Below the pieces are notes generated by a model. The model saw only the letters and a program-made list of their open reading frames with translations, was not told the DNA's origin and did not search any database. DNA of 64,000 bases from Faecalibacter rhinopitheci. Its GTDB lineage: Bacteria; Bacteroidota; Bacteroidia; Flavobacteriales; Weeksellaceae. The position numbers and the translations under genes are program-made. The stretch is taken from positions 186,001-250,000 of the forward strand of contig NZ_JADGIK010000001.1 of assembly GCF_015234135.1 (NCBI RefSeq). The letters are read 5' to 3'. Positions 1 through 64,000 of this stretch are shown piece after piece (position 1 is the stretch's first letter; the number at the start of each line of letters is the position of its first letter).

Positions 1-1
1 T

Positions 2-697
2 GGAAGTACTGGATTATCATCCATTGTAGGTGCAGTACATCTTTTAGCAGAAGATTTTAAAAAATCGTTGTTAAAATATGGTTCTACCATTCATAAAGAA
101 TGGGAAAAATTAGATTTTAATTCTTTGCAGGTTACTGATACAGCTTTAAATATTGATAATTACAGCCTTACTTTAGAACAATTTTTTAAAGAATTGGAAT
201 TAGAAAAATTAGAATTAGAAGCTACATCTGGTCCTGATAGTGAAAGAGAAAAATGGGCATTCGTTGTTTCTGCAGCACATTTTTGCAAAGTAAGAGTTCA
301 TCTATTAACTGGTAAAGTTGTTATCGATCAATTGGTTGCTGTAGTCGATGGTGGAAGTATTATTAATCCAAAAGCCGCAGAAAATCAAATTATTGGTGCT
401 GCTTTTGGTGGTATTGGAATGGCTTTATTGGAAGAACAACATGTAGATTCAAAATTGGGAACTTTGGTTGGACATGACTTAGCTGGCTATCATTTTGCAG
501 TAAATGCTGATGGACCAAAAATAGATGTAACATTTATTAATAAACCCGATCCATATATTAATCCAAATGGCGCGAAAGGAATAGGTGAAGTAGGAATTAT
601 TGGTACTGCACCTGCCATTGCCAATGCAATTTATAACGCCACTGGAAAAAGAATCCGTAGTTTACCCATTACGGCGGATAAAATTTTAAAAGCATAA
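2..697 (+). CDS. xanthine dehydrogenase/aldehyde oxidase family, molybdopterin-binding subunit (5' truncated)
   Basis: The open frame runs in from the left edge, so only the C-terminal 231 residues are present. This segment matches the end of the large molybdenum-cofactor subunit of xanthine dehydrogenase-type hydroxylases, in the isoquinoline 1-oxidoreductase beta-like branch. Visible hallmarks are the block VDGGSIINP followed by an AENQIIGA stretch, and near the end the GAKGIGEVG motif, whose Glu is the conserved active-site base of the family. The substrate cannot be told from this fragment. A FeS-subunit partner would be expected upstream, outside the window. The stop codon touches a bidirectional terminator shared with the convergent NERD gene. 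Confidence 0.85.
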   Translation, partial: GSTGLSSIVGAVHLLAEDFKKSLLKYGSTIHKEWEKLDFNSLQVTDTALNIDNYSLTLEQFFKELELEKLELEATSGPDSEREKWAFVVSAAHFCKVRVHLLTGKVVIDQLVAVVDGGSIINPKAAENQIIGAAFGGIGMALLEEQHVDSKLGTLVGHDLAGYHFAVNADGPKIDVTFINKPDPYINPNGAKGIGEVGIIGTAPAIANAIYNATGKRIRSLPITADKILKA

Positions 698-730
698 TTA
701 AAAAAGGATCAAAATTGATCCTTTTTAATT
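697..730. terminator. bidirectional terminator between convergent genes
   Basis: GGATCAA, a two-base loop and TTGATCC are flanked by A-rich and T-rich arms, so the hairpin can end transcription from both sides. It touches the stop codon of the molybdenum hydroxylase gene and contains the stop codon of the NERD gene. Confidence 0.85.
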
Positions 731-1285
731 GACATTGTATTTCTGAATCCTTGATTTAATTAACTCTTTCTGATGTTTATCTATCGAGTGATGCTTATAT
801 TTCTTAATCGTTTTTAATAATTGTTGAGGTTGTACCACGTCGGTTGAAGTTTTTACTTTTAATTTACTTTTATCCGTAAATGCTACTATCGAATGATAAT
901 CTATTGAAACGTCTTTTAAAACATAATTAAGTGCATAGATGTGTCCTAAATTTTGTCGAATTGGATTATAAAAATTATATTTAGATTTAGGAAATGATTG
1001 TGTCCAGTTTTCGGATCTTTCAGAACCTGTAATTGTACCTTGGTAATTTTTAGTTTCTATTACAAAAATACCATAATCAGAAATTACTATATGATCTATC
1101 TGCGATTGCTTACCTTTGATATTGAATTTAACATCATTAAATACTTCATATTTTCGCTCATCTAATTTTGCTAATTTACGAGCAATTATACGCTCTCCTT
1201 TTCTTCCTTTTATAGATGGAATAATGTATTTATAATAGGTTATTATTAATATAATGAATAATATAAAAAAGCAGCTAAGTAGCAT
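725..1285 (-). CDS. NERD domain-containing membrane protein
   Basis: This 186-residue protein has one N-terminal membrane segment (about residues 2-22) followed by a NERD (nuclease-related) domain at about 27-140. The predicted nuclease-like residues are present: D64 in QIDHIVIS, then E77 and K79 in the IETKNYQG motif, giving the D...ExK arrangement. NERD proteins are thought to act on DNA, but function is not established for most single-domain members. It stands alone, convergent with the upstream gene. The opposite neighbour is the divergent catalase. Assignment to the family is firm; the biochemical role is inferred. Confidence 0.8.
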   Translation of the reverse strand: MLLSCFFILFIILIITYYKYIIPSIKGRKGERIIARKLAKLDERKYEVFNDVKFNIKGKQSQIDHIVISDYGIFVIETKNYQGTITGSERSENWTQSFPKSKYNFYNPIRQNLGHIYALNYVLKDVSIDYHSIVAFTDKSKLKVKTSTDVVQPQQLLKTIKKYKHHSIDKHQKELIKSRIQKYNVN

Positions 1286-1444
1286 TAATAAAGAGTTTGA
1301 AGATATTCAAAAGGCGGCAAATATACTCTTTTATTGTTTTAAAATAACATCATATAGTATATAAAACAACTTTTAGATAAAATAAAATTTCCTATTTATA
1401 CTTATTGGCTTAGATTTTGTTGCGTAATTTTCAAACCTAAAACA

Positions 1445-3550
1445 ATGAAAGACAATAAGAAAATTGAACAAATTAAAAATCATTTAGTAGATAATGATAA
1501 TAAAGTGCTATCTACAAATGATGGAATGCCTATCAATGACAATAACAATAGCTTAAAAGCTGGTGAAAGAGGTCCATCTCTACAACAAGTTCATATTTAT
1601 TTAGATAAAATGATGCACTTTGATCGCGAAAGAATTCCAGAACGTGTAGTACATGCTCGTGGAAGTGGCGCTCATGGTGTTTTTGAAATGAAAGAGGATA
1701 TATCAGATTTAACTATTGCTAAATTCTTACAAAAGGGTACTAAAACACCAGTTTTTGTACGATTTTCTACAGTCGCTGGTTTTAAAGGTTCTACAGATTT
1801 AGCAAGAGATGTAAGGGGATTTTCAGTCAAATTCTACACAGAAGATGGTAATTATGACTTAGTTGGAAATAATATCCCTGTATTTTTTATTCAAGATGCA
1901 ATGAATTTCCCAGATTTGGTACATGCTGTAAAACCAGAACCTCACAATGAAATGCCACAAGCAGCATCTGCACACGATACATTTTGGGACTTTATTTCCT
2001 TAATGCCAGAATCTGCTCACATGATTATGTGGGTAATGTCTGACCGTGCAATTCCTAGGAGTTTACGAATGATGGAAGGTTTTGGAGTTCATACTTTTAA
2101 ATTAGTAAACAAAGAAGGTAAAGGTTCGTTCGTTAAGTTCCATTGGAAGCCTAAACTTGGTGTACACTCAGTCTTATGGGATGAAGCGCAAAAAATTTCT
2201 GGGTTTAATTCAGATTTTCATCGTGAAGATTTATGGGAAAATATTGATAATGGTAATTTCCCTCAATGGGATTTAGGACTTCAAATTATACCAGAAGAGG
2301 ATGAACATAAATATCCTTTCGATCTTTTAGATGCTACCAAAATAATTCCTGAAGAATTGGTTCCTGTACAAATTGTGGGAACAATGACGTTAAATAAAAA
2401 TCCAGAAAACTTTTTTGCAGAGACAGAACAAGTAGCCTTTGATCCTGGCCGATTAGTTCCTGGAATAGATTTAACAAATGACCCATTATTACAAGGTAGA
2501 ATTTTTTCTTATATGGATACTCAAAACTATCGTTTAGGAGGTCCAAACTTCCATGAACTTCCTATTAATAGATCTATCAAACAAAAACATAACAATCAAA
2601 AAGACGGATTTAGTAGAACTGATATTTTAAAAGGTGATGTAAGTTATTTTCCAAATAGTAAAGCTTCAGGATGTCCTTATCATGCTATGTTAAAAGGAGA
2701 AGAAATTGGTTTTGAATCTCATAAAGAAAAATTACAAGGAGAAAAAGTAAGAGCTAGATCATCTTCTTTTGCTGATCATTTCTCACAAGCAACATTATTT
2801 TTTCAATCTCAATCAGAAATTGAACAATTACATATAATTAATGCCTTATCATTTGAACTAAGTAAAGTTAACGACCCAAAAATTAGAGAAAGGCAAGTTG
2901 CAATATTAAATCAAATAGATAAAAATTTAGCAAAAAAAGTTGGAGATAATCTAAATATTACGCCAAAAGATTCTTTAGATGATCTAACATTAAAATTTGC
3001 TAGACAAAATCATCCTGAGTATCCTTTACCGACTAAACCACAAGAAATACAGAAGTCGGAGCCACTTAGTATGAAAATTGAAAAAGGAGAAGGTACAATC
3101 GAAACCCGCAAGGTTGCATTTTTAGTAGATGATGGTGTATCTAAAGAAAGTGTTGATCAATTAAAGAATGTACTTGAAAGTGAAGGTGCTGAGGCTGTTC
3201 TTATTTCAAGTAAAGTTGGCCCTTTAAAATACAAAGAAGGTGACATTGAAAATATTCAAAATTCTTATTTAACTGATGCTTCTGTTTTGTACGATGCTTT
3301 TTATACTCCAGATGGTGATTCAGTTGAAAAATTAAGAAACAATAATGAGTATAAAGAATTTATCAAAGATGCATTTAAACATTGTAAAGTTATAGGCTTT
3401 GATAAACATGCTTCATCATTACTAAAAGATTTGGATCTTGAAAAAGATGATGCTATAATAATTGCAGATGATGAAAACTGGATCAAAGATTATATTGATA
3501 CAATGAAAGGCCACCGTTATTGGAACCGAGAATTAAACATGAAAAAATAA
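1445..3550 (+). CDS. katE: large-subunit monofunctional catalase (HPII/KatE type)
   Basis: This haem catalase, dismutating hydrogen peroxide to water and oxygen, is 701 residues long, which fits the large-subunit clade. The distal His is H70 in RVVHARGSG, the active-site Asn is at 142/143 in LVGNNIPVFFIQ, and the proximal haem-ligand Tyr is Y356 in RIFSYMDTQ. The catalase core covers about residues 40-430. The C-terminal part from about residue 555 (RKVAFLVDDGV) is the flavodoxin/DJ-1-like domain typical of HPII enzymes. The N-terminal extension is hydrophilic without a signal peptide, so the enzyme is cytoplasmic. It is monocistronic, closed by its own terminator. Confidence 0.95.
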   Translation: MKDNKKIEQIKNHLVDNDNKVLSTNDGMPINDNNNSLKAGERGPSLQQVHIYLDKMMHFDRERIPERVVHARGSGAHGVFEMKEDISDLTIAKFLQKGTKTPVFVRFSTVAGFKGSTDLARDVRGFSVKFYTEDGNYDLVGNNIPVFFIQDAMNFPDLVHAVKPEPHNEMPQAASAHDTFWDFISLMPESAHMIMWVMSDRAIPRSLRMMEGFGVHTFKLVNKEGKGSFVKFHWKPKLGVHSVLWDEAQKISGFNSDFHREDLWENIDNGNFPQWDLGLQIIPEEDEHKYPFDLLDATKIIPEELVPVQIVGTMTLNKNPENFFAETEQVAFDPGRLVPGIDLTNDPLLQGRIFSYMDTQNYRLGGPNFHELPINRSIKQKHNNQKDGFSRTDILKGDVSYFPNSKASGCPYHAMLKGEEIGFESHKEKLQGEKVRARSSSFADHFSQATLFFQSQSEIEQLHIINALSFELSKVNDPKIRERQVAILNQIDKNLAKKVGDNLNITPKDSLDDLTLKFARQNHPEYPLPTKPQEIQKSEPLSMKIEKGEGTIETRKVAFLVDDGVSKESVDQLKNVLESEGAEAVLISSKVGPLKYKEGDIENIQNSYLTDASVLYDAFYTPDGDSVEKLRNNNEYKEFIKDAFKHCKVIGFDKHASSLLKDLDLEKDDAIIIADDENWIKDYIDTMKGHRYWNRELNMKK

Positions 3551-3554
3551 AAAT

Positions 3555-3586
3555 AAAAACGCTTTCGAAAGGAAGCGTTTTTATTT
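3555..3586 (+). terminator. Rho-independent terminator of katE
   Basis: AAAAACGCTT and AAGCGTTTTT form a ten-base-pair stem around an eight-base loop, ending in a T tract five bases after the catalase stop codon. Confidence 0.85.
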
Positions 3587-3632
3587 GTAAAGATCTATAT
3601 ATTTGGAAAATGAATAATTAAATTAATCTTTT

Positions 3633-4166
3633 TTGAAAAAATTACAATTAATTACAGACAAACTTATATTAATTCCATTTACCAGAAAAATTTGTGAAAA
3701 TATATTATTGAATGATTTTACTGAACTAGATAATTTGGGTCTAAAAAAAGGAATTAAATGGCCAGATGCTGAAATTCTTGATACTTTACCCCGTATTATA
3801 AAAAATTTATCAAAATTAGATTATCCTACAGGTTTTGAATCTTGGATGATAATTAAAAAAGATACCAAAGAAATTATTGGAGATGCTGGATTTAAAGGTG
3901 TTAATCGAATAATTAAAAGTACAGATATTGGATATGGAATAATTGAAGCTGAACGGAGAAAAGGTTATGCAGAGGAAGCAGTAAAAGCACTAATAAATTG
4001 GGCTTTTGAAAATGAGGACTTAGAAGATATTACAGCCTCATGCTACCTAGATAATATAGGATCAAAGAATTTATTAGAAAAACTAAATTTTGAGGAAATA
4101 GAACGGAATGATGAATTTATATATTGGTTATTGCCTCTAAATTCTAAAAAAAATATCCACTTATAA
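3633..4166 (+). CDS. GNAT family N-acetyltransferase (RimJ/RimL-like)
   Basis: This 177-residue protein resembles the RimJ/RimL branch of GNAT acetyltransferases. It opens with a strand-rich segment (TDKLILIPF) and carries the acetyl-CoA pyrophosphate-binding region around EAERRKGYAEEAVKALI (about residues 105-121), followed by the ASCYLDNIGSKNLLEKLNF segment usual for strand 6 and helix 4. The acceptor is unknown. The start is a TTG; the only nearby ATG (3610) opens a three-codon frame, and no in-frame ATG lies upstream. The stop codon lies inside the following terminator stem. Confidence 0.8.
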   Translation: MKKLQLITDKLILIPFTRKICENILLNDFTELDNLGLKKGIKWPDAEILDTLPRIIKNLSKLDYPTGFESWMIIKKDTKEIIGDAGFKGVNRIIKSTDIGYGIIEAERRKGYAEEAVKALINWAFENEDLEDITASCYLDNIGSKNLLEKLNFEEIERNDEFIYWLLPLNSKKNIHL

Positions 4167-4180
4167 GTGGATATTTTTTA
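4148..4180. terminator. bidirectional terminator, perfect palindrome containing a stop codon
   Basis: ATATCCACTTA is followed directly by its exact complement TAAGTGGATAT, flanked by A and T runs. The TAA stop of the GNAT gene is the first triplet of the right arm. The convergent lplA gene ends immediately to the right, so one hairpin serves both. Confidence 0.85.
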
Positions 4181-5167
4181 TTATTTAAATAAATCTAAGA
4201 TTTCATTTTTTGTTACTTTCCCAAAATAATTAGTTAAATCAATTGTTTCAAATAAAGCATTTAACTCATTATAATCGTGATTTTTACCAATTAATAAAGC
4301 TTCAAAATCTTCGATAGATTCTGATGCGAAGAAGTCACCAAAAATTTTAGCTTTATTTATAGTTCCACCACGTTCAACATCCAAATGTACTTCAATAAAA
4401 CCAGCAGGAATTTTCTTTGCATTTTTGAAATTATACTTCGGTGAAAATCCAAAATTCCAATCCCACGTATTATATTTTTCATTAATTAATTTTGCAATTC
4501 CATCGAAATCTTCCTGTGTTAGTGTATACATGTAAGCTCCTTCAGTAGTGTCTTCTATCTCCTCTATCAATAATTCTTTCAGATCTTCAGCATTCATTTC
4601 TGAAGGAAGATATTCAATTAAGTTAATTACTCGAGCTCGATTAGACTTAACAGCTTTGTCTACAAACTTCAAAGGATTGACCTTTAAGGCATCAGCCAAA
4701 ACACTCATATCAGAGTTAAATAAAATAGTACCATGTTGTATCATTTTACCATTCCGTGCTAATTTAGCATTTCCACTAAACTTACGCCCTTCTACTAATA
4801 GATCATTCCTTCCTTCTAGTTTAGCTGGAACATCTAGTTCGTTCAATATTCTAATTACTGGTGCAGTAAATGTAGAAAAATCCATAAAATCATTTTTACC
4901 TAATAAAGTATGAAATGAAAAATTTAAATTTCCTAAATCGTGGTATACTGCCCCTCCACCAGACATACGTCTTACTACTTTAATGCCTTTTTCTTCTACA
5001 TAATCTAAGTTAATTTCAGCTAAAGTATTTTGGAATTTTCCAACGATAATTGACGGAGCATTAATATATAGCAGAAAAATGTCCTCTGTAGGATACTTGT
5101 ATAAAAGGTATTCTTCTAAGGCGATGTTAAAATAAGCATCATGAGAAGGCGAATCTATAATTAACAT
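4181..5167 (-). CDS. lplA: lipoate-protein ligase A
   Basis: This enzyme attaches lipoate, via lipoyl-AMP, to the lipoyl domains of 2-oxoacid dehydrogenases and GcvH. The 328-residue protein has the family signature RRMSGGGAVYHDLGN at residues 66-80, the substrate-binding RNDLLVEGRKFSGNA region at 120-134, and the likely adenylate-contacting lysine K135 followed by HGTILF. The C-terminal accessory domain (about 245-328) is present, so it is the complete bacterial LplA type. It appears monocistronic. A TATTTTTG box on the minus strand (5181-5188) lies just upstream of the ATG. Confidence 0.93.
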   Translation of the reverse strand: MLIIDSPSHDAYFNIALEEYLLYKYPTEDIFLLYINAPSIIVGKFQNTLAEINLDYVEEKGIKVVRRMSGGGAVYHDLGNLNFSFHTLLGKNDFMDFSTFTAPVIRILNELDVPAKLEGRNDLLVEGRKFSGNAKLARNGKMIQHGTILFNSDMSVLADALKVNPLKFVDKAVKSNRARVINLIEYLPSEMNAEDLKELLIEEIEDTTEGAYMYTLTQEDFDGIAKLINEKYNTWDWNFGFSPKYNFKNAKKIPAGFIEVHLDVERGGTINKAKIFGDFFASESIEDFEALLIGKNHDYNELNALFETIDLTNYFGKVTKNEILDLFK

Positions 5168-5180
5168 AAAATTGTTTTTA

Positions 5181-5188
5181 CAAAAATA
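5181..5188 (-). promoter_or_regulatory. putative -7 box of lplA
   Basis: Minus-strand TATTTTTG matches the Bacteroidota -7 consensus TAnnTTTG. It lies 13 bases upstream of the lplA start codon, implying a very short leader. No convincing -33 TTG element is visible. Confidence 0.4.
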
Positions 5189-5293
5189 GTAATGATTTAT
5201 CCAATTAGAAAGTGAAACGATTAATTTGGGAAAAACAAATTAGCCTTAATTCATTTAAGTATTTAATTTTAAATCACTTACATTTCAGGTATA

Positions 5294-5322
5294 AAAAAAG
5301 CTACCATTAAGGTAGCTTTTTT
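5294..5322 (-). terminator. terminator downstream of fabI
   Basis: AAAAAAGCTACC and GGTAGCTTTTTT flank a five-base loop. The hairpin lies 16 bases beyond the fabI stop codon and is symmetrical enough to act in both directions. Confidence 0.85.
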
Positions 5323-5338
5323 ATATCGTTAAAATATA

Positions 5339-6169
5339 TTATTTTCCTTCAATATTATTTGCAGCATCCATTGCTTCAATAACTTCTTGAGAAACTCCTG
5401 TATTACTGTAACCACCATCGTGGAATAAATTCTGTAATGTTACTTTAGAAGTTAAATCAGAGAACATTGTTACGATATAATTTGCACAATCTAATGCTGT
5501 AGCATTTCCTAGTGGAGACATTTTATCAGCAAATCCCATAAATCCTGAGAAACCTTTTACTCCATTACCTGCAGTTGTAGGTGTTGGAGATTGTGAAATT
5601 GTATTTACACGAACTCCTCTTTCTTTACCCCAGAAATATCCGAAACTACGTGCAATTGACTCTAAATATGCCTTATTATCAGCCATATCATTATAATCAG
5701 GGAAAGTACGTTGAGCAGCAATATAGCTTAAAGCTAAGATAGACCCACCTGTATTCATTGCATCTTTATCCCAAGCAGTTTTCATTACTCGGTGAAAAGA
5801 AACAGAAGAAATATCCCATCCTTTTGTTAACCAATCGTAATTTAAATCTGTATAATGTTTACCTTTTCTCACATTTACACTCATTCCGATTGAATGTAAA
5901 ATAAAGTCGATTTTACCAAATTTAGCAATAGCTACATCAAATAATTTATTTAAATCTTCCATTGATGTTGCATCAGCTCCAACAACTTCAGATCCTGTTT
6001 TTTCAGCTAAAGCATTTAATTCACCCATTCTTAAAGCTACAGGAGCATTTGTTAAAATGAATTCAGCTCCTTCTTCGTGACATCTTTCAGCTGCTTTCCA
6101 AGCAATTGAATTTTGATCTAATGCACCGAAAATGATTCCTTTTTTACCTTTAAGTAATCCGTATGACAT
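5339..6169 (-). CDS. fabI: enoyl-[acyl-carrier-protein] reductase FabI
   Basis: This 276-residue enzyme carries out the last reduction in each round of type II fatty-acid elongation, using NAD(P)H. The N-terminus has the FabI-type nucleotide loop ending in SIAWKAAE (residues 21-28) rather than a classical GxxxGxG. The FabI Y-x6-K pair is Y159 and K166, with the additional active-site Tyr Y149 in LALSYIAAQ, and the SPTPTTAGNG segment corresponds to the substrate-binding loop. This separates it from ordinary short-chain dehydrogenases. It is monocistronic, with a terminator downstream and a TACATTTG box at 6189-6196 upstream. Confidence 0.95.
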   Translation of the reverse strand: MSYGLLKGKKGIIFGALDQNSIAWKAAERCHEEGAEFILTNAPVALRMGELNALAEKTGSEVVGADATSMEDLNKLFDVAIAKFGKIDFILHSIGMSVNVRKGKHYTDLNYDWLTKGWDISSVSFHRVMKTAWDKDAMNTGGSILALSYIAAQRTFPDYNDMADNKAYLESIARSFGYFWGKERGVRVNTISQSPTPTTAGNGVKGFSGFMGFADKMSPLGNATALDCANYIVTMFSDLTSKVTLQNLFHDGGYSNTGVSQEVIEAMDAANNIEGK

Positions 6170-6188
6170 AGTATTTTATTTTTCATTT

Positions 6189-6196
6189 CAAATGTA
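6189..6196 (-). promoter_or_regulatory. putative -7 box of fabI
   Basis: Minus-strand TACATTTG matches TAnnTTTG and lies 19 bases upstream of the fabI ATG. Confidence 0.4.
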
Positions 6197-6429
6197 AGAG
6201 AAAAATTCAAAATAAACCGTAAAGTTTATGAACTCTCGTTATTCATGCATAATAAATCTGTACAACTTTGCCGCAGAACATTTGACTTACAAATATTTAA
6301 GATTTAACCAAATGTGATTTTATCTAATTCAGCCATATTTTAAAAATTTGATTGATATTATTGTTTTAAAATAAATATTCAATATCCTAAAATATAATTT
6401 ACATTTACAACCCTAAATACCAATAAACT

Positions 6430-6966
6430 ATGTATAAAATATATCCGGAAAAGCGATATAATGAAACATTAGATCTTTTAAAAAAATTTGTTGCACCTAA
6501 TGATATAATACTTGATTTAGGAGTTAGAAATCCATTTACGAAGGTAATGGAGGAAAATAATTATAAAATAATCAACACAAAGGGTGAAGATTTGGATTAT
6601 CATTATCATGATTTAAGAAATATTGATGCTACCTTTGTGACTGCATTAGAAATTTTGGAGCATTTAGTAAATCCTATGGAAGTTTTAAGGAATTTACCTG
6701 GCGATAAATTATTAGCTACAATTCCGATGCGTTTATGGTTTGCACCTGCATATAGAAGCAAAATTGATCCTCGCGATGTTCATTATCATGAATTTGAGGA
6801 CTGGCAATTTGATATGTTATTAGAAAAAGCTGGATGGAAAATAATCCACCGTCATAAATGGACTCATGGCTCTAATAAAATAGGTATAAGACCAATTTTA
6901 AGAAAAATTACACCCAGATATTATGCCGTTTACGCAGAACGAATCTCAGATTTTAAATTTAAATAA
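6430..6966 (+). CDS. class I SAM-dependent methyltransferase
   Basis: This 178-residue protein has a Rossmann-type methyltransferase arrangement. Motif I is ILDLGVRNPF (about 27-36), an acidic residue follows the second strand (NTKGEDL), and the post-motif segment EILEHLVNP (about 74-82) is the usual EHxxxP-type loop of small-molecule methyltransferases. HYHEFEDWQFDMLLEKAGW near the C-terminus resembles the family's last strand-helix unit. The substrate is unknown. The next gene, a family 2 glycosyltransferase, starts 44 bases before this stop, so the two are translationally coupled. That suggests modification of a glycan or lipid, which is inference. Confidence 0.75.
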   Translation: MYKIYPEKRYNETLDLLKKFVAPNDIILDLGVRNPFTKVMEENNYKIINTKGEDLDYHYHDLRNIDATFVTALEILEHLVNPMEVLRNLPGDKLLATIPMRLWFAPAYRSKIDPRDVHYHEFEDWQFDMLLEKAGWKIIHRHKWTHGSNKIGIRPILRKITPRYYAVYAERISDFKFK

Positions 6967-7810
6967 ATATACGATTGTAATTCCCGCTCATAATGAAGAG
7001 GAATATATTCGTACAACATTAGATAGTCTTGTTAACCAGACTGTGCTCCCCTACCAAGTAATTGTAGTAAATGATCATTCTACTGATAAGACTCAATTAA
7101 TTGTTGAAAAATACGCTTCTCAATACGAATGGATAAAATTATTGAACCGAGTATCTAAAGGAGAACATCAGCCAGGTAGCAAAGTTATACAAGCTTTTCT
7201 AGCAGGATATGAAATTGTAAAAAAAGATTATGATTTTATCGTAAAATTGGATGCAGATTTGGATATTCCACCTCATTATTTTGAAACAATATTAAAACAT
7301 TTAAATTCCAATCCAAGAATTGGTATGATTGGTGGATTTGCATATATTGAAAAAAATGGGCAATGGATTTTAGAAAACCTTACAGACAAAGATCATATCC
7401 GAGGAGCTTTTAAAGCATATCGCAAATCAACGTATGAAGAGATTGGAGGATTACGCCCTCATATGGGTTGGGATACAGTGGATGAATTACTATGTAGATA
7501 TTACAAATGGGAGATTAAAACAGATGAATCTCTTAAAATTAAACATCTAAAACCAACAGGTGCAGTATACTCTAAAAGTGCATTATATAAACAGGGTTCT
7601 GCATATTATGCTTTAGGATATGGGTTATGGATTACAATCATTGCTGCAACAAAATTATCTTTTAAGAAAAGGAAATTATCTTACATCGCATATTATATAA
7701 ATGGTTATATACAAGCTTGGAAAGATAATCAACCAAAGATGATCAATGCTGATCAAGAAAAATTTATTAGGAATTATCGTTGGATGAAAATGAAGCAAAA
7801 ATTATTTTAA
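6923..7810 (+). CDS. family 2 glycosyltransferase
   Basis: This 295-residue GT-A fold glycosyltransferase opens with YTIVIPAHNEEEYI (about 16-29) and VVNDHSTDKT (48-57). The metal- and nucleotide-sugar-binding DxD is D110-A-D112 in FIVKLDADLD. The C-terminal part has a hydrophobic stretch near YGLWITIIAATKLSF that may be membrane-associated. The only usable in-frame start, ATG at 6923, overlaps the methyltransferase by 44 bases. The stop codon shares one base with the ATG of the following secreted protein (TAATG). Sugar donor and acceptor are unknown. Confidence 0.87.
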   Translation: MPFTQNESQILNLNKYTIVIPAHNEEEYIRTTLDSLVNQTVLPYQVIVVNDHSTDKTQLIVEKYASQYEWIKLLNRVSKGEHQPGSKVIQAFLAGYEIVKKDYDFIVKLDADLDIPPHYFETILKHLNSNPRIGMIGGFAYIEKNGQWILENLTDKDHIRGAFKAYRKSTYEEIGGLRPHMGWDTVDELLCRYYKWEIKTDESLKIKHLKPTGAVYSKSALYKQGSAYYALGYGLWITIIAATKLSFKKRKLSYIAYYINGYIQAWKDNQPKMINADQEKFIRNYRWMKMKQKLF

Positions 7811-8574
7811 TGAAAGGAGTCATCGCTATATTATTGTTTTTCTTTACAAGTTTAGTTTTTGGTCAAACAAAAATAATCACTGGTTCTGTGATTATTGAAC
7901 AAGGAGACGAATATCTACCTCCATCTGGTATTCGTGTAGAAAATCTACGTTCGTATGGGAAAACACTTACAAATAGCGAAGGCCACTACTCCATTCCTGT
8001 TTCTATTGGAGATACTTTACAATTCTCAGCAGGATACGTTGTACCTAGAAAAATTGTAATTAATAAAAATTTATTTGACAAAGGTGTATTACAAGCGCAT
8101 TTGGATATTGAAACCATAGAATTGGGTGAAGCTGTTATTGGAAAATTAGATAAAAATCTAAACAATAATCTCCGAATTAGACGAGATCTGAAAGGAGATA
8201 TTTATAATCAAATTGGACTAGATCAACGTTTACGAGATTTAGAACCTAAAAAAGATATCTCGAAGTTTAAAGCTACTGATGTAATGAATCCGTTAAGAAT
8301 GATTGGACATTTGAACGGATTTTACAAAAAACAACGTAAAATTCAATTATTTGAACGTAAACAAAATATCTTGAATGAGGTTATTAACTATTTTCCAGAT
8401 GAATTCTTTATTAACTACTTGAAAATTCCTGATCATAAAGTCCAAGAATTTTTACAATATGCAGATACAAAAATAAACTTAAAATCAAAAGTGATGAATA
8501 GACAATTCGAACTCATTGGTTTAGAATTAGAATCTGTAGCAGTAGATTATTTAAAAGAGTTAAATCAATCTTAA
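7810..8574 (+). CDS. secreted protein, carboxypeptidase-regulatory-like domain, tandem paralogue 1
   Basis: The start at 7810 is preferred over an upstream ATG at 7780 because it gives a clean signal peptide (MKGVIAILLFFFTSLVFGQ) and a one-base TAATG overlap with the glycosyltransferase. The mature protein begins with a beta-sandwich resembling the CarboxypepD_reg-like domain of outer-membrane proteins (ITGSVIIE through PRKIVI). A C-terminal domain of about 150 residues follows, with the block LDQRLRDLEPKKDISKFKAT and then MNPLRMI. The same architecture and block recur in the next two genes. Function is unknown; a periplasmic or outer-membrane role is inferred. Confidence 0.75.
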   Translation: MKGVIAILLFFFTSLVFGQTKIITGSVIIEQGDEYLPPSGIRVENLRSYGKTLTNSEGHYSIPVSIGDTLQFSAGYVVPRKIVINKNLFDKGVLQAHLDIETIELGEAVIGKLDKNLNNNLRIRRDLKGDIYNQIGLDQRLRDLEPKKDISKFKATDVMNPLRMIGHLNGFYKKQRKIQLFERKQNILNEVINYFPDEFFINYLKIPDHKVQEFLQYADTKINLKSKVMNRQFELIGLELESVAVDYLKELNQS

Positions 8575-8658
8575 ATTTATCATAAAGAGTCATAAATACT
8601 TTTTAACTCACTTTTTTGGTGCGATATTCGACATGTAGGTAAATACACTACTACCCAT

Positions 8659-9423
8659 ATGAAAATATATATTTTATCTTTTGTGTTGCTATTCTCAAGC
8701 TTTATTTATGCACAAAATATCACCGGAAAAGTTCGTTTTGATGAGGATTACTATAACGATGATTTCTTAAGCGGAATTGTTATCACTAATACTAGAACTC
8801 AAAAAACAACACAAACTAATGAATTAGGTGAATTTACTATAGAAGCAAATACCTCAGATCATTTACTTTTAACTTCAGCATATATCGTAAAAAGAAATAT
8901 CCTAGTTGGTGAAAAATCATTTCAACCAGATTTTACCATTTTTGTAGATCCTAATCTTATTCGATTAGGTGAAGTCCGATTACATAATATGAATAGAGAT
9001 GTTGAAAAAAACATTAAAAAATCGGATGATGAAATGAATAAACTTTATAACAATTTAGGCTTAGATCCTAATATTCGGTTTTTAGATCCCAAAAAAGATG
9101 TTTCAAAATTTAAAGCAACAGATTTGAAGAATCCATTGCGCTTATACGAATATTTTACCGGTAAAAATAAAGATGAAAGAAAAATTAGAGCTTACGAAAA
9201 TCAATTTAAAATGCTAGATAGTATTGAAGATTTATTTGATACAGAATTCTATGTAAAAGACTGTGGGCTTCCTGAATATAAGATAAAAGAATTTATTCGT
9301 TGGGTAAACTCAAAACAAGATCTCTCATTAATGCTTAGACAATCTACTACAGAAATGATAAAAGATGTATTTTATCAAAGAAGTTTCGAATATAAACGAT
9401 TATTAAATTTAAAAAAATCTTAA
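8659..9423 (+). CDS. secreted protein, carboxypeptidase-regulatory-like domain, tandem paralogue 2
   Basis: This 254-residue protein has a signal peptide (MKIYILSFVLLFSSFIYAQ), a regulatory-like beta domain (ITGKVRFDEDY to VKRNILV), and the same C-terminal domain as its neighbours. The shared block here is LGLDPNIRFLDPKKDVSKFK followed by LKNPLRLYEYFTG, close to paralogue 1. It is separated from paralogue 1 by 84 bases that include GATATTCG, a near match to the -7 consensus, so it may have its own promoter. No enzymatic motif is visible. Function is unknown. Confidence 0.75.
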   Translation: MKIYILSFVLLFSSFIYAQNITGKVRFDEDYYNDDFLSGIVITNTRTQKTTQTNELGEFTIEANTSDHLLLTSAYIVKRNILVGEKSFQPDFTIFVDPNLIRLGEVRLHNMNRDVEKNIKKSDDEMNKLYNNLGLDPNIRFLDPKKDVSKFKATDLKNPLRLYEYFTGKNKDERKIRAYENQFKMLDSIEDLFDTEFYVKDCGLPEYKIKEFIRWVNSKQDLSLMLRQSTTEMIKDVFYQRSFEYKRLLNLKKS

Positions 9424-9512
9424 TTTTTAGAGAATATTCTTTTGAACATTTTATCTTAATCTATTCTTTAACTTATATTCGCATTAACTATTAAACGAAG
9501 AATATAAGACAT

Positions 9513-10400
9513 ATGTCTATACTTATTAAGCATTTTAGTAAACAGCTATTATATATATTTTTTTTGACCTTTTCTTTCAGTCTATTTGCACAGCAAAAAT
9601 GGGTACAAGGTAATATTATTATAGACAACTCTAACGAAATTGCAGAAGGTGTTTATGTTACAAATAAACGTACAAAACATACCACAAAAAGCAATTTTGC
9701 AGGTATATTCTTTCTACAGGCACAAGTAAATGACACCATTATATTTCAATCCGAATGGTACGAAAATAGGAATATAATACTTAAACCACTTCTATTTTCT
9801 AAGGATCAAATCGTTGTACATTTGGGTATGCAGACTATTAATCTCGGTGAAGCATTAATTTCTAGAAAACTAACAGGAATCCTCGAAAAGGATGTTTATC
9901 TTGGTAAAAAAGAAGACGACGTTACAAGATTATATCGTATACTAAATGTAGATCCAGATGTAAAACCAATGAAAGATACATCTGCTCTAAAAGCTGGTTT
10001 GCTCGATGGTGATATTAGATTAACTGGACTAGACGTTGGTAGAATGTTTGACGTATTTTCTGGAAATCTAAGAAAAAGAAAAGCCTTAATTGATTATGAA
10101 AGTCAATCCTATAAAATTTCTGAAATCAGATCTTATTTTGGTGACAATTATTTTAAAATCGAGTTGAATATTCCATCTTACAAAATAAATGAGTTTATTC
10201 TTACAGCAATCAAAAGTTCTGAAAATCCTGATTTATTTGCAAATCAAAACTACTTTACGCTTCAAAGTGTTTTAAAAGATTATAGTGAAAAATATCTTTC
10301 TGATTTATTCAAGTCAAGAATTAATAAAGATTATAAAGAAAAAGTGACTGATCAAGAATTATATATTGGTGTCGAATTAGATTCAATACCAAAAGATTAA
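9513..10400 (+). CDS. secreted protein, carboxypeptidase-regulatory-like domain, tandem paralogue 3
   Basis: At 295 residues this is the longest and most diverged of the three. After a signal peptide ending around SLFAQQ comes the beta domain (VQGNIIIDNS to NRNIILKP), then the same C-terminal domain in altered form: LYRILNVDPDVKPMKDTSAL aligns with the DPKKDxSKFKAT block, and IPSYKINEFI with IPDHKVQEFL and LPEYKIKEFI of the others. A 9-bp inverted repeat (CTTATATTC/GAATATAAG, 9472-9508) ends just before the ATG. A strong terminator follows, ending the cluster. Confidence 0.73.
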   Translation: MSILIKHFSKQLLYIFFLTFSFSLFAQQKWVQGNIIIDNSNEIAEGVYVTNKRTKHTTKSNFAGIFFLQAQVNDTIIFQSEWYENRNIILKPLLFSKDQIVVHLGMQTINLGEALISRKLTGILEKDVYLGKKEDDVTRLYRILNVDPDVKPMKDTSALKAGLLDGDIRLTGLDVGRMFDVFSGNLRKRKALIDYESQSYKISEIRSYFGDNYFKIELNIPSYKINEFILTAIKSSENPDLFANQNYFTLQSVLKDYSEKYLSDLFKSRINKDYKEKVTDQELYIGVELDSIPKD

Positions 10401-10403
10401 ATA

Positions 10404-10436
10404 AAAAAAGAGAACTATTAATAGTTCTCTTTTTTT
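10404..10436. terminator. bidirectional terminator after the paralogue cluster
   Basis: AGAGAACTATT and its exact complement AATAGTTCTCT are flanked by A7 and T-rich runs. The hairpin serves the plus-strand cluster and the convergent aminotransferase. Confidence 0.85.
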
Positions 10437-10454
10437 ATTTATATATATAAGTAA

Positions 10455-11645
10455 TTATTCATCCAAATCGTCCAATACACTTTTAAGAATATTACAACCT
10501 TTTATAATATCCTCGTCAGATATATTAATTGGTGGCGTAATTCTTAAATTTTCAATACTATACATTAAAAAGAATAATATTAATCCCCTATTCATACATT
10601 CTGAAGTAACTCTTAACGCATACTCAGGAGAGGACAATTCTGGCGCTAACATTAGTCCACGACCATGTATTGTTTTAATCTTTGGATGTTGCAAATTTTC
10701 ACGAAATAGTGCTTCCTTACGATCTATATCTTGCATTAGAGTAGTTTGTTCCAACTCTTCTAATAGAGCTAGTGCAGCAGCAGCAATCACTGGATTCCCT
10801 CCAAATGTAGTAATATGACCTAATTGTGGGTTTTGCTTAAAAGTTCCCATTATTTCGTCTGAAGCCATAAATGCTCCGACCGGCAAACCACTTGCCATAC
10901 CTTTTCCCATTGCTAAGATATGTGGCGTAACACCATAATGCTCGAAGGCGAATAACTTACCTGTACGACCAAAACCTGGCTGAATTTCATCAAAAATTAA
11001 TTTCGCTCCAACCTCATCACAGCGATTTTTTAATTTCTTTAAAAAATCATTTAAAGGAACTCTGAAACCAGAAGCGCCACGAATAGTTTCAACAATAACA
11101 CCAGCTGTTTTTGTTGTTATACGCTGCAAATCCTCTTCATTATTGAATTCGATAAAATATACTTCTGGTAATAATGGTCTAAAGGCAGCTTTTTTTCTTT
11201 CATCTCCAGAAACACTTAGAGAACCATGAGTGTTCCCATGATAAGCATTTTTAAAAGATATAATTTCTTGACGCCCTGTTGCTCTCTTGGCCAATTTAAG
11301 AGAAGCTTCTATAGCTTCAGTTCCTGAGTTAACCAAATAAACTTGGTCTAAACCTTCAGGCGTCATTTCTACTAACTTTTTACATAACTCGACAGGTTTA
11401 TCTTGTGCATACTCACCATAAACGGCTACATGCATATATTTATTGACCTGACTAATAATTGCTTCATTTATTTTAGGATGACTATGTCCTAATGTATTTA
11501 CAGAAACACCAGCTACAAAATCTAAGTATGCTTTCCCATCTTTTCCGTAGATATAAGAACCTTTGGCGTAATCGACTTCAAAACCTGAAGCAAAATTTGT
11601 AGTTTGAGCTTGGTATTTAAAAAAACCTTCTTTTAAATTTTTCAT
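10455..11645 (-). CDS. class III PLP-dependent aminotransferase (acetylornithine/ornithine aminotransferase-like)
   Basis: This 396-residue fold type I aminotransferase has the cofactor phosphate-binding NSGTEAIEASLKLAK (106-120), the KNAYHGNTHG segment (132-141), the FDEIQPGFGRTGK block (218-230) with the Asp contacting the PLP ring nitrogen, and the Schiff-base lysine K248 in LAMGKGMASG. The family transfers omega-amino groups (acetylornithine, ornithine, 4-aminobutyrate). The substrate cannot be fixed from sequence, and no arginine genes adjoin. Its start codon overlaps the stop of the upstream lipoprotein gene by one base, placing it in an operon with an envelope lipoprotein and an OstA-like protein. 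Confidence 0.88.
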   Translation of the reverse strand: MKNLKEGFFKYQAQTTNFASGFEVDYAKGSYIYGKDGKAYLDFVAGVSVNTLGHSHPKINEAIISQVNKYMHVAVYGEYAQDKPVELCKKLVEMTPEGLDQVYLVNSGTEAIEASLKLAKRATGRQEIISFKNAYHGNTHGSLSVSGDERKKAAFRPLLPEVYFIEFNNEEDLQRITTKTAGVIVETIRGASGFRVPLNDFLKKLKNRCDEVGAKLIFDEIQPGFGRTGKLFAFEHYGVTPHILAMGKGMASGLPVGAFMASDEIMGTFKQNPQLGHITTFGGNPVIAAAALALLEELEQTTLMQDIDRKEALFRENLQHPKIKTIHGRGLMLAPELSSPEYALRVTSECMNRGLILFFLMYSIENLRITPPINISDEDIIKGCNILKSVLDDLDE

Positions 11646-12175
11646 TATTTTAATATCAAGAAAAGACCTACTCCTGCAGCAGCATAAGCAGCAACTGTAA
11701 AAGCGTCTGATCTTCCTTTTGAGAATTGTCTAACTTTTAAGTCTTGTATATCTTTTTCGTGAAATTTTAATTCCTGTTTAGGTTTTCCTTTCACATGGCC
11801 AACGATAGTATCGCCTTGCCATTTTACAGCTTCCATTTTATAGGTTTTATCAAAAACATTAAGTTGGTAATAACCTTTTTCTTTGATAATAGATTTTGTA
11901 GATATATTATCTGAAGAGTTGTTTGTTCCTATATCATCTTTTTTTGATGTACGACTATCTATAATATTATCTCTAGATGTTCTTACTTTTGAGTCAGAAT
12001 CTTCTATCGATTCATTTCTATTGATATTAGCTCTTCTTATATTGTTATCCTGTAATTGTTTAAGTTCTGTAGCATCATTTTTTTGTGCTAAAGCGGCTTC
12101 AGGATCATACGTTTTATAAGAATAACAACTTGTAAAAATCAATGCAGAAAACAGTATTAATGAAAATTTATTCAT
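11645..12175 (-). CDS. hypothetical lipoprotein
   Basis: The start at 12175 gives a typical lipoprotein signal ending in the lipobox FTSC, which an upstream start would bury. The 176-residue protein has a low-complexity, polar central part rich in Asn, Asp, Ser and Lys. A beta-like segment follows (YYQLNVFDKTYKMEAVKW, then VGHVKGKPKQELKF), and a hydrophobic C-terminal stretch (AFTVAAYAAAGVGLFLIL) may be a second membrane segment. I do not recognise a named family. It sits between the OstA-like gene and the aminotransferase, overlapping the latter by one base. Confidence 0.7.
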   Translation of the reverse strand: MNKFSLILFSALIFTSCYSYKTYDPEAALAQKNDATELKQLQDNNIRRANINRNESIEDSDSKVRTSRDNIIDSRTSKKDDIGTNNSSDNISTKSIIKEKGYYQLNVFDKTYKMEAVKWQGDTIVGHVKGKPKQELKFHEKDIQDLKVRQFSKGRSDAFTVAAYAAAGVGLFLILK

Positions 12176-12211
12176 GAATGTAATAGTAGTGTTAGGAATC
12201 AAATATAAAGA

Positions 12212-13855
12212 TTAATCTGATTTGGTTTGAAAAATATCTTGCCATTTTTTAAGACTTTCACTAAATCTCCATTTAAAATCTGGTAAATACCTTAAATCTT
12301 CAGGAAATTTAGATTCAGGATAAGTTTTCCCAGAAGCTTTTATACGACAAGCGATTAATTCCATTTGTTTACTTACTACATCTGCTTCTATTATTCCACA
12401 ATAAGTAATATCAATACCGTAACGTTCTTTTACTTTCGTTTTTTCATCTTCATCATCCATGTAACTTAACGCTACTGCATTCCCTACAACTCTTAGAAAA
12501 TCAATCTGATCTTCATAAAAAATTGCAGTCATATCTTTTCCTTTGATTTGATTAAATTCATTTTCTTTTAGAGAATCTACCTTTGATATTGCAAAAGCAT
12601 TTTCTAAAATATTTATAGAATCTAACTTATTAGTTTTCGGATTTGTATATAATTTGATGAACTTCCCTGAAATTTGATTTTCACCAGAAAATAATAAAGG
12701 ATCTTTATGAAACTCCATTTCTCCATTAGTTCTATTATAGACTAAAGAATCTGTTTTACCATTGATATTCGACTTATAAAAACGTGCATTATGATATGCT
12801 CTAACAAGAGTTGTAGAATCTTTATCAGGTCTTCTTACAACCATCAATGTATCTGCGTGGATATAAAGTGAATCCTTTTCAAAAGCTCTTACAGCATATG
12901 CATTTTTTGTAACATAAGCCGAATCCTGATTTCTGAATGCCTCTGCAAAATCACCTCTGATAAACATTTTCTGCTCCGGATCATCTAGGAAAACACTATC
13001 AGTAGCTTTTCCATATCCAGTTTTTTCATTTACATAAATGCTTTTCGCAGTTAGTTTTTTACCTTGATAAAAAATTTCAGAGAAATTTCTTAACCAAGCT
13101 TCTCCAGTTTTTTTATTAAAATCACCATCTTTTGTAATGACATATTGCGAGGGATCTTTACGTGATGTAATTTTGGAATAATCTCTAAAAGTTGTTACAC
13201 CTGTTTTATCATTCGTGGTCATCTTACGCGAATAGATCATATAATCCTTAGATGTAATGTACACTTCAGCATTAAAAACGGCACTTTTATTACCTACATT
13301 ATATACCACATCCTTTCCTTCTACAATAGTACCATCAGCATCTATTGTTTTATAATTCCCGGGAACAGTTACAGTTTCACTTTTTCGGTTATAAAAAATC
13401 TCATTACTGTCTATATTATTGCCTGGACTTCTAACTACAACATTTCCTAATGCATGCGCAATTTCTGAAGTACGATTATACTCCATAAAATCTGCATCTA
13501 CAGAGGATGTTGCATCTTTAAATTTTACATTATCCCAAGCTTTTACTATTGTTGTAGTGGCATCATATTCCATTTTTTTTGCAGTAATGGTCTTGTCTTT
13601 ACTTACTAAACGAACATTAGACCAAACGATTGCTTTATCCTTGTTTTGATAATAAACTGCACTGTCACAATAAAGTAAATCGCCGTTATATTCCAACATT
13701 ACATTTCCATGCAATAACTGATTTCCTTCGTAATCTGTTGGATTTCTTTCGGCAACATCAAAGTTTTTAAGATTTAGTTTTGATTTTTTTGGCGTTTGTT
13801 GAGCTAAAGTCATCAACGAGACAAAAATCATTAAGATCGAAATATGTAATTTCAT
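12212..13855 (-). CDS. OstA/LptA-like organic solvent tolerance protein
   Basis: This 547-residue protein has a signal peptide (MKLHISILMIFVSLMTLAQQ) and repeated short beta-strand units of the OstA/LptA type, for example GNVMLEYNGDLLYCDSA, DNVKFKDATSSVDADFMEY and GNVVVRSPGNNIDS. In the family such domains form the beta-jellyroll bridge carrying lipopolysaccharide across the periplasm; a role in LPS export is inferred. The protein is much longer than E. coli LptA, as is usual in Bacteroidota OstA-like proteins. ATG at 13855 is preferred over a TTG one codon upstream. It follows fur by only a few bases. Confidence 0.85.
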   Translation of the reverse strand: MKLHISILMIFVSLMTLAQQTPKKSKLNLKNFDVAERNPTDYEGNQLLHGNVMLEYNGDLLYCDSAVYYQNKDKAIVWSNVRLVSKDKTITAKKMEYDATTTIVKAWDNVKFKDATSSVDADFMEYNRTSEIAHALGNVVVRSPGNNIDSNEIFYNRKSETVTVPGNYKTIDADGTIVEGKDVVYNVGNKSAVFNAEVYITSKDYMIYSRKMTTNDKTGVTTFRDYSKITSRKDPSQYVITKDGDFNKKTGEAWLRNFSEIFYQGKKLTAKSIYVNEKTGYGKATDSVFLDDPEQKMFIRGDFAEAFRNQDSAYVTKNAYAVRAFEKDSLYIHADTLMVVRRPDKDSTTLVRAYHNARFYKSNINGKTDSLVYNRTNGEMEFHKDPLLFSGENQISGKFIKLYTNPKTNKLDSINILENAFAISKVDSLKENEFNQIKGKDMTAIFYEDQIDFLRVVGNAVALSYMDDEDEKTKVKERYGIDITYCGIIEADVVSKQMELIACRIKASGKTYPESKFPEDLRYLPDFKWRFSESLKKWQDIFQTKSD

Positions 13856-13859
13856 CAAC

Positions 13860-14309
13860 TTATTTATTCTTTTTCCCGTAAAAATATAATGAATGATTCT
13901 CGATTTTTATATCAAAAATTTCTTCAATTGTCGCTTTAATAGTTTGGATTCTAGGATCACAAAATTCTAATACTTCTCCTGTATCAGTTAATATAATATG
14001 GTCATGATTTTTATCAAAATATGATTTTTCATAATGTGCTTGCTGATCCCCAAATTGGTGTTTACGTACCAATTTCGCATCCATTAATAACTCTATCGTA
14101 TTATATAAAGTGGCACGACTTACGCGATATTTTTTATTCTTCATTTTGATATACAACATATCGATATCAAAGTGGTCATCTGTAAAATAAATCTCCTCTA
14201 AAATAGCATATCTTTCAGGTGTTTTACGGTGTCCATTATCTTCTAAGAACTTTGTAAAAACCTGTTTTACTGTTTCGTAATTACTTAATTTTACTGATTC
14301 ATCTGTCAT
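13860..14309 (-). CDS. fur: Fur family transcriptional regulator
   Basis: This 149-residue metal-responsive repressor of the Fur family has a winged-helix N-terminal half with [16 protein letters not shown] and the recognition helix [14 protein letters not shown]. The dimerisation domain contains [18 protein letters not shown], the Fur HDH metal-site motif. The Cys pairs of a structural zinc site are not evident (only one Cys, in EFCD), as in several Bacteroidota Fur/PerR-like proteins, so whether it senses iron or peroxide is uncertain. The start at 14309 is chosen because the upstream extension is not conserved-looking. It is divergent from uvrD and leads the ostA-like operon. Confidence 0.85.
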
Positions 14310-14490
14310 TATAGAAAATTTGCCGTAAATATAGGAATTAAAACTGAATCTAAATAAGCTATTTGTCACCTTTTAATAAATGATTAAACCAAGTTTAAAA
14401 ATGGTTTTTAGAGGAAAAATACTTAAATCAGAATCTATATTCAATTTTAAATAAATTTATGCTTACTATGTAAATTAATCTTGAAAGGTT

Positions 14491-14498
14491 TAAATTTG
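14491..14498 (+). promoter_or_regulatory. putative -7 box of uvrD
   Basis: TAAATTTG matches the TAnnTTTG consensus, ending five bases before the uvrD ATG. If used, the transcript would have almost no leader. Confidence 0.45.
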
Positions 14499-14503
14499 CC
14501 CCG

Positions 14504-16858
14504 ATGGATAATTATTTAGACCTTTTAAATGAGCCGCAACGTAAAGCGGTGGAAGCTACAGAAGGACCTGTAATGGTGATTGCCGGTGCAGGCTCAGGAA
14601 AAACACGTGTACTTACTTACCGTATCGCACATTTACTAAATAAAGGTGTTGATGCTTTTAATATTTTATCTCTAACGTTTACCAATAAAGCGGCAAAAGA
14701 GATGAAAGAAAGGATATCTAGCGTTGTTGGTCATAGTGAAGCTAAAAATCTATGGATGGGAACTTTTCACTCCGTTTTTGCCCGTATTTTAAGAACTGAA
14801 GCTCCCCTATTAGGTTACCCTTCAGATTTTACAATTTACGATCAACAAGATGCAGTTTCAGTAATGTCTAAAATTATTACTGAAATGAATTTAGATAAAG
14901 ATATTTATAAACCAAAACAAGTCTTGGGACGAATATCTCAATATAAAAATAATTTGATTACTGTTCGTGCATATATGAACAATCAAACTTTGATAGAAGC
15001 TGATGCTGAAGCAATGAAGCCTCGCATGGGAGATATTTATCAAGCATATGTGGAACGTTGTTTTAAATCTGGAGCAATGGATTTTGATGATTTATTATTA
15101 CGTACAAACGAAATTTTAACACGTTTCCCTGATGTTTTATCAAAATACCAAGAACGCTTTAAATATATTATGGTTGATGAGTACCAAGATACCAATCATT
15201 CTCAATATTTAATCGTTAAAGCACTAGCATCTCGCTATGAAAATCTTTGTGTTGTTGGTGACGATGCACAATCTATTTATGCTTTCCGAGGTGCTAACAT
15301 CAGAAATATTTTATCTTTTCAAAAAGATTATCCGGACGCTAAATTATATCCACTTGAACAAAATTATCGTTCTTCTGATACAATAGTACAAGCAGCTAAC
15401 AATATTATTAGTTATAATCAAGATCAGTTAGAAAAAAATGTTTGGACTGCAAATGACAAAGGTGATAAAATTGCTGTATATCGTGCACTTTCTGATGCAG
15501 ATGAGGCACGCTACATTGCCTCACAAATTTGGGAGAGACAAATTAGCGAACATTTGCAACCAAAAGATTTTGCCATATTATATCGTACCAATGCACAGTC
15601 TCGTGCATTAGAAGAAGCATTGCGTAAAAAAGGGATTAGTTACCGTGTATTTGGCGGAACGTCATTTTACCAACGTAAGGAGATTAAAGATATGGTCGCT
15701 TACATGCGATTATTAATTAATCAAAATGATGAAGAAGCATTCTTGCGTGTAGTAAATTATCCAGCTCGCGGTATAGGACAAACTACCATATCAAAATTAT
15801 TAATTGCAGCGGATCAACAAAAACTAACTTTATTTGATTTAGTTGACAATATTACATTGTTAGCTCCTACAATTGGGATAAATAAAGGTACAGCTCTTAA
15901 ATTGAATGATTTTATTCTTTTAATTAAGCGTTTTCAAGTCATGCTTAAAACACATGATGTGTATGAAGTTACGATGGAAATGGCGAAAGCGACAAATTTT
16001 TTAAATGCTTTAAAAGAAGATTCAACACCAGAAGGAATATCTCGTTTAGAAAATGTACAAGAGTTAATGAACTCTATACAAGGTTATGTAGAAGAACAAC
16101 AACAACTAGAAGATGGAGATTCATCTCTTAGTGGATTCTTAGAAAACATTGCCCTAGCAACTGATGCAGATAATGAAGATGAAGACGACAATAAAGTAAA
16201 TCTTATGACGGTTCACCTTGCAAAAGGATTAGAGTTTCCTATTGTATTTATTGCTGGTTTAGAAGAAAATTTATTTCCATCAATGATGGCGGTTAATACG
16301 AGAGCAGAACTGGAGGAGGAACGTCGTTTATTTTATGTTGCGCTAACTAGAGCAGAGAAAAATGCATATTTCACATATTCTGTTTCAAGATTTAGATGGG
16401 GTAAAATAATTGATTGTGAACCTTCTCGATTTTTAGAAGAAGTTGACGACCAATTTTTAAGTTGGAAGAACTTACATATTCCAACACAACGAAATAACAG
16501 TGGACTAAGTTCAGATTTATTTGGAGATACACCTACTTCACCATCTCAGTCTCGTTCATATCCTTCTGAACCTAGAGCTAAAAGTGTTGCAAGACAACAT
16601 CCAAATGCAAATAGACCAGATCCTATTAAACCTAAACAAAATTTCAAACCGATTGATCAAGCGAAAAGTGCATCTACGAGTAGTGCTAATCATCTAGGTC
16701 TTATGATAGGACAGCATGTAGTACACGATAGATTTGGTCGCGGTGTAGTAAAAGACTTACAAGGTGACCCATCTGATATGAAAGCAATTATACATTTTGA
16801 GAACGCAGGTGAAAAGAAGTTATTATTAAATTTTGCCAAACTTAGAATTATTTCATAA
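14504..16858 (+). CDS. uvrD: UvrD/PcrA-type superfamily 1 DNA helicase
   Basis: This 784-residue 3'-to-5' DNA helicase has Walker A AGAGSGKT at residues 27-34, motif Ia LTFTNKAAKEM, the Walker B box VDEYQDTNHSQ, motif III VVGDDAQSIYAFRGA, motif IV YPLEQNYRSS, and motif V/VI blocks VNLMTVHLAKGLEFP and RRLFYVALTRA. A C-terminal Tudor-like segment (GQHVVHDRFGRGVVKD) is typical of PcrA/UvrD. Roles in nucleotide excision repair and mismatch repair are inferred from the family. Its terminator lies 15 bases downstream. Confidence 0.93.
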   Translation: MDNYLDLLNEPQRKAVEATEGPVMVIAGAGSGKTRVLTYRIAHLLNKGVDAFNILSLTFTNKAAKEMKERISSVVGHSEAKNLWMGTFHSVFARILRTEAPLLGYPSDFTIYDQQDAVSVMSKIITEMNLDKDIYKPKQVLGRISQYKNNLITVRAYMNNQTLIEADAEAMKPRMGDIYQAYVERCFKSGAMDFDDLLLRTNEILTRFPDVLSKYQERFKYIMVDEYQDTNHSQYLIVKALASRYENLCVVGDDAQSIYAFRGANIRNILSFQKDYPDAKLYPLEQNYRSSDTIVQAANNIISYNQDQLEKNVWTANDKGDKIAVYRALSDADEARYIASQIWERQISEHLQPKDFAILYRTNAQSRALEEALRKKGISYRVFGGTSFYQRKEIKDMVAYMRLLINQNDEEAFLRVVNYPARGIGQTTISKLLIAADQQKLTLFDLVDNITLLAPTIGINKGTALKLNDFILLIKRFQVMLKTHDVYEVTMEMAKATNFLNALKEDSTPEGISRLENVQELMNSIQGYVEEQQQLEDGDSSLSGFLENIALATDADNEDEDDNKVNLMTVHLAKGLEFPIVFIAGLEENLFPSMMAVNTRAELEEERRLFYVALTRAEKNAYFTYSVSRFRWGKIIDCEPSRFLEEVDDQFLSWKNLHIPTQRNNSGLSSDLFGDTPTSPSQSRSYPSEPRAKSVARQHPNANRPDPIKPKQNFKPIDQAKSASTSSANHLGLMIGQHVVHDRFGRGVVKDLQGDPSDMKAIIHFENAGEKKLLLNFAKLRIIS

Positions 16859-16872
16859 TCAACTATATTTCT

Positions 16873-16900
16873 AAAAGCATACTAAATTGTATGCTTTTTT
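16873..16900 (+). terminator. terminator of uvrD
   Basis: AAAAGCATAC and GTATGCTTTT flank a six-base loop and are followed by more T residues. Confidence 0.83.
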
Positions 16901-16987
16901 TCTATAATGTTAAAAAATATTTATTTTTTTAAAAGAATATTTATTTTTTTTAACCAAATTGCGGTAACAAATTATACACAAAAACAC

Positions 16988-18439
16988 ATGGACACTATTA
17001 TTAATGCGGTCAATAATATCGTATGGTCTAATGCACTTATTGCTCTTTGTGCAATTACAGGAATTTATTTCTCATTCCGAACTGGTTTTCTTCAGTTTAC
17101 TTATATCAAAGACATGATTAATTTATTATTTAGTGGGAAAAAGACTGACAAAGGAATTACTCCTTTTCAAGCATTTTCACTTGCTATTTCAGGTCGTGTT
17201 GGTACAGGAAATATTGTTGGAGTTGCGACAGCAATTGCAATGGGAGGCCCTGGAGCAGTATTTTGGATGTGGTTTATAGCTCTTATGGGAGCATCATCTG
17301 CATTTATTGAAGCAACTTTAGGTCAATTGTATAAACAAGAAATTGATGGTGAATATAGAGGTGGTCCTGCTTATTATATAGAAAAAGGATTGGGAGTTAA
17401 ATGGTATGCTATTTTATTTGCTGTAGTAACCATTGTAAGCTGTGGATTCTTATTGCCTGGAGTTCAAAGCAATAGTATATCTTCTGCTATGAATAATGCA
17501 TTTTCTGTTGATATACCAATAATTGCAGGTATTCCAATCAATTATTTTGGGCTAATTATAGTAGCATTATTATCCTTGATTATATTTGGAGGAGTAAAAA
17601 GATTAGGTCAAGCATCAGAATTTATCGTTCCATTTATGGCCGGTGCATATATTTTAATGGCTCTAATAATTATTAGTTTAAATATAAATCAAGTTCCTGA
17701 AGTATTACGACTAATTATAAGTTCTGCATTTAAAATGGAATCCCTATATAGTGGAATTTTTGGATCAGCAGTGGCTTGGGGAATAAAAAGAGGTATATAC
17801 TCTAACGAAGCGGGACAAGGTACCGCTCCACATGCAGCTGCAGCTGCAGAAGTTAGCCATCCAGCTCAACAAGGTTTAGTACAAGCATTTTCAGTATACA
17901 TCGATACATTGTTTGTTTGTACAGCGACTGCTTTCATTATATTATTTACTGGACAGTATAACGTGATTGATGAAACAACAGGAACATACATCACCCAAAA
18001 TCTAAAAGATGTAGATTACACAGGATTTACTCAAGCAGCAGTAGCACATCATTTTCCAGCATTTGGAAATGGATTTGTAGCATTTGCTTTGTTCTTTTTT
18101 GCATTCACAACAATTATGGCATATTATTATTACGCTGAAACTAATATTACTTATATCTTTAAAAATAGAAATACGAAGTTATACATTTGGATATTAAGAA
18201 TAGGATTTTTAGCTGGGACATATTATGGTACTATAAAAACTGCAGAAACTGCTTGGGCCATTGGTGATATAGGTGTTGGACTTATGGCTTGGGTTAACAT
18301 TATTGCAATTTTACTTCTGAGTAAAACAGGTATTAAAGTTTGGAAGGATTATAAAACGAAACGTAAAGCTGGGATTAAAAATCCAACATTTAATTCAAAA
18401 GAATTAGGCATTAAAAATGCTGATTTTTGGGAAAAATAA
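16988..18439 (+). CDS. alanine/glycine:cation symporter (AGCS family)
   Basis: This 483-residue inner-membrane symporter belongs to the AGCS (alanine or glycine:cation) family and takes up small neutral amino acids with sodium or protons. It has about ten hydrophobic segments and the family signature regions SLAISGRVGTGNIVGVATAI, GGPGAVFWMWFIALMGAS and SNEAGQGTAPHAAAAA. The ATG at 16988 is preferred over one at 16907: the longer form adds a Phe-rich stretch beginning right after the uvrD terminator, leaving no room for a promoter. A strong terminator follows. Confidence 0.9.
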   Translation: MDTIINAVNNIVWSNALIALCAITGIYFSFRTGFLQFTYIKDMINLLFSGKKTDKGITPFQAFSLAISGRVGTGNIVGVATAIAMGGPGAVFWMWFIALMGASSAFIEATLGQLYKQEIDGEYRGGPAYYIEKGLGVKWYAILFAVVTIVSCGFLLPGVQSNSISSAMNNAFSVDIPIIAGIPINYFGLIIVALLSLIIFGGVKRLGQASEFIVPFMAGAYILMALIIISLNINQVPEVLRLIISSAFKMESLYSGIFGSAVAWGIKRGIYSNEAGQGTAPHAAAAAEVSHPAQQGLVQAFSVYIDTLFVCTATAFIILFTGQYNVIDETTGTYITQNLKDVDYTGFTQAAVAHHFPAFGNGFVAFALFFFAFTTIMAYYYYAETNITYIFKNRNTKLYIWILRIGFLAGTYYGTIKTAETAWAIGDIGVGLMAWVNIIAILLLSKTGIKVWKDYKTKRKAGIKNPTFNSKELGIKNADFWEK

Positions 18440-18447
18440 AAAGTTTA

Positions 18448-18482
18448 AAAAAAAGGAACTTCAACTGAAGTTCCTTTTTTTA
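18448..18482 (+). terminator. terminator of the AGCS symporter
   Basis: GGAACTTCA and TGAAGTTCC flank a two-base loop, with A-rich and T-rich arms on either side. Confidence 0.85.
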
Positions 18483-18548
18483 TTTTTATAAAATAAATTC
18501 TATGGTTTAATTAATTTATAAAAATTAAGCTTTCTTTGTATTGAACAA

Positions 18549-19064
18549 TTATGGTGCTTGAATAAATTCTAAATTTATCAATAATTTGATTTTATCAGCA
18601 ACCACTAACCCACCAGCTTCTGTAGTGCTAGACCATGATAAACCGAAATCTTTACGATTTAATACGCCTTCAAATTCAAAGCCAGCGCGCTGATTTCCCC
18701 ATGGATCTGTTATAACACCACCAAAATCTACATCAAGTTCTATTTGTTGTTTAATACCTTTAATTTCTAAATCTCCAACAATTTTACCATTTGATAATCC
18801 GGCTGAGGAAACAAAAGATATTTTTGGATATTGATCTGCAGAGAAAAAATCATCTGATTTTAAATGACCATCACGATCAGCATTTTTTGTGTTTATTGAA
18901 TCTACATCAGCAGTAAACCCGAATTGAGCACCTTCAAAGTTATCAGAACCATTTTCAATATAAGCGTTAAAAGTATCAAAACTACCCGTTACAGTAGAAA
19001 TTACCATGTGTTTTACTTTGAATTGTACTTCTGAATGAGAAGCGTCTAAATTCCATTTTGCCAT
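18549..19064 (-). CDS. YceI family protein (no signal peptide)
   Basis: This 171-residue YceI-type lipocalin-like beta-barrel probably binds an isoprenoid or other amphiphile. The start MAKWNLDASHSEVQFKVKHM is the standard N-terminal strand. The block DGHLKSDDFFSADQYPKISF and the C-terminal LNRKDFGLSWSS are family hallmarks. It lacks a signal peptide, so it should be cytoplasmic, unlike its neighbour. The two YceI genes are tandem on the minus strand, 86 bases apart, and resemble each other clearly, indicating an old duplication with change of compartment. Confidence 0.88.
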   Translation of the reverse strand: MAKWNLDASHSEVQFKVKHMVISTVTGSFDTFNAYIENGSDNFEGAQFGFTADVDSINTKNADRDGHLKSDDFFSADQYPKISFVSSAGLSNGKIVGDLEIKGIKQQIELDVDFGGVITDPWGNQRAGFEFEGVLNRKDFGLSWSSTTEAGGLVVADKIKLLINLEFIQAP

Positions 19065-19150
19065 TTTTTTATATGTTTAAGGTTGTTTATATTATTAAAT
19101 ATTCACTTCAATTAAAAGCATGTATTTTATTTAATGTGAATATATTAAGA

Positions 19151-19720
19151 TTATTTTTTAGGTGTAGCAAATTCTAAATTTGATGTTAATGTAACTACAT
19201 CTCCAACAACTGCTTCTGGAAAAGTTGTTCCTATATTAAAATCACTTCTTTTAATTTTTCCTTTAATTGTAAATCCATAAGTTTTTACACCTTGATTATC
19301 TACGCTTCCATTATAAATTAAATTTAATGCCACAGGTTTTGTTACACCATTTAAAGATAAATCTCCCATTAATTTATAATTATTTCCTTTAACTTTTGAA
19401 ATAGTTTTTGAAGTAAACTCTAATTTAGAATTTTTAGAAGCGTTAAAAAAATCTGCAGATTTTAAATGATTATCACGTGCTTCAATTCCTGTATTTATAG
19501 AATTAACATCAGCAACCACATGGAATTTAGCATCTGTTAAATCAACCTTTGTAAAGTTTAAATGAACATCAAAATTCTTAAATTCACCTTCAACATCTGA
19601 AATTGTCATATGTGGAACAGAGAAGCCTAATTTTGAATGTGCTTTATCATTTGTATAATTTTGTGCAAATGTAGAAACAGATGCAACTAGTAACATTGCA
19701 GATAATACTAATTTTTTCAT
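19151..19720 (-). CDS. YceI family protein, secreted
   Basis: The ATG at 19720 yields a 189-residue precursor with a clear signal peptide (MKKLVLSAMLLVASVSTFAQ); the longer frame adds twelve residues ahead of it. The mature part is a YceI barrel: AHSKLGFSVPHM, DNHLKSADFFNASKNSKLEF and IKRSDFNIGTTFPE correspond to the same strands in the neighbouring cytoplasmic paralogue. A periplasmic role in binding isoprenoid-type molecules is inferred from the family. It is the upstream member of the tandem pair. Confidence 0.88.
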   Translation of the reverse strand: MKKLVLSAMLLVASVSTFAQNYTNDKAHSKLGFSVPHMTISDVEGEFKNFDVHLNFTKVDLTDAKFHVVADVNSINTGIEARDNHLKSADFFNASKNSKLEFTSKTISKVKGNNYKLMGDLSLNGVTKPVALNLIYNGSVDNQGVKTYGFTIKGKIKRSDFNIGTTFPEAVVGDVVTLTSNLEFATPKK

Positions 19721-19882
19721 ATATATTGTTTTATTGATTAAATATTGATTGGACAAATGTATTTTTTAATTTTTCACTTTATCTTGATATAAGATAAGAA
19801 ATGAAATATTTTTTGTTACAATTGAAATTAGATAATTCAATAATCAATTTATATTCCAAAAATAATTGAATATCAATCAATA

Positions 19883-19914
19883 AAAAAAGCACTCTATTTT
19901 AAATAGAGTGCTTT
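19883..19914 (-). terminator. terminator of the map operon
   Basis: AAAGCACTCTATTT and AAATAGAGTGCTTT form a long stem. On the minus strand it is followed by a T tract and lies just past the stop of the small hypothetical gene. Confidence 0.8.
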
Positions 19915-19919
19915 AAATT

Positions 19920-20237
19920 TTATTTTACTGGATTAAAATACCAATATGTTGAAATCTTCTTAGATTTATCTTTTTCTCTTTCCACTTCAAGCTTTTCCGG
20001 AGAAGCTTGAGGTAACAAAGACAATTCTTCTGATCTTTCTAAATCATTTAGAATTTGTCTTAAAGGATAACCTTTCTTACGATCATGTGGAAAATATCCT
20101 TTTTCAATTAAAAAAGGCATTAAATCCTTCGTTTTAACTCGTTCTAAGTTATTTTCTACTAAATAAGCTTGAATATCAATACTCATTTGTTTTACGATTT
20201 CACGATCGATAGGTTCGTATGTATTTGTTTTTTTCAT
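19920..20237 (-). CDS. small hypothetical protein, co-transcribed with map
   Basis: This 105-residue soluble, charged protein is not one I recognise. It contains LERVKTKDLMPFLIEKGYF and KGYPLRQILNDLERSEEL, which look like a small helical domain, and ends with the aromatic segment STYWYFNPVK. No signal peptide or metal motif is present. The ATG at 20237 lies eight bases after the methionine aminopeptidase stop; a start at 20258 would overlap map and is less likely. The shared terminator shows it is the last gene of a map operon. Confidence 0.6.
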   Translation of the reverse strand: MKKTNTYEPIDREIVKQMSIDIQAYLVENNLERVKTKDLMPFLIEKGYFPHDRKKGYPLRQILNDLERSEELSLLPQASPEKLEVEREKDKSKKISTYWYFNPVK

Positions 20238-20244
20238 ATAAAAT

Positions 20245-21006
20245 TTACCAGTTACCATTCATTAATGTAAGAATCATAGGTCCCTCAGAAGTTACAAGAA
20301 TTGTATGCTCATGTTGTGCAAAAACTCCGGGTTCGTTCCCAATCATAGTCCATCCATCCGCTTGTTCTACTGCTTCGTACGAATTTTCAGAAATAAATGT
20401 TTCTAAGGCTATAACAGAGTTCTTACGAAAACGTCGTTTATCGTCTGGATCTCTAAAATTTAATAAATCTAACGGTTCTTCATGCAATGATCTTCCCACG
20501 CCGTGACCAGTTAAATTTTCAATAACACTATAACGATGTTTTTTAGCTTCTTTTTCGATTATTCCACCAATATCAGCAATTTTCACTCCTGATTTTACAG
20601 CCGCAATTGCTTTTTGTAAAGCTGAAATAGATGCATTAACAATTTTTTGGTATCCATTAACGTCTTCTCCCACAACAATAGAACCTCCATTATCTGCCCA
20701 AAAACCGTTTAACTCACCCGAAACATCAATATTAATTACATCACCTTCTAACAAAATTTTGTCTGCTCTAGGAATACCATGACAAATTTCTTCGTTAACA
20801 CTTAAGCAAGTATATCCAGGGAATTTGTAAGTCTCAAATGGCGCAGATTTACAACCAAATTTTGCCATAATTGTTGCACCGAATTGGTCTAGCTCTAATG
20901 TAGACATTCCTGGTTTCACATAATCTTTCATCTCTTTAAGAGTAATGGCAACAGCTTCACTCACTGCTTTCATTCCAATTAACTCTTCCTCCGTTTCTAT
21001 AATCAT
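20245..21006 (-). CDS. map: type I methionine aminopeptidase
   Basis: This 253-residue dinuclear metalloprotease removes the initiator Met from nascent proteins. All five metal ligands can be placed: D94 (INIDVSG), D105 (FWADNGG), H168 (LTGHGVG), E202 (IALETFI) and E233 (QHEHTIL). The substrate-site His is in EICHGIPR. It has no N-terminal SH3-binding or zinc extension, so it is the short bacterial type Ia form. A TAAATTTG box lies upstream at 21042-21049, and a small unknown gene follows within a few bases. Confidence 0.92.
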   Translation of the reverse strand: MIIETEEELIGMKAVSEAVAITLKEMKDYVKPGMSTLELDQFGATIMAKFGCKSAPFETYKFPGYTCLSVNEEICHGIPRADKILLEGDVINIDVSGELNGFWADNGGSIVVGEDVNGYQKIVNASISALQKAIAAVKSGVKIADIGGIIEKEAKKHRYSVIENLTGHGVGRSLHEEPLDLLNFRDPDDKRRFRKNSVIALETFISENSYEAVEQADGWTMIGNEPGVFAQHEHTILVTSEGPMILTLMNGNW

Positions 21007-21041
21007 TGCTTACTAATTTTGATTTCATCTGAAATCGAGGG

Positions 21042-21049
21042 CAAATTTA
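21042..21049 (-). promoter_or_regulatory. putative -7 box of the map operon
   Basis: Minus-strand TAAATTTG matches TAnnTTTG exactly, 35 bases before the map start codon. Confidence 0.42.
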
Positions 21050-21171
21050 CGGCGAATTCTACGGAAATACTATTAATTTAAATAAGAATAAATGATCTTA
21101 GGATAAAGTACTTTACAAAACACTTATAAATATTATCTTTATCTATAGTTCTAAAATTTTGAATTAATAAA

Positions 21172-21822
21172 ATGTTTAATTTTAAGGAATTATTTAAATT
21201 CTTAAACTCAGATTTGATAACACTACGCCTATTTAAACCGAAATTTACTTTTTCTAGAACTCGCAAAATCAATTACATCTGTTTATTATTAATATCTTGT
21301 ATTTGGTTTGATGTTTTTGTATTAGAGAGTAAACATTCATACATGTATTTTATATTATTTTTAGTTTGTGCTGCACTAACTATAATTGGATCTCTATTTA
21401 GACTTAACAATTTAAAAGAAATCAAACAACCTCAAGGTAATTTTATAGGACAAATTTCTCTGGATTTTGAAGAAATAATAGTGAGAACTTCAGTAAAAGA
21501 ACAGATTAAAATACGTGATATAAAAAACATAGATATTAATATCAGATCAATAAAAGGACAGTATGATGGATATTCTACGTCTAAATTTTATTATGAAAAT
21601 GGATTATCCAACGGAACTGAAAACTTTATTATAATGGTATTAAACAATGGAATAATCAAAAAATATCAATTTGAATATATTCCGGAAATTAGCTTTTTAT
21701 TGAACCAAAAATTGATAGAACATTATTATAAAATTGGGATCATGGATTATCTAAATTGCGTTGATATTTTAGGTTTAGATAAACGAGAAGATTGGGAAAA
21801 ATTTAAAAAATTAAGAACATAA
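21172..21822 (+). CDS. hypothetical membrane protein
   Basis: This 216-residue protein has two adjacent hydrophobic segments (about residues 37-50 and 58-78: ICLLLISCIWFDVFV and YMYFILFLVCAALTIIGSLF) in a hairpin arrangement. A soluble C-terminal domain of about 130 residues follows, probably mixed alpha/beta and facing the cytoplasm. I recognise no family. It stands alone between the divergent map operon and the convergent Dabb gene and has its own terminator. Confidence 0.6.
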   Translation: MFNFKELFKFLNSDLITLRLFKPKFTFSRTRKINYICLLLISCIWFDVFVLESKHSYMYFILFLVCAALTIIGSLFRLNNLKEIKQPQGNFIGQISLDFEEIIVRTSVKEQIKIRDIKNIDINIRSIKGQYDGYSTSKFYYENGLSNGTENFIIMVLNNGIIKKYQFEYIPEISFLLNQKLIEHYYKIGIMDYLNCVDILGLDKREDWEKFKKLRT

Positions 21823-21823
21823 A

Positions 21824-21848
21824 AAACTCCGTAAAATTGACGGAGTTT
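21824..21848. terminator. terminator between convergent genes
   Basis: AAACTCCGT and ACGGAGTTT form a stem with a seven-base loop. It sits between the plus-strand hypothetical gene and the minus-strand Dabb gene. Confidence 0.75.
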
Positions 21849-21854
21849 GTATAT

Positions 21855-22151
21855 TTAATCTGCATCGTAAATTAAGACGCGTTTTGCTAATTTGTTTGGT
21901 CCATTTAAGAACGCAATATGTTCTGGATGCTTTTGGTAAGTTTCAAATTGTTCCATTGTTTCGAAAGCTGCAAACAAAGAGAAAGAATACGATGCATCGA
22001 TTACATCTCTTTCAATAGCAGCTGGTGTTCCAACATGAAAAAATGCTGAAGGTGCGATTGATTCTAAATCCAATAAAGCTTGGTGAAATTTCTGCTCTTC
22101 TTCTGCTGTAGCGTCATCTTTTAACCAAAAAAGTACATGGTGTGCTAACAT
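21855..22151 (-). CDS. Dabb family stress-responsive alpha/beta-barrel protein
   Basis: This 98-residue dimeric ferredoxin-like protein belongs to the Dabb (stress-responsive A/B barrel) family. It starts with the hallmark strand MLAHHVLFWLKDDAT, continues with SYSFSLFAAFETMEQFETYQ, and ends in the usual HPEHIAFLNGP segment. The biochemical role of small bacterial Dabb proteins is mostly unknown. Its terminator region is shared with the convergent gene. Confidence 0.85.
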   Translation of the reverse strand: MLAHHVLFWLKDDATAEEEQKFHQALLDLESIAPSAFFHVGTPAAIERDVIDASYSFSLFAAFETMEQFETYQKHPEHIAFLNGPNKLAKRVLIYDAD

Positions 22152-22226
22152 ATTTTTATTTATTTAATTATTGTTTTAATTCAAAGGATATCTAAAAACT
22201 AAATTTAAAGGTTTGTAAATAAAATC

Positions 22227-22769
22227 CTATTTCTTCTCGAACAAATACAATTGAGTACCTGATGTATTGTAAGAGTATAAATTATTACCTTCCAATGCCA
22301 TTGTTTTGTTTGTTACATCAATCACAGAAATATACTTTTTAGAACCATATGAAATATAATTTTCTTTTTCTTTTGTAAGAGGATTTTTCCCAAATTCTAA
22401 TTTATATTTTTCCCAATTTACTTTTTGAGAATCACAATGTATAGTTTTAAATTTTGATTTTTTAGATTTAAACTCCATTACATCAATTTCTTCATTACAA
22501 TTAGAATTATAAGCTACATTGGCTTGTTTATCATTATTATAATCTTTAAAACTACCGTTGTAAATTCCGACTAATTTCCAAGAACCGTTTAGTTTATCTT
22601 CACTGATTTTACCTTTCGCCTTACTTACAGTCCAACTTACGGCCTTTACCGTACCTTTAACAACTCCATAGCTAACTTTTGCTACAGTTTTTACAGCATT
22701 AGCAGCAGTACTTACAACACAAGATTGTAGAACGATAAAAGACAATAAGAGATAGAATACTTTTTTCAT
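22227..22769 (-). CDS. hypothetical lipoprotein (lipocalin-like C-terminal part)
   Basis: This 180-residue lipoprotein precursor has lipobox VLQSC near residue 17. An Ala/Val/Lys-rich helix (about 20-55) follows, then a region beginning LNGSWKLVGIYNGSF that resembles the first strand of lipocalin-like domains and continues as strand-rich sequence to the C-terminus. I do not recognise a named family. It lies between the Dabb and OsmC genes on the same strand, with short gaps and no visible terminator between it and OsmC. Confidence 0.65.
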   Translation of the reverse strand: MKKVFYLLLSFIVLQSCVVSTAANAVKTVAKVSYGVVKGTVKAVSWTVSKAKGKISEDKLNGSWKLVGIYNGSFKDYNNDKQANVAYNSNCNEEIDVMEFKSKKSKFKTIHCDSQKVNWEKYKLEFGKNPLTKEKENYISYGSKKYISVIDVTNKTMALEGNNLYSYNTSGTQLYLFEKK

Positions 22770-22804
22770 AGTTTATATTTTAAGTTTATAGTTAAATTAA
22801 TTTT

Positions 22805-23278
22805 TCAATTGTATACGGTAACAACAGGTGTATGTTTCACTGGGAATTTGCAAGAATTTGCAATAAAACATAAATCATTTGCTTTTTTATGTAAATCTAT
22901 CGCGAGTTGTTTCATGGTCTCATCCTTTATTACAACTTGTGGATTTAAAATTACTTTAGAAATTTCGCCACTACCATTCGAATTGAGCTCCAGGATAGCT
23001 TCAGCATTGTCTATGTAAGAAATAACTTCAATATGATGAATGCTACAGCAATATAAGTATGACATCATGTGACAAGATGATAAACTTGACAATAATAGTT
23101 CTTCTGGATTATACAAGGAGTGATCTCCTTTAAAGGCTTTCGCAGCAGAAATTTGTAATTCTTGCTTCCCATCTACTTTTATAGAATGATTTTTAGTTTT
23201 ACCTCTTAACTTCGGATTTCCACTCTCATCTTTTGAACACCAGTTTAAACTAATTTTAAATGTATGTTGATCATTCAT
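22805..23278 (-). CDS. OsmC/Ohr family peroxiredoxin-like protein
   Basis: This 157-residue OsmC family protein belongs to a family of thiol peroxidases that reduce organic hydroperoxides. The two conserved redox Cys are C69 in LSSLSSCHMMSYL and most likely C137 in NDLCFIANSC (C143 is nearby). The Arg/Glu region around YNPEELLLSSL is also present. The protein is of the YhfA/OsmC-like rather than Ohr type. A detoxification role is inferred. Confidence 0.85.
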   Translation of the reverse strand: MNDQHTFKISLNWCSKDESGNPKLRGKTKNHSIKVDGKQELQISAAKAFKGDHSLYNPEELLLSSLSSCHMMSYLYCCSIHHIEVISYIDNAEAILELNSNGSGEISKVILNPQVVIKDETMKQLAIDLHKKANDLCFIANSCKFPVKHTPVVTVYN

Positions 23279-23518
23279 CGATTTACTAATTTACGGATTG
23301 AAAGAGGAATTATTTTTTCCATCAATCAATTACTTCCCAAAAATACATTAAAATACACATTCTATTAATTGTTAAATCGAAATAATAACATAAATATTAA
23401 TAGTTCAAAATCTATATCATATATATTTAGGTTCAGATATATCTTTTATTTTAACTTTGGGAAGTAGAATTATTGTTACTCTGAACAGAGTGTTTTTTAA
23501 TAAAAATAAATAGTAGAG

Positions 23519-24931
23519 GTGAGCTGGAGTGTTTGTGAAAGTTGTTTAGGAAGAGGTAAAAAAAACCGTAAAATAAGTAAAAAAGCAAGATCTAATTTTG
23601 AGTTTGCTTATGCAACATATTTACAAAATCCAATTGAAAATAATATACCTATTACTCCCACTCCTTCGCAATATCCTTGTCCAGCATGTGATGGTTCAGG
23701 AATTATAAAAACCTCAACCTATCTCACTGCAAATAATTCACAATTTCCCCACGTATCCATAATTGGGCTAGGAATTGGCGGGATAGCACTTGCAGTTGCA
23801 TGTTTGCATAGAGGAATTCCATTTACAATTTTTGAAAAAGATTCAAGTTTTGCTTCTCGCTCGCAAGGCTATGGGCTTACGTTACAGCAAGCTAGTAAAG
23901 CATTAAAAGCATTAGGAATTGTAGAATTAGATAATGGAATCATATCTACTCGCCATGTTGTACATAATGTTGCTGGTGAAATACTAGGAGAATGGGGACT
24001 AAGAAAATGGTTACCAGAAGAAAAAAATATTAAAGAAAAACGTTCTAATATCCATATCGCTAGACAATCTTTAAGGCAACATTTAATTGATCAACTTGAA
24101 GATAAAAAATTAATCTGCTGGAATCATAAATTTATATCATATAACCAAGATGAAGCAAATAGAATGAGGATAAGTTTCTCTATCGATGGGAAATTTAAAC
24201 AGTTGAAAACAGATCTTATCGTAGGTGCAGACGGAATACGAAGTAGAGTTCGTCAGCAATTATTTCAAATAGAACTTAAACCATTGCGTTATTTAGGTTG
24301 TATTGTAATATTGGGAATATGTTCATTAGATAAATTAGAGGATATAAATTCACCTTTACTCGATCTTGCAACTGTTTTTCAAACAGCAAATGGAATCGAG
24401 CGTATATATGTCATGCCTTATTCAGAAAACAAAATAATGTGGCAATTAAGTTTCCCTATGTCTGAAAAAGAGGCTATACAGTTAAGTAAAAATGGACCTA
24501 ATTCGTTAAAAAAAGAAGCTATAAAACGTATTAATTGGCATTCTCCAATACCAGATATATTACGACACACTGAAGAATCATTAATCACTGGGTATCCAGT
24601 TTATGATCGAGATATATTAAATAACGAATTAAAAGAAAGTAATTTACCTATAACACTTATTGGTGATGCTGCTCATCCTATGAGTCCATTCAAAGGTCAA
24701 GGAGCAAATCAAGCTTTATTAGACGCATTATCTTTGGCACGAACTATTTATATAAAATGCAAAACTACTAATTGGAAAGAAGAGAATATTAGAGATATAA
24801 TTTTAAATAATTTTGAAAAAGAAATGTTTGATCGGACTACTATTAAAGTAAAAGAATCTGCAAAAGCTGTACATTTCCTTCATTCTCAAGACGTTTTACA
24901 TATTAGCGATCAACCACGTAGAGGTCTTTAG
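23519..24931 (+). CDS. FAD-dependent monooxygenase with N-terminal DnaJ-like CxxCxGxG motifs
   Basis: The flavoprotein part starts at about residue 78 with HVSIIGLGIGGIALAVACL, the dinucleotide-binding GxGxxG, followed by FEKDSSFASRS. It has the middle DLIVGADGIRSRVRQ motif and the C-terminal LIGDAAHPMSPFKGQGANQA, all typical of the p-hydroxybenzoate hydroxylase fold (aromatic-ring or TetX-like monooxygenases). Ahead of this, residues 1-62 carry CESCLGRG (C6, C9) and CPACDGSG (C54, C57), the zinc-binding repeat of DnaJ, with a basic linker between. GTG at 23519 is the only start that includes the first motif. The substrate is unknown. Confidence 0.8.
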   Translation: MSWSVCESCLGRGKKNRKISKKARSNFEFAYATYLQNPIENNIPITPTPSQYPCPACDGSGIIKTSTYLTANNSQFPHVSIIGLGIGGIALAVACLHRGIPFTIFEKDSSFASRSQGYGLTLQQASKALKALGIVELDNGIISTRHVVHNVAGEILGEWGLRKWLPEEKNIKEKRSNIHIARQSLRQHLIDQLEDKKLICWNHKFISYNQDEANRMRISFSIDGKFKQLKTDLIVGADGIRSRVRQQLFQIELKPLRYLGCIVILGICSLDKLEDINSPLLDLATVFQTANGIERIYVMPYSENKIMWQLSFPMSEKEAIQLSKNGPNSLKKEAIKRINWHSPIPDILRHTEESLITGYPVYDRDILNNELKESNLPITLIGDAAHPMSPFKGQGANQALLDALSLARTIYIKCKTTNWKEENIRDIILNNFEKEMFDRTTIKVKESAKAVHFLHSQDVLHISDQPRRGL

Positions 24932-25191
24932 TTAGCTTTTTGATTTTTATATTTAAAATATAATATTAATAATACTGTATTAAAAAAAGTAGATACCCCA
25001 TTAGAAATAATAATTGGTGTTTCATTTTTCATCATACCATAAATAACCCAAAGAAATACACCAAGTGTAGTTATAGAAATCATTAATAACGATAAGTTTT
25101 CAACTTTCTTTTCTTTAAATACTTTTATAACTTGTGGAAGTGCAGCAACAGAAGTTAACAATCCTGCAATGCTTCCTATAATTAATTCCAT
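24928..25191 (-). CDS. SemiSWEET / PQ-loop small transporter
   Basis: This 87-residue, three-helix membrane protein has a PQ-loop (TSVAALPQVIKVFKEKK, about 14-30) and the family's WVIYGMMKN segment with its conserved Trp and Tyr. SemiSWEETs dimerise to form a sugar uniporter. Length and topology fit the family exactly; the substrate is inferred. Its 3' end overlaps the convergent monooxygenase by four bases. Confidence 0.87.
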   Translation of the reverse strand: MELIIGSIAGLLTSVAALPQVIKVFKEKKVENLSLLMISITTLGVFLWVIYGMMKNETPIIISNGVSTFFNTVLLILYFKYKNQKAN

Positions 25192-25339
25192 AGTAAAATT
25201 TTTAGTAATTATTTCAATTTTACAAAATTATCAACATAGATATTTAATACATAACAATTTAATATTAAACATCTTGCCACTTCATTAAATCATCTATTTC
25301 AAATAAAACAAATTACTATATAAGCAGGTTGATTTTATT

Positions 25340-25365
25340 AAAATAGTTATAAACAGCGATTTTTA
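25340..25365. promoter_or_regulatory. shared intergenic motif, copy A (possible regulator site)
   Basis: AAAATAGTTATAAACAGC continues as GATTTT. 22 of 24 bases match copy B at 29041. It is partly palindromic (AAAATaG...CgATTTT) and lies about 115 bases upstream of the TPR histidine kinase gene. Confidence 0.35.
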
Positions 25366-25479
25366 TTAAACAGTAAATCTATATATTTATCAATGTTAAA
25401 TTTTAATTAAATAAACTTTTCAAATCATTATATTTAAATACTTTATTAAATATTATACTAATACATCAAAAACTCATCC

Positions 25480-27738
25480 TTGAAATTCAAATTCTATATA
25501 TTATATAAAACTTTTTTTCCACTAAAATCAATTTTGATTTTAATTGTTTTTTTGTTTGCTAACATCATATTTGCTCAAAATGTAGTCGAAAATTTTAAAA
25601 AACAATATGAATCAAAAAATTATGATCATCCTGAAAAAATTACAGCTACAACGGCCTATATTTTTTCTTTATTTTCTGCAAAAAAATTTGATAAGGCAAA
25701 AGAAATTTTAAATGATAATATAGCTCAACGCAAAGAAAGAGGCGATTACAAAAGTGTAACAATATTGTATTGTATCGAAGCAATGAGTAATCGGATTTTA
25801 GAGAACACAACTGAATCTAAAAAAAGTATACAACAAGCTATAAAATATAGTGATTATATTAATGATTCTGAAGCAAAAGGATTTGTAGCATATAGCCAAG
25901 GTTGGATATATAGTAGAGATGGAGAGCAAAGTAAAGCTGTAAAATATATTTTAGATGCAATAAAATTGTATGATAAATCACCTAAATCAACAAGTATATT
26001 AAAACGTAAATCATCTGCTTACAACGAATTAAGTGTAATATATGCTGATTTAGGAGAAGATGAATTGGATGAAAAATATTCAAAAATTGCACTAAGTTTT
26101 GCAGAACAATTAAATGAACCTCAAGTTCTATTCACAGCCTACATGAAAATGGGCAATCTTTATAATAAATTATTTGATAAAAATGCTTCTTTAATACAAA
26201 ACAGAAATTTAGCCGAAAAATACTTTCTTAAATCCATTGAGATTTTCAGAAAAAATGAATCACTCATGTCTGCTCCTACGGATTTGTCATATGCTGCAAA
26301 TAATCTTGCAAGCCTATATTTATATTCTTATCCAGAGAATTATCATGACAAAGGATTGCATTATGCAAAATTGGCTAATGAAATTGCTATAAAATATGGA
26401 CAGGCCGATCAAATTGCATCAACATATGGTTTATTATCTGAAATAGAATTGTCCAAAAATAATTCGAATCAAGCTATCGTTTATTTATTTGCAGCATTAG
26501 ATGCGTTACAAAAATCATCCGTCGTTAATCGAAACATTGAGCTAAATATATATGAATCATTAGCTCAAATTTTTGAAAATAAAGGTAATTATCAAGATGC
26601 GGTAAAATATTATAAAGAATATGTAATCCTATTTAAAGCTTTATACGATCAAGAAAAGTTAGAAATTTCTAAACGCTTAGAATCTCAGTTTGAAAAGGAA
26701 ATACAAAAGCAACATATTCTTACATTACAGTTAGAATCTGATAAAAAAGCACAGAAAATTGATTTAATGCAAGCTTTAGGCATTCAACAAGAGGAACGAC
26801 TAAAAAATTTAAAATTACAAGAAGAATATCAACGCGAAAAATTAAGATTTTCAGAGTTAAAGTCAGAGAAAAGTGCACAACAATTAAAGTATTCGCGCTT
26901 AGAAATGCAACAAAAAAATAATGATATTATAAATTTTAAACGAATATTAGCTTACAAAGAAAAAATTAACAGATACTATATTACTTCCATATTTGTTTTT
27001 ATCCTATTATTAGGACTATTGTTATATGCCTATAAGCAAAGAATAAAATCTTTAAAACAAACTAACGAATTGCATGCATTGGAATTGGAAAAAGAAAAAC
27101 AAAATACTAAGATTTCAACTCTAACTGCTTTGTTAGAAGGACAAGAAAAGGAGCGCAGCAGATTGGCTAGAGATTTACATGATGGTCTTGGAGGTTTATT
27201 ATCTAGCACAAAGCTACATCTTACTCATCTAAATAATAATTCAGATGTTAATTATAAGAACTCAATTAACAATTCAATAAGTCAAATTGATGGCGCTGTG
27301 GACGAATTGCGACGTGTTGCACATAATTTAATGCCAGATTTATTAATAAAATATGGTTTAGAAGTTGCTTTAAAAGAATTCTCAAATCGGATGTCAAATG
27401 ATTTATTAGATATTGATGTTCAATTTTTTAACTATAATAATTCATTAACGCAAGATCAAGAATTAATAATTTATCGAATTATACAAGAATTAGTAAATAA
27501 TGCAATTAAACATTCGTCAGCCTCTCTTATTATTATCCAATTAACAGAAACCGATAATATGATTTTTTTAACTGTAGAAGATGACGGGAAAGGGTTTAAT
27601 ATCAAAAATATAAACATCAAAAAATCAGCAGGTTTTATTAACATTCAATCTAGAGTAGAATTTTTAAAAGGTAAAATTAACATTCAATCAGAAGAGAATA
27701 TAGGAACAAGTATAGAAATACAATTGCCAATACAATAA
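25480..27738 (+). CDS. TPR-containing sensor histidine kinase (NarX/HisKA_3 type)
   Basis: This 752-residue sensor kinase starts with a signal peptide (to about residue 32), followed by TPR-like repeats over about 35-390 that would lie in the periplasm. A coiled coil (about 395-485), one membrane span (about 500-518) and a cytoplasmic kinase complete it. The phospho-acceptor is H567 in SRLARDLHDGLGG, of the HisKA_3 type. The ATP-binding N box is ELVNNAIKHSSAS and the G box is VEDDGKGFNI. The start is TTG. The NarL-type regulator gene begins four bases after the stop, so the two form one two-component operon. The ligand is unknown. Confidence 0.9.
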   Translation: MKFKFYILYKTFFPLKSILILIVFLFANIIFAQNVVENFKKQYESKNYDHPEKITATTAYIFSLFSAKKFDKAKEILNDNIAQRKERGDYKSVTILYCIEAMSNRILENTTESKKSIQQAIKYSDYINDSEAKGFVAYSQGWIYSRDGEQSKAVKYILDAIKLYDKSPKSTSILKRKSSAYNELSVIYADLGEDELDEKYSKIALSFAEQLNEPQVLFTAYMKMGNLYNKLFDKNASLIQNRNLAEKYFLKSIEIFRKNESLMSAPTDLSYAANNLASLYLYSYPENYHDKGLHYAKLANEIAIKYGQADQIASTYGLLSEIELSKNNSNQAIVYLFAALDALQKSSVVNRNIELNIYESLAQIFENKGNYQDAVKYYKEYVILFKALYDQEKLEISKRLESQFEKEIQKQHILTLQLESDKKAQKIDLMQALGIQQEERLKNLKLQEEYQREKLRFSELKSEKSAQQLKYSRLEMQQKNNDIINFKRILAYKEKINRYYITSIFVFILLLGLLLYAYKQRIKSLKQTNELHALELEKEKQNTKISTLTALLEGQEKERSRLARDLHDGLGGLLSSTKLHLTHLNNNSDVNYKNSINNSISQIDGAVDELRRVAHNLMPDLLIKYGLEVALKEFSNRMSNDLLDIDVQFFNYNNSLTQDQELIIYRIIQELVNNAIKHSSASLIIIQLTETDNMIFLTVEDDGKGFNIKNINIKKSAGFINIQSRVEFLKGKINIQSEENIGTSIEIQLPIQ

Positions 27739-27742
27739 TATT

Positions 27743-28372
27743 ATGATAAAAATAGCTATAACAGATGATCATCCTTTGCTTTTAGAAGGATTAAAAAATA
27801 TTTTAGGAAATGAATCTCAGATAGAAATGGTTTCTTGTTTTAAAACTGTTAAAGAGATGATGGAAGGTCTAGCCTCTAATCCATATGATGTTATATTATT
27901 AGATATTAATCTATCTGATACAAATTCTATTGAGCTTATACAACCTATCAAAAAATTATATCCAGACTTAGAAATTATAATGCTAAGTGTGCATAATGAA
28001 TTCGCTGTGATCAACAGTTGTTTAATGGAAGGTGCAGCAGGTTACATCCAAAAAAATGCTTCCATAGAAGAGATTACAAATGGAATAATAAGTGTAAATA
28101 ATGGTAACAAATATTTGTGCCAACAATCACAAATTATTATTGATAAAAACAAAGGAAATAATATAAATTCTATTCCAAAACTGACTCGTAGAGAAAAAGA
28201 AATATTATTAGAAGCAGCTACTGGATTAACTACAAATCAAATAGCGGAAAAACTATTTATAAGTCCGCATACTGTAGAAAGTCATCGTAAAAATCTTATC
28301 GTTAAATTTCAAACATCTAATCTAAGTTCTGCTATAAAATTAGGAATTGAATACGGATTAATTTCACAATAA
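27743..28372 (+). CDS. NarL/LuxR-type response regulator
   Basis: This 209-residue response regulator has a receiver domain with acidic pair D8-D9, phospho-acceptor D54 in VILLDINLSD and the conserved K in GYIQKNAS. It is followed by a LuxR-type helix-turn-helix (about 146-205: LTRREKEILLEAATGL, then IAEKLFISPHTVESHRKNL). It is the partner of the adjacent TPR histidine kinase. The targets are unknown, but a repeated motif in nearby intergenic regions is a candidate site. A perfect 24-bp palindrome downstream ends the operon. Confidence 0.92.
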   Translation: MIKIAITDDHPLLLEGLKNILGNESQIEMVSCFKTVKEMMEGLASNPYDVILLDINLSDTNSIELIQPIKKLYPDLEIIMLSVHNEFAVINSCLMEGAAGYIQKNASIEEITNGIISVNNGNKYLCQQSQIIIDKNKGNNINSIPKLTRREKEILLEAATGLTTNQIAEKLFISPHTVESHRKNLIVKFQTSNLSSAIKLGIEYGLISQ

Positions 28373-28390
28373 GATATAATCCTAAAATAA

Positions 28391-28414
28391 AACCGCAATT
28401 ATATAATTGCGGTT
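28391..28414. terminator. terminator, perfect palindrome
   Basis: AACCGCAATTAT is followed directly by ATAATTGCGGTT. It sits between the response regulator gene and the convergent secreted-protein gene. Confidence 0.75.
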
Positions 28415-28421
28415 CTAAAGG

Positions 28422-28991
28422 TTAGTGAAAGTTTAATTGACCATGAAAATAATTTTCAACGTTAATTATATTGTAATTATCATCTCTATCTACATTATAA
28501 AAATATAGATAAACGGGCTGACCAATTGTTTTAAGATTAATTATTTGATTTGTATTTAGATTTTCAAAACTAGAAATAGTTCTATTACTTATATAATTAG
28601 TTGGAGTTCCTTTAGGATTTTTGTCAAAACGATGATCTTTTTTACTACTATAATACCAGTAACTTGGCGCATCATCCAAAATAAACATGCTCTTATCAGG
28701 ATTATATAACCCATCAGCAACTCCAGTATTCGAAAACCAAGAGATTTCAGCATTTATATTCTCTAAGGCAGACTTATATATATTTGGATCTAGTGTTGCT
28801 CCCACCAAAAATCCTTCTATATTATTTGATGTAAAATTTATAGTAAATTCTTCCCTTTTTAAGTTATATACATTGTTTGACGGAAGAACTTCTTCTCCAT
28901 TTTGCAATATTTTAACTTTCAATACTTTATTCTGAGAAAGTCCTAAAACACTTAACATTAATAATAAAGTAGACAAATATATTCTTGCCAT
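28422..28991 (-). CDS. hypothetical secreted protein
   Basis: This 189-residue precursor has signal peptide MARIYLSTLLLMLSVLGLSQ. The mature part opens with LKVKILQNGEEVLPSNN and continues as strand-rich sequence with many aromatic residues, ending YNIINVENYFHGQLNFH. No family or catalytic motif is recognised. It lies between a two-component operon and a TPR-LuxR regulator, and copy B of a shared motif lies about 50 bases upstream of its start, so it may be a target of one of these regulators. That link is inference. Confidence 0.6.
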   Translation of the reverse strand: MARIYLSTLLLMLSVLGLSQNKVLKVKILQNGEEVLPSNNVYNLKREEFTINFTSNNIEGFLVGATLDPNIYKSALENINAEISWFSNTGVADGLYNPDKSMFILDDAPSYWYYSSKKDHRFDKNPKGTPTNYISNRTISSFENLNTNQIINLKTIGQPVYLYFYNVDRDDNYNIINVENYFHGQLNFH

Positions 28992-29040
28992 ATTTTTAAG
29001 TTCAATTATTTTATAAATCTACTGATTCATTAAAGATTTA

Positions 29041-29066
29041 AAAATAGTTAAAAACAGGGATTTTAT
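29041..29066. promoter_or_regulatory. shared intergenic motif, copy B
   Basis: AAAATAGTTAAAAACAGG followed by GATTTT matches copy A (25340) at 22 of 24 positions. It lies about 50 bases upstream of the secreted-protein gene. Confidence 0.35.
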
Positions 29067-29093
29067 AATGTGGAGGTAACGGAAGTAATAGCA

Positions 29094-29141
29094 TATTTTC
29101 TAAATATTGTATTCAAAAGAATCTTAAATATTTAGAAAATA
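29094..29141. repeat. 15-bp perfect inverted repeat with nested hairpin
   Basis: TATTTTCTAAATATT and AATATTTAGAAAATA flank an 18-base loop that itself contains ATTC-AAAA-GAAT. It starts 14 bases past the stop of the TPR-LuxR gene. There is no T tract, so it may be a 3'-end stabiliser or protein site rather than a classic terminator. Confidence 0.5.
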
Positions 29142-29154
29142 ATGATTTAAAAAT

Positions 29155-30369
29155 TTATTTGATTAAAGAATTTCGATTATCTATACCTAATAGATTGTAG
29201 ATGATTTTTAGATGGTATTTAACTGTATTTTCAGAAATAAATAGTTCATTTCCAATTTCTTTATTGGTCCTACCCTGCTCTACGAGGTAAATAATTTGTT
29301 TCTGCCTGGCAGTTAACTTTTCTAAGTTAATTTCCAAATTACTATTTAGATTTTCATTATTTAATAATGATAGAGATTTTAATTCGTTTCTTAAATTGAT
29401 ATTTTCAATTTCCACTAATTTCTTATTTTTCTTATTTAAAGAAAATACAAAAAATAGAGAGATTAACAATCCAACTAAAATTATACTAATAATGATAAAA
29501 AGAATTACAATTTTCCTTTCATAAATTATTTCTGAATCCTTTCTTTCATGAATTAATTCCTTTTCTAACAGAAGTAAATTTCCACTTATATTTAACGCAT
29601 CATATTTAGTAGCTAATTCATTTACTATTATTCTATGTTCGTACGCCTTTTTATAATTTCCAATTTGATAATAAAAATCGGTAATTTGTTCGTACAAGTT
29701 TAAAATATAAATATCCATTTTATGAAAAGTAGCATATTTTAAACCAATATTAAAAGCATCTAAAGCTTTTTTATCGTCCCTTAATTGTGTATATAAACTG
29801 ATTTTTTTTCTATAAATATTCGGAAGATGCTTAGGATTATGCACTTTCATTACATCTATTGCTTTCTCATAATAAAGTTCTGCATTTTCATAATCATATT
29901 CTTTTTCATACATCGTACCTACCACAGATAAATAAAATCCCTTTGTAATATCATCTACATATATCAAGTCATTTTCATTAATTGTAGGTAATAATTGTAC
30001 AACTTGATCAAATTTTAAATGATCAAACTCTATAAATAATCTTTCTATTTGAATTCTAGTTTTTACTTCATTTTTTTTATCACTTAATAACCCAAATTTT
30101 TCAGCTTTATTTAAATTATTAACTGCTTCCGAATAGTTAAAAAGTCGCTTATATATTATATATTTTTGCAAATAAGCGTTGTAAATTTGATATTTTGTAG
30201 AAGATTTATCATTAATTGTTTGCTCTAAAAGTTTAATACTTTCTTCAAACTGGCCTGCATCATTATACCTTGAAACTTTTATATTAATTTCATCTATGGT
30301 ATTCGCGAGAGAAAATCTGATACCTATAATTAATAGTAGTAGAGATAAAATTATTTTCAGATTTCTCAT
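29155..30369 (-). CDS. membrane-anchored TPR protein with LuxR-type DNA-binding domain
   Basis: This 404-residue protein has a signal/anchor segment (about 1-22) and TPR-like repeats (about 30-270). A strong membrane span (about 284-311: KIVILFIIISIILVGLLISLFF in two parts) and a short coiled coil follow, then a C-terminal LuxR helix-turn-helix (RQKQIIYLVEQGRTNKEIGN, then LFISENTVKYHLKIIY). It has no receiver or kinase domain. Such one-component TPR-LuxR membrane regulators are frequent in Bacteroidota, with sensing outside and DNA binding inside. Signal and targets are unknown. It follows the kinase/regulator pair but forms its own unit. Confidence 0.83.
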   Translation of the reverse strand: MRNLKIILSLLLLIIGIRFSLANTIDEINIKVSRYNDAGQFEESIKLLEQTINDKSSTKYQIYNAYLQKYIIYKRLFNYSEAVNNLNKAEKFGLLSDKKNEVKTRIQIERLFIEFDHLKFDQVVQLLPTINENDLIYVDDITKGFYLSVVGTMYEKEYDYENAELYYEKAIDVMKVHNPKHLPNIYRKKISLYTQLRDDKKALDAFNIGLKYATFHKMDIYILNLYEQITDFYYQIGNYKKAYEHRIIVNELATKYDALNISGNLLLLEKELIHERKDSEIIYERKIVILFIIISIILVGLLISLFFVFSLNKKNKKLVEIENINLRNELKSLSLLNNENLNSNLEINLEKLTARQKQIIYLVEQGRTNKEIGNELFISENTVKYHLKIIYNLLGIDNRNSLIK

Positions 30370-30482
30370 GATCCAAAATTTAAAATTGGTTGGTAATAAG
30401 CATTTAAAATGCTAATCAAATTGACGATATTAATTTAATATAAAATTTCATATTTAACCTTATTGTTTATTAATTAAATTTT

Positions 30483-30500
30483 TAGTTATTTATAGTGATT
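30483..30500. promoter_or_regulatory. shared intergenic motif, degenerate copy C
   Basis: TAGTTATTTATAGTGATT matches the core TAGTTAnnnAnAGnGATT of copies A and B. It lies between the divergent TPR-LuxR and small lipoprotein genes. It is weaker than A and B. Confidence 0.2.
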
Positions 30501-30600
30501 AGTTTTTTGTTTCTATTTTATGATGATATAATTTTTCAATTCATAAATAATTCATTTTAAATTCATAACTTAAACACCATAACCTTAAAACATAAATTAT

Positions 30601-30768
30601 ATGAATAATAAAATTTATTTACCAATCATGTTTTCATTGATGTTATTACTAACTAGTTGTTCTGCTATAGAAGGGATTTTTAAAGCTGGAATGTGGTGGG
30701 CATTCTTTTTAGTATTTATCGTTCTAGCGGTTATTTTTTGGGTAATTTCTAAATTCAATAAAAAATAA
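30601..30768 (+). CDS. small single-span lipoprotein (55 aa)
   Basis: Translation from ATG at 30601 gives 55 residues: a lipoprotein signal ending LLLTSC, a short amphipathic segment SAIEGIFKAGMWW, then a hydrophobic span FFLVFIVLAVIFWVISKF and a basic tail. This matches a small Bacteroidota family with the pattern SCSAIxGIFKAGxW plus one membrane span, which databases sometimes label phosphatidate cytidylyltransferase without support; at 55 residues it cannot be that enzyme. It is followed three bases later by a strong terminator, supporting a real short transcription unit. Confidence 0.75.
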   Translation: MNNKIYLPIMFSLMLLLTSCSAIEGIFKAGMWWAFFLVFIVLAVIFWVISKFNKK

Positions 30769-30770
30769 CT

Positions 30771-30802
30771 AAAAAAGCCCGTCGAAAACGACGGGCTTTT
30801 TT
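30771..30802. terminator. strong bidirectional terminator
   Basis: AAAAAAGCCCGTCG, loop AAAA, CGACGGGCTTTTTT: a GC-rich stem with A and T arms, between the small lipoprotein and the convergent DUF808 gene. Confidence 0.92.
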
Positions 30803-30818
30803 AATTTGTCTTATTTGA

Positions 30819-31697
30819 TTAAGCTTTTACTAAATGCTTAAATTTATTAAAAAACTCTATTAAAAGGAATACTAAAAATCCTGCTACTAATCCAAGAATT
30901 ATTTGTTTAATCATTTCAGGTAATTGTGGAAAAAGATGATGAAAATATTCAATATTATGATCAAAAATTCCTCCCGAAACTAATATTAGAGCGACCGTTC
31001 CGATAACTCCCATTGCTTTAATAATAATTGGTAAAGCCTTTACAAGAAGATGACCTATCTTAGAAATTATACCTTTATTATTTGACTTATCAATTAATTT
31101 AAACCCGGCGTCATCCATTCTTACAATCAAAGCTACAATACCATATACACCAAAAGATGCAAGCAATGCAACAAAAGCAACAGAAATACTTTGTACTAAT
31201 ATAGACTCTTTTAGTACAGTACCTAACGCAATAATAACAATTTCAATAGATAAAATAAAATCTGTTTTGATGGCAGAATTAATTTTTTTCTTCTCCTCTA
31301 TCTCACTATCATTAGTATCTTCTAAAGCTTGTACTAAAGAAGAATTTTTATTCTTCTTAGAACGTTGAATGATAAACTCTATAATTTTTTCTACACCTTC
31401 GTATGCTAAATAAAATCCGCCTAAAATTAGAACATATTTTATAACATCTGGTAAAAAAGCATTTAGTAACAATGCTATAGGAACAATAATTAATTTATTT
31501 AGTAATGACCCCTTAGTTATTGCCCATAAAACGGGAATTTCTCTTGAAGAAACAAACCCGGTTGCTTTTTCTGCATTTACTGCCAAATCGTCTCCGAGTA
31601 TTCCAGCGGTTTTACTTGCTGCAACTTTACTTGTAACTGCGACATCATCCATTAATGCTGCAATATCATCCAAAATAGCAAATATTCCTGTAGCCAT
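30819..31697 (-). CDS. DUF808 family inner-membrane protein
   Basis: This 292-residue multi-pass membrane protein belongs to the DUF808 (YedI-like) family. The N-terminus FAILDDIAALMDDVAVTSK, followed by KTAGILGDDLAVNAEKA, is the family signature, and about six hydrophobic segments follow. The ATG at 31697 places this signature directly at the start; an upstream ATG (31730) adds eleven residues not expected in the family. Function is unknown. Confidence 0.88.
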   Translation of the reverse strand: MATGIFAILDDIAALMDDVAVTSKVAASKTAGILGDDLAVNAEKATGFVSSREIPVLWAITKGSLLNKLIIVPIALLLNAFLPDVIKYVLILGGFYLAYEGVEKIIEFIIQRSKKNKNSSLVQALEDTNDSEIEEKKKINSAIKTDFILSIEIVIIALGTVLKESILVQSISVAFVALLASFGVYGIVALIVRMDDAGFKLIDKSNNKGIISKIGHLLVKALPIIIKAMGVIGTVALILVSGGIFDHNIEYFHHLFPQLPEMIKQIILGLVAGFLVFLLIEFFNKFKHLVKA

Positions 31698-31818
31698 ATA
31701 GTATTTAAATTGGTTGTAAAAATATAGCAATAATTTAAGTTTTCAGAAATTTTATTATGTTTTAATATCAAAAATATTTTTGAAAACTAGAATTTAATAA
31801 TTGGGAAAAAATTCAAAC

Positions 31819-32910
31819 CTACTTTTTTAAAAGCTTTAAAGTTTCAAACCTATTATCATCAAATTTAATTTTTAAAATATATAAGCCCGCAGGTAAATCT
31901 GAAATATTATATGATGAGCTCACCGATAAATCTTTCAATCTTTGTCCCTGTATATTATATAATGCAACTCCTACAATTCCTTCTATTCTATCAATTTTAA
32001 AAATATTATTAACAGGATTTGGATAAATCAAAGTACTGTGTTGATTATTATCTGAAACAGATAAATCTTCAGATATTATAATCGAATAATCTTCAGTTTC
32101 TCCATAATATTGACTTGAATCACAACCTTTATCCCATGTCGCTAAATTAGAATCTACAGTAGCTACTCTTAATCGCATTTGGTATTCGCCATTCGGAATA
32201 TCAACCGGAATCGTTATTTTCCCATTAATTATTTCATTAGTTCCACTTCCTATATAGAAATATTCATCTTCATCAAATATAAAATTGCGATTATAATCTA
32301 TCCACATTGTTACAGATTGATTTACCCATCCATATCCAATTTTCATCGAAATATTATTTTCAATTCCTTTAGTTATAGCGGTTTTCTGTGCCGTAAAATC
32401 ATTATACCCATTCAGTCCACATTCTGATTGATTTGATATTTCTCCAAAATTGACATCTAAAATTGTCGCTCCATCCATACAATTCAAAATTGGTTCACAA
32501 TAAGCATCTAAATTAACACCATTACATTTTATAGCTCTTATTTTTAGAGAATCGTAATCGCTACCACAATTCTCATTTGTATGAACATAGAATCTAACAA
32601 TCCTATCTTTATCGGCAATCCATTCCATATTATGGTATCCTGAGGTTAATATTTCCGTACCATCATCGTTACTTATTGTGATATAATCTGATGTTAAAGA
32701 CCCAAAGAATTGGTAACTAGCGCCAGCTTTAACTTCAACGACTGAATATTCTCCTGAAAATCCCGCATCAGTTATAATTTCTATTCTATCTGAACATGTA
32801 GGTTTAAAAACATTGTCAGGATATTGTCCATTTGGAGCTTCTAAACAACCTTGCGCTTGCAAATTATACATCCAAAAAATGGATAAAATCAGTAAATTTA
32901 TTTTCTTCAT
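31819..32910 (-). CDS. secreted GEVED-domain protein with T9SS type A sorting domain
   Basis: This 363-residue precursor has a signal peptide (to about residue 20) and a Cys-rich N-terminal beta domain (about 22-145). A GEVED-type domain (about 185-275) includes MWIDYNRNFIFDEDE, MRLRVATVD and YYGETEDYSI. The C-terminal type IX sorting domain (about 293-363) has LIYPNPVNNIFKI, VALYNIQGQRL, LPAGLYILKI and a basic end. The protein should cross the outer membrane through the T9SS and remain on the surface or be released. The enzymatic role, if any, is unknown; it could be an adhesin. Confidence 0.85.
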   Translation of the reverse strand: MKKINLLILSIFWMYNLQAQGCLEAPNGQYPDNVFKPTCSDRIEIITDAGFSGEYSVVEVKAGASYQFFGSLTSDYITISNDDGTEILTSGYHNMEWIADKDRIVRFYVHTNENCGSDYDSLKIRAIKCNGVNLDAYCEPILNCMDGATILDVNFGEISNQSECGLNGYNDFTAQKTAITKGIENNISMKIGYGWVNQSVTMWIDYNRNFIFDEDEYFYIGSGTNEIINGKITIPVDIPNGEYQMRLRVATVDSNLATWDKGCDSSQYYGETEDYSIIISEDLSVSDNNQHSTLIYPNPVNNIFKIDRIEGIVGVALYNIQGQRLKDLSVSSSYNISDLPAGLYILKIKFDDNRFETLKLLKK

Positions 32911-33018
32911 ATTATTATTGTTAATTAATATAAATATAATACATCTTCCTAATATTCATTCCTAAAATAAAATCCAATAAAATTTTCAATTCATATCTTT
33001 GATGAAATTTTAAAGTAA

Positions 33019-33600
33019 ATGGATGTATCTACATATCGTAATGAAGAAGATGATTACAAAATATTTTGTCTGGAAGGTGTAAAAGATATCGATGAAAATT
33101 CAAATTCAGATTTATTTCCTTTTTTTGAACATTTAGCTCTAAATAAAGGAATCACAAATATGTACAAATCTTGTGATAGCTTTGAAGGTTTTGAAGAAAG
33201 TATATCCAATCTTTTATATTCTGATAGGAATTTTAAAGATTATAAAATTATTTATCTTGTATTTAATGGACAAGATGAAAATATAGAAATTGATGGATAT
33301 TTCTATTCGTTAGAAGAAATTGCAGAGTTATTTCAAGGGAAATTAACTGATAAAATTATTCATTTTGCAAATACAAAATCATTAAATTTAGAAGACGATA
33401 CTTTTCAATACTTTTTAGATGTAACTGGGGCTAAAGCATTATCTGGATATGTACATTCAGTTCCAATTCTAAGCACAATTTTAGATCAACATTTATTTGA
33501 TATATATCGAGAAATAGATGACGTTATAGAGTTAGTTGAAGAACTTTTTGAAAAATATGCTGATCTGTGTCTTAAAATGGGATTTAGATTATATTATTGA
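33019..33600 (+). CDS. hypothetical protein, possibly a degenerate caspase-fold (DUF6642-like) protein
   Basis: This 193-residue soluble, acidic protein shows an order of segments that recalls a family with a caspase-like alpha/beta fold: KIFCLEG (14-20), KIIYLVFNGQ (76-85), YSLEEIAELFQGKLT (96-110), KIIHFANTKSL (112-122) and TGAKALSGYVHSV (136-148). In catalytic members I would expect a His-Gly after the second strand and a Cys after the fourth; here these positions read N83-G84 and T119. If the match is right, the dyad is lost. The family assignment is tentative. It is monocistronic, with a terminator directly after the stop. Confidence 0.5.
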   Translation: MDVSTYRNEEDDYKIFCLEGVKDIDENSNSDLFPFFEHLALNKGITNMYKSCDSFEGFEESISNLLYSDRNFKDYKIIYLVFNGQDENIEIDGYFYSLEEIAELFQGKLTDKIIHFANTKSLNLEDDTFQYFLDVTGAKALSGYVHSVPILSTILDQHLFDIYREIDDVIELVEELFEKYADLCLKMGFRLYY

Positions 33601-33601
33601 T

Positions 33602-33635
33602 AAAAAAACCTCTGAAAACATTCAGAGGTTTTTTT
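33602..33635. terminator. bidirectional terminator
   Basis: CCTCTGAA and TTCAGAGG flank a four-base loop, with seven A before and nine T after. It is shared by the hypothetical gene and the convergent CoA-transferase. Confidence 0.88.
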
Positions 33636-34898
33636 TTATATCGAATCGTAATATTCTTTTGCAATGGTTTCTCTAAAATTAGGATGGGCAATTTTAGTCA
33701 ATGCTTCTACACGATCACGTATGCTCTTACCTTTTAATTTTGCTACTCCGTATTCTGTTACTATATAATCTATCTGAGCTCTAGATGTTACAACTCCTGC
33801 TCCTTTCCTTAGATGTGGAACAATTTTATTCATTCCCTTATTAGTAATAGATGTTAATGCTACTATAGATTTTCCACCTTCGCTCAACGCTGCTCCGGTA
33901 ATAAAATCTATTTGTCCTCCAACCCCAGAATAAATGTTTGGACCTATGGAATCTGCACATACTTGTCCCGTTAAGTCTACTTCTATAGCAGAATTAATAG
34001 CAATCATTCTTTTGTTTTTTCTAATTTGTTGCGGATCATTTGTAAATGCGGCAGATTTCATTTCAACTATAGGATTATCATGGATAAAATCGTATAATTC
34101 TTGAGATCCATCTGCAAATGTTGAAACGATTTTATTTTTGATAATTCCTTTATATTCTCCAGTGATAACGCCAGATTTTACTAATGGCATAATACCATCA
34201 GAAAACATTTCTGTATGAATTCCTAAACCTTTATGGTTATTAAGGTTAGCTAAAACTGCATTTGGGATTGAACCTATTCCCATTTGCAAGCAACTTTTAT
34301 CTTCTATTAATTCGGCAATATAGTTTCCTATTATTTTTTCTTCATCTGTAATGTTACCCACTGGTAATGAATAAAGAGGTGCATCATTTTGTACAAAAAT
34401 ATCTATACATTTAGCTGCAATTAAAGAATCACCAAATGTTCTAGGTACAAATTTATTAACTACAGCAATTACTACACGCGCATTTTTTATTGCTTCTTTT
34501 ATATTTTCGACTGAAGAGCCTAAGGAATAATTACCATGCGAATCGGGAGCTGATACTTGAATAAATACTACATCAATTTTTAAATCTCCATTTGCCATTA
34601 ATTTTCCCATTTCGCTTAAAAATATTGGCGTATAAGTTCCATTTCCTTGTGCAATTGTATGTCTTACATTTGCACCAACGAACAAGGAATTTACAAAAAA
34701 CGAATCTTTATACTTAATGTCTGCATATTTTGCAACACCATTCGTATGAATGTGGCAAATCTCAACATTGGATAATTCTGGAGCTCTTAAAGTTAAAGCA
34801 TCCGTTAAAATTGTAGGTGTAGCTGAGGCTGAGTGAACAAAAACTCTATCACCAGATTTTACAACTTTTACCGCTTCTATAGCAGAAAGAAATTTCAT
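33636..34898 (-). CDS. acetyl-CoA hydrolase/transferase family CoA-transferase
   Basis: This 420-residue family I-type CoA-transferase (4-hydroxybutyrate/acetate CoA-transferase or acetyl-CoA hydrolase branch) has two Rossmann-like halves. The N-terminal GDRVFVHSASATPTIL, the central GIGSIPNAVLANL, the LGIHTEMFSDG segment, which should carry the active-site Glu forming the CoA thioester, and YSGVGGQIDFITGA near the C-terminus are all present. The ATG at 34898 is chosen because the upstream extension reads as intergenic sequence. Acyl specificity cannot be told. It is divergent from a PaaI-type thioesterase, another acyl-CoA enzyme. Confidence 0.88.
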   Translation of the reverse strand: MKFLSAIEAVKVVKSGDRVFVHSASATPTILTDALTLRAPELSNVEICHIHTNGVAKYADIKYKDSFFVNSLFVGANVRHTIAQGNGTYTPIFLSEMGKLMANGDLKIDVVFIQVSAPDSHGNYSLGSSVENIKEAIKNARVVIAVVNKFVPRTFGDSLIAAKCIDIFVQNDAPLYSLPVGNITDEEKIIGNYIAELIEDKSCLQMGIGSIPNAVLANLNNHKGLGIHTEMFSDGIMPLVKSGVITGEYKGIIKNKIVSTFADGSQELYDFIHDNPIVEMKSAAFTNDPQQIRKNKRMIAINSAIEVDLTGQVCADSIGPNIYSGVGGQIDFITGAALSEGGKSIVALTSITNKGMNKIVPHLRKGAGVVTSRAQIDYIVTEYGVAKLKGKSIRDRVEALTKIAHPNFRETIAKEYYDSI

Positions 34899-35028
34899 AG
34901 ATAAATTAATATAGGGATAAAAATAACATAATATGGGCAAAATACTAGTGTAATTCAATATAAATGTGTAAAATTCTATTCAAATATATATTTAATTACT
35001 ATTTTTAAATACAAAAGAAATTTATTAA

Positions 35029-35451
35029 ATGACGACAGAAAAATATAACCTTATTACCACTAGTTTTAATAAATCTGAAACATTAAAATTCTATAATGCT
35101 TCTCTAGAAGAAGTTCAGATAGATTTTATCTCTATAAAAATTCCTAAACAATCTTTAATGACTAGAAAGCATGGAATGTTTAATGGTGCCACGATTGCTT
35201 CTTTAGTTGATATTTCTTCTGGTTTTGCTGCAGTAAGTCATTATGACGATGATTGCTACGTTGTAACTGTAGAATTAAAAGTAAACTACTTAAGACCTGC
35301 TATCGGAGATTACTTATTATCAAAATCTTATGTTATAAAAGGTGGAAAAAAAATTAGTGTTATAAGAACTGAGATTTATACAATGAATGAAAAACAAAAT
35401 AAAGAAACTCATGTATCTACATCTTTAGTTACCATGATGAGAATAAAATAA
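35029..35451 (+). CDS. PaaI family hotdog-fold thioesterase
   Basis: This 140-residue hotdog-fold protein resembles PaaI/YbgC-type acyl-CoA thioesterases. HGMFNGATIASLVDISSGFAA (about 49-69) is the central hotdog helix with the catalytic Asp in LVDISSG, and TVELKVNYLRPA (about 83-94) is the following strand. It stands opposite a CoA-transferase, which fits handling of acyl-CoA, but the substrate is unknown. Downstream are 218 bases without a gene, with only a weak AGCCA...TGGCT hairpin near the stop. Confidence 0.85.
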   Translation: MTTEKYNLITTSFNKSETLKFYNASLEEVQIDFISIKIPKQSLMTRKHGMFNGATIASLVDISSGFAAVSHYDDDCYVVTVELKVNYLRPAIGDYLLSKSYVIKGGKKISVIRTEIYTMNEKQNKETHVSTSLVTMMRIK

Positions 35452-35669
35452 GCCAAGTTATCAATAAAATGGCTCACAAGATTTAAAATTAGTTGGTATG
35501 AATTACTTTATTTTAGAGAAAGATTATTAATTATATTTTTAGTAAAAGTCAATATCTCTATTACAAATTAAAAGTTCAGTATCAATACATTCCACTTAAT
35601 GTATTAATTATTGAATTTATTTAACAATATTATTTTATATCTTGTATTTGTTATTCAAAATTACAATTT

Positions 35670-36086
35670 ATGTATACTGAAAAAGATATTATCGAAGAAT
35701 ACATTAACTTCTCCTTGGATTTTTGTTCAAAATGTATAGCAAAATATGAAGAATTCTTCCCGTTTTCATTTTATATAAAAAATGGAGAAACTACAGTTAT
35801 AGAACCAGAGAATTTATCTGAATTACCAAACTTCAATACATTAATCAACAATCTTAAAATAAATGGATTAAATCTCATAAAAGATAATCAATGTAGAAGT
35901 TTTTGTATTGGATATCGCACAAGGGTAAAAATAGAAGGTAAATATTACGATGCTTTAGCAATATTTGTAAAGTTGACAGAATACGAATCAACTTCACACG
36001 GAAGAATATATTATTATCCTTATACAACAGCTGAAAATTTTGATTATTTATTTGATTTAGCTTATTATATAGATGCTAATAATTAA
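35670..36086 (+). CDS. hypothetical protein
   Basis: This 138-residue soluble acidic protein has no signal peptide or membrane span. It starts with a helix-like segment (EKDIIEEYINFSLDFCSKCIAK in parts) and a beta-rich core: PFSFYIKNGETTVIEP, then CIGYRTRVKIEGKYYDALAIF and ESTSHGRIYYYPY. I recognise no family. It lies between the thioesterase and hemolysin III genes with gaps on both sides, so it appears monocistronic. Confidence 0.55.
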   Translation: MYTEKDIIEEYINFSLDFCSKCIAKYEEFFPFSFYIKNGETTVIEPENLSELPNFNTLINNLKINGLNLIKDNQCRSFCIGYRTRVKIEGKYYDALAIFVKLTEYESTSHGRIYYYPYTTAENFDYLFDLAYYIDANN

Positions 36087-36137
36087 TTTAACTGATTATA
36101 AACTATTCAATAAATTTATTTCATAACAAAGGTTAGC

Positions 36138-36145
36138 TATTTTTG
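36138..36145 (+). promoter_or_regulatory. putative -7 box of the hemolysin III gene
   Basis: TATTTTTG, matching TAnnTTTG, ends four bases before the ATG; a leaderless transcript is implied if it is used. Confidence 0.45.
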
Positions 36146-36149
36146 CGCT

Positions 36150-36794
36150 ATGAATAAGGAACCTTTAAATAACTATTCTCCGTTAGAGGAGAAATTCAAC
36201 ATATATACGCATTGTTTAGGATTTATACTGAGTATTATTGCTCTATTTTATTTAACAATAAAATCGGTAAATACAGGGCAATTTAATATCATTTTTAGTT
36301 TTGTAATTTTCGGAATTTCAATGATTTTATTGTACTTAGCATCTACATTATATCATTCTGCAAAAGATCCTTATAAACGTTCAATATTAAAAATTTTAGA
36401 CCATGTTTCTATTTATGTTTTAATTGCCGGAACATATACACCTTATACACTTGTTTCATTAAAATATGCTCATGGTTTTACAATCTTTAGCATTGTATGG
36501 ATTTTTGCCATTCTGGGAATACTTTTAAAACTATTATATACAGGGAAATTTAAATTATTATCTACTTTATTGTATGTATTTATGGGTTGGATGATTGTTT
36601 TTTCATTTTCAGATCTACAACACAATTTATCGGCCAATGGCATAGAATGGTTAGTTGCAGGAGGAATTGCATATACAATAGGTGCAATATTATATAGTAT
36701 AAAACAAATTCCATTTAATCATGCTATTTTTCATGTATTTGTTTTATTAGGAACATTTTGCCATTTTATCTCTATCTTTCTATACGTTAAATAA
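36150..36794 (+). CDS. trhA: hemolysin III family protein (PAQR superfamily)
   Basis: This 214-residue, seven-span membrane protein of the hemolysin III/TrhA family is the bacterial branch of PAQR receptors. The metal-site residues of the superfamily are present: the Ser/His pair in ASTLYHSAKD, the Asp/His in LKILDHVSIYV, and the final His pair in FNHAIFHVFVLLG. Bacterial members affect membrane energetics; hemolysis itself is not generally demonstrated. A secreted cyclophilin gene starts seven bases after the stop, suggesting an operon. Confidence 0.87.
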   Translation: MNKEPLNNYSPLEEKFNIYTHCLGFILSIIALFYLTIKSVNTGQFNIIFSFVIFGISMILLYLASTLYHSAKDPYKRSILKILDHVSIYVLIAGTYTPYTLVSLKYAHGFTIFSIVWIFAILGILLKLLYTGKFKLLSTLLYVFMGWMIVFSFSDLQHNLSANGIEWLVAGGIAYTIGAILYSIKQIPFNHAIFHVFVLLGTFCHFISIFLYVK

Positions 36795-36801
36795 TTCACG
36801 A

Positions 36802-37497
36802 ATGATGAAAAAAATTATATTCTACTTACTATTTATCTTATTCACAGTTCAACTGCAAGCACAAACATATACTTTAAAGTTTAAAACTAATAAGGGTAAT
36901 TTTGAAGTTATGTTGTACGATTTCACCACTTTTCATAGAGATTTAATTTTAAATGAAATTAAAAAAGGGACATACAAAAATGCGGAATTTAATAGAGTTA
37001 TTAAGAATTTTGTGATACAAGGAGGAGAACTAGATGAAACAATTCTAAAGAGAGAAAAAAAAAATCTTTCGCAAAAACCAATACGTTTAACTTCAGAGTT
37101 TCATTCAAAAGCATTTCATAAAATAGGTGCTCTAGGAGCAGGACATGAAGGAAATGTTGATAAAGCTTCATATTTAACACAAATATATTTTGTTGTCGGT
37201 AAAAAAGTTACAGCGGAAGAATTAGATACTTTAGAAGAAAAAAAAGGAATAAAATATACTCCTTTACAGCGTGAAGAATATCTTAAAAATGGCGGTTTAC
37301 CTCGTTTAGATAACGAATATACTGTGTTTGGAGAAATAACAAAAGGGCTAAAAAAAGCTATAAAAATTAGTTTAGCACCAACTGATAAAGAAGATGTACC
37401 CACTAAATCAATTGTATTTGATATAAAAGTAAAAATGAAAAGCAACCATAATAAGTACAAAACAAGTATCTCTTTTGGAGCAGGATTTAATAATTAA
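36802..37497 (+). CDS. secreted cyclophilin-type peptidyl-prolyl isomerase
   Basis: This 231-residue precursor has a signal peptide (MKKIIFYLLFILFTVQLQAQ). The mature part is a cyclophilin: YTLKFKTNKGNFEVMLYD, then AEFNRVIKNFVIQGGE, where the catalytic Arg of the FxRVI motif is kept although the preceding His is Asn. The QFF motif is replaced by TQIYFVVG, and NEYTVFGEITKG is the usual late strand. An insertion carries charged sequence. Isomerase activity is probable but not certain given these changes. It should fold proteins in the periplasm. An FKBP-type isomerase gene lies convergently next to it. Confidence 0.82.
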   Translation: MMKKIIFYLLFILFTVQLQAQTYTLKFKTNKGNFEVMLYDFTTFHRDLILNEIKKGTYKNAEFNRVIKNFVIQGGELDETILKREKKNLSQKPIRLTSEFHSKAFHKIGALGAGHEGNVDKASYLTQIYFVVGKKVTAEELDTLEEKKGIKYTPLQREEYLKNGGLPRLDNEYTVFGEITKGLKKAIKISLAPTDKEDVPTKSIVFDIKVKMKSNHNKYKTSISFGAGFNN

Positions 37498-37503
37498 AAA
37501 TGT

Positions 37504-37533
37504 AAAAAGCCTAGACATATATCTAGGCTTTTT
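37504..37533. terminator. bidirectional terminator between two PPIase genes
   Basis: AAAAAGCCTAGA and TCTAGGCTTTTT with a six-base loop separate the convergent cyclophilin and FKBP genes. Confidence 0.87.
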
Positions 37534-37537
37534 AATA

Positions 37538-37972
37538 TTATAATATTCCCATTAATTCTATTTCAAATACCATCGTAGACTGGGGTCCTAACTCTTTAGA
37601 AATTTCTCGGTTTTTGTAACCTAATTCAGGTTTTATAACGAATTTAAATTTACTGCCTACAGGCATTAATAGAACACCTTCTGACCAACCTTTAATAACA
37701 TTTTCCAAAGGAAAAGCTGCTGGTTTTTTTCTAAGCACAGAACTATCGAAAACTTCGCCATATATATTTACTCCATGATAATGACATAAAACTGTATCGC
37801 TCATAGTTGGTTTAACACCATCTCCTAAAGATAAAATTTCGTATAACAAACCACTTTCAGTTTGCATAACGTTTTCATTTTTTGCATATTCTTCTCTAAA
37901 AGCTGCGCCTTCTGTTTTATTCTTCTCAGCTAACTCTTGCTTACGTTTAAGTAATAATTCTGCTACACCCAT
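37538..37972 (-). CDS. FKBP-type peptidyl-prolyl isomerase
   Basis: This 144-residue protein has no signal peptide. It begins with a basic helix (ELLLKRKQELAEKNKTEG) and continues as an FKBP domain: ETVLCHYHGVN-like strand SDTVLCHYHG, EVFDSSVLRKKPAAFPL, VIKGWSEGVLLMPVG and PELGYKNREISKEL. These contain the conserved hydrophobic pocket residues, including the Trp. It is likely cytoplasmic. A TAAATTTG box (37983-37990) lies eleven bases upstream of the ATG. Confidence 0.85.
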   Translation of the reverse strand: MGVAELLLKRKQELAEKNKTEGAAFREEYAKNENVMQTESGLLYEILSLGDGVKPTMSDTVLCHYHGVNIYGEVFDSSVLRKKPAAFPLENVIKGWSEGVLLMPVGSKFKFVIKPELGYKNREISKELGPQSTMVFEIELMGIL

Positions 37973-37982
37973 TTTTTTTTTA

Positions 37983-37990
37983 CAAATTTA
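37983..37990 (-). promoter_or_regulatory. putative -7 box of the FKBP gene
   Basis: Minus-strand TAAATTTG matches TAnnTTTG and lies ten bases before the FKBP ATG. Confidence 0.42.
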
Positions 37991-38023
37991 TAAAATGTTT
38001 CTGATGAAGAAACGAAAATATAG

Positions 38024-38102
38024 TGCATAAAAAAAGAGCTAAAGATTTCATTTCTGAAAGACAGATGAGGAGAAACTTTAACTCTTTATTAGTTTTAAAA
38101 TG
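38024..38102 (-). ncRNA. candidate small RNA or distal terminator unit
   Basis: On the minus strand a TACTTTTG box (38108-38115) precedes a long hairpin. Its outer stem is AAAGAG/CTCTTT plus CTTTA/TAAAG with one mismatch, and inner pairing continues through TTTC/GAAA and TCTG/CAGA. The sequence ends in GCTCTTTTTTTAT, a terminator tail. The FKBP gene has its own promoter-like box beyond this. It may be a short transcript of about 75 bases, or simply the late terminator of the exonuclease gene whose stop is 140 bases upstream. Confidence 0.35.
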
Positions 38103-38227
38103 TCCGACAAAAGTAAAACTATTTATAATTATTAATTTAATCTTAAATATTAAATTAAAGTTAACGTTTTAACAAAATTATTTCTACAATAACGCCTTTT
38201 TTTAGAATTATATTTTGCTTAAAAATA

Positions 38228-39604
38228 TTATAGATGTATAACTTTTTGATTAAAAGAGTTTTTAAAATTTTCTATTAATTGTAACATATAATAACTGCTT
38301 TCTGTAAGGTCTTTAACATTTATAGCATCTTCAATAGAATTAAATTCAATATTCTTCTGAAAAAAACCAAAACTGTATAAATTATTATTTTTAATATATA
38401 TATATGAATATTCTTCACAATCTCGCCCATTTCCTAAAACATAATACGTTTTAGATTCTCCAATAAGTGTATCTAAAGCTTTATATACTTTATCATTATG
38501 GCTCCTTATAGACTCACTTTTAAATTTTAATTTTAACTTTTCTACTTCAAATTCATCAAATTTCTCTTGATTATAGAAATGACATTTTAAGGGATTAATT
38601 TCGTATTCTTTCATCAAGTTTAATAAGCATTCTGTAGCATCTTGTATTCGCTCAAAATTCTTCATAGAATGAATGTTTTTATGATGTTTTACCAGCGCTA
38701 AATGCATATATTTTTCTTGATCTTGGTACTCTATAAGACAAAATTTAGGATCATATTTTTTTAATGCTCGATTATATTTTGGCCAATGTTTTTTAATGAA
38801 TTTATACTCATATAGTAAAGCCATCAGCTCATTACCTGTTTCATAAAAATCGATGTAAAAAATTTCTTTCAAAAATTCTTGCCTTTTAATTGAAGTATTT
38901 TTTCCATTAAAATGTTGATATACTCTCTTTTTTATATTTATGGCCTTACCTACATATATTATTTTATTGTACTTATCTTTAAAAAAATATATTCCTGTAG
39001 TTTGAGGTAAATTTTCATAAGATTTATGATCTAAATGGATTGGCAAGCGCTGAGTAGAAGAAGTTTTTTTAGCAAAATCAATAATTAAGTTATTTGTATC
39101 GTTTTTATACAAAAGTGAGAAAAGTTTTGCAGTAGCTAATGCATCTCCATATGCACGATGTCGATCATGAATCGATATATTTAAATCACTACAAATATTT
39201 CCTAAACTATACGAATGGTAGCCAGGAAAAATTTTGCGAGATAATCTTACAGTACATAGTTTATTAGGAGAAAAATTAATCCCAACTTCTTGAAATTGAT
39301 TAGCTATAAATGAATAATCAAAATTAACATTATGTGCTACAAACACACAATCCTTTAGATATGAATATATTTCGTCAGCAACATCAGAAAATATAGGCGC
39401 GTCAGCAACCATTTCATTAGTAATTCCCGTTAGATACTGAATTTTACTTGGTATAGTTTGTAATGGATTAATTAAAGTTTGAAATTCATCCAAAACATCT
39501 TCACCGTTGTGAATAATTATAGCAATTTCTGTTATTCTATTTTTTGCAGCAAAACTACCTGTCGTTTCAATATCAACAATTGCATATTTTTTTGATTTAC
39601 TCAT
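38228..39604 (-). CDS. DEDDh exonuclease fused to GIY-YIG endonuclease domain
   Basis: This 458-residue protein has two nuclease domains. Residues about 6-165 are a DnaQ-type 3'-5' exonuclease: VDIETTG (Exo I, D11 and E13), HNVNFDYSF (Exo II) and HRAYGDALAT (Exo III). Residues about 200-280 are a UvrC-type GIY-YIG domain: GIYFFKDKYNKIIYVGKAIN, then KKRVYQHF and the Glu in NELMALLYEYKFIKKHWPKYN. The rest (about 285-458) is of unknown fold. This layout resembles PolIII-epsilon/UvrC-like proteins thought to act in DNA repair (Cho-like incision plus trimming). It is monocistronic. Confidence 0.88.
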   Translation of the reverse strand: MSKSKKYAIVDIETTGSFAAKNRITEIAIIIHNGEDVLDEFQTLINPLQTIPSKIQYLTGITNEMVADAPIFSDVADEIYSYLKDCVFVAHNVNFDYSFIANQFQEVGINFSPNKLCTVRLSRKIFPGYHSYSLGNICSDLNISIHDRHRAYGDALATAKLFSLLYKNDTNNLIIDFAKKTSSTQRLPIHLDHKSYENLPQTTGIYFFKDKYNKIIYVGKAINIKKRVYQHFNGKNTSIKRQEFLKEIFYIDFYETGNELMALLYEYKFIKKHWPKYNRALKKYDPKFCLIEYQDQEKYMHLALVKHHKNIHSMKNFERIQDATECLLNLMKEYEINPLKCHFYNQEKFDEFEVEKLKLKFKSESIRSHNDKVYKALDTLIGESKTYYVLGNGRDCEEYSYIYIKNNNLYSFGFFQKNIEFNSIEDAINVKDLTESSYYMLQLIENFKNSFNQKVIHL

Positions 39605-39706
39605 AAAGCTTACTCAATAGATTACAAAATTACAGCTCACTTACGCCAAAACATGTCATTTAAAATAAGAAAAACAAATCTCACTATAGTTTCAACTTTA
39701 GAAATG

Positions 39707-39714
39707 TATATTTG
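39707..39714 (+). promoter_or_regulatory. putative -7 box of the TPR-protein gene
   Basis: TATATTTG fits TAnnTTTG and lies 23 bases before the ATG at 39738. Confidence 0.42.
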
Positions 39715-39737
39715 CATTCCATATAAAAACATATCTT

Positions 39738-40514
39738 ATGTCAGAATTTGATGTATCCTCAGCTTTAAAATCATTAAAAAACGATTATACAGAAGAAACT
39801 GCTTCTGAATTTATTGAATCTTTATTATATAATCCGTCTGAATTATCAGATGAAGATCATGATATTATCGATCAATTACAAAGTTCTTTCTTACGTACTG
39901 CTGCACAAATATTCGTAGAAGATTTAGCCTACGATTTTAACACGTTAGTTAACTATTGGGAGGCATTTATAGGTCAATTAACGGAAGAACAATCTTCTAA
40001 ATTATTAGAATTTGCATTAGAACAAACTGATGTAGATTTTGTAGAAGATTTTATTATTGGTTACCGAAAATTTTACGTAAATCCGAATGAATCAATTACA
40101 TTTTTCAATAAACTTGATGCCAATGAGTTCCATGAAATTAAATTTTTCATCGGGAGATGTTATGAAGCATTAGAAGATTATGAAAATGCAATTGTTTATT
40201 ATCAACGATATTTAAATCATCCCTATTTTGAAGCAGAAGAAAATCTAGAACAAGCTTCTATAAATAGTTTCTATATCAACCATACTATTGCTACATTATA
40301 TTATAAATTAGGTAATATGAAAAAGGTTGTAGAAGTTGCAAATAATATTATAGAACCTATTGGATTTACTCAATATTTAGAAAATTTTACTTCGCCTGAA
40401 GATTCGGAGATTAAATCTTTCTTAATTGATTATGCAAATGCTTTAGAAGAAACAAATGAAACTGAAAAGGCTATTTCATTAAGAGATAAAATTAATGAAT
40501 TCTACTCTATATAA
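39738..40514 (+). CDS. tetratricopeptide-repeat-like cytoplasmic protein
   Basis: This 258-residue acidic, all-helical protein has no signal peptide. TPR-type units are visible at about 126-160 (EIKFFIGRCYEALEDYENAI) and 170-205 (SFYINHTIATLYYKLGNMKK). The N-terminal 110 residues are helical but do not fit the repeat. TPR units mediate protein contacts, and no partner is indicated. Downstream is a 337-base gene-free stretch holding a candidate ncRNA. Confidence 0.72.
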   Translation: MSEFDVSSALKSLKNDYTEETASEFIESLLYNPSELSDEDHDIIDQLQSSFLRTAAQIFVEDLAYDFNTLVNYWEAFIGQLTEEQSSKLLEFALEQTDVDFVEDFIIGYRKFYVNPNESITFFNKLDANEFHEIKFFIGRCYEALEDYENAIVYYQRYLNHPYFEAEENLEQASINSFYINHTIATLYYKLGNMKKVVEVANNIIEPIGFTQYLENFTSPEDSEIKSFLIDYANALEETNETEKAISLRDKINEFYSI

Positions 40515-40634
40515 AATTTGAATAATTACTCTTTTTTAAGAGAATTAAATCATTATAAATAAAAACTTTAGCTTTATAGATAAAAAAGTTTTTAATTTAT
40601 TAATTATAGAAATAATATACCTAAATTTGTGTAC

Positions 40635-40718
40635 TAATAAAAAGGAAAATTCCTTTATATTCATAGTATTTTTAGGTTGGTTTATAAAAAATGGTTTGTT
40701 TACAAACCATTTTTTTTT
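40635..40718 (+). ncRNA. candidate structured small RNA, dispersed copy 4
   Basis: This lies in the 337-base gap between the TPR gene and brnQ. A perfect -7 box TAAATTTG (40622-40629) is followed by a hairpin AAAGGAA-AA-TTCCTTT (40641-40656). Then comes the block ATATTCATAGTATTTTT joined to TTAGGTTGGTT, also seen in the three copies at 62 kb. The unit ends in a terminator AAATGGTTTG-TTTA-CAAACCATTT with a T tract. The order of parts equals that of the 62-kb copies, while both stems differ in sequence. Nothing else is evident in the rest of this gap. Confidence 0.6.
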
Positions 40719-40851
40719 ATGTATATAAAACTCTTTATAATAAATATGTTTTGCTTTACTATATTTAAATATATAGAGCTTTATACATTATCTATCTTTA
40801 TTTCAAAAAAAAGAGCTTACATATTTATAAAATCTTTCTTATGAATAATCT

Positions 40852-42141
40852 CTAATTTTTATTTCTTCGTAAGAAATAACCGATTGAAAATCCAAGTATA
40901 GAAGGAACAATCCATCCCATATCATTTTCAAAAAATGGAATGTAATTTAGTTTTTCTATTATTCCTACGCTTAGCATTCCTAAAATTTTAAATAATCCTA
41001 GTAATCCAATAATAGCTGAGGCTATTAATGCTCCTACATATGGAACTTTGTCCTTTATAATTTTACCAAATATCACTACATATAATACAAGTGTAATAAC
41101 GATTGGGTATATAAAAGCTAACGGTGGATAAGCAAAATTTATAATTTGGTCTACACCTTTTATTGATAATCCAAATGAGACCAGAGAACAAAGAATAACA
41201 ATAGGTGTATATCCTATTTTATTTTTAAATAATTCGCTAAAAAAAGACCCTACAGCAGCTGTTAAAGATATTGCAGTTGTTAAACAAGCAAATGCCATAC
41301 AAACCGCAATTGCAATTAAACCATATTGGCCTAGTATATTTGATGAAATATTAATTAACAATTCTGATCTTTTAACTTCTGTAGATGTAATGCCAGATGT
41401 AGCTCCTAAATATATTAAACCTCCATATACAAATAATAAGCATAGAGAAGATAACGCACCAGATACTATGGTAACTTGCATTTTGCTTTTTTTGTCTGTG
41501 TATCCCTTAGCTTTTGCTGCAGAAATAATAATCCCAGCAAATATTACAGAAGCCAATACATCTAATGTTTGATATCCTTCTAAAAAACCTTTAGAAAACG
41601 AGTCAATCATAGAGTGTTTAGTTGGCTCAAAAGCAGCAGTTGGATTTATTATACCTATAGCTATTAGTAAGGCCAATAAAATTAACAGAACTGGTGTTAA
41701 ATAATTTCCGATAACGTCTACAACTTTAGAAGGGCGAATTGCTAAAAGCAGTGTTATGACGAAAAAAATTAATGATCCCCAAGCAACATGCATATCCGGA
41801 AAAAAAGGTTTAATACCTACCTCGAAAGTTGTTGCAGCAGTTCTAGGAATAGCAATCAAAGGACCAATACAAATCATGATAATTGTTCCTAATACAGGTG
41901 CGATAAATTTATTGACACGATTACCTAAATCATTAAAATTGTCACCAGATTGTATAATTGATAAAATTCCAGTAAATGGTAAAAGTATTCCTGAAATTCC
42001 AAAAGCTATCATTGCAATTAAAAAATTAGAACCTACCTGAACGCCGATAAGTGGAGGTAAAAGTAAATTACCTGCCCCAAAAAACATCGCAAACAATGCA
42101 AATCCTAATGTTAGAATATTACCAAATTTCTTTTTTTCCAT
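40852..42141 (-). CDS. brnQ: branched-chain amino acid transport system II carrier protein
   Basis: This 429-residue inner-membrane carrier of the BrnQ (LIVCS) family imports Leu, Ile and Val with a cation. About twelve hydrophobic segments are present. The N-terminal signature ALFAMFFGAGNLLLPPLIG (about 15-33) and YPPLAFIYPIVI are typical. ATG at 42141 is preferred over a GTG five codons upstream. A hairpin CGAAGA-GAATTT-TCTTCG lies in the leader just before the gene (about 42158-42176). No terminator is obvious after the stop. Confidence 0.93.
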   Translation of the reverse strand: MEKKKFGNILTLGFALFAMFFGAGNLLLPPLIGVQVGSNFLIAMIAFGISGILLPFTGILSIIQSGDNFNDLGNRVNKFIAPVLGTIIMICIGPLIAIPRTAATTFEVGIKPFFPDMHVAWGSLIFFVITLLLAIRPSKVVDVIGNYLTPVLLILLALLIAIGIINPTAAFEPTKHSMIDSFSKGFLEGYQTLDVLASVIFAGIIISAAKAKGYTDKKSKMQVTIVSGALSSLCLLFVYGGLIYLGATSGITSTEVKRSELLINISSNILGQYGLIAIAVCMAFACLTTAISLTAAVGSFFSELFKNKIGYTPIVILCSLVSFGLSIKGVDQIINFAYPPLAFIYPIVITLVLYVVIFGKIIKDKVPYVGALIASAIIGLLGLFKILGMLSVGIIEKLNYIPFFENDMGWIVPSILGFSIGYFLRRNKN

Positions 42142-42156
42142 ATTTATATTTTCCAC

Positions 42157-42427
42157 GAAGAAAATTCTCTTCGACTAATGCGGGTGCAAATTAAAAATAT
42201 TTCAATATTTAACTTAATTTTAAATCAAAAAGATGGATTAAAAACTGAAATTAATGCAAATTTGTCAAGATTAAATAAATATAATTACATTTTGTTTAAA
42301 TAAAACCTAAGTAATTATGATTATTTTAACCACAATATATTCTATGAAGAATAATTTTTTTAGGAAATAATTAAGGTTTTATACAATTTTAAAGACGATT
42401 TGTCAAGTTGAAGAAATATTAAATAAT
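42157..42427. other. gene-free stretch upstream of brnQ
   Basis: AT-rich sequence. Apart from the small leader hairpin next to brnQ and a near-consensus -7 box on the minus strand (TTAATTTGC, near 42187-42196) that could drive brnQ, I see no gene or repeat. Confidence 0.4.
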
Positions 42428-42462
42428 AAAAGAAGCTCCAAAAAATTTTTGAAGCTTCTTTT
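42428..42462. terminator. strong hairpin terminator downstream of the propeller kinase operon
   Basis: AGAAGCT, one mismatch, CAAAAA pairing with TTTTTG and AGCTTCT, flanked by A4 and T4. It lies about 200 bases past the kinase stop. Confidence 0.75.
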
Positions 42463-42658
42463 GTTGTTTTTTGTAATGTAGTAAGCATCACATCATAGTA
42501 AGTTTATAGTAGCCAAAAAATGGTTAGTAATCAGGCGATATTGTTGTTGTTGTTTAGTTCGTTTCTTGTTTTACAAATCTATAAACTTCTTTTTATAAAT
42601 AGTTATTACATAAGGTGCTTTTCGTAAACTACAGTTTTATTCAGGTAAAATAGATATA

Positions 42659-45600
42659 TTAATGGGTGAAATTATTCAAATCAGCAATATTTCTATTCAA
42701 TTTTAGCTTTAATGTAATCCTTGTGCCTGGATTATTTGGATAAAATCTTAAATAATCTTTCTCTTTACCATTAAAAATCATTAATCGATCGCGTATAATT
42801 TTAAGCCCTTTTGATACATGCAAATTATTTTGTCTTACGTTTTGTATTCCATTTCCATTATCTGCAATATTTATAAGAAGGAATTTGTCGCCTTTTTCAA
42901 TTTTTAATACAATTTTATTATTTAATTGCTTTGGATTATATCCATGTACAAAAGCATTTTCTATAATTGGTTGTAAAAGCATTGGTGGAATTTTTACGGT
43001 ATGTAAATTAATACTTTCATCAATTTTTGTTTCGAACTCTACTTTATTAGTAAATCTTTTATTTTCTATAGATATATATAATTTTAAGAATGTGATTTCA
43101 TCCATTAAAGTAATTTCATTTTCACTTGATAAATCAAGCATTTTTCTAATTAATTTTGCAAACTGATTAAGACAATCTAAGGCATTATCAATATCATTAT
43201 CAATAATATAAAACTGAATTGAATTAAGAATATTAAAGATAAAATGAGGATTCATTTGTCCTTGTAAAGCCATTAATCTAACCTCCGACATTTTCTTTTC
43301 TAAAGAGATTCTTTTGTTTTCGGCTTCATTAATTTCTTCAATTTGCTTAATTTTAAGTGTATTTATTTTATTTATATTCTTGATTTTATCCTTATAAAGT
43401 TTAAATAATAATATAATTAAACATAATATATTACCTAAAATGAAATATACATTGAGATAAAAAGGCGGATCTATGGATAGACTTAATAAATAAATAATTT
43501 GCTTATTAGAGCCATTTAGATCAGTAATTTCTAAATCAATATCATAATTTCCATACTTTAATGCATTAAAATGGATAAACTCTTCCGTAAAATATTCGCT
43601 CCATTTATCTTTTTTATGCAACCTGTATCTATATTTATATTTATTAGGATATTTGGTATTGATGAGAGCAAATTCAATAAAAATATTATTTTCCTGATTT
43701 TTTAATTTTAGATTTTTATCCACTAAATCAAACCATAAAAATTTATCTCTTTTAAAATTTTGATTATTGATTTTGACACTTGAAATAATTATTTTTGGAA
43801 GATTATTTTTCTCCTTAATATATTTCTCTACATCTATTGAATAGTACCCATTATCACTTCCTACAAAAATCTTATTGCCTTTAACCCACGGAGAACTTAA
43901 CGATTTATAATCAATACCCTGATCTTTATTTAAATAATAATATTTTTCTCCATCTACAATCATTATACTAAAGAACGAACCTATAATAATTTTACCATTC
44001 ACCTCATCTATAAAACTAATGTTGACGGAATTAATTCTTTTAGATGATATTTTACGTATTAGTTTAAGGGATTTATTTTCTAGTTTAAAATAGTATACAT
44101 CGCCAAATTCAGTTGCTACTAAGAGTTTGTCCTCGCCAATACATTTTACAATTTTAATTTTTAATTCATCAAAAATTCCTTCTTTAGCATAAGAAATAAA
44201 TTTCCCATCTTGGTACTTAAATAATCCATCTAAAGCAGATGCCACATAAATAGAATTGGAATTCTGACTCATAGAAACAATATTCATCGGCGTTTCAGAA
44301 TCAAATTCAGAGAAATAATCATGTTCCAAATTTTCTAGATTATGATATACCTTTATTCCTCTAAATGGATGAACTTCTATTAATTGATTTTTAAAGAATG
44401 TAAACTGATAAGTATGAATGGGTAAATATTGTAAAATATCTCCCTTTAAATTTGCTTTAAACAGACCAGCGTTAGAGCTAATCCATAAGAAATTATTATG
44501 ATAAAATAATTTTAAAAGTTTAAAATTATTCTTCTTTTTCGTGTAATCTATCTCAAAAAAATGGTTTTCCTCTGTAATAATATTTTTTAATTTCAGTTTG
44601 TTCTTTTGGAAATAATTCCAAAAATCATCCAGACTGATTAAAATTTTATTGGCTTCTTTTTCTGTTTCATATAAACTATGATTGGATAAAGCAAACTCCT
44701 TATCTCCTATAGATATCAAATCATTAACAGCATTATTATCTAACTCATTATGGGAAATAGGCATATCAAAAAAAACGCGAAACAATCCTTTATCTAATGT
44801 AGAAACATATGCAACATTATTTGTGGAATCATATATAATACCACGCGGAAACTTAGAATTAATTTTCAGCTTTTCGGTGATATCAGATAACTTTTTATCT
44901 TTATATTGATAGACTCCTCCAACTCCCGTACCTATATCATAGGCAGCAATCCATAATCCATTATTTACAGGTTTTACATCCCAAAAAACAGGTACCTTAG
45001 ATAAGCGATATTCGTTGATCTTATTTAAAAAATCAGATTGTTTATAAATTGTAGCGCCTAGATTGGTTGAGAAAATTACTTTCCCTTCGTAGACATGAGA
45101 GTTTACAATTGTACTTAGTTTATTGACTGAAACTATTTTATTATCATCTATTCTAAAAACGCCATGATTAAATGTAGAAAAATATAATTTATCATTCATT
45201 TCCAGAAAAGTAACACCTTCTAAAATTTCATTTTTTGGATAATCTATCTTTGGATTATTTATTTTAAAATTCTCAGCATCAATGATTGAAATTCCTCCAA
45301 CACCCGTTACATATATTTTATTTTTATAAATATGAATTTTACGTAAACGATTTGAAATTAATCCGTCCGATTTAGTAATCAGTTTAACATCTTTACCATT
45401 AAAATAAGCCAAACCTCTACCATAACTAGCAAACCATAATTTATTATTATGATCCTCTTTTATATCCCAAACATTATTAAATTTTATCTCCTTAAAACGC
45501 TTTAGCATTAAAAAGTGATTCATATCTTTTATATAGATTCCATATCGGGTAGAAACCCATAAATATTGTCGAGAATCTTGGAAGATTTTTAAAATCTCAT

Positions 45601-45709
45601 TTGAATCTAAATTATTTTCGTTTGAATATTGCTGAGTAATAATATGCTGAGAAAATAATGAACTAACCCCTAAAAAAAAGGATAATATAAAAAAACTAAG
45701 ATACCGCAT
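42659..45709 (-). CDS. membrane sensor histidine kinase with periplasmic beta-propeller (LytS/YehU-type kinase)
   Basis: This 1016-residue sensor has a signal peptide (to about residue 20). A large periplasmic region of repeated strand units (IYVTGVGGISII, LWISSNAGLF, KIFVGSDNGYYSI) forms two-component-regulator propeller blades, followed by a Y_Y_Y-type beta-sandwich (YKYRYRLHKKDKWSEY) and one membrane span near 755-775. The cytoplasmic part is a His_kinase domain with the acceptor His in LQGQMNPHFIFNILNS and an ATP site LQPIIENAFVHGYNP, then ADNGNGI. It overlaps its LytTR regulator by 14 bases. Kinases of this layout elsewhere often sense glycans; the ligand here is unknown. Confidence 0.9.
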   Translation of the reverse strand: MRYLSFFILSFFLGVSSLFSQHIITQQYSNENNLDSNEILKIFQDSRQYLWVSTRYGIYIKDMNHFLMLKRFKEIKFNNVWDIKEDHNNKLWFASYGRGLAYFNGKDVKLITKSDGLISNRLRKIHIYKNKIYVTGVGGISIIDAENFKINNPKIDYPKNEILEGVTFLEMNDKLYFSTFNHGVFRIDDNKIVSVNKLSTIVNSHVYEGKVIFSTNLGATIYKQSDFLNKINEYRLSKVPVFWDVKPVNNGLWIAAYDIGTGVGGVYQYKDKKLSDITEKLKINSKFPRGIIYDSTNNVAYVSTLDKGLFRVFFDMPISHNELDNNAVNDLISIGDKEFALSNHSLYETEKEANKILISLDDFWNYFQKNKLKLKNIITEENHFFEIDYTKKKNNFKLLKLFYHNNFLWISSNAGLFKANLKGDILQYLPIHTYQFTFFKNQLIEVHPFRGIKVYHNLENLEHDYFSEFDSETPMNIVSMSQNSNSIYVASALDGLFKYQDGKFISYAKEGIFDELKIKIVKCIGEDKLLVATEFGDVYYFKLENKSLKLIRKISSKRINSVNISFIDEVNGKIIIGSFFSIMIVDGEKYYYLNKDQGIDYKSLSSPWVKGNKIFVGSDNGYYSIDVEKYIKEKNNLPKIIISSVKINNQNFKRDKFLWFDLVDKNLKLKNQENNIFIEFALINTKYPNKYKYRYRLHKKDKWSEYFTEEFIHFNALKYGNYDIDLEITDLNGSNKQIIYLLSLSIDPPFYLNVYFILGNILCLIILLFKLYKDKIKNINKINTLKIKQIEEINEAENKRISLEKKMSEVRLMALQGQMNPHFIFNILNSIQFYIIDNDIDNALDCLNQFAKLIRKMLDLSSENEITLMDEITFLKLYISIENKRFTNKVEFETKIDESINLHTVKIPPMLLQPIIENAFVHGYNPKQLNNKIVLKIEKGDKFLLINIADNGNGIQNVRQNNLHVSKGLKIIRDRLMIFNGKEKDYLRFYPNNPGTRITLKLKLNRNIADLNNFTH

Positions 45710-46484
45710 TCATCAATACTTTCAATCCAGAAGCAGTTACAGGAATTAGAATTTCATTATTATCTAGATCATTTGTAAGAATTAACGTATTACTACGTTT
45801 ATCCATACGCTTTGAGTAGTTTAAATTAACTAAATACGATCTATGCACTCTTGCAAAGGAATTCAACCCTATCGCCTTCTCCACTTCTTTTAAAGGTTTT
45901 GAAATTATATATACTTTAGAAGTTGTATTTATTTCACAATAATTATCTGCAGCTTTACAGAAAATAATATCTTTAATCTTAATAAATGAGATTTCGTTGA
46001 CAGAAGAAAATAATAACATTCCGGACTCTGTCTTTAAACTGCTTTTAATCTCCTTATTTTCATCAAGATCTTCAATAATAGTAGGATTATTTTCTTTTGG
46101 TGTTGCAGTATTTTTTTGCGCATAAACTTGTTCAAAACGATTTAAAATAATTTTTAAATCTTGAACAGAAACAGGTTTCATAATATATCCTAAACATCCC
46201 CACTGGTTTACGGCCTCCATCACATAATTAGAATGTGCAGTCGTAAAGACTACTTCAAAATTTATTTGATCAAAGTAATCAAAAAGTTTAAAGCCATATT
46301 CATTGGGCATATTTATATCTAAGAAAACTAAATCTGGAGAAAATTCTCGAATTAATTCTACACCAGAGTTTACTGAATCTGCGACTAATATTTGACTAAA
46401 AAAATTGGGTAAAGCATGATGAATTAACCTTTTTAAACCTTCTTGGGCATGATATTCATCATCGATAATTATAGCAGTATACAC
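45696..46484 (-). CDS. LytTR-family response regulator
   Basis: This 262-residue regulator has a receiver domain (acidic pair D8-D9, phospho-acceptor D56 in LVFLDINMP, Lys in YIMKPVS). After a polar linker comes a LytTR DNA-binding domain (about 158-260) with FCKAADNYCEI and FARVHRSYLVNLNY, the usual beta-strand recognition region. It is the first gene of an operon with the propeller kinase, whose start overlaps its end by 14 bases. Targets are unknown. Confidence 0.92.
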   Translation of the reverse strand: MYTAIIIDDEYHAQEGLKRLIHHALPNFFSQILVADSVNSGVELIREFSPDLVFLDINMPNEYGFKLFDYFDQINFEVVFTTAHSNYVMEAVNQWGCLGYIMKPVSVQDLKIILNRFEQVYAQKNTATPKENNPTIIEDLDENKEIKSSLKTESGMLLFSSVNEISFIKIKDIIFCKAADNYCEINTTSKVYIISKPLKEVEKAIGLNSFARVHRSYLVNLNYSKRMDKRSNTLILTNDLDNNEILIPVTASGLKVLMNAVS

Positions 46485-46520
46485 TGAATATGAGATGTTT
46501 TAATTGGCTACAAATATAAA

Positions 46521-46556
46521 TAATATAAGTTATGCCATGAGGCATAACTTATATTA
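46521..46556. terminator. long hairpin terminator of the MFS gene
   Basis: TAATATAAGTTATGCC and GGCATAACTTATATTA form a 16-bp stem around the loop ATGA, between the MFS stop and the LytTR start. Confidence 0.8.
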
Positions 46557-46583
46557 TTTAGTCTTTATTTAATAAAATGTGTG

Positions 46584-47738
46584 TTAATTTTTACTAGCGT
46601 TTAATTTCATGAATGTAAACGCTATAATAGCACCAATAAAAGCCATAATTACACCTACCCATAACTGAGAGTTGTATCCAAGGCCCATTGCTATAGGAAT
46701 ACCACCTAAAAATGCACCTAAAGCATTCCCGATATTAAAACTTGCTTGTCCGGCAGCGGCTGCTAATGTTTCTGATCCTTTTGCATTGTTAATTAACATC
46801 ATTTGAATTGGGGAACCAATTGTAAATGCTATTAATCCTGCTAAGAAAGACATTATATAGGCCATAATTTTTATTTCTGAAGTAAAATATACCACTAATA
46901 AACAAATAGCCATAGATCCAAACGAAATAATTGCTGCCTTATTAGGAGACAATGTATCGGCAATTTTACCGCCTATTAAGTTTCCTAAAAACATACCTAA
47001 ACCTACTAAAATCATAATAATTGGCACTACGTCTTTGCTCAACTTTGCAACTTCAGTCATTAAAGGTGATATATAACTTATCCAAGCAAATAATCCTGCT
47101 GTACCGATAGATATCATCGTTATTAAAACCCAAGCTTGCCATTTTTTAAAAAATGATAATTGTGATTTTAAACTTCCTTGGTTTGTATTTTTCACATTTG
47201 GGACCCAAAAATAAACCCCTAAAATAGTTACTAATCCTAGTGTAGATATAATAGCAAAAGTGTATCTCCAATTAAATTCTTGACCAAGCCAAGTTCCCAA
47301 AGGTACTCCTACCAAATTTGCTACTGTTAAACCTGAAAACATGAAAGCAATTGCCTGTGCTTCCTTCCCCTTTTTAGCTAACTGACTTGCTACTACAGAA
47401 CCTACTCCAAAAAATGCTCCATGTGGTAAACCTGATAAAAAACGAGCAATAATTAAAGTTGTATAACTTGGAGAAATTACAAACAACGCATTAAAAATTG
47501 TAAATAAAAGCATGAAAAACATCAATACTTTTTTAGGATCAAATTTATTGGTTGCAATAATTAAAGTCGGTGCTCCAACCATTACTCCCATTGCGTACAT
47601 GGAAATGAAATTTCCTGCTTTTGGAATTGAAATATCTAAATCTTTAGCAAAATCCTCTAAAACGCCCATCATCGTAAATTCTGTCATCCCGATGGCTAAT
47701 CCTCCTAGTGCTAAAGCAACTAAACTTTTATTTATCAT
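46584..47738 (-). CDS. MFS transporter, DHA1 (AraJ/YdhP-like) family
   Basis: This 384-residue major facilitator has twelve predicted helices and the DHA1 features of sugar-efflux/AraJ-type exporters: LALGGLAIGMTEFTMMGVL in helix 1, IARFLSGLPHGAFFGVG in helix 4 and LGLGMFLGNLIGGKIAD before helix 8. The family exports small molecules or drugs; the substrate is unknown. The VOC gene ends six bases before its start on the same strand, so the two are likely co-transcribed, together with the old yellow enzyme upstream. Confidence 0.88.
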   Translation of the reverse strand: MINKSLVALALGGLAIGMTEFTMMGVLEDFAKDLDISIPKAGNFISMYAMGVMVGAPTLIIATNKFDPKKVLMFFMLLFTIFNALFVISPSYTTLIIARFLSGLPHGAFFGVGSVVASQLAKKGKEAQAIAFMFSGLTVANLVGVPLGTWLGQEFNWRYTFAIISTLGLVTILGVYFWVPNVKNTNQGSLKSQLSFFKKWQAWVLITMISIGTAGLFAWISYISPLMTEVAKLSKDVVPIIMILVGLGMFLGNLIGGKIADTLSPNKAAIISFGSMAICLLVVYFTSEIKIMAYIMSFLAGLIAFTIGSPIQMMLINNAKGSETLAAAAGQASFNIGNALGAFLGGIPIAMGLGYNSQLWVGVIMAFIGAIIAFTFMKLNASKN

Positions 47739-47744
47739 TCTTTT

Positions 47745-48134
47745 TTATAATTCGTACAATTCGATTGGTAAACCATCTGGATCTTCAAAAAATGTAAATC
47801 TTTTTAAAGTATATTCATCCAAACGGATTGGTTCTACCACTATATTTTTACTCTTCAAAAACGATATATTCTCTTCGATATTCTTTACAGAAAATGCCAA
47901 ATGTCTTAATCCACAAGCTTCCGGGCGAGAAACCCGAGCTGGAGTATTGGCGAAAGAAAATAATTCTATCGTATATTGATTCTGCAAAGCTAAATCTAAT
48001 TTGTAAGAATCCCTTGCTTCTCTATAAACTTCTTGAAGAATTGTACAGCCTAGAATTTCGGTATAGAAAGCTTTTGACCGATTGTAATCTGAACATATTA
48101 TGGCAATATGATGTACTTTCTCTAATTGTAACAT
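47745..48134 (-). CDS. VOC family protein (glyoxalase-like, YaeR type)
   Basis: This 129-residue single-module-pair VOC protein begins VHHIAIICSDYNRSKAFYTEILG. The metal-ligand positions are His in VHHIAII, Glu in YTIELFSF, His in LRHLAFSV and Glu in LPIELYEL, giving the His/Glu set of the glyoxalase I-like YaeR group. The actual substrate of that group is not established. It is sandwiched between the old yellow enzyme and MFS genes with gaps of three to six bases, indicating one operon that may handle a reactive carbonyl compound; that is inference. Confidence 0.87.
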   Translation of the reverse strand: MLQLEKVHHIAIICSDYNRSKAFYTEILGCTILQEVYREARDSYKLDLALQNQYTIELFSFANTPARVSRPEACGLRHLAFSVKNIEENISFLKSKNIVVEPIRLDEYTLKRFTFFEDPDGLPIELYEL

Positions 48135-48137
48135 GAA

Positions 48138-49211
48138 TTAATTTCGGGGTTTAGAACGTTCATACTGATTTGGCCATTTTACTTCCGCATGTAAAACTTC
48201 TGAAGCTAACATCGGAAAATAAGGATTTCTTAATAATTCTCTTCCTAAAAAAATAAGATCAGCTTGTTCATTTTCTAAAATTTCTTCCGCTTCTAGAGGT
48301 GTTTCAATCAATCCCACAGCACCTACTAAACATTCTGATTCTTTTTTAATACCCTCTGCAAATGGCAATTGGTAACCTTTTTCAACAGGAATATTTTGGT
48401 ATGAAACTCCACCTCCAGTAGAAACATCAATTAAGTCTACGCCTTTTTCTTGTAATATTTTAGATAATTTAATCGAGTCTTCCAAACTCCAACCACCTTC
48501 TGCCCAATCTGTCGCAGAAATACGTATCCATAAAGATTGCGTAGTGATAACAGATTTAATTGCCTCTACAACCTCTAATGTAAATCGGATTCTATTTTCA
48601 AAACTACCACCATACTCATCCGTTCGTCGATTAATTAAAGGTGATAAAAATTGATGTACTAAATAACCATGTGCACCATGAATTTCTAAAATTTCAAATC
48701 CAGCTTTAATTGCTCTTTGCGCAGCAACTTTAAATTGTAATACAACATTTTTTATCTCATCCACAGTTAACGGATGAGGTGGATGATCTTCCTCTAAAAA
48801 TGGCAAATCACTTGATGAAATAGTTCTCCAACCATTTACTTCATTTGGTTTAATTTGATGATGGTTAATCCACGGTTTTCCACAACTTGCTTTGCGTCCT
48901 GCATGAGCTAATTGTATACCTGGGACACAATTATATTTTTTAATTTCTTCAGTTAATTCATTATACGAATCAATATGATCATCCTTCCATATACCTAAAT
49001 CTCCATAGGAAATTCGACCTTCCGGACTTACAGCCGTTGCTTCTAATATAATAGCTCCCGCTCCTCCAACTGCTCTAGTTGTGTAATGCACAGTATGCCA
49101 GCTATTAGGATAACCATCAACCGATGAATATTGACACATTGGCGACATTATAATTCTATTCTTCAGAATTATGTTTTCATTTATTGTAATTGGTTCAAAT
49201 AAAAGAGCCAT
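48138..49211 (-). CDS. NADH:flavin oxidoreductase, old yellow enzyme family (NamA/YqjM type)
   Basis: This 357-residue TIM-barrel FMN enzyme reduces activated C=C bonds of enals and enones with NAD(P)H. Motifs are NRIIMSPMCQYS with the Cys of the YqjM class (flavin tuning), QLAHAGRKAS, EIHGAHGYLVHQFLSP, NRRTDEYGGSFENR and DVSTGGG, followed by FLGRELLRNPYFP. ATG at 49211 matches the usual start (MALLFEPITI); a longer frame adds 41 hydrophobic residues of intergenic origin. It is first in an operon with the VOC and MFS genes, consistent with a detoxification unit. Confidence 0.92.
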   Translation of the reverse strand: MALLFEPITINENIILKNRIIMSPMCQYSSVDGYPNSWHTVHYTTRAVGGAGAIILEATAVSPEGRISYGDLGIWKDDHIDSYNELTEEIKKYNCVPGIQLAHAGRKASCGKPWINHHQIKPNEVNGWRTISSSDLPFLEEDHPPHPLTVDEIKNVVLQFKVAAQRAIKAGFEILEIHGAHGYLVHQFLSPLINRRTDEYGGSFENRIRFTLEVVEAIKSVITTQSLWIRISATDWAEGGWSLEDSIKLSKILQEKGVDLIDVSTGGGVSYQNIPVEKGYQLPFAEGIKKESECLVGAVGLIETPLEAEEILENEQADLIFLGRELLRNPYFPMLASEVLHAEVKWPNQYERSKPRN

Positions 49212-49396
49212 AAAATTTAGATTTAAGTGACTAAAATAGAAATAAAAAATGATTGTAAAAAAACATATATATAGTGGAATTCCCAACTGATTATTAGTCA
49301 AAGTTGTACTTATATGCTTAATAATAATTTTCAAATAATTGTTAATTCTTTTGCATTATACTCCATAATGTTCGTAATTTTACAAAAAAGTGAATT

Positions 49397-50725
49397 TTGG
49401 AAAAGAAAAAGATTGTCATTATAGGTGCTGGATTTGCAGGCCTTAGATTAGCTCGAAAATTAAACAATAACCCAAACTTTTCTATTACACTTATAGACCG
49501 CTATAACTTTCATCAATTTCAACCTTTATTCTACCAAGTTGCAACTGCAAGAATTGAACCTAGTAATATTTCTTTTCCTTTACGTAAAGTATTTCAAGGA
49601 AGTAAAAATGTTCAAGTTCGTTTAGCAGATGTTACAGGTATTAATGAGGCTAAAAACGAAGTTGAGACAACAATCGGGGATTTTTCTTACGATTACCTTG
49701 TCATTTCCACAGGATGTACCACAAATTTCTTTGGAAACAAACAAATTGAGGAATTAGTTTTCCCAATGAAATCTACTGACGAAGCGATTACGCTTAAGAA
49801 TAGATTAATTACAAATTTTGAGAGTGCATATTCTGCATCTCCAGAAGAATTAGAAGAAATCATGAATATCGTGGTTGTAGGTGGAGGTCCAACAGGAGTT
49901 GAGCTTTCCGGATCAATTGCGGAGATGAAGACTAAAATTCTTCCAAAAGATTACCCAGATTTCGATTTTTCTGGATTAAACATCTATTTAATCGAAGGTG
50001 GACCAAATTTATTAGGACCTATGTCTGATGCTTCTCACAAGAAATCTCGTGAGTATTTAGAAGAATTAGGTGTTAATATCTGGACTGAAGGGCGTGTTAC
50101 AGGTTATGATGGTAAAGTTATTTCTTTAGCGGACGGCCGCCAAATTAAAACTAAAACAGTTATTTGGGGAGCAGGTGTAACAGGTAATGTACCTGAAGGT
50201 ATTAATCGTGAAATTTTACAACGAGGTAATCGTATTAAAGTTGACCGATACAACAAAGTAGAAGGATCTAATAACATCTATGCTATTGGTGACATCTCTT
50301 CAATGGAAACTCCTAAGTATCCACATGGGCATCCGCAATTAGCAAATGTTGCCATTAATCAAGGTTTAAACTTAGCCAATAACTTTATTGAGTTAGGTAA
50401 AAGTAAAAACCAAAATAATTGGACAATGTTTGAATATGCAGATCCAGGATCTATGGCTACTGTTGGAAAATACAGAGCTGTTGTAGATTTACCTAAATTT
50501 TCTTTCCAAGGACGTTTAGCATGGTTTACATGGATGTTTTTACACTTAATGTTAATCTTAAGTGTGCGTAACAAATTGTTTATTTTCTTAAACTGGGCAC
50601 AATCTTATTTTACGAATGATACTTCATTACGTATTATAACACGTCCTACAAAAAAAGACTACAAACACAACATTAAAGATTACAGAAGATTCCCAAAGAA
50701 TCGCAATAAAAAAGAAGAAGCTTAA
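49397..50725 (+). CDS. ndh: type II NADH dehydrogenase (NDH-2), FAD-dependent
   Basis: This 442-residue flavoprotein passes electrons from NADH to quinone without pumping protons. It has two dinucleotide-binding motifs: IVIIGAGFAGLRLARKL (6-22) for FAD and IVVVGGGPTGVELSGSI (about 157-173) for NADH. The quinone-side block YAIGDISSME lies near residue 295, and a C-terminal hydrophobic helix (LAWFTWMFLHLMLILS, about 375-390) attaches it to the membrane. The start is TTG. The stop codon lies in the loop of its own terminator. Confidence 0.9.
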   Translation: MEKKKIVIIGAGFAGLRLARKLNNNPNFSITLIDRYNFHQFQPLFYQVATARIEPSNISFPLRKVFQGSKNVQVRLADVTGINEAKNEVETTIGDFSYDYLVISTGCTTNFFGNKQIEELVFPMKSTDEAITLKNRLITNFESAYSASPEELEEIMNIVVVGGGPTGVELSGSIAEMKTKILPKDYPDFDFSGLNIYLIEGGPNLLGPMSDASHKKSREYLEELGVNIWTEGRVTGYDGKVISLADGRQIKTKTVIWGAGVTGNVPEGINREILQRGNRIKVDRYNKVEGSNNIYAIGDISSMETPKYPHGHPQLANVAINQGLNLANNFIELGKSKNQNNWTMFEYADPGSMATVGKYRAVVDLPKFSFQGRLAWFTWMFLHLMLILSVRNKLFIFLNWAQSYFTNDTSLRIITRPTKKDYKHNIKDYRRFPKNRNKKEEA

Positions 50726-50741
50726 TAGCTTCTTCTTTTTT
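50708..50741 (+). terminator. terminator overlapping the end of ndh
   Basis: AAAAAAGAAGAAGCT pairs with AGCTTCTTCTTTTTT. The left arm encodes the last codons of ndh and the loop holds the TAA stop. Confidence 0.82.
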
Positions 50742-50801
50742 TAATTTATTTTCTTTAAAATCAATGAATATTTATTCTACAAAGTAAATATTAAAAACAT
50801 T

Positions 50802-50839
50802 AAAAAAAGCGTAATCAATAAATTGATTACGCTTTTTTT
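50802..50839. terminator. terminator of the DUF164-like/Nif3 unit
   Basis: GCGTAATCAAT and ATTGATTACGC flank a two-base loop, with seven A and eight T around. It lies just past the minus-strand stop at 50857. Confidence 0.87.
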
Positions 50840-50856
50840 TATTAAGATGATTGAAA

Positions 50857-51642
50857 TTACCCTTTGATAATTTCGTCCATTTTTGCTCTCTCTTCTTCAG
50901 CTAATTCTAAATCAACTAAAATTCTTCCTGAATGCTCATCCGTAATGATTTTTTTACGTTGTGCAATATCCATTTGACGTTGAGGTGGAATTGTAAAATA
51001 AGAACCTGCAGATGCTCCACGCTCTACTGGTACTACTGCTAAACCATTTTTCACAGAAGTACGGATTCTTGAATAAGCTTTGATTAAACGTTCTTCAATG
51101 TTTTGAGCGTATTCTTCAGATAATTTAATTAATAAATTTTCTTCTTTCTCCGTATCTTTAACGATTGTTTCTAACTCCGCTTGTTTATGACCTAAGTGCT
51201 CTTTTTTAGCTACTAAATTAGCTTCAGCTTCTGAAACTTGTGCATTCTTTTGTTCAATTTTAATATTGAACTCACGAATTCTTTTTTCAGCTAACTCAAT
51301 TTCTAATCCTTGGTATTCAACTTCTTTTGCTAAAGCGTCAAACTCACGGTTGTTACGAACGTTATCCTGTTGTTTCGTATATTTTTTAATTAAAGCTTCA
51401 GCATTTTTAATTACTTCTTTCTTTAACTTAATTTCTTCTTCCAAACCTTTAGATTCGTCTACGATTTTTTGGATTCTCGTTTCCATTTGAATAACGTCAT
51501 CTTTTAAATCTTCCACCTCTAAAGGTAATTCACCTCTTGTGTTTCTGATTTCATCTAAACGTGAATCAATTAATTGTAAATCGAATAATGCGCGAAGTTT
51601 TTCTTCAACGCTCATTTCTTTAATATTTTTTGTTTCAGACAT
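50857..51642 (-). CDS. DUF164-like coiled-coil protein with degenerate C4 zinc ribbon
   Basis: This 261-residue protein consists mostly of a long antiparallel coiled coil (about 15-195), followed by the region that in relatives is a C4 zinc ribbon. Here that region reads VERGASAGSYFTIPPQ and IITDEHSGRILVD, and all four expected Cys are replaced (Ala/Ser/Tyr and Glu/Ser). Metal binding should therefore be lost. The gene lies two bases after the Nif3-like gene on the same strand, a pairing common in Bacteroidota. The role is unknown; a nucleic-acid-linked function has been suggested for the family. Confidence 0.82.
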   Translation of the reverse strand: MSETKNIKEMSVEEKLRALFDLQLIDSRLDEIRNTRGELPLEVEDLKDDVIQMETRIQKIVDESKGLEEEIKLKKEVIKNAEALIKKYTKQQDNVRNNREFDALAKEVEYQGLEIELAEKRIREFNIKIEQKNAQVSEAEANLVAKKEHLGHKQAELETIVKDTEKEENLLIKLSEEYAQNIEERLIKAYSRIRTSVKNGLAVVPVERGASAGSYFTIPPQRQMDIAQRKKIITDEHSGRILVDLELAEEERAKMDEIIKG

Positions 51643-51644
51643 AG

Positions 51645-52739
51645 TTAACTATAATTAACAGGATTGGTAATAATTCCAGAATTAAAGACGACAAAATTAC
51701 TAAATTTTTCTTTAAGATACGAAGAAATTAAATTAATTGTAAATTGTTCTGACTCATAATGGCCAATATCCATCAAAATGATTTGATCTTCAGCCGAAAA
51801 AAATTCGTGATACTTCAAATCTGATGTAATGTATGCATCCGCGCCTGCATTTAAAGCATTTTTTATAGCGAAAGCTCCAGAACCTCCTAATACTGCAATT
51901 TTCTTTATTTCTTTATTTAATAATCTTGAATGACGAATAACTGGTGTGTTCATCTTTTGTTTAACATACTGAATAAAATCTACCTCAGCCATTGCTTCTT
52001 CCAACTCACCAACCATTCCTAAACCAATATATTGATTTTTATTTGTTAAAGCAATCAAACTATATGCAACTTCCTCGTACGAATGATTTGTAAATAATGC
52101 TTTTAATATATTTGATTCTTTATGTTGAGGTACAACAACCTCTATACGCGTTTCGTCAACTTCTTCTAAAGTATTTATATTTCCGATTGTAGGATTTGAA
52201 CCTTCTAGTGGTCTAAAATTGCCTTTACCTTCAATAATATATCCACATGAGTCATAATTACCTATATGACCTGCTCCTGCTGCGTATAAAGCCTTTTTTA
52301 GCTTTTCGGCATCATTATTCGGAACATAAGTTATTAATTGTTTTATTGCATTTTCTTTTGGGATTAAAACTTTAGCATTTTTTAAACCTAATTGATTTAC
52401 AATTCCCCGATTAACACCTTCAAAAGAATTATCTAAAGCGGTATGAGTTGCATAGATATTAATATTATTTTGTATTGCTTTTATAACGGTACGTTCTACA
52501 TATGTTTTTCCAGTAATTTTTTTTAATCCTGAAAAAACAATTGGATGAAAACTAATAATCAAATTAGCTCCTTCTCTCACCGCTTCATCAATAACTTCAG
52601 GTGTTGTATCCAAACAAACTAAAACTTTGGTTACATCAGCGTTATAATCTCCGACTAATAAGCCAACATTGTCAAAACCTTCGGCATAATTAAGTGGCGC
52701 TATTTCTTCTAATGCTGATGTAAAATCTTTTACTTTCAT
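51645..52739 (-). CDS. Nif3-like dinuclear metal centre protein
   Basis: This 364-residue Nif3/YbgI family protein forms a hexameric ring with a dinuclear metal site. Ligand-bearing segments are visible: IISFHPIVFSG (His 65 region), YATHTALDNSFEGVN (His and Asp) and the C-terminal MDIGHYESEQF (His and Glu). A central inserted domain of about 130 residues (from about 130 to 265) is typical of the longer bacterial form. Biochemical function is unresolved, with a GTP cyclohydrolase-like role proposed for the family. It is followed by the DUF164-like gene in the same unit. Confidence 0.88.
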   Translation of the reverse strand: MKVKDFTSALEEIAPLNYAEGFDNVGLLVGDYNADVTKVLVCLDTTPEVIDEAVREGANLIISFHPIVFSGLKKITGKTYVERTVIKAIQNNINIYATHTALDNSFEGVNRGIVNQLGLKNAKVLIPKENAIKQLITYVPNNDAEKLKKALYAAGAGHIGNYDSCGYIIEGKGNFRPLEGSNPTIGNINTLEEVDETRIEVVVPQHKESNILKALFTNHSYEEVAYSLIALTNKNQYIGLGMVGELEEAMAEVDFIQYVKQKMNTPVIRHSRLLNKEIKKIAVLGGSGAFAIKNALNAGADAYITSDLKYHEFFSAEDQIILMDIGHYESEQFTINLISSYLKEKFSNFVVFNSGIITNPVNYS

Positions 52740-52749
52740 ACTTGCGAAA

Positions 52750-53232
52750 TTATAATTTTAATCTCAATTTTTCTGTGGGAATATCATTTTCCGTTCCTAT
52801 AAAATAAGATTCCAACCCATTTTTCGTTAAAATTTTCTTGGAAGCTATGTTATCAGGATCAATAATTCCAATAACATATTTAGCTAACTCATTATTACGT
52901 GCAAATTGGATCAAATCTTTACAAACTTGATATCCATACCCTAATCCCCAAAAATCTTCCATTAAGAGATAACCAACTTCAACGGTATCTTCTTCTTTTA
53001 TATAAATTTCAACTTTCCCTAAACCAATTAATTGGCTGCGATCATATACTTTAAAGTAACCACCTAATGTTTGAGATTTATTTGTAGATAAAATTTCTTT
53101 AAATCTAGATTCACTTCTATCCAAAGACGAGGCTTCTCCTGTTACATATTTCATCACCGCATCAGAGTTCACAATCCGATGATATAAATCAAAGTCTTCT
53201 TCTTCGAATTTTATGTAGCTTAATTGATACAT
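52750..53232 (-). CDS. GNAT family N-acetyltransferase
   Basis: This 160-residue GNAT acetyltransferase of the RimJ-like branch has IVNSDAVMKYVTGEA near the start, VEVGYLLMEDFWGLGYGYQV (about 84-103) as the acetyl-CoA-binding strand and loop, and IDPDNIASKKILTKNGLE as the last strand-helix. It overlaps the upstream kinase by 13 bases, so it is translationally coupled to the amino-sugar cluster. N-acetylation of an amino sugar is a possible but unproven role; protein or small-amine acetylation is equally possible. Confidence 0.8.
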   Translation of the reverse strand: MYQLSYIKFEEEDFDLYHRIVNSDAVMKYVTGEASSLDRSESRFKEILSTNKSQTLGGYFKVYDRSQLIGLGKVEIYIKEEDTVEVGYLLMEDFWGLGYGYQVCKDLIQFARNNELAKYVIGIIDPDNIASKKILTKNGLESYFIGTENDIPTEKLRLKL

Positions 53233-54235
53233 ATATGTTTTTGTATTGATTTTAAAAGATTAATTTGATTAATTGTTCGATCTAAATTTTGATTTTCTCT
53301 GGTTGTATGATAATAGATATCATCTTGTAAAAAATCTGTGATAAAACGAATGGCTTGTATAAGGATAACAACATATGCAGTTAAATCAATTGCTTCTAAT
53401 TCTTTATCGGTAAGAATATTTTTAAGTTCTGATAAAAACCCTTCTTTTACTGATTCATAATAAGTTAACGAAAAATTATCTTCAGGATTTGGATCATCTT
53501 CTACTCTTAGATTAGAATATGTACGCACCATATCTCCAAAATCACATAAAATATTACCTGGAATAATCGTATCCCAATCAATCACAGCTTTAACTTTTGT
53601 TGAATCTGATTGATCAAATAAAAAATTACCAATTTTGGCATCTGCATGTACAATTCGTTGAGGAAATTCTAATGCTAAATATTTTTCTACGAGAGGTAAA
53701 TGATTATTTATATAATTTATTGCTTCACTTGCGATTTTTACACGTTGCTGATTACCTTCTGTAACTGCCTTGGTGTAGCTTTCCACTCGCTTTTTATAAT
53801 CTAAAAATCCAATTATACTAGGCTTAATTCGCGTAATATCTAAATCTTTTAAATAATAATGGAATTCGCTAATTGCCTTTGCCGCTTGATAAGCTTGCTC
53901 CTTAGAACATACTTGATTATAACAAACCGAATTAGGAATATAATTTGTTAAACGCCAAACCTCATCATTAACAAAGGTGAGATAGTTTTGATTTAAATTA
54001 GGCAGTATGTTAATAATACTTTTTGGATATTCATTCATTTTTAAATGATTTCCAATAGCCAACATATTTGAAATTATATCCTCAGGTTTTTTAAATATAG
54101 ATGTATTTAATTGCTGTAAGATATATCTGTTGATTCCTAATTTTATTTCAAACGTTTGATTAATTAATCCTTCAGTGATAGGTTTAACGATCAAATCTTC
54201 AGGTTTTTCAAAATAATAGGCTAAAACTCGATCCA

Positions 54236-54236
<1 letters not shown>
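53220..54236 (-). CDS. aminoglycoside-phosphotransferase-fold kinase (N-acetylhexosamine kinase-like)
   Basis: This 338-residue kinase of the choline/aminoglycoside phosphotransferase fold has an N-lobe with ITEGLINQTFEIKLG and the catalytic loop RIVHADAKIGNFLF, giving the HxDxKxxN pattern. The metal-binding Asp is in KAVIDWDTIIPG, and ILCDFGDMVR follows. It resembles N-acetylhexosamine 1-kinases (NahK). The ATG at 54236 shares one base with the stop of the upstream nucleotidyltransferase; an ATG three codons earlier is also possible. In context it would phosphorylate a freed GalNAc or GlcNAc at C1. This is inference from neighbours. Confidence 0.82.
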
Positions 54237-56522
<2,286 letters not shown>

Positions 56523-56528
56523 TTATAT

Positions 56529-57410
56529 TTAGTATGTTTTTATAGTGTCTTTAGGTAAAACTAATGTAAATTCTGTTAAAATTGAAAATTCATCAGTTAA
56601 TTTAGGCAATTTCAAGTTTGGGTCAGCCGATTCCATAATTTGAATAACTGCTATTTTTAATTCTGGTTTTTTATTTTTCAAGTACCAATATATTCCTCCA
56701 TATTGTTTGGAATGATAATCACCGTTGAAATGTAAGAATATTTTATCTTTATTTAAAACTTTTAGTATAGATTCGGCCATAGTAGCGTCTTTTATAGCTT
56801 GTGCATCAACAAATTGTTTAGCTTTTAATTCCATATGATCTTCCATCATTCTCATCATTTCTGGATATCCGGGAGAATTATAATCGATAGGAAATGGTAA
56901 ATTCACTATCCATTTTTTTTCTTCTATAGATAGAGTATCTAAACTTTCTAAACCATTTTTTGAAACTTGAGATGCATATTTTCTAGGAATATTTGTTGCA
57001 ATAAATTCTAATTTATTTTCTTTAGCAAAATCTACAATAGGTTTATAATCTGTCTTATAATTAGACCAAAATCTTACTTTTTCTTTAAAAACGTCTTCTG
57101 GTATTTTGTGCAGAATATAGTCAGTCAATACTTTTTGATTATCCCGTTCAAACATTTCAGCTCCTAGTATTAAATTATTTGCTTTAGCTTCGCTTAAAGA
57201 TTTTGTAAGTTGTAGTTGTAACCAATGATTGGTCGAATTATCATGATGTTCACCAAAAAGGATTACATCATAATTTTGTAATTCTAGAAGCAATGAATTA
57301 TAATTTATCGATTGACCTTTTTTATTGTAAAATTGAAAAGTTTTAAGCTCTTGTGCTAATAAAAAATTATTAGCAAGCAAAAACAACGTGATTAAAAATA
57401 TTTTCTTCAT
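56529..57410 (-). CDS. ChaN-like haem-binding/TraB-Tiki superfamily protein
   Basis: This 293-residue secreted protein has signal peptide MKKIFLITLFLLANNFLLAQ. The mature part matches the ChaN-like (DUF399) group: VILFGEHHDNSTNHWLQLQL (about 50-69), LILGAEMFERDNQ (about 81-93), IDYNSPGYPEMM and LHFNGDYHSKQYGG near the end. These His/Glu motifs define the EreA/ChaN-Tiki fold. Campylobacter ChaN binds haem; some relatives are proteases, so activity here is uncertain. It lies directly upstream of the GH109 gene on the same strand, 15 bases away, and may be co-transcribed. Confidence 0.83.
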   Translation of the reverse strand: MKKIFLITLFLLANNFLLAQELKTFQFYNKKGQSINYNSLLLELQNYDVILFGEHHDNSTNHWLQLQLTKSLSEAKANNLILGAEMFERDNQKVLTDYILHKIPEDVFKEKVRFWSNYKTDYKPIVDFAKENKLEFIATNIPRKYASQVSKNGLESLDTLSIEEKKWIVNLPFPIDYNSPGYPEMMRMMEDHMELKAKQFVDAQAIKDATMAESILKVLNKDKIFLHFNGDYHSKQYGGIYWYLKNKKPELKIAVIQIMESADPNLKLPKLTDEFSILTEFTLVLPKDTIKTY

Positions 57411-57479
57411 TTAAAATTATAAAGTGTAACAAAATAACTAAAAGATCTACTAAATTGATATAAGAATCTGAAACTAATT

Positions 57480-58376
57480 ATGCAAAAAGTACTTGAAATT
57501 AAAAATTTGACCAAAAAATTTGGATCAATTACAGCTGTAAATGATGTTAGTTTTTCGGTAGAAAAAGGAAATGTTTACGGATTACTAGGTCCTAACGGAA
57601 GTGGAAAATCTACCACTTTAGGAATGATATTAAAAACTTTAAATCCTACTAATGGGACATGGAAATGGTTTGAAGAAGAACCTAACGACAATTCTTTAAA
57701 GCGTATTGGCGCTATCATAGAAAGTCCAAAATTTTACCCCTATTTATCCGCGGAAAAAAATTTAAAAATTGTAGCCGATATTAAGGAAGTTCCATATTCT
57801 AAAATTGCTGAAAAATTACAACTTGTTGGTTTATATGACCGTAAAGACAATAAATTTGAACAATATTCTTTAGGAATGAAACAGCGTTTAGCTATAGCTG
57901 GAGCTTTATTAAATGATCCTGAAGTTCTTATTTTAGATGAACCTACAAATGGTTTAGACCCACAAGGAATTATTCAAATTAGAGAGTTAATTCAGAAAAT
58001 TGCTTCCCAAGGAACAACTATCATTTTAGCTTCTCACCTATTGGATGAGGTTGAAAAAGTTTGTTCGCATGTTGTGGTTCTTAAACAAGGAAAAATGCTG
58101 TATGCTGGTGAAGTGGACCAATTAAATAATAGTTATGGATTATTTGAATTGAATGCTGAAAATCAAGAACAACTAATTGCTGTTTTAAACCAGTTACCCT
58201 ATTTTTCAAAAATAAATATAAAATCAAATAAAGTAGAAGCCATTCTTAATCACGAAATATCATCATCAGATTTGAATAAAATTTTAGTTGAAAAAGGAAT
58301 TTATTTATCTCATTTAGTTAAAAGAAAAGAAAGTTTAGAAAATCAATTCTTCCAATTAATTCAACAAAACAAATAA
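57480..58376 (+). CDS. ABC transporter ATP-binding protein
   Basis: This 298-residue ATPase has Walker A GLLGPNGSGKSTTL (about 34-47), the signature YSLGMKQRLAIA (about 132-143), Walker B EVLILDEPTNGLDP (about 150-163) and the H-loop LASHLLDE. A C-terminal extension of about 80 residues is typical of bacitracin/BcrA- and gliding-type exporters. Its permease starts two bases after the stop. Substrate is unknown. GldA belongs to the same subfamily, but the resemblance is not specific enough to give the name. Confidence 0.9.
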   Translation: MQKVLEIKNLTKKFGSITAVNDVSFSVEKGNVYGLLGPNGSGKSTTLGMILKTLNPTNGTWKWFEEEPNDNSLKRIGAIIESPKFYPYLSAEKNLKIVADIKEVPYSKIAEKLQLVGLYDRKDNKFEQYSLGMKQRLAIAGALLNDPEVLILDEPTNGLDPQGIIQIRELIQKIASQGTTIILASHLLDEVEKVCSHVVVLKQGKMLYAGEVDQLNNSYGLFELNAENQEQLIAVLNQLPYFSKINIKSNKVEAILNHEISSSDLNKILVEKGIYLSHLVKRKESLENQFFQLIQQNK

Positions 58377-58378
58377 TT

Positions 58379-59203
58379 ATGAACAGACTACTACGCATAG
58401 AATGGAACAAAATGTTCTACAACAAAGGGACTCGTATTTTCTTGATTCTATATTTTGCTTTAATTGGATTAATGGGCATCATTTTACCTAATATTAAGCC
58501 AAACATTAATGGGATGGAAATTGATTTCATTAAGCTTGGAGCACTTAATTTTCCCGTTATTTGGCATAATATCACATGGTTAATTAGTTTTGGAAAATTC
58601 TTTTTAGCTATTATTATAATTAATAATATTACAAATGAATATTCTTTCGGAACTTTCAAACAGAATACAATAGATGGTCTGACAAAAAAAGAATTCCTAG
58701 GTACTAAGCTACTTATGAACCTTATTTTTGCATTATTTTCTACACTATTAGTGGCTATAATTGTAATAAGCTTAGGTGCAACATTTGCTGAAAATTTTGA
58801 TTTCATTAAAGGAATTGAATTTCTACTTGGGTATTTTGTAGAAATATGTACTTATATCTCATTCGCAGTGTTTTTATCTTTCTTATTGAGAAAATCTACA
58901 TTTGCTATTTTATTATTATTTATCTGGAAAATAATAGAATGGATAATTATAGGAATTGAATATTTCACAAAAAATAAACTAAATCCATCTCCAGAAGAAT
59001 CTACAACATTTACGACTTATTTACCATTAAGCGCAAATAGTAACATAATCGGCTTTCCACCGGGTAGTATAAGTCAATATTTAATGGGTGGAAAGTTCTT
59101 TCAAGACTCATCTGTTAGTTGGGACTATTTAACAATTAATGTGATTTATACCATTCTATTTTTAGGATTATCATATTTAATCGTGAAGAAAAGAGATTTA
59201 TAA
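58379..59203 (+). CDS. ABC transporter permease (ABC-2 type)
   Basis: This 274-residue integral membrane protein has six hydrophobic segments and begins with the usual amphipathic LLRIEWNKMFYNKGTRIFLIL. The ANITNEYSFGTFKQNT-like segment ITNEYSFGTFKQNTIDGLT (about 85-103) is the ABC-2 permease coupling region. It pairs with the ATPase two bases upstream, and the dimeric complex probably exports a peptide, lipid or antibiotic. Substrate is unknown. Confidence 0.87.
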   Translation: MNRLLRIEWNKMFYNKGTRIFLILYFALIGLMGIILPNIKPNINGMEIDFIKLGALNFPVIWHNITWLISFGKFFLAIIIINNITNEYSFGTFKQNTIDGLTKKEFLGTKLLMNLIFALFSTLLVAIIVISLGATFAENFDFIKGIEFLLGYFVEICTYISFAVFLSFLLRKSTFAILLLFIWKIIEWIIIGIEYFTKNKLNPSPEESTTFTTYLPLSANSNIIGFPPGSISQYLMGGKFFQDSSVSWDYLTINVIYTILFLGLSYLIVKKRDL

Positions 59204-59215
59204 TCGTTGTTTTTT

Positions 59216-59223
59216 TATATTTG
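59216..59223 (+). promoter_or_regulatory. putative internal -7 box before the DHH gene
   Basis: TATATTTG, matching TAnnTTTG, ends four bases before the first candidate ATG. It could give the DHH-gldI-PPIase genes their own promoter behind the ABC genes. Confidence 0.38.
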
Positions 59224-59227
59224 CGAA

Positions 59228-60250
59228 ATGCAAATGACAAATTTTGACGCTTTAAAAGAATTGCTATCTTCACCAAAAAAGATAGCAATTTTACCACATA
59301 AAAATCCAGATGGTGATGCAATTGGTTCTACTTTAGCCATGTATCATTATTTACAAAAATTAAATCACACGTGTAATGTTGTGGCTCCTAATGATTTCCC
59401 TAAATTCTTAAAATGGATGCCAGCTGCAAAAGATATTGTAATAGCCGATTATCAAGCAAAAAGAGCTGAAGCTATTATTCATCAAGCCGACATTATTTTC
59501 ATCTTAGACTTTAATACTGTTACAAGAATAGATGAACTAGGACATTGGGTGGAAAAATCTCATGCTCCTAAAGTTTTAATCGATCATCACAGAGAACCTG
59601 ATACATTTGATTTTATGTATTCAGACATAGAAATGCCAGCAACTTGTCAAATGGTCTATAATTTCATTGAAAAAATGGGCAATCTAGAGATGATAGATAA
59701 AGATATTGCACAATGCATATATACTGGTATGATGACAGACACTGGCGGATTCAGATTCCGTAATACTTCTGCATCTACACACCGTATTGTAGCCAATTTA
59801 ATTGATAAAGGTGTCGAAGTGGATAAAGTAACATCTTACGTTAATGATTCACAATCTGAGGCACGTTTAAAGTTATTATCTTTAACATTAAATAATCTAA
59901 CTTTTATCCCAGAATACCGTACAGCTTTCATGTTTTTAAAACGTGAAGATTTATTACAAAATGGTTTTCAGAAAGGAGATACAGAAGGTTTTGTGAATTA
60001 TGGTCTAAGCGTAGAAAATTATATTTTCTCTGTTATCTTCATTGAAGACACAGTTCATAATTTTATTAAAATTTCTTTACGCTCAAAGGGTGATTTTGAT
60101 GTAAATGAGTTTTCAAGAAAACACTTTAATGGTGGTGGACATATGAATGCTGCAGGAGGAAGATCTGATTTAGATATGGAAAAAACTATAGAATATTTTA
60201 AATCTCTCCTACCACAATACCAAGATAAAATAGTTAAAGTTGAAATCTAA
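59228..60250 (+). CDS. DHH/DHHA1 family phosphoesterase (NrnA-like)
   Basis: This phosphoesterase of about 340 residues degrades nanoRNA or pAp in the NrnA family. Motifs are HKNPDGDAIGSTLA (DHH motif I), FILDFNTV (II), LIDHHREPD (the DHH triad, III), MMTDTGGFRFRNT (IV) and, in the DHHA1 part, FNGGGHMNAAGG. The start may be ATG 59228 or 59234; a TTG at 59207 would place the -7 box inside the gene and is less likely. gldI starts directly after its stop, so the two share an operon, a common flavobacterial arrangement. Confidence 0.9.
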   Translation: MQMTNFDALKELLSSPKKIAILPHKNPDGDAIGSTLAMYHYLQKLNHTCNVVAPNDFPKFLKWMPAAKDIVIADYQAKRAEAIIHQADIIFILDFNTVTRIDELGHWVEKSHAPKVLIDHHREPDTFDFMYSDIEMPATCQMVYNFIEKMGNLEMIDKDIAQCIYTGMMTDTGGFRFRNTSASTHRIVANLIDKGVEVDKVTSYVNDSQSEARLKLLSLTLNNLTFIPEYRTAFMFLKREDLLQNGFQKGDTEGFVNYGLSVENYIFSVIFIEDTVHNFIKISLRSKGDFDVNEFSRKHFNGGGHMNAAGGRSDLDMEKTIEYFKSLLPQYQDKIVKVEI

Positions 60251-60778
60251 ATGAAAAAATTACTATTAATAAACTTCATTTTTCTGAGCTTGTGGAGTTG
60301 TGAAAATAAAGTCATACAATATCCTGTAAGTTATAATAATGATGATTTTATGAAACGATCTCAGGAACGTGGAAAATTATTATTAGAAGAAGAAATTTCA
60401 TGGTTTGATAAATACATGAAAGATTCAGAACTTAAGTTTAATAAAACTGAAAGTGGTTTTTGGATTTCTAATTCTGGAATTAAATCTCCTAACATGGCGA
60501 ATATTGGTGATTATGTTCATTTCACTTATCAAGTATATGATATTGATAATAAGCTTATTTATTCTTCTGATGAAGTAGGCGAACATAAAGCTATTCTAGG
60601 AAAAGCAAATTATACTAGAGGTATAAATGCTGCTTTACAATTAATCGAACCAGGAAAAGAAGCTAAATTACTTTTACCATCTTTCTTAGCATATGGAGGA
60701 TTTGGTGACCAAGATAAAATTGGAGCTAACCAACCCATTATTGTTGACTTAAAAATTATAGATATAAAAAAACACTAA
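60251..60778 (+). CDS. gldI: gliding motility-associated FKBP-type PPIase lipoprotein GldI
   Basis: This 175-residue lipoprotein precursor has lipobox LWSC at about residue 14. The FKBP domain (about 60-175) includes TESGFWISNSG, GDYVHFTYQVYDIDNKLIYSS, YTRGINAALQLIEPGKEAKL and FLAYGGFGDQDKIGANQP. It matches GldI, needed for gliding and type IX secretion in Flavobacterium, where it is thought to help fold exported Gld proteins. It follows the DHH gene without a gap and precedes a cyclophilin-FKBP lipoprotein, which makes the context typical. Confidence 0.9.
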   Translation: MKKLLLINFIFLSLWSCENKVIQYPVSYNNDDFMKRSQERGKLLLEEEISWFDKYMKDSELKFNKTESGFWISNSGIKSPNMANIGDYVHFTYQVYDIDNKLIYSSDEVGEHKAILGKANYTRGINAALQLIEPGKEAKLLLPSFLAYGGFGDQDKIGANQPIIVDLKIIDIKKH

Positions 60779-60809
60779 TTGACCCTACTAAAAACTGTGA
60801 ATATATTAA

Positions 60810-61886
60810 ATGAGAAAATTAGTATTAATCCTAACGATCATTACAACGCTTGCTAGTTGTGGCGTTAAAATACCAAAATCGATGAGTAAAGAAGAATTTA
60901 AAAATTTAGAAGACGGATTGTATGCAAAAATGACTACGAATCATGGTGCAATGACAATCAAATTTTACGAAGAACAAGCTCCAATGACTGTAGCTAACTT
61001 TGTTGGTTTAGCAGAAGGACAAATCGAAAATAAAGCGAAAGCAAAAGGAGTACCTTTTTATGATGGAATTGTTTTCCACCGTGTTATTAAAGATTTCATG
61101 ATTCAAGGTGGTGATCCAGACGGTAGAGGAACTGGAGGACCTGGTTATGATTTTGAAGATGAATTTGATGCTGATTTAAAACATGATGAAAAAGGAATTT
61201 TATCAATGGCAAATTCAGGACCTGCAACTAATGGTTCTCAATTCTTCATTACAGAAGTTCCTACTCCATGGTTAGATGGACGTCATACAATTTTCGGTAA
61301 AGTTATAGAAGGATTAGAAGTAATTGACTCTATTTCTAATGTTGAAAAAACTCGTGATGACAAACCAGTTGTTCCAGTAACTATTGAAAAAGTAGATATC
61401 GTTCGTAAAGGAGATAAATATGCAAAATACAATGGTGCTGAATCTTTTATAGCTGCTAAAGAAAATCATGCAACTAAACAAGCAGAAGCTCAAGCTAAAT
61501 TACAAGCAGAAAAAGATGCAGAAATTGCTCGCCAAAAAGAATTAGAAGCTAAAGCTATTTCTACTGAATCTGGATTAAAATACGTAATATTAGAAGAAGG
61601 TCAAGGAGAAGTTCCGGCACACGGAGATGCGATTAAAACTCATTATACATTACGTTTAAACGATGGAGAAAAATTAGATTCTTCTTATGATCGTTCTCAA
61701 CCGCTAGACGTTACTGTTGGTGTAACAGGTTTAATCCAAGGTTGGATGGAAGCTTTAACTCTTTTCAAAAAAGGTACAAAAGTATTTTTAATCATTCCTT
61801 CACAATTAGGATACGGAGATAGAGGTGCTGCTGGTGTTATACCACCAAATGCAACTTTATACTTTGATATGGAAGTTTTAAACTAA
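60810..61886 (+). CDS. cyclophilin-FKBP fusion peptidyl-prolyl isomerase lipoprotein
   Basis: This 358-residue lipoprotein (lipobox LASC, about residue 17) carries two PPIase domains. The cyclophilin part (about 38-205) has FHRVIKDFMIQGGDPDGRGT with catalytic Arg, NGSQFFITEVPTPWLDGRHTIFG in pieces, and so is catalytically intact. A charged helical linker follows (about 218-250), then an FKBP part (about 253-358) with LRLNDGEKLDSSYDRSQP and IPSQLGYGDRGAAGVIPPN. It should act in the periplasm on outer-membrane or T9SS clients, together with GldI upstream. A terminator follows. Confidence 0.9.
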   Translation: MRKLVLILTIITTLASCGVKIPKSMSKEEFKNLEDGLYAKMTTNHGAMTIKFYEEQAPMTVANFVGLAEGQIENKAKAKGVPFYDGIVFHRVIKDFMIQGGDPDGRGTGGPGYDFEDEFDADLKHDEKGILSMANSGPATNGSQFFITEVPTPWLDGRHTIFGKVIEGLEVIDSISNVEKTRDDKPVVPVTIEKVDIVRKGDKYAKYNGAESFIAAKENHATKQAEAQAKLQAEKDAEIARQKELEAKAISTESGLKYVILEEGQGEVPAHGDAIKTHYTLRLNDGEKLDSSYDRSQPLDVTVGVTGLIQGWMEALTLFKKGTKVFLIIPSQLGYGDRGAAGVIPPNATLYFDMEVLN

Positions 61887-61904
61887 AAATTTTCTAAATA
61901 TATT

Positions 61905-61933
61905 AAGGTGCTGTTTTTACAGCACCTTTTTTT
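61905..61933 (+). terminator. terminator of the DHH-gldI-PPIase operon
   Basis: AAGGTGCTGT, loop TTTT, ACAGCACCTT and a T tract, 18 bases past the stop codon. Confidence 0.88.
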
Positions 61934-62065
61934 ATGCTCTAATTTTAAATTGAATTCATCAATACCACTCATTATTAGTGAATTATAACTTTACACTATC
62001 ACTCAATAGAAAAATATTGTAGTATTTATTCATTTCAGAAGAAAATCCATCGGATATTTGCATCA

Positions 62066-62213
62066 GAAAATTAAGGTTTTCTACTTATAGGGATCATCTA
62101 ATGTTGTTGATTAGTTATCGAAGGAAAAATTTTCCCTATAATATATTCATAGTGTTTTTTTATAGTAGTTTAGGTTGGTTAAAAAGGTTTTGGGTTTCCA
62201 AGACCTTTTTTTA
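62066..62213 (+). ncRNA. candidate structured small RNA, tandem copy 1
   Basis: A -7-like box GATATTTG (62053-62060) precedes a first hairpin AGAAAA-ttaagg-TTTTCT. A long central hairpin closes with TTATAGGGA/TCCCTATAA and contains CTAAT/ATTAG. The unpaired block ATTCATAGTGTTTTTTTA joined to TAGTAGTTTAGGTTGGTT follows. The terminator is AAGGTTTTGG-GTTT-CCAAGACCTT plus seven T. Length is about 148 bases. A 48-codon reading frame crossing it is not kept in copy 2. Confidence 0.65.
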
Positions 62214-62339
62214 TTACAAAAAATATTCGACGCTAAACTTGTTTTAAAAATGGGATTTATAAATAAAAATTATTGTTTAATAGAAAAATATTGTAGTATT
62301 TATTCATTTCAGAAGAAAATCTATTGGATATTTGCATCA

Positions 62340-62488
62340 GAAAATTAAGGTTTTCTATTTATAGGGATTATCTAATGTTGTTGATTAGTAGTAGTAGAAA
62401 AATTTTCCCTATAATATATTCATAGTGTTTTTTTTATAGTAGTTTAGGTTAGTTAAGAAGGTTTTGGGTTTCCAAGACCTTTTTTTTA
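62340..62488 (+). ncRNA. candidate structured small RNA, tandem copy 2
   Basis: This has the same parts as copy 1, with GATATTTG at 62327-62334. The stem bases of the central hairpin and the terminator are unchanged. Changes fall mainly in the apical loop region of the central hairpin (a 2-base deletion) and in the single-stranded block (GGTTAG for GGTTGG). Confidence 0.65.
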
Positions 62489-62683
62489 TTCTATAGATTT
62501 ATATATAATGTTAAATAAAAAAATAAATTATCTTCATTTCATATATTGTTTATTTTGTAAATCCTCAATTTAACAAGGGATTGAGTCAATATATTTTAAT
62601 TATAGATTTATCCTATATGTTAAAATGATAAATATTCTGTTATTTATTATATTCAGTTAAAATTATTTTGGATATTTGCATCA

Positions 62684-62809
62684 GAAAATTAATTTTTTCT
62701 ACATTATAATTCTAAAGAGAGAAAACTCTTTAAATTATTCATAGTGTTTTTTTATAGTAGTTTAGGTTGGTTAAAAAAGGTTTTGGATTTCCAAGACCTT
62801 TTTTTTTTT
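62684..62809 (+). ncRNA. candidate structured small RNA, tandem copy 3 (diverged)
   Basis: GATATTTGCATCAG (62671-62684), the first hairpin (AGAAAA-ttaatt-TTTTCT), the ATTCATAGTGTTTTTTTA/TAGTAGTTTAGGTTGGTT block and the terminator are all kept. The central hairpin is a different sequence, with AAAGAG-AGAAAA-CTCTTT inside TAATT/AATTA, at the same place. This keeps structure while changing sequence. Confidence 0.65.
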
Positions 62810-62889
62810 ATGGTTTTATTAGAGAAGTTACTTTATATATATTTAGATAGATTTTAAATTTTTATAACTCTACTTTCTCCGTAATTTAA

Positions 62890-63240
62890 TTATTTAGTAT
62901 TTAAAAATATTTGTATATTTTCTACAGGTCTGCCAATTACACCATCATTATTTTTTAACACTATTGGTCGTTGAATTAGCTTTGGATTATCAATCATTAT
63001 TTGTATTATCTCATCATTTGTAAATTCCTTATCCATGAATTCTTCTTTCCAAATTTTTTCATTAACTCGAACCAGGTCTATCGCTTTAATTTTCAAAATA
63101 TTAAGTATGTCTTTTAACTCTTCAAAAGTTAAATATTCTTTGAGATATTCTCTAATTATAAAATCTTTACCCGATTCTTCCATAATTTTGATAGCTTCCC
63201 TACTCTTACTACATCTTGTATTGTGTAAAATTGTATACAT
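62890..63240 (-). CDS. arsC: ArsC/Spx-family arsenate reductase-like protein
   Basis: This 116-residue thioredoxin-fold protein of the ArsC family has catalytic C10 in HNTRCSKSREA, with the arginine triad region visible as R91 in IQRPIVLKN and R104 in VIGRPVEN. ArsC enzymes reduce arsenate to arsenite with glutaredoxin-type partners; the related YffB branch lacks proven activity. No ars operon neighbours are present, so the name is by family. The upstream lipoprotein gene is divergent. Confidence 0.82.
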   Translation of the reverse strand: MYTILHNTRCSKSREAIKIMEESGKDFIIREYLKEYLTFEELKDILNILKIKAIDLVRVNEKIWKEEFMDKEFTNDEIIQIMIDNPKLIQRPIVLKNNDGVIGRPVENIQIFLNTK

Positions 63241-63279
63241 ATTGCTTTTTTTTGGTTAAATTTAATAAATTTTGATACA

Positions 63280-63681
63280 ATGAAGTATTTTATATATACA
63301 ATAGCTTTACTACTTAGTTTTATATCGTGCTCCACGAAACCTAATAATTTAGATACAATTAATACTCCCAATAATCTAAAGTTTGAGCCTAATGAAGATG
63401 GAGAATATGATATTATTGTTTTTGACGCACAATATGATATTTATTTAAAATCTATTGCACAACCAAAAAATTACCATTCCTATGAATACTATAAATCTCG
63501 CAACAGGTTTTATGTCGTATTATGGAACCAGCGTCATATGATGCCTTCTGTATATAACCCCAACTTGTACGCAGTTAGTATAGAATTAGATCCTTCTGTA
63601 AACTATGGTTTAGATTTTGAATATAAACTATTTAACTTTTTCAAATTTATAGAATGGAAATATAAAGTCCGTTTAACGTAA
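63280..63681 (+). CDS. hypothetical lipoprotein (DUF6146-like)
   Basis: This 133-residue lipoprotein precursor has lipobox SFISC near residue 17. The mature part reads GEYDIIVFDAQYDIYLKSIA, then EYYKSRNRFYVVLWNQRH, and ends with VNYGLDFEYKLFNFFKFIEW, a pattern I associate with a Bacteroidota lipoprotein family called DUF6146. Function is unknown. Its stop codon overlaps a TAAATTTG promoter-like box for the next gene. Confidence 0.7.
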   Translation: MKYFIYTIALLLSFISCSTKPNNLDTINTPNNLKFEPNEDGEYDIIVFDAQYDIYLKSIAQPKNYHSYEYYKSRNRFYVVLWNQRHMMPSVYNPNLYAVSIELDPSVNYGLDFEYKLFNFFKFIEWKYKVRLT

Positions 63682-63697
63682 ATTTGCATAAAATACA

Positions 63698-63705
63698 TAC
63701 ATTTG
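63698..63705 (+). promoter_or_regulatory. putative -7 box for the gene at the right edge
   Basis: TACATTTG fits TAnnTTTG and lies 21 bases before the ATG at 63727. A second match, TAAATTTG, lies at 63679-63686. Confidence 0.4.
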
Positions 63706-63726
63706 CCGCCTTATAATTTAATTTTT

Positions 63727-64000
63727 ATGAATTCATTTTCAACAGAAGTTTACAACGAAATAATTGCAGTTCTTCCCCAGCTAGAAGGTTTAAATAAACC
63801 AAATTCAGAATTACTAGAATTCCATTTGGAAAATGATCACGATAGTGAATTGGGAAGTATTTACATACAAACATCTGATGATGACCATATATGGATTAGA
63901 GCTGATTATAATTATACTACTTATGCTGTAGATTCTGTTGAAGAATTAATATATATAATTGGTGGAATTATTTCTAATGAAATGTATTGGGTTGTTGCTT
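63727..64000 (+). CDS. hypothetical protein (3' truncated by the window edge)
   Basis: The frame is open from ATG 63727 to the edge, giving 91 residues of an acidic soluble protein without signal peptide. Visible segments are EVYNEIIAVLPQLEGL (helix), SELLEFHLENDHDSELG and HIWIRADYNYTTYAVDSVEE, suggesting alternating helix and strands. I recognise no family. The promoter-like boxes just upstream and the intact start support a real gene. Confidence 0.6.
   Translation, partial: MNSFSTEVYNEIIAVLPQLEGLNKPNSELLEFHLENDHDSELGSIYIQTSDDDHIWIRADYNYTTYAVDSVEELIYIIGGIISNEMYWVVA

Follow-up and report, generated by a model that had tools for sequence, protein, structure and literature searches.

FopS, a small RNA (sRNA) of Bacteroides thetaiotaomicron, is encoded by multicopy paralogs with several copies per genome. 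It is described as pairing with start regions, as sharing its seed R1 with a second sRNA, GibS, and as highly conserved within the Bacteroidaceae (PMC11697453). GibS is presented as a Bacteroides sRNA of 145 nt whose unstructured 5′ seed pairs with start regions (PMC7366714). The stretch of DNA that we analysed as a whole, 64,000 nt of Faecalibacter rhinopitheci (the window), contains three tandem copies and one separate copy of a unit with similar anatomy. These copies are probably short, multicopy, FopS-like genes for trans-acting sRNAs, which would pair across the AUG of mRNAs to block translation. Rfam searched at its cut-off gave no match in the window, and no published report of this sRNA family was found in titles or abstract openings.

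Anatomy of the copies in the window

The three tandem copies lie in direct orientation between two protein-coding genes, and the fourth stands apart at 40.6 kb, as follows.

40622..40718, + strand: fourth copy; -7 box TAAATTTG (40622-40629), small hairpin, core (40658-40682), terminator (40686-40718)
55143..56513, - strand: glycoside hydrolase 109 (GH109) gene, candidate target (best-pairing start among 59 window genes)
60810-61886: cyclophilin/FKBP gene upstream of the array (Pfam PF00160, PF00254)
61905..61935, + strand: terminator of the cyclophilin/FKBP gene, setting that gene apart from copy 1 (terminator scan)
62053-62809, + strand: putative sRNA array of three direct copies (sequence, folds)
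62053..62060, + strand: copy 1, promoter-like -7 box GATATTTG (sequence; aligned TTTG boxes in relatives)
62065..62082, + strand: copy 1, 5′ hairpin AGAAAAT/GTTTTCT (fold)
62085..62141, + strand: copy 1, central hairpin, outer stem 62085-62093 with 62133-62141 (folds; a few pairs kept through two-sided changes)
62146..62181, + strand: copy 1, core, proposed seed across start codons (sequence, fold, start-region pairing computations)
62181..62212, + strand: copy 1, intrinsic terminator (fold; paired changes)
62327..62334, + strand: copy 2, promoter-like -7 box GATATTTG (sequence, aligned boxes)
62335..62487, + strand: copy 2, putative sRNA body; core 62419-62454, terminator 62455-62487 (sequence, fold, terminator scan)
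62671..62678, + strand: copy 3, promoter-like -7 box GATATTTG (sequence, aligned boxes)
62679..62809, + strand: copy 3, putative sRNA body with the central stem replaced; core 62738-62773, terminator 62773-62809 (sequence, fold, terminator scan)
62890-63240: ArsC-family gene, convergent, beyond the array (Pfam)

Consistent with a preliminary description of this DNA, sequence and folds both showed three tandem structured copies in a gene-free region. Each array unit spans about 130-155 bases and has GATATTTG-CATCAG (at 62053, 62327 and 62671), the order being TTTG box, CATCAG, AGAAAA..TTTTCT inverted repeat, central hairpin, A/T-rich core, terminator hairpin of 13-14 pairs and T run. Copy 2 follows copy 1 at 274 bases, and copy 3 follows copy 2 at 318 bases (core) to 344 bases (5′ part). 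The core of the array copies, TTCATAGTGTTTTTTTATAGTAGTTTAGGTTGGTTA, is nearly fixed; the block TTAGGTTGGTT, previously called invariant, is not, as copy 2 carries TTAGGTTAGTT.

The canonical promoter -7 consensus of Bacteroidota is TAnnTTTG. Judged by eye against this consensus, the box GATATTTG of the three tandem copies is one base off; the fourth copy has TAAATTTG. Each copy may be transcribed from its own promoter-like box and end at its intrinsic terminator. A scan with a consensus terminator flagged copies 2 and 3 and missed copy 1, which still folds to the same hairpin.

Shuffled sequences folded as well as or better than copies 1, 2 and 3 in 8, 6 and 0 of 200 cases, respectively. Copy 3 had been said to keep everything except the central stem. 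Its replacement stem, TAAAGAG..CTCTTTA, differs in sequence from that of copies 1 and 2 and still pairs with itself, but the 5′ AGAAAA/TTTTCT hairpin is missing from the minimum-energy fold of this copy. Centroid folding leaves the core of copies 1 and 2 unpaired, whereas parts of the core pair in the folds of copy 3 and the 40.6 kb copy. The fourth copy, which adjoins a branched-chain amino acid transporter gene, has a small hairpin, a related core and a terminator; over 40626-40718 it lacks the AGAAAA/TTTTCT hairpin.

Terminator stems vary between loci yet pair, with pairing in 97.1% of cells across 16 sequences. Compensatory changes, which the preliminary description expected in homologues, were found here: 10 double-changed cells compared with 2.9 in shuffles, and a covariation score of 0.255 compared with 0.132. 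Sliding the partners reduced all measures; two of the five measures were not above shuffles (3 versus 2.2 double-change pairs, and 6 versus 6.3 further pair types). For the central stem, four pairs had compensated changes among the eight array members, and the covariation term was unfavourable overall (+0.25), so this stem is weak evidence for an RNA.

We built the covariance model that had been proposed (model R1) from 16 members. It scored the four window copies at 80.2, 79.5, 70.9 and 47.9 bits (E 2.2e-7 for the last, the fourth copy), with the next match at 20.7 bits; all four copies belonged to the training set, so these scores measure separation and are no independent discovery.

Distribution in the genus and beyond

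Run over the genus, model R1 found 2-11 matches per genome at E<=0.1 in all 14 genomes examined, three of the weakest being spurious as judged by eye. BLAST of copy 1 against 60 genomes likewise hit each of the 14 from the genus at E<=0.01, our own included. In the latter, five of seven model R1 matches were sound, alongside a member on contig C12 and a doubtful member on contig C23. At the C23 site (locus L191:1500-1580), a core TTTTTTCATAGGTTTAGGTTGGT and a terminator-like hairpin lie about 850 bases after a repeated tRNA gene pair.

By sequence the family falls into several types: the tandem array, the 40.6 kb type, a long-hairpin locus, a TTTTGATTGGTT type and a short C12 type, which consists of GGCTAATGGCTTTTTCATAGGTTTAGGTTGGTTAAGG and a terminator. 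The C12 member itself is shorter (83 nt after TTTG), and its U-run pairs within a small hairpin. Box, core and terminator are found again at separate loci. At one ortholog locus, 13 of the 14 genomes of the genus share an identical block of 26 bases. The array varies in size, with three copies here and four, seven and two model R1 matches in three relatives; in all three relatives that have it, the array is flanked by the same cyclophilin/FKBP and ArsC genes.

Scanning named genomes for the exact core (TTTTTYATAGN{0,6}TTTAGGTTGGTT) returned 38 stretches, of which 29 are named Empedobacter, Faecalibacter, Chishuiella, Algoriella, Weeksella, Moheibacter, Vaginella or Weeksellaceae strain. The remainder comprise a similar metagenome-assembled genome (L132) and eight chance-like stretches, which by eye do not have the layout or lie inside open frames. 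NCBI taxonomy places these genera in Weeksellaceae, except Vaginella, which it places in Flavobacteriaceae. Across 395 genomes of the class, with up to 13 candidates scored per genome, model R1 had matches in two, our own and one with a weak Flavobacteriaceae-like match. In a genome of the same order, L112:1501-1559 (-), which carries GTTTGGTTGGTTT and a terminator, matches model R1 weakly at 35.1 bits. The pattern TTTTTCATAGN{0,6}TTTAGGTT matched six times in four of 395 phylum genomes, three of these matches being in our own; its reversed control matched three times in three genomes, so outside our own genome the pattern is no commoner than the control. At cut-off, Rfam gave only tRNAs in 18 related loci.

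Relation to FopS and other known RNAs

The nearest Rfam family is FopS (RF04319), which was not named in the preliminary description. Its model aligned end to end with each of the array copies and gave 27.8, 25.7 and 25.4 bits (E 0.07-0.22), roughly half the gathering cut-off of 56 bits. A whole-genome search with the FopS model gave 11 matches, none over the cut-off, led by copy 1, copy 3 and the C12 member (E 0.13-0.19). Copy 2 was missing from this list although it was the best in the window search, presumably lost at the first search stage. Because the same search at E<=10 also has matches in 8 of 14 control genomes, we used the rank of these matches and not their E-values. A strict FopS search of our own genome found nothing at E<=0.05.

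FopS is characterized by a single-stranded 5′ seed stretch followed by a terminator, in a model of 71 positions. The sRNAs described here resemble it in their several copies per genome and in their order of UUUUU(C/U)AU(A/G)G, a stretch bearing AGGUU and a terminator. Their core is by computation complementary to start regions, with which FopS is described as pairing (PMC11697453). Unlike FopS, the window copies have one or two extra 5′ hairpins before the core and form a tandem array, and no RRM_1 protein was found in their genome: a search for RRM_1 (PF00076) found no gene at E<=0.001, and the same search succeeds in Bacteroides ihuae. RbpB, the Bacteroides partner, therefore seems to be missing in this genome and would not be the partner here, unless it has diverged beyond detection. 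With fair confidence, we conclude that this sRNA family works like FopS, and we do not file it as a FopS member.

One possible explanation for the resemblance is that the two families come from a common ancestor and diverged below the Rfam cut-off; the other is convergence. We rate common descent, which is compatible with the main explanation, at slightly under an even chance. Alignment to the FopS consensus beats shuffles for five of six members (at most 13 of 1,000 shuffles as good), whereas the sixth is equalled by 57-66 of 1,000. Model R2, for which we used 13 sequences from outside Weeksellaceae, put the four window copies at the head of a list of 62 (E 0.004-0.023). Its sequences included two, L187 and L188, that had been found by the motif of this sRNA family, and L188 overlaps a FopS-model match (G090:C7:91631-91698, E 0.0039). 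Without these two motif-picked sequences (model R3), the window copies ranked 1, 7, 8 and 10 of 18, the array copies being 7, 8 and 10. Model R3 also matched C12-type members at the expected place in eight of eight loci (E 5e-4 to 0.27, five of them at 5e-4 to 3e-3), but it recovered none of five members that belong to other types in that set. In the reverse direction, model R1 met 12 true FopS loci at E 0.11-2.9 only; it met two other members of the class, L112 and L184, at about 1e-4.

Across the 395 class genomes, the FopS model had a match at E<=0.05 in 51 genomes, with about 20 expected by chance, and 12 were over the cut-off. Two of its matches, L179 and L180, were dropped, being by eye the antisense of gene starts. 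Genome G307 has seven sub-threshold FopS-model matches, such as L181 at about 1501-1572 (-), and these may be another multicopy FopS-like family in the class. L187:1462-1530 (-) and L188:1462-1530 (-) are a further sRNA-like unit, TTTTTTCATAGTTAAGGTTTAGGTT and a terminator, which has no Rfam match at cut-off and is common to G130 and G090, two genomes that also have FopS over the cut-off.

GibS, likened here by its description only, is presented as a single sRNA that carries a second seed, R2, in contrast to the multicopy family in this genus. BTnc231 (RF04180) matched the U-rich block and terminator weakly (15.8-18.8 bits); its cut-off is 80.4, and the match passes over a long internal segment of the model. 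Flavo-1, a flavobacterial RNA family to which the copies were to be compared, was absent from the 15 matches that Rfam gave in 61887-62889 with E-values up to 10.

Complementarity to start regions and its interpretation

We compared the cores with the start regions (-40..+25) of 59 window genes, defined as open frames of at least 120 amino acids and taken to start at the first ATG. The array core paired with them better than all 200 dinucleotide shuffles did, whereas inside genes 91 of 200 shuffles were equally good. For the C12 core, 6 of 200 shuffles were as low at starts; inside genes the figure was 63 of 200. The 40.6 kb core gave 0 of 200 at starts and 3 of 200 inside genes, so its bias is less specific to starts. 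The AUG lay within the best duplex for 55 of the 59 genes, compared with a mean of 41.3 for shuffles, of which 1 in 60 scored as high. A set of SusC-type loci comprised 11 genes over the cut-off, one of which was dropped as its N-terminus repeats that of another; for the 10 start regions, 4, 8 and 9 of 200 shuffles were as low as the three full cores in these computations. A 160-gene test was not used, since similarity to the core had served to retrieve many of its loci; the reported tests are those on the window genes and SusC-type loci. The bias of the core towards start regions is modest, with starts taken as the first ATG.

The preliminary description had proposed a structured, multicopy, trans-acting RNA with TTAGGTTGGTT as its seed. 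The first part agrees with the matches in 14 of 14 genus genomes, the paired terminator changes and the start complementarity, but the data do not support TTAGGTTGGTT alone as the seed. The full core, including TTCATAGTGTTTTTTT, prefers start regions, unlike the core cut to TATAGTAGTTTAGGTTGGTTAAA, for which shuffles were as low in 16 of 200 cases at starts and 13 of 200 inside genes, with no clear preference.

The start of the GH109 gene forms the best duplex in the window (-23.3 kcal/mol), making this gene a candidate target. The exact antisense motif AACACTATGAA is rare, with seven occurrences. Three are opposite sRNAs; of the other four, two coincide with start codons, a third falls within a coding frame and the last, as far as seen, is at neither. 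A second antisense motif, CCTAAAN{0,8}ATGAARAAA, occurred four times, compared with once for the control, and gave a single clear gene start. In L192, a gene with its start codon near 1516 (-), whose product is presumably glycosyltransferase-like, begins MKKKILIRIGSLRHGGAEKV; its DNA start AACCTAAAACTTAACTATGAAAAAG is the gapped complement of both halves of the C12-type core, the pattern by which this gene was found.

Because the core is complementary to start regions, the sRNA probably pairs across the AUG and blocks ribosome binding. The 5′ hairpins differ from locus to locus; the conserved core, UUCAUAG or UUUUU(C/U)AUAG followed by UUUAGGUUGGUU, supplies the complementarity. A single sRNA would bind several mRNAs over their AUG and stop ribosome binding, as FopS does in Bacteroides; this repression is proposed by analogy with FopS and GibS as they are described (PMC11697453, PMC7366714).

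The conservation of the core could also mean that it is a protein site and no seed, the sRNAs serving as sponge or ligand of an RNA-binding protein. The core is indeed more fixed than a seed requires, as 13 of the 14 genomes of the genus have the same 26 bases at the ortholog locus, and RbpB is described as binding the 5′ part of Bacteroides FopS (PMC11697453). We consider this unlikely, as the full core is complementary to start regions and no RRM_1 protein was found in this genome. A coding role for the core is the least credible reading: a 48-amino-acid frame spans copy 1 but is interrupted in copy 2, as had been noted, and the T-run that precedes it varies in length among copies and loci, although copy 3 has an open frame over the core part (FFYSSLGWLKK) from a GTG start. 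The change in array size from two to seven model matches over four genomes would suit a mobile or decaying dispersed or tandem DNA repeat that has no function. Such a repeat is already disfavoured and very improbable, since the core is constant across genera and terminator stems change in pairs, the same genes flank the array in three relatives, one locus forms an ortholog set in 13 of 14 genomes, and phages and plasmids gave no match at E 1e-5.

Start-codon-pairing sRNA genes remain the preferred reading of the copies. A family in Flavobacteriia that looks similar to FopS, and that combines a core constant across genera with an ortholog locus and a tandem array of varying size, would point to RNAs pairing with start codons as an ancient or recurrent solution in Bacteroidota, and its presence in a genome with no detectable RRM_1 protein would make the action of such sRNAs separable from RbpB. 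In Flavobacterium johnsoniae, Shine-Dalgarno pairing is described as rarely used (PMC8710568). It is possible, and we suggest it tentatively, that anti-start-codon sRNAs of the UUUUUCAUAG and AGGUU type form a class that spans the phylum Bacteroidota and has multiplied repeatedly, with FopS as one branch and a Weeksellaceae branch that does without RRM-1, in which the core would broadly complement starts and dampen many surface and glycan genes.
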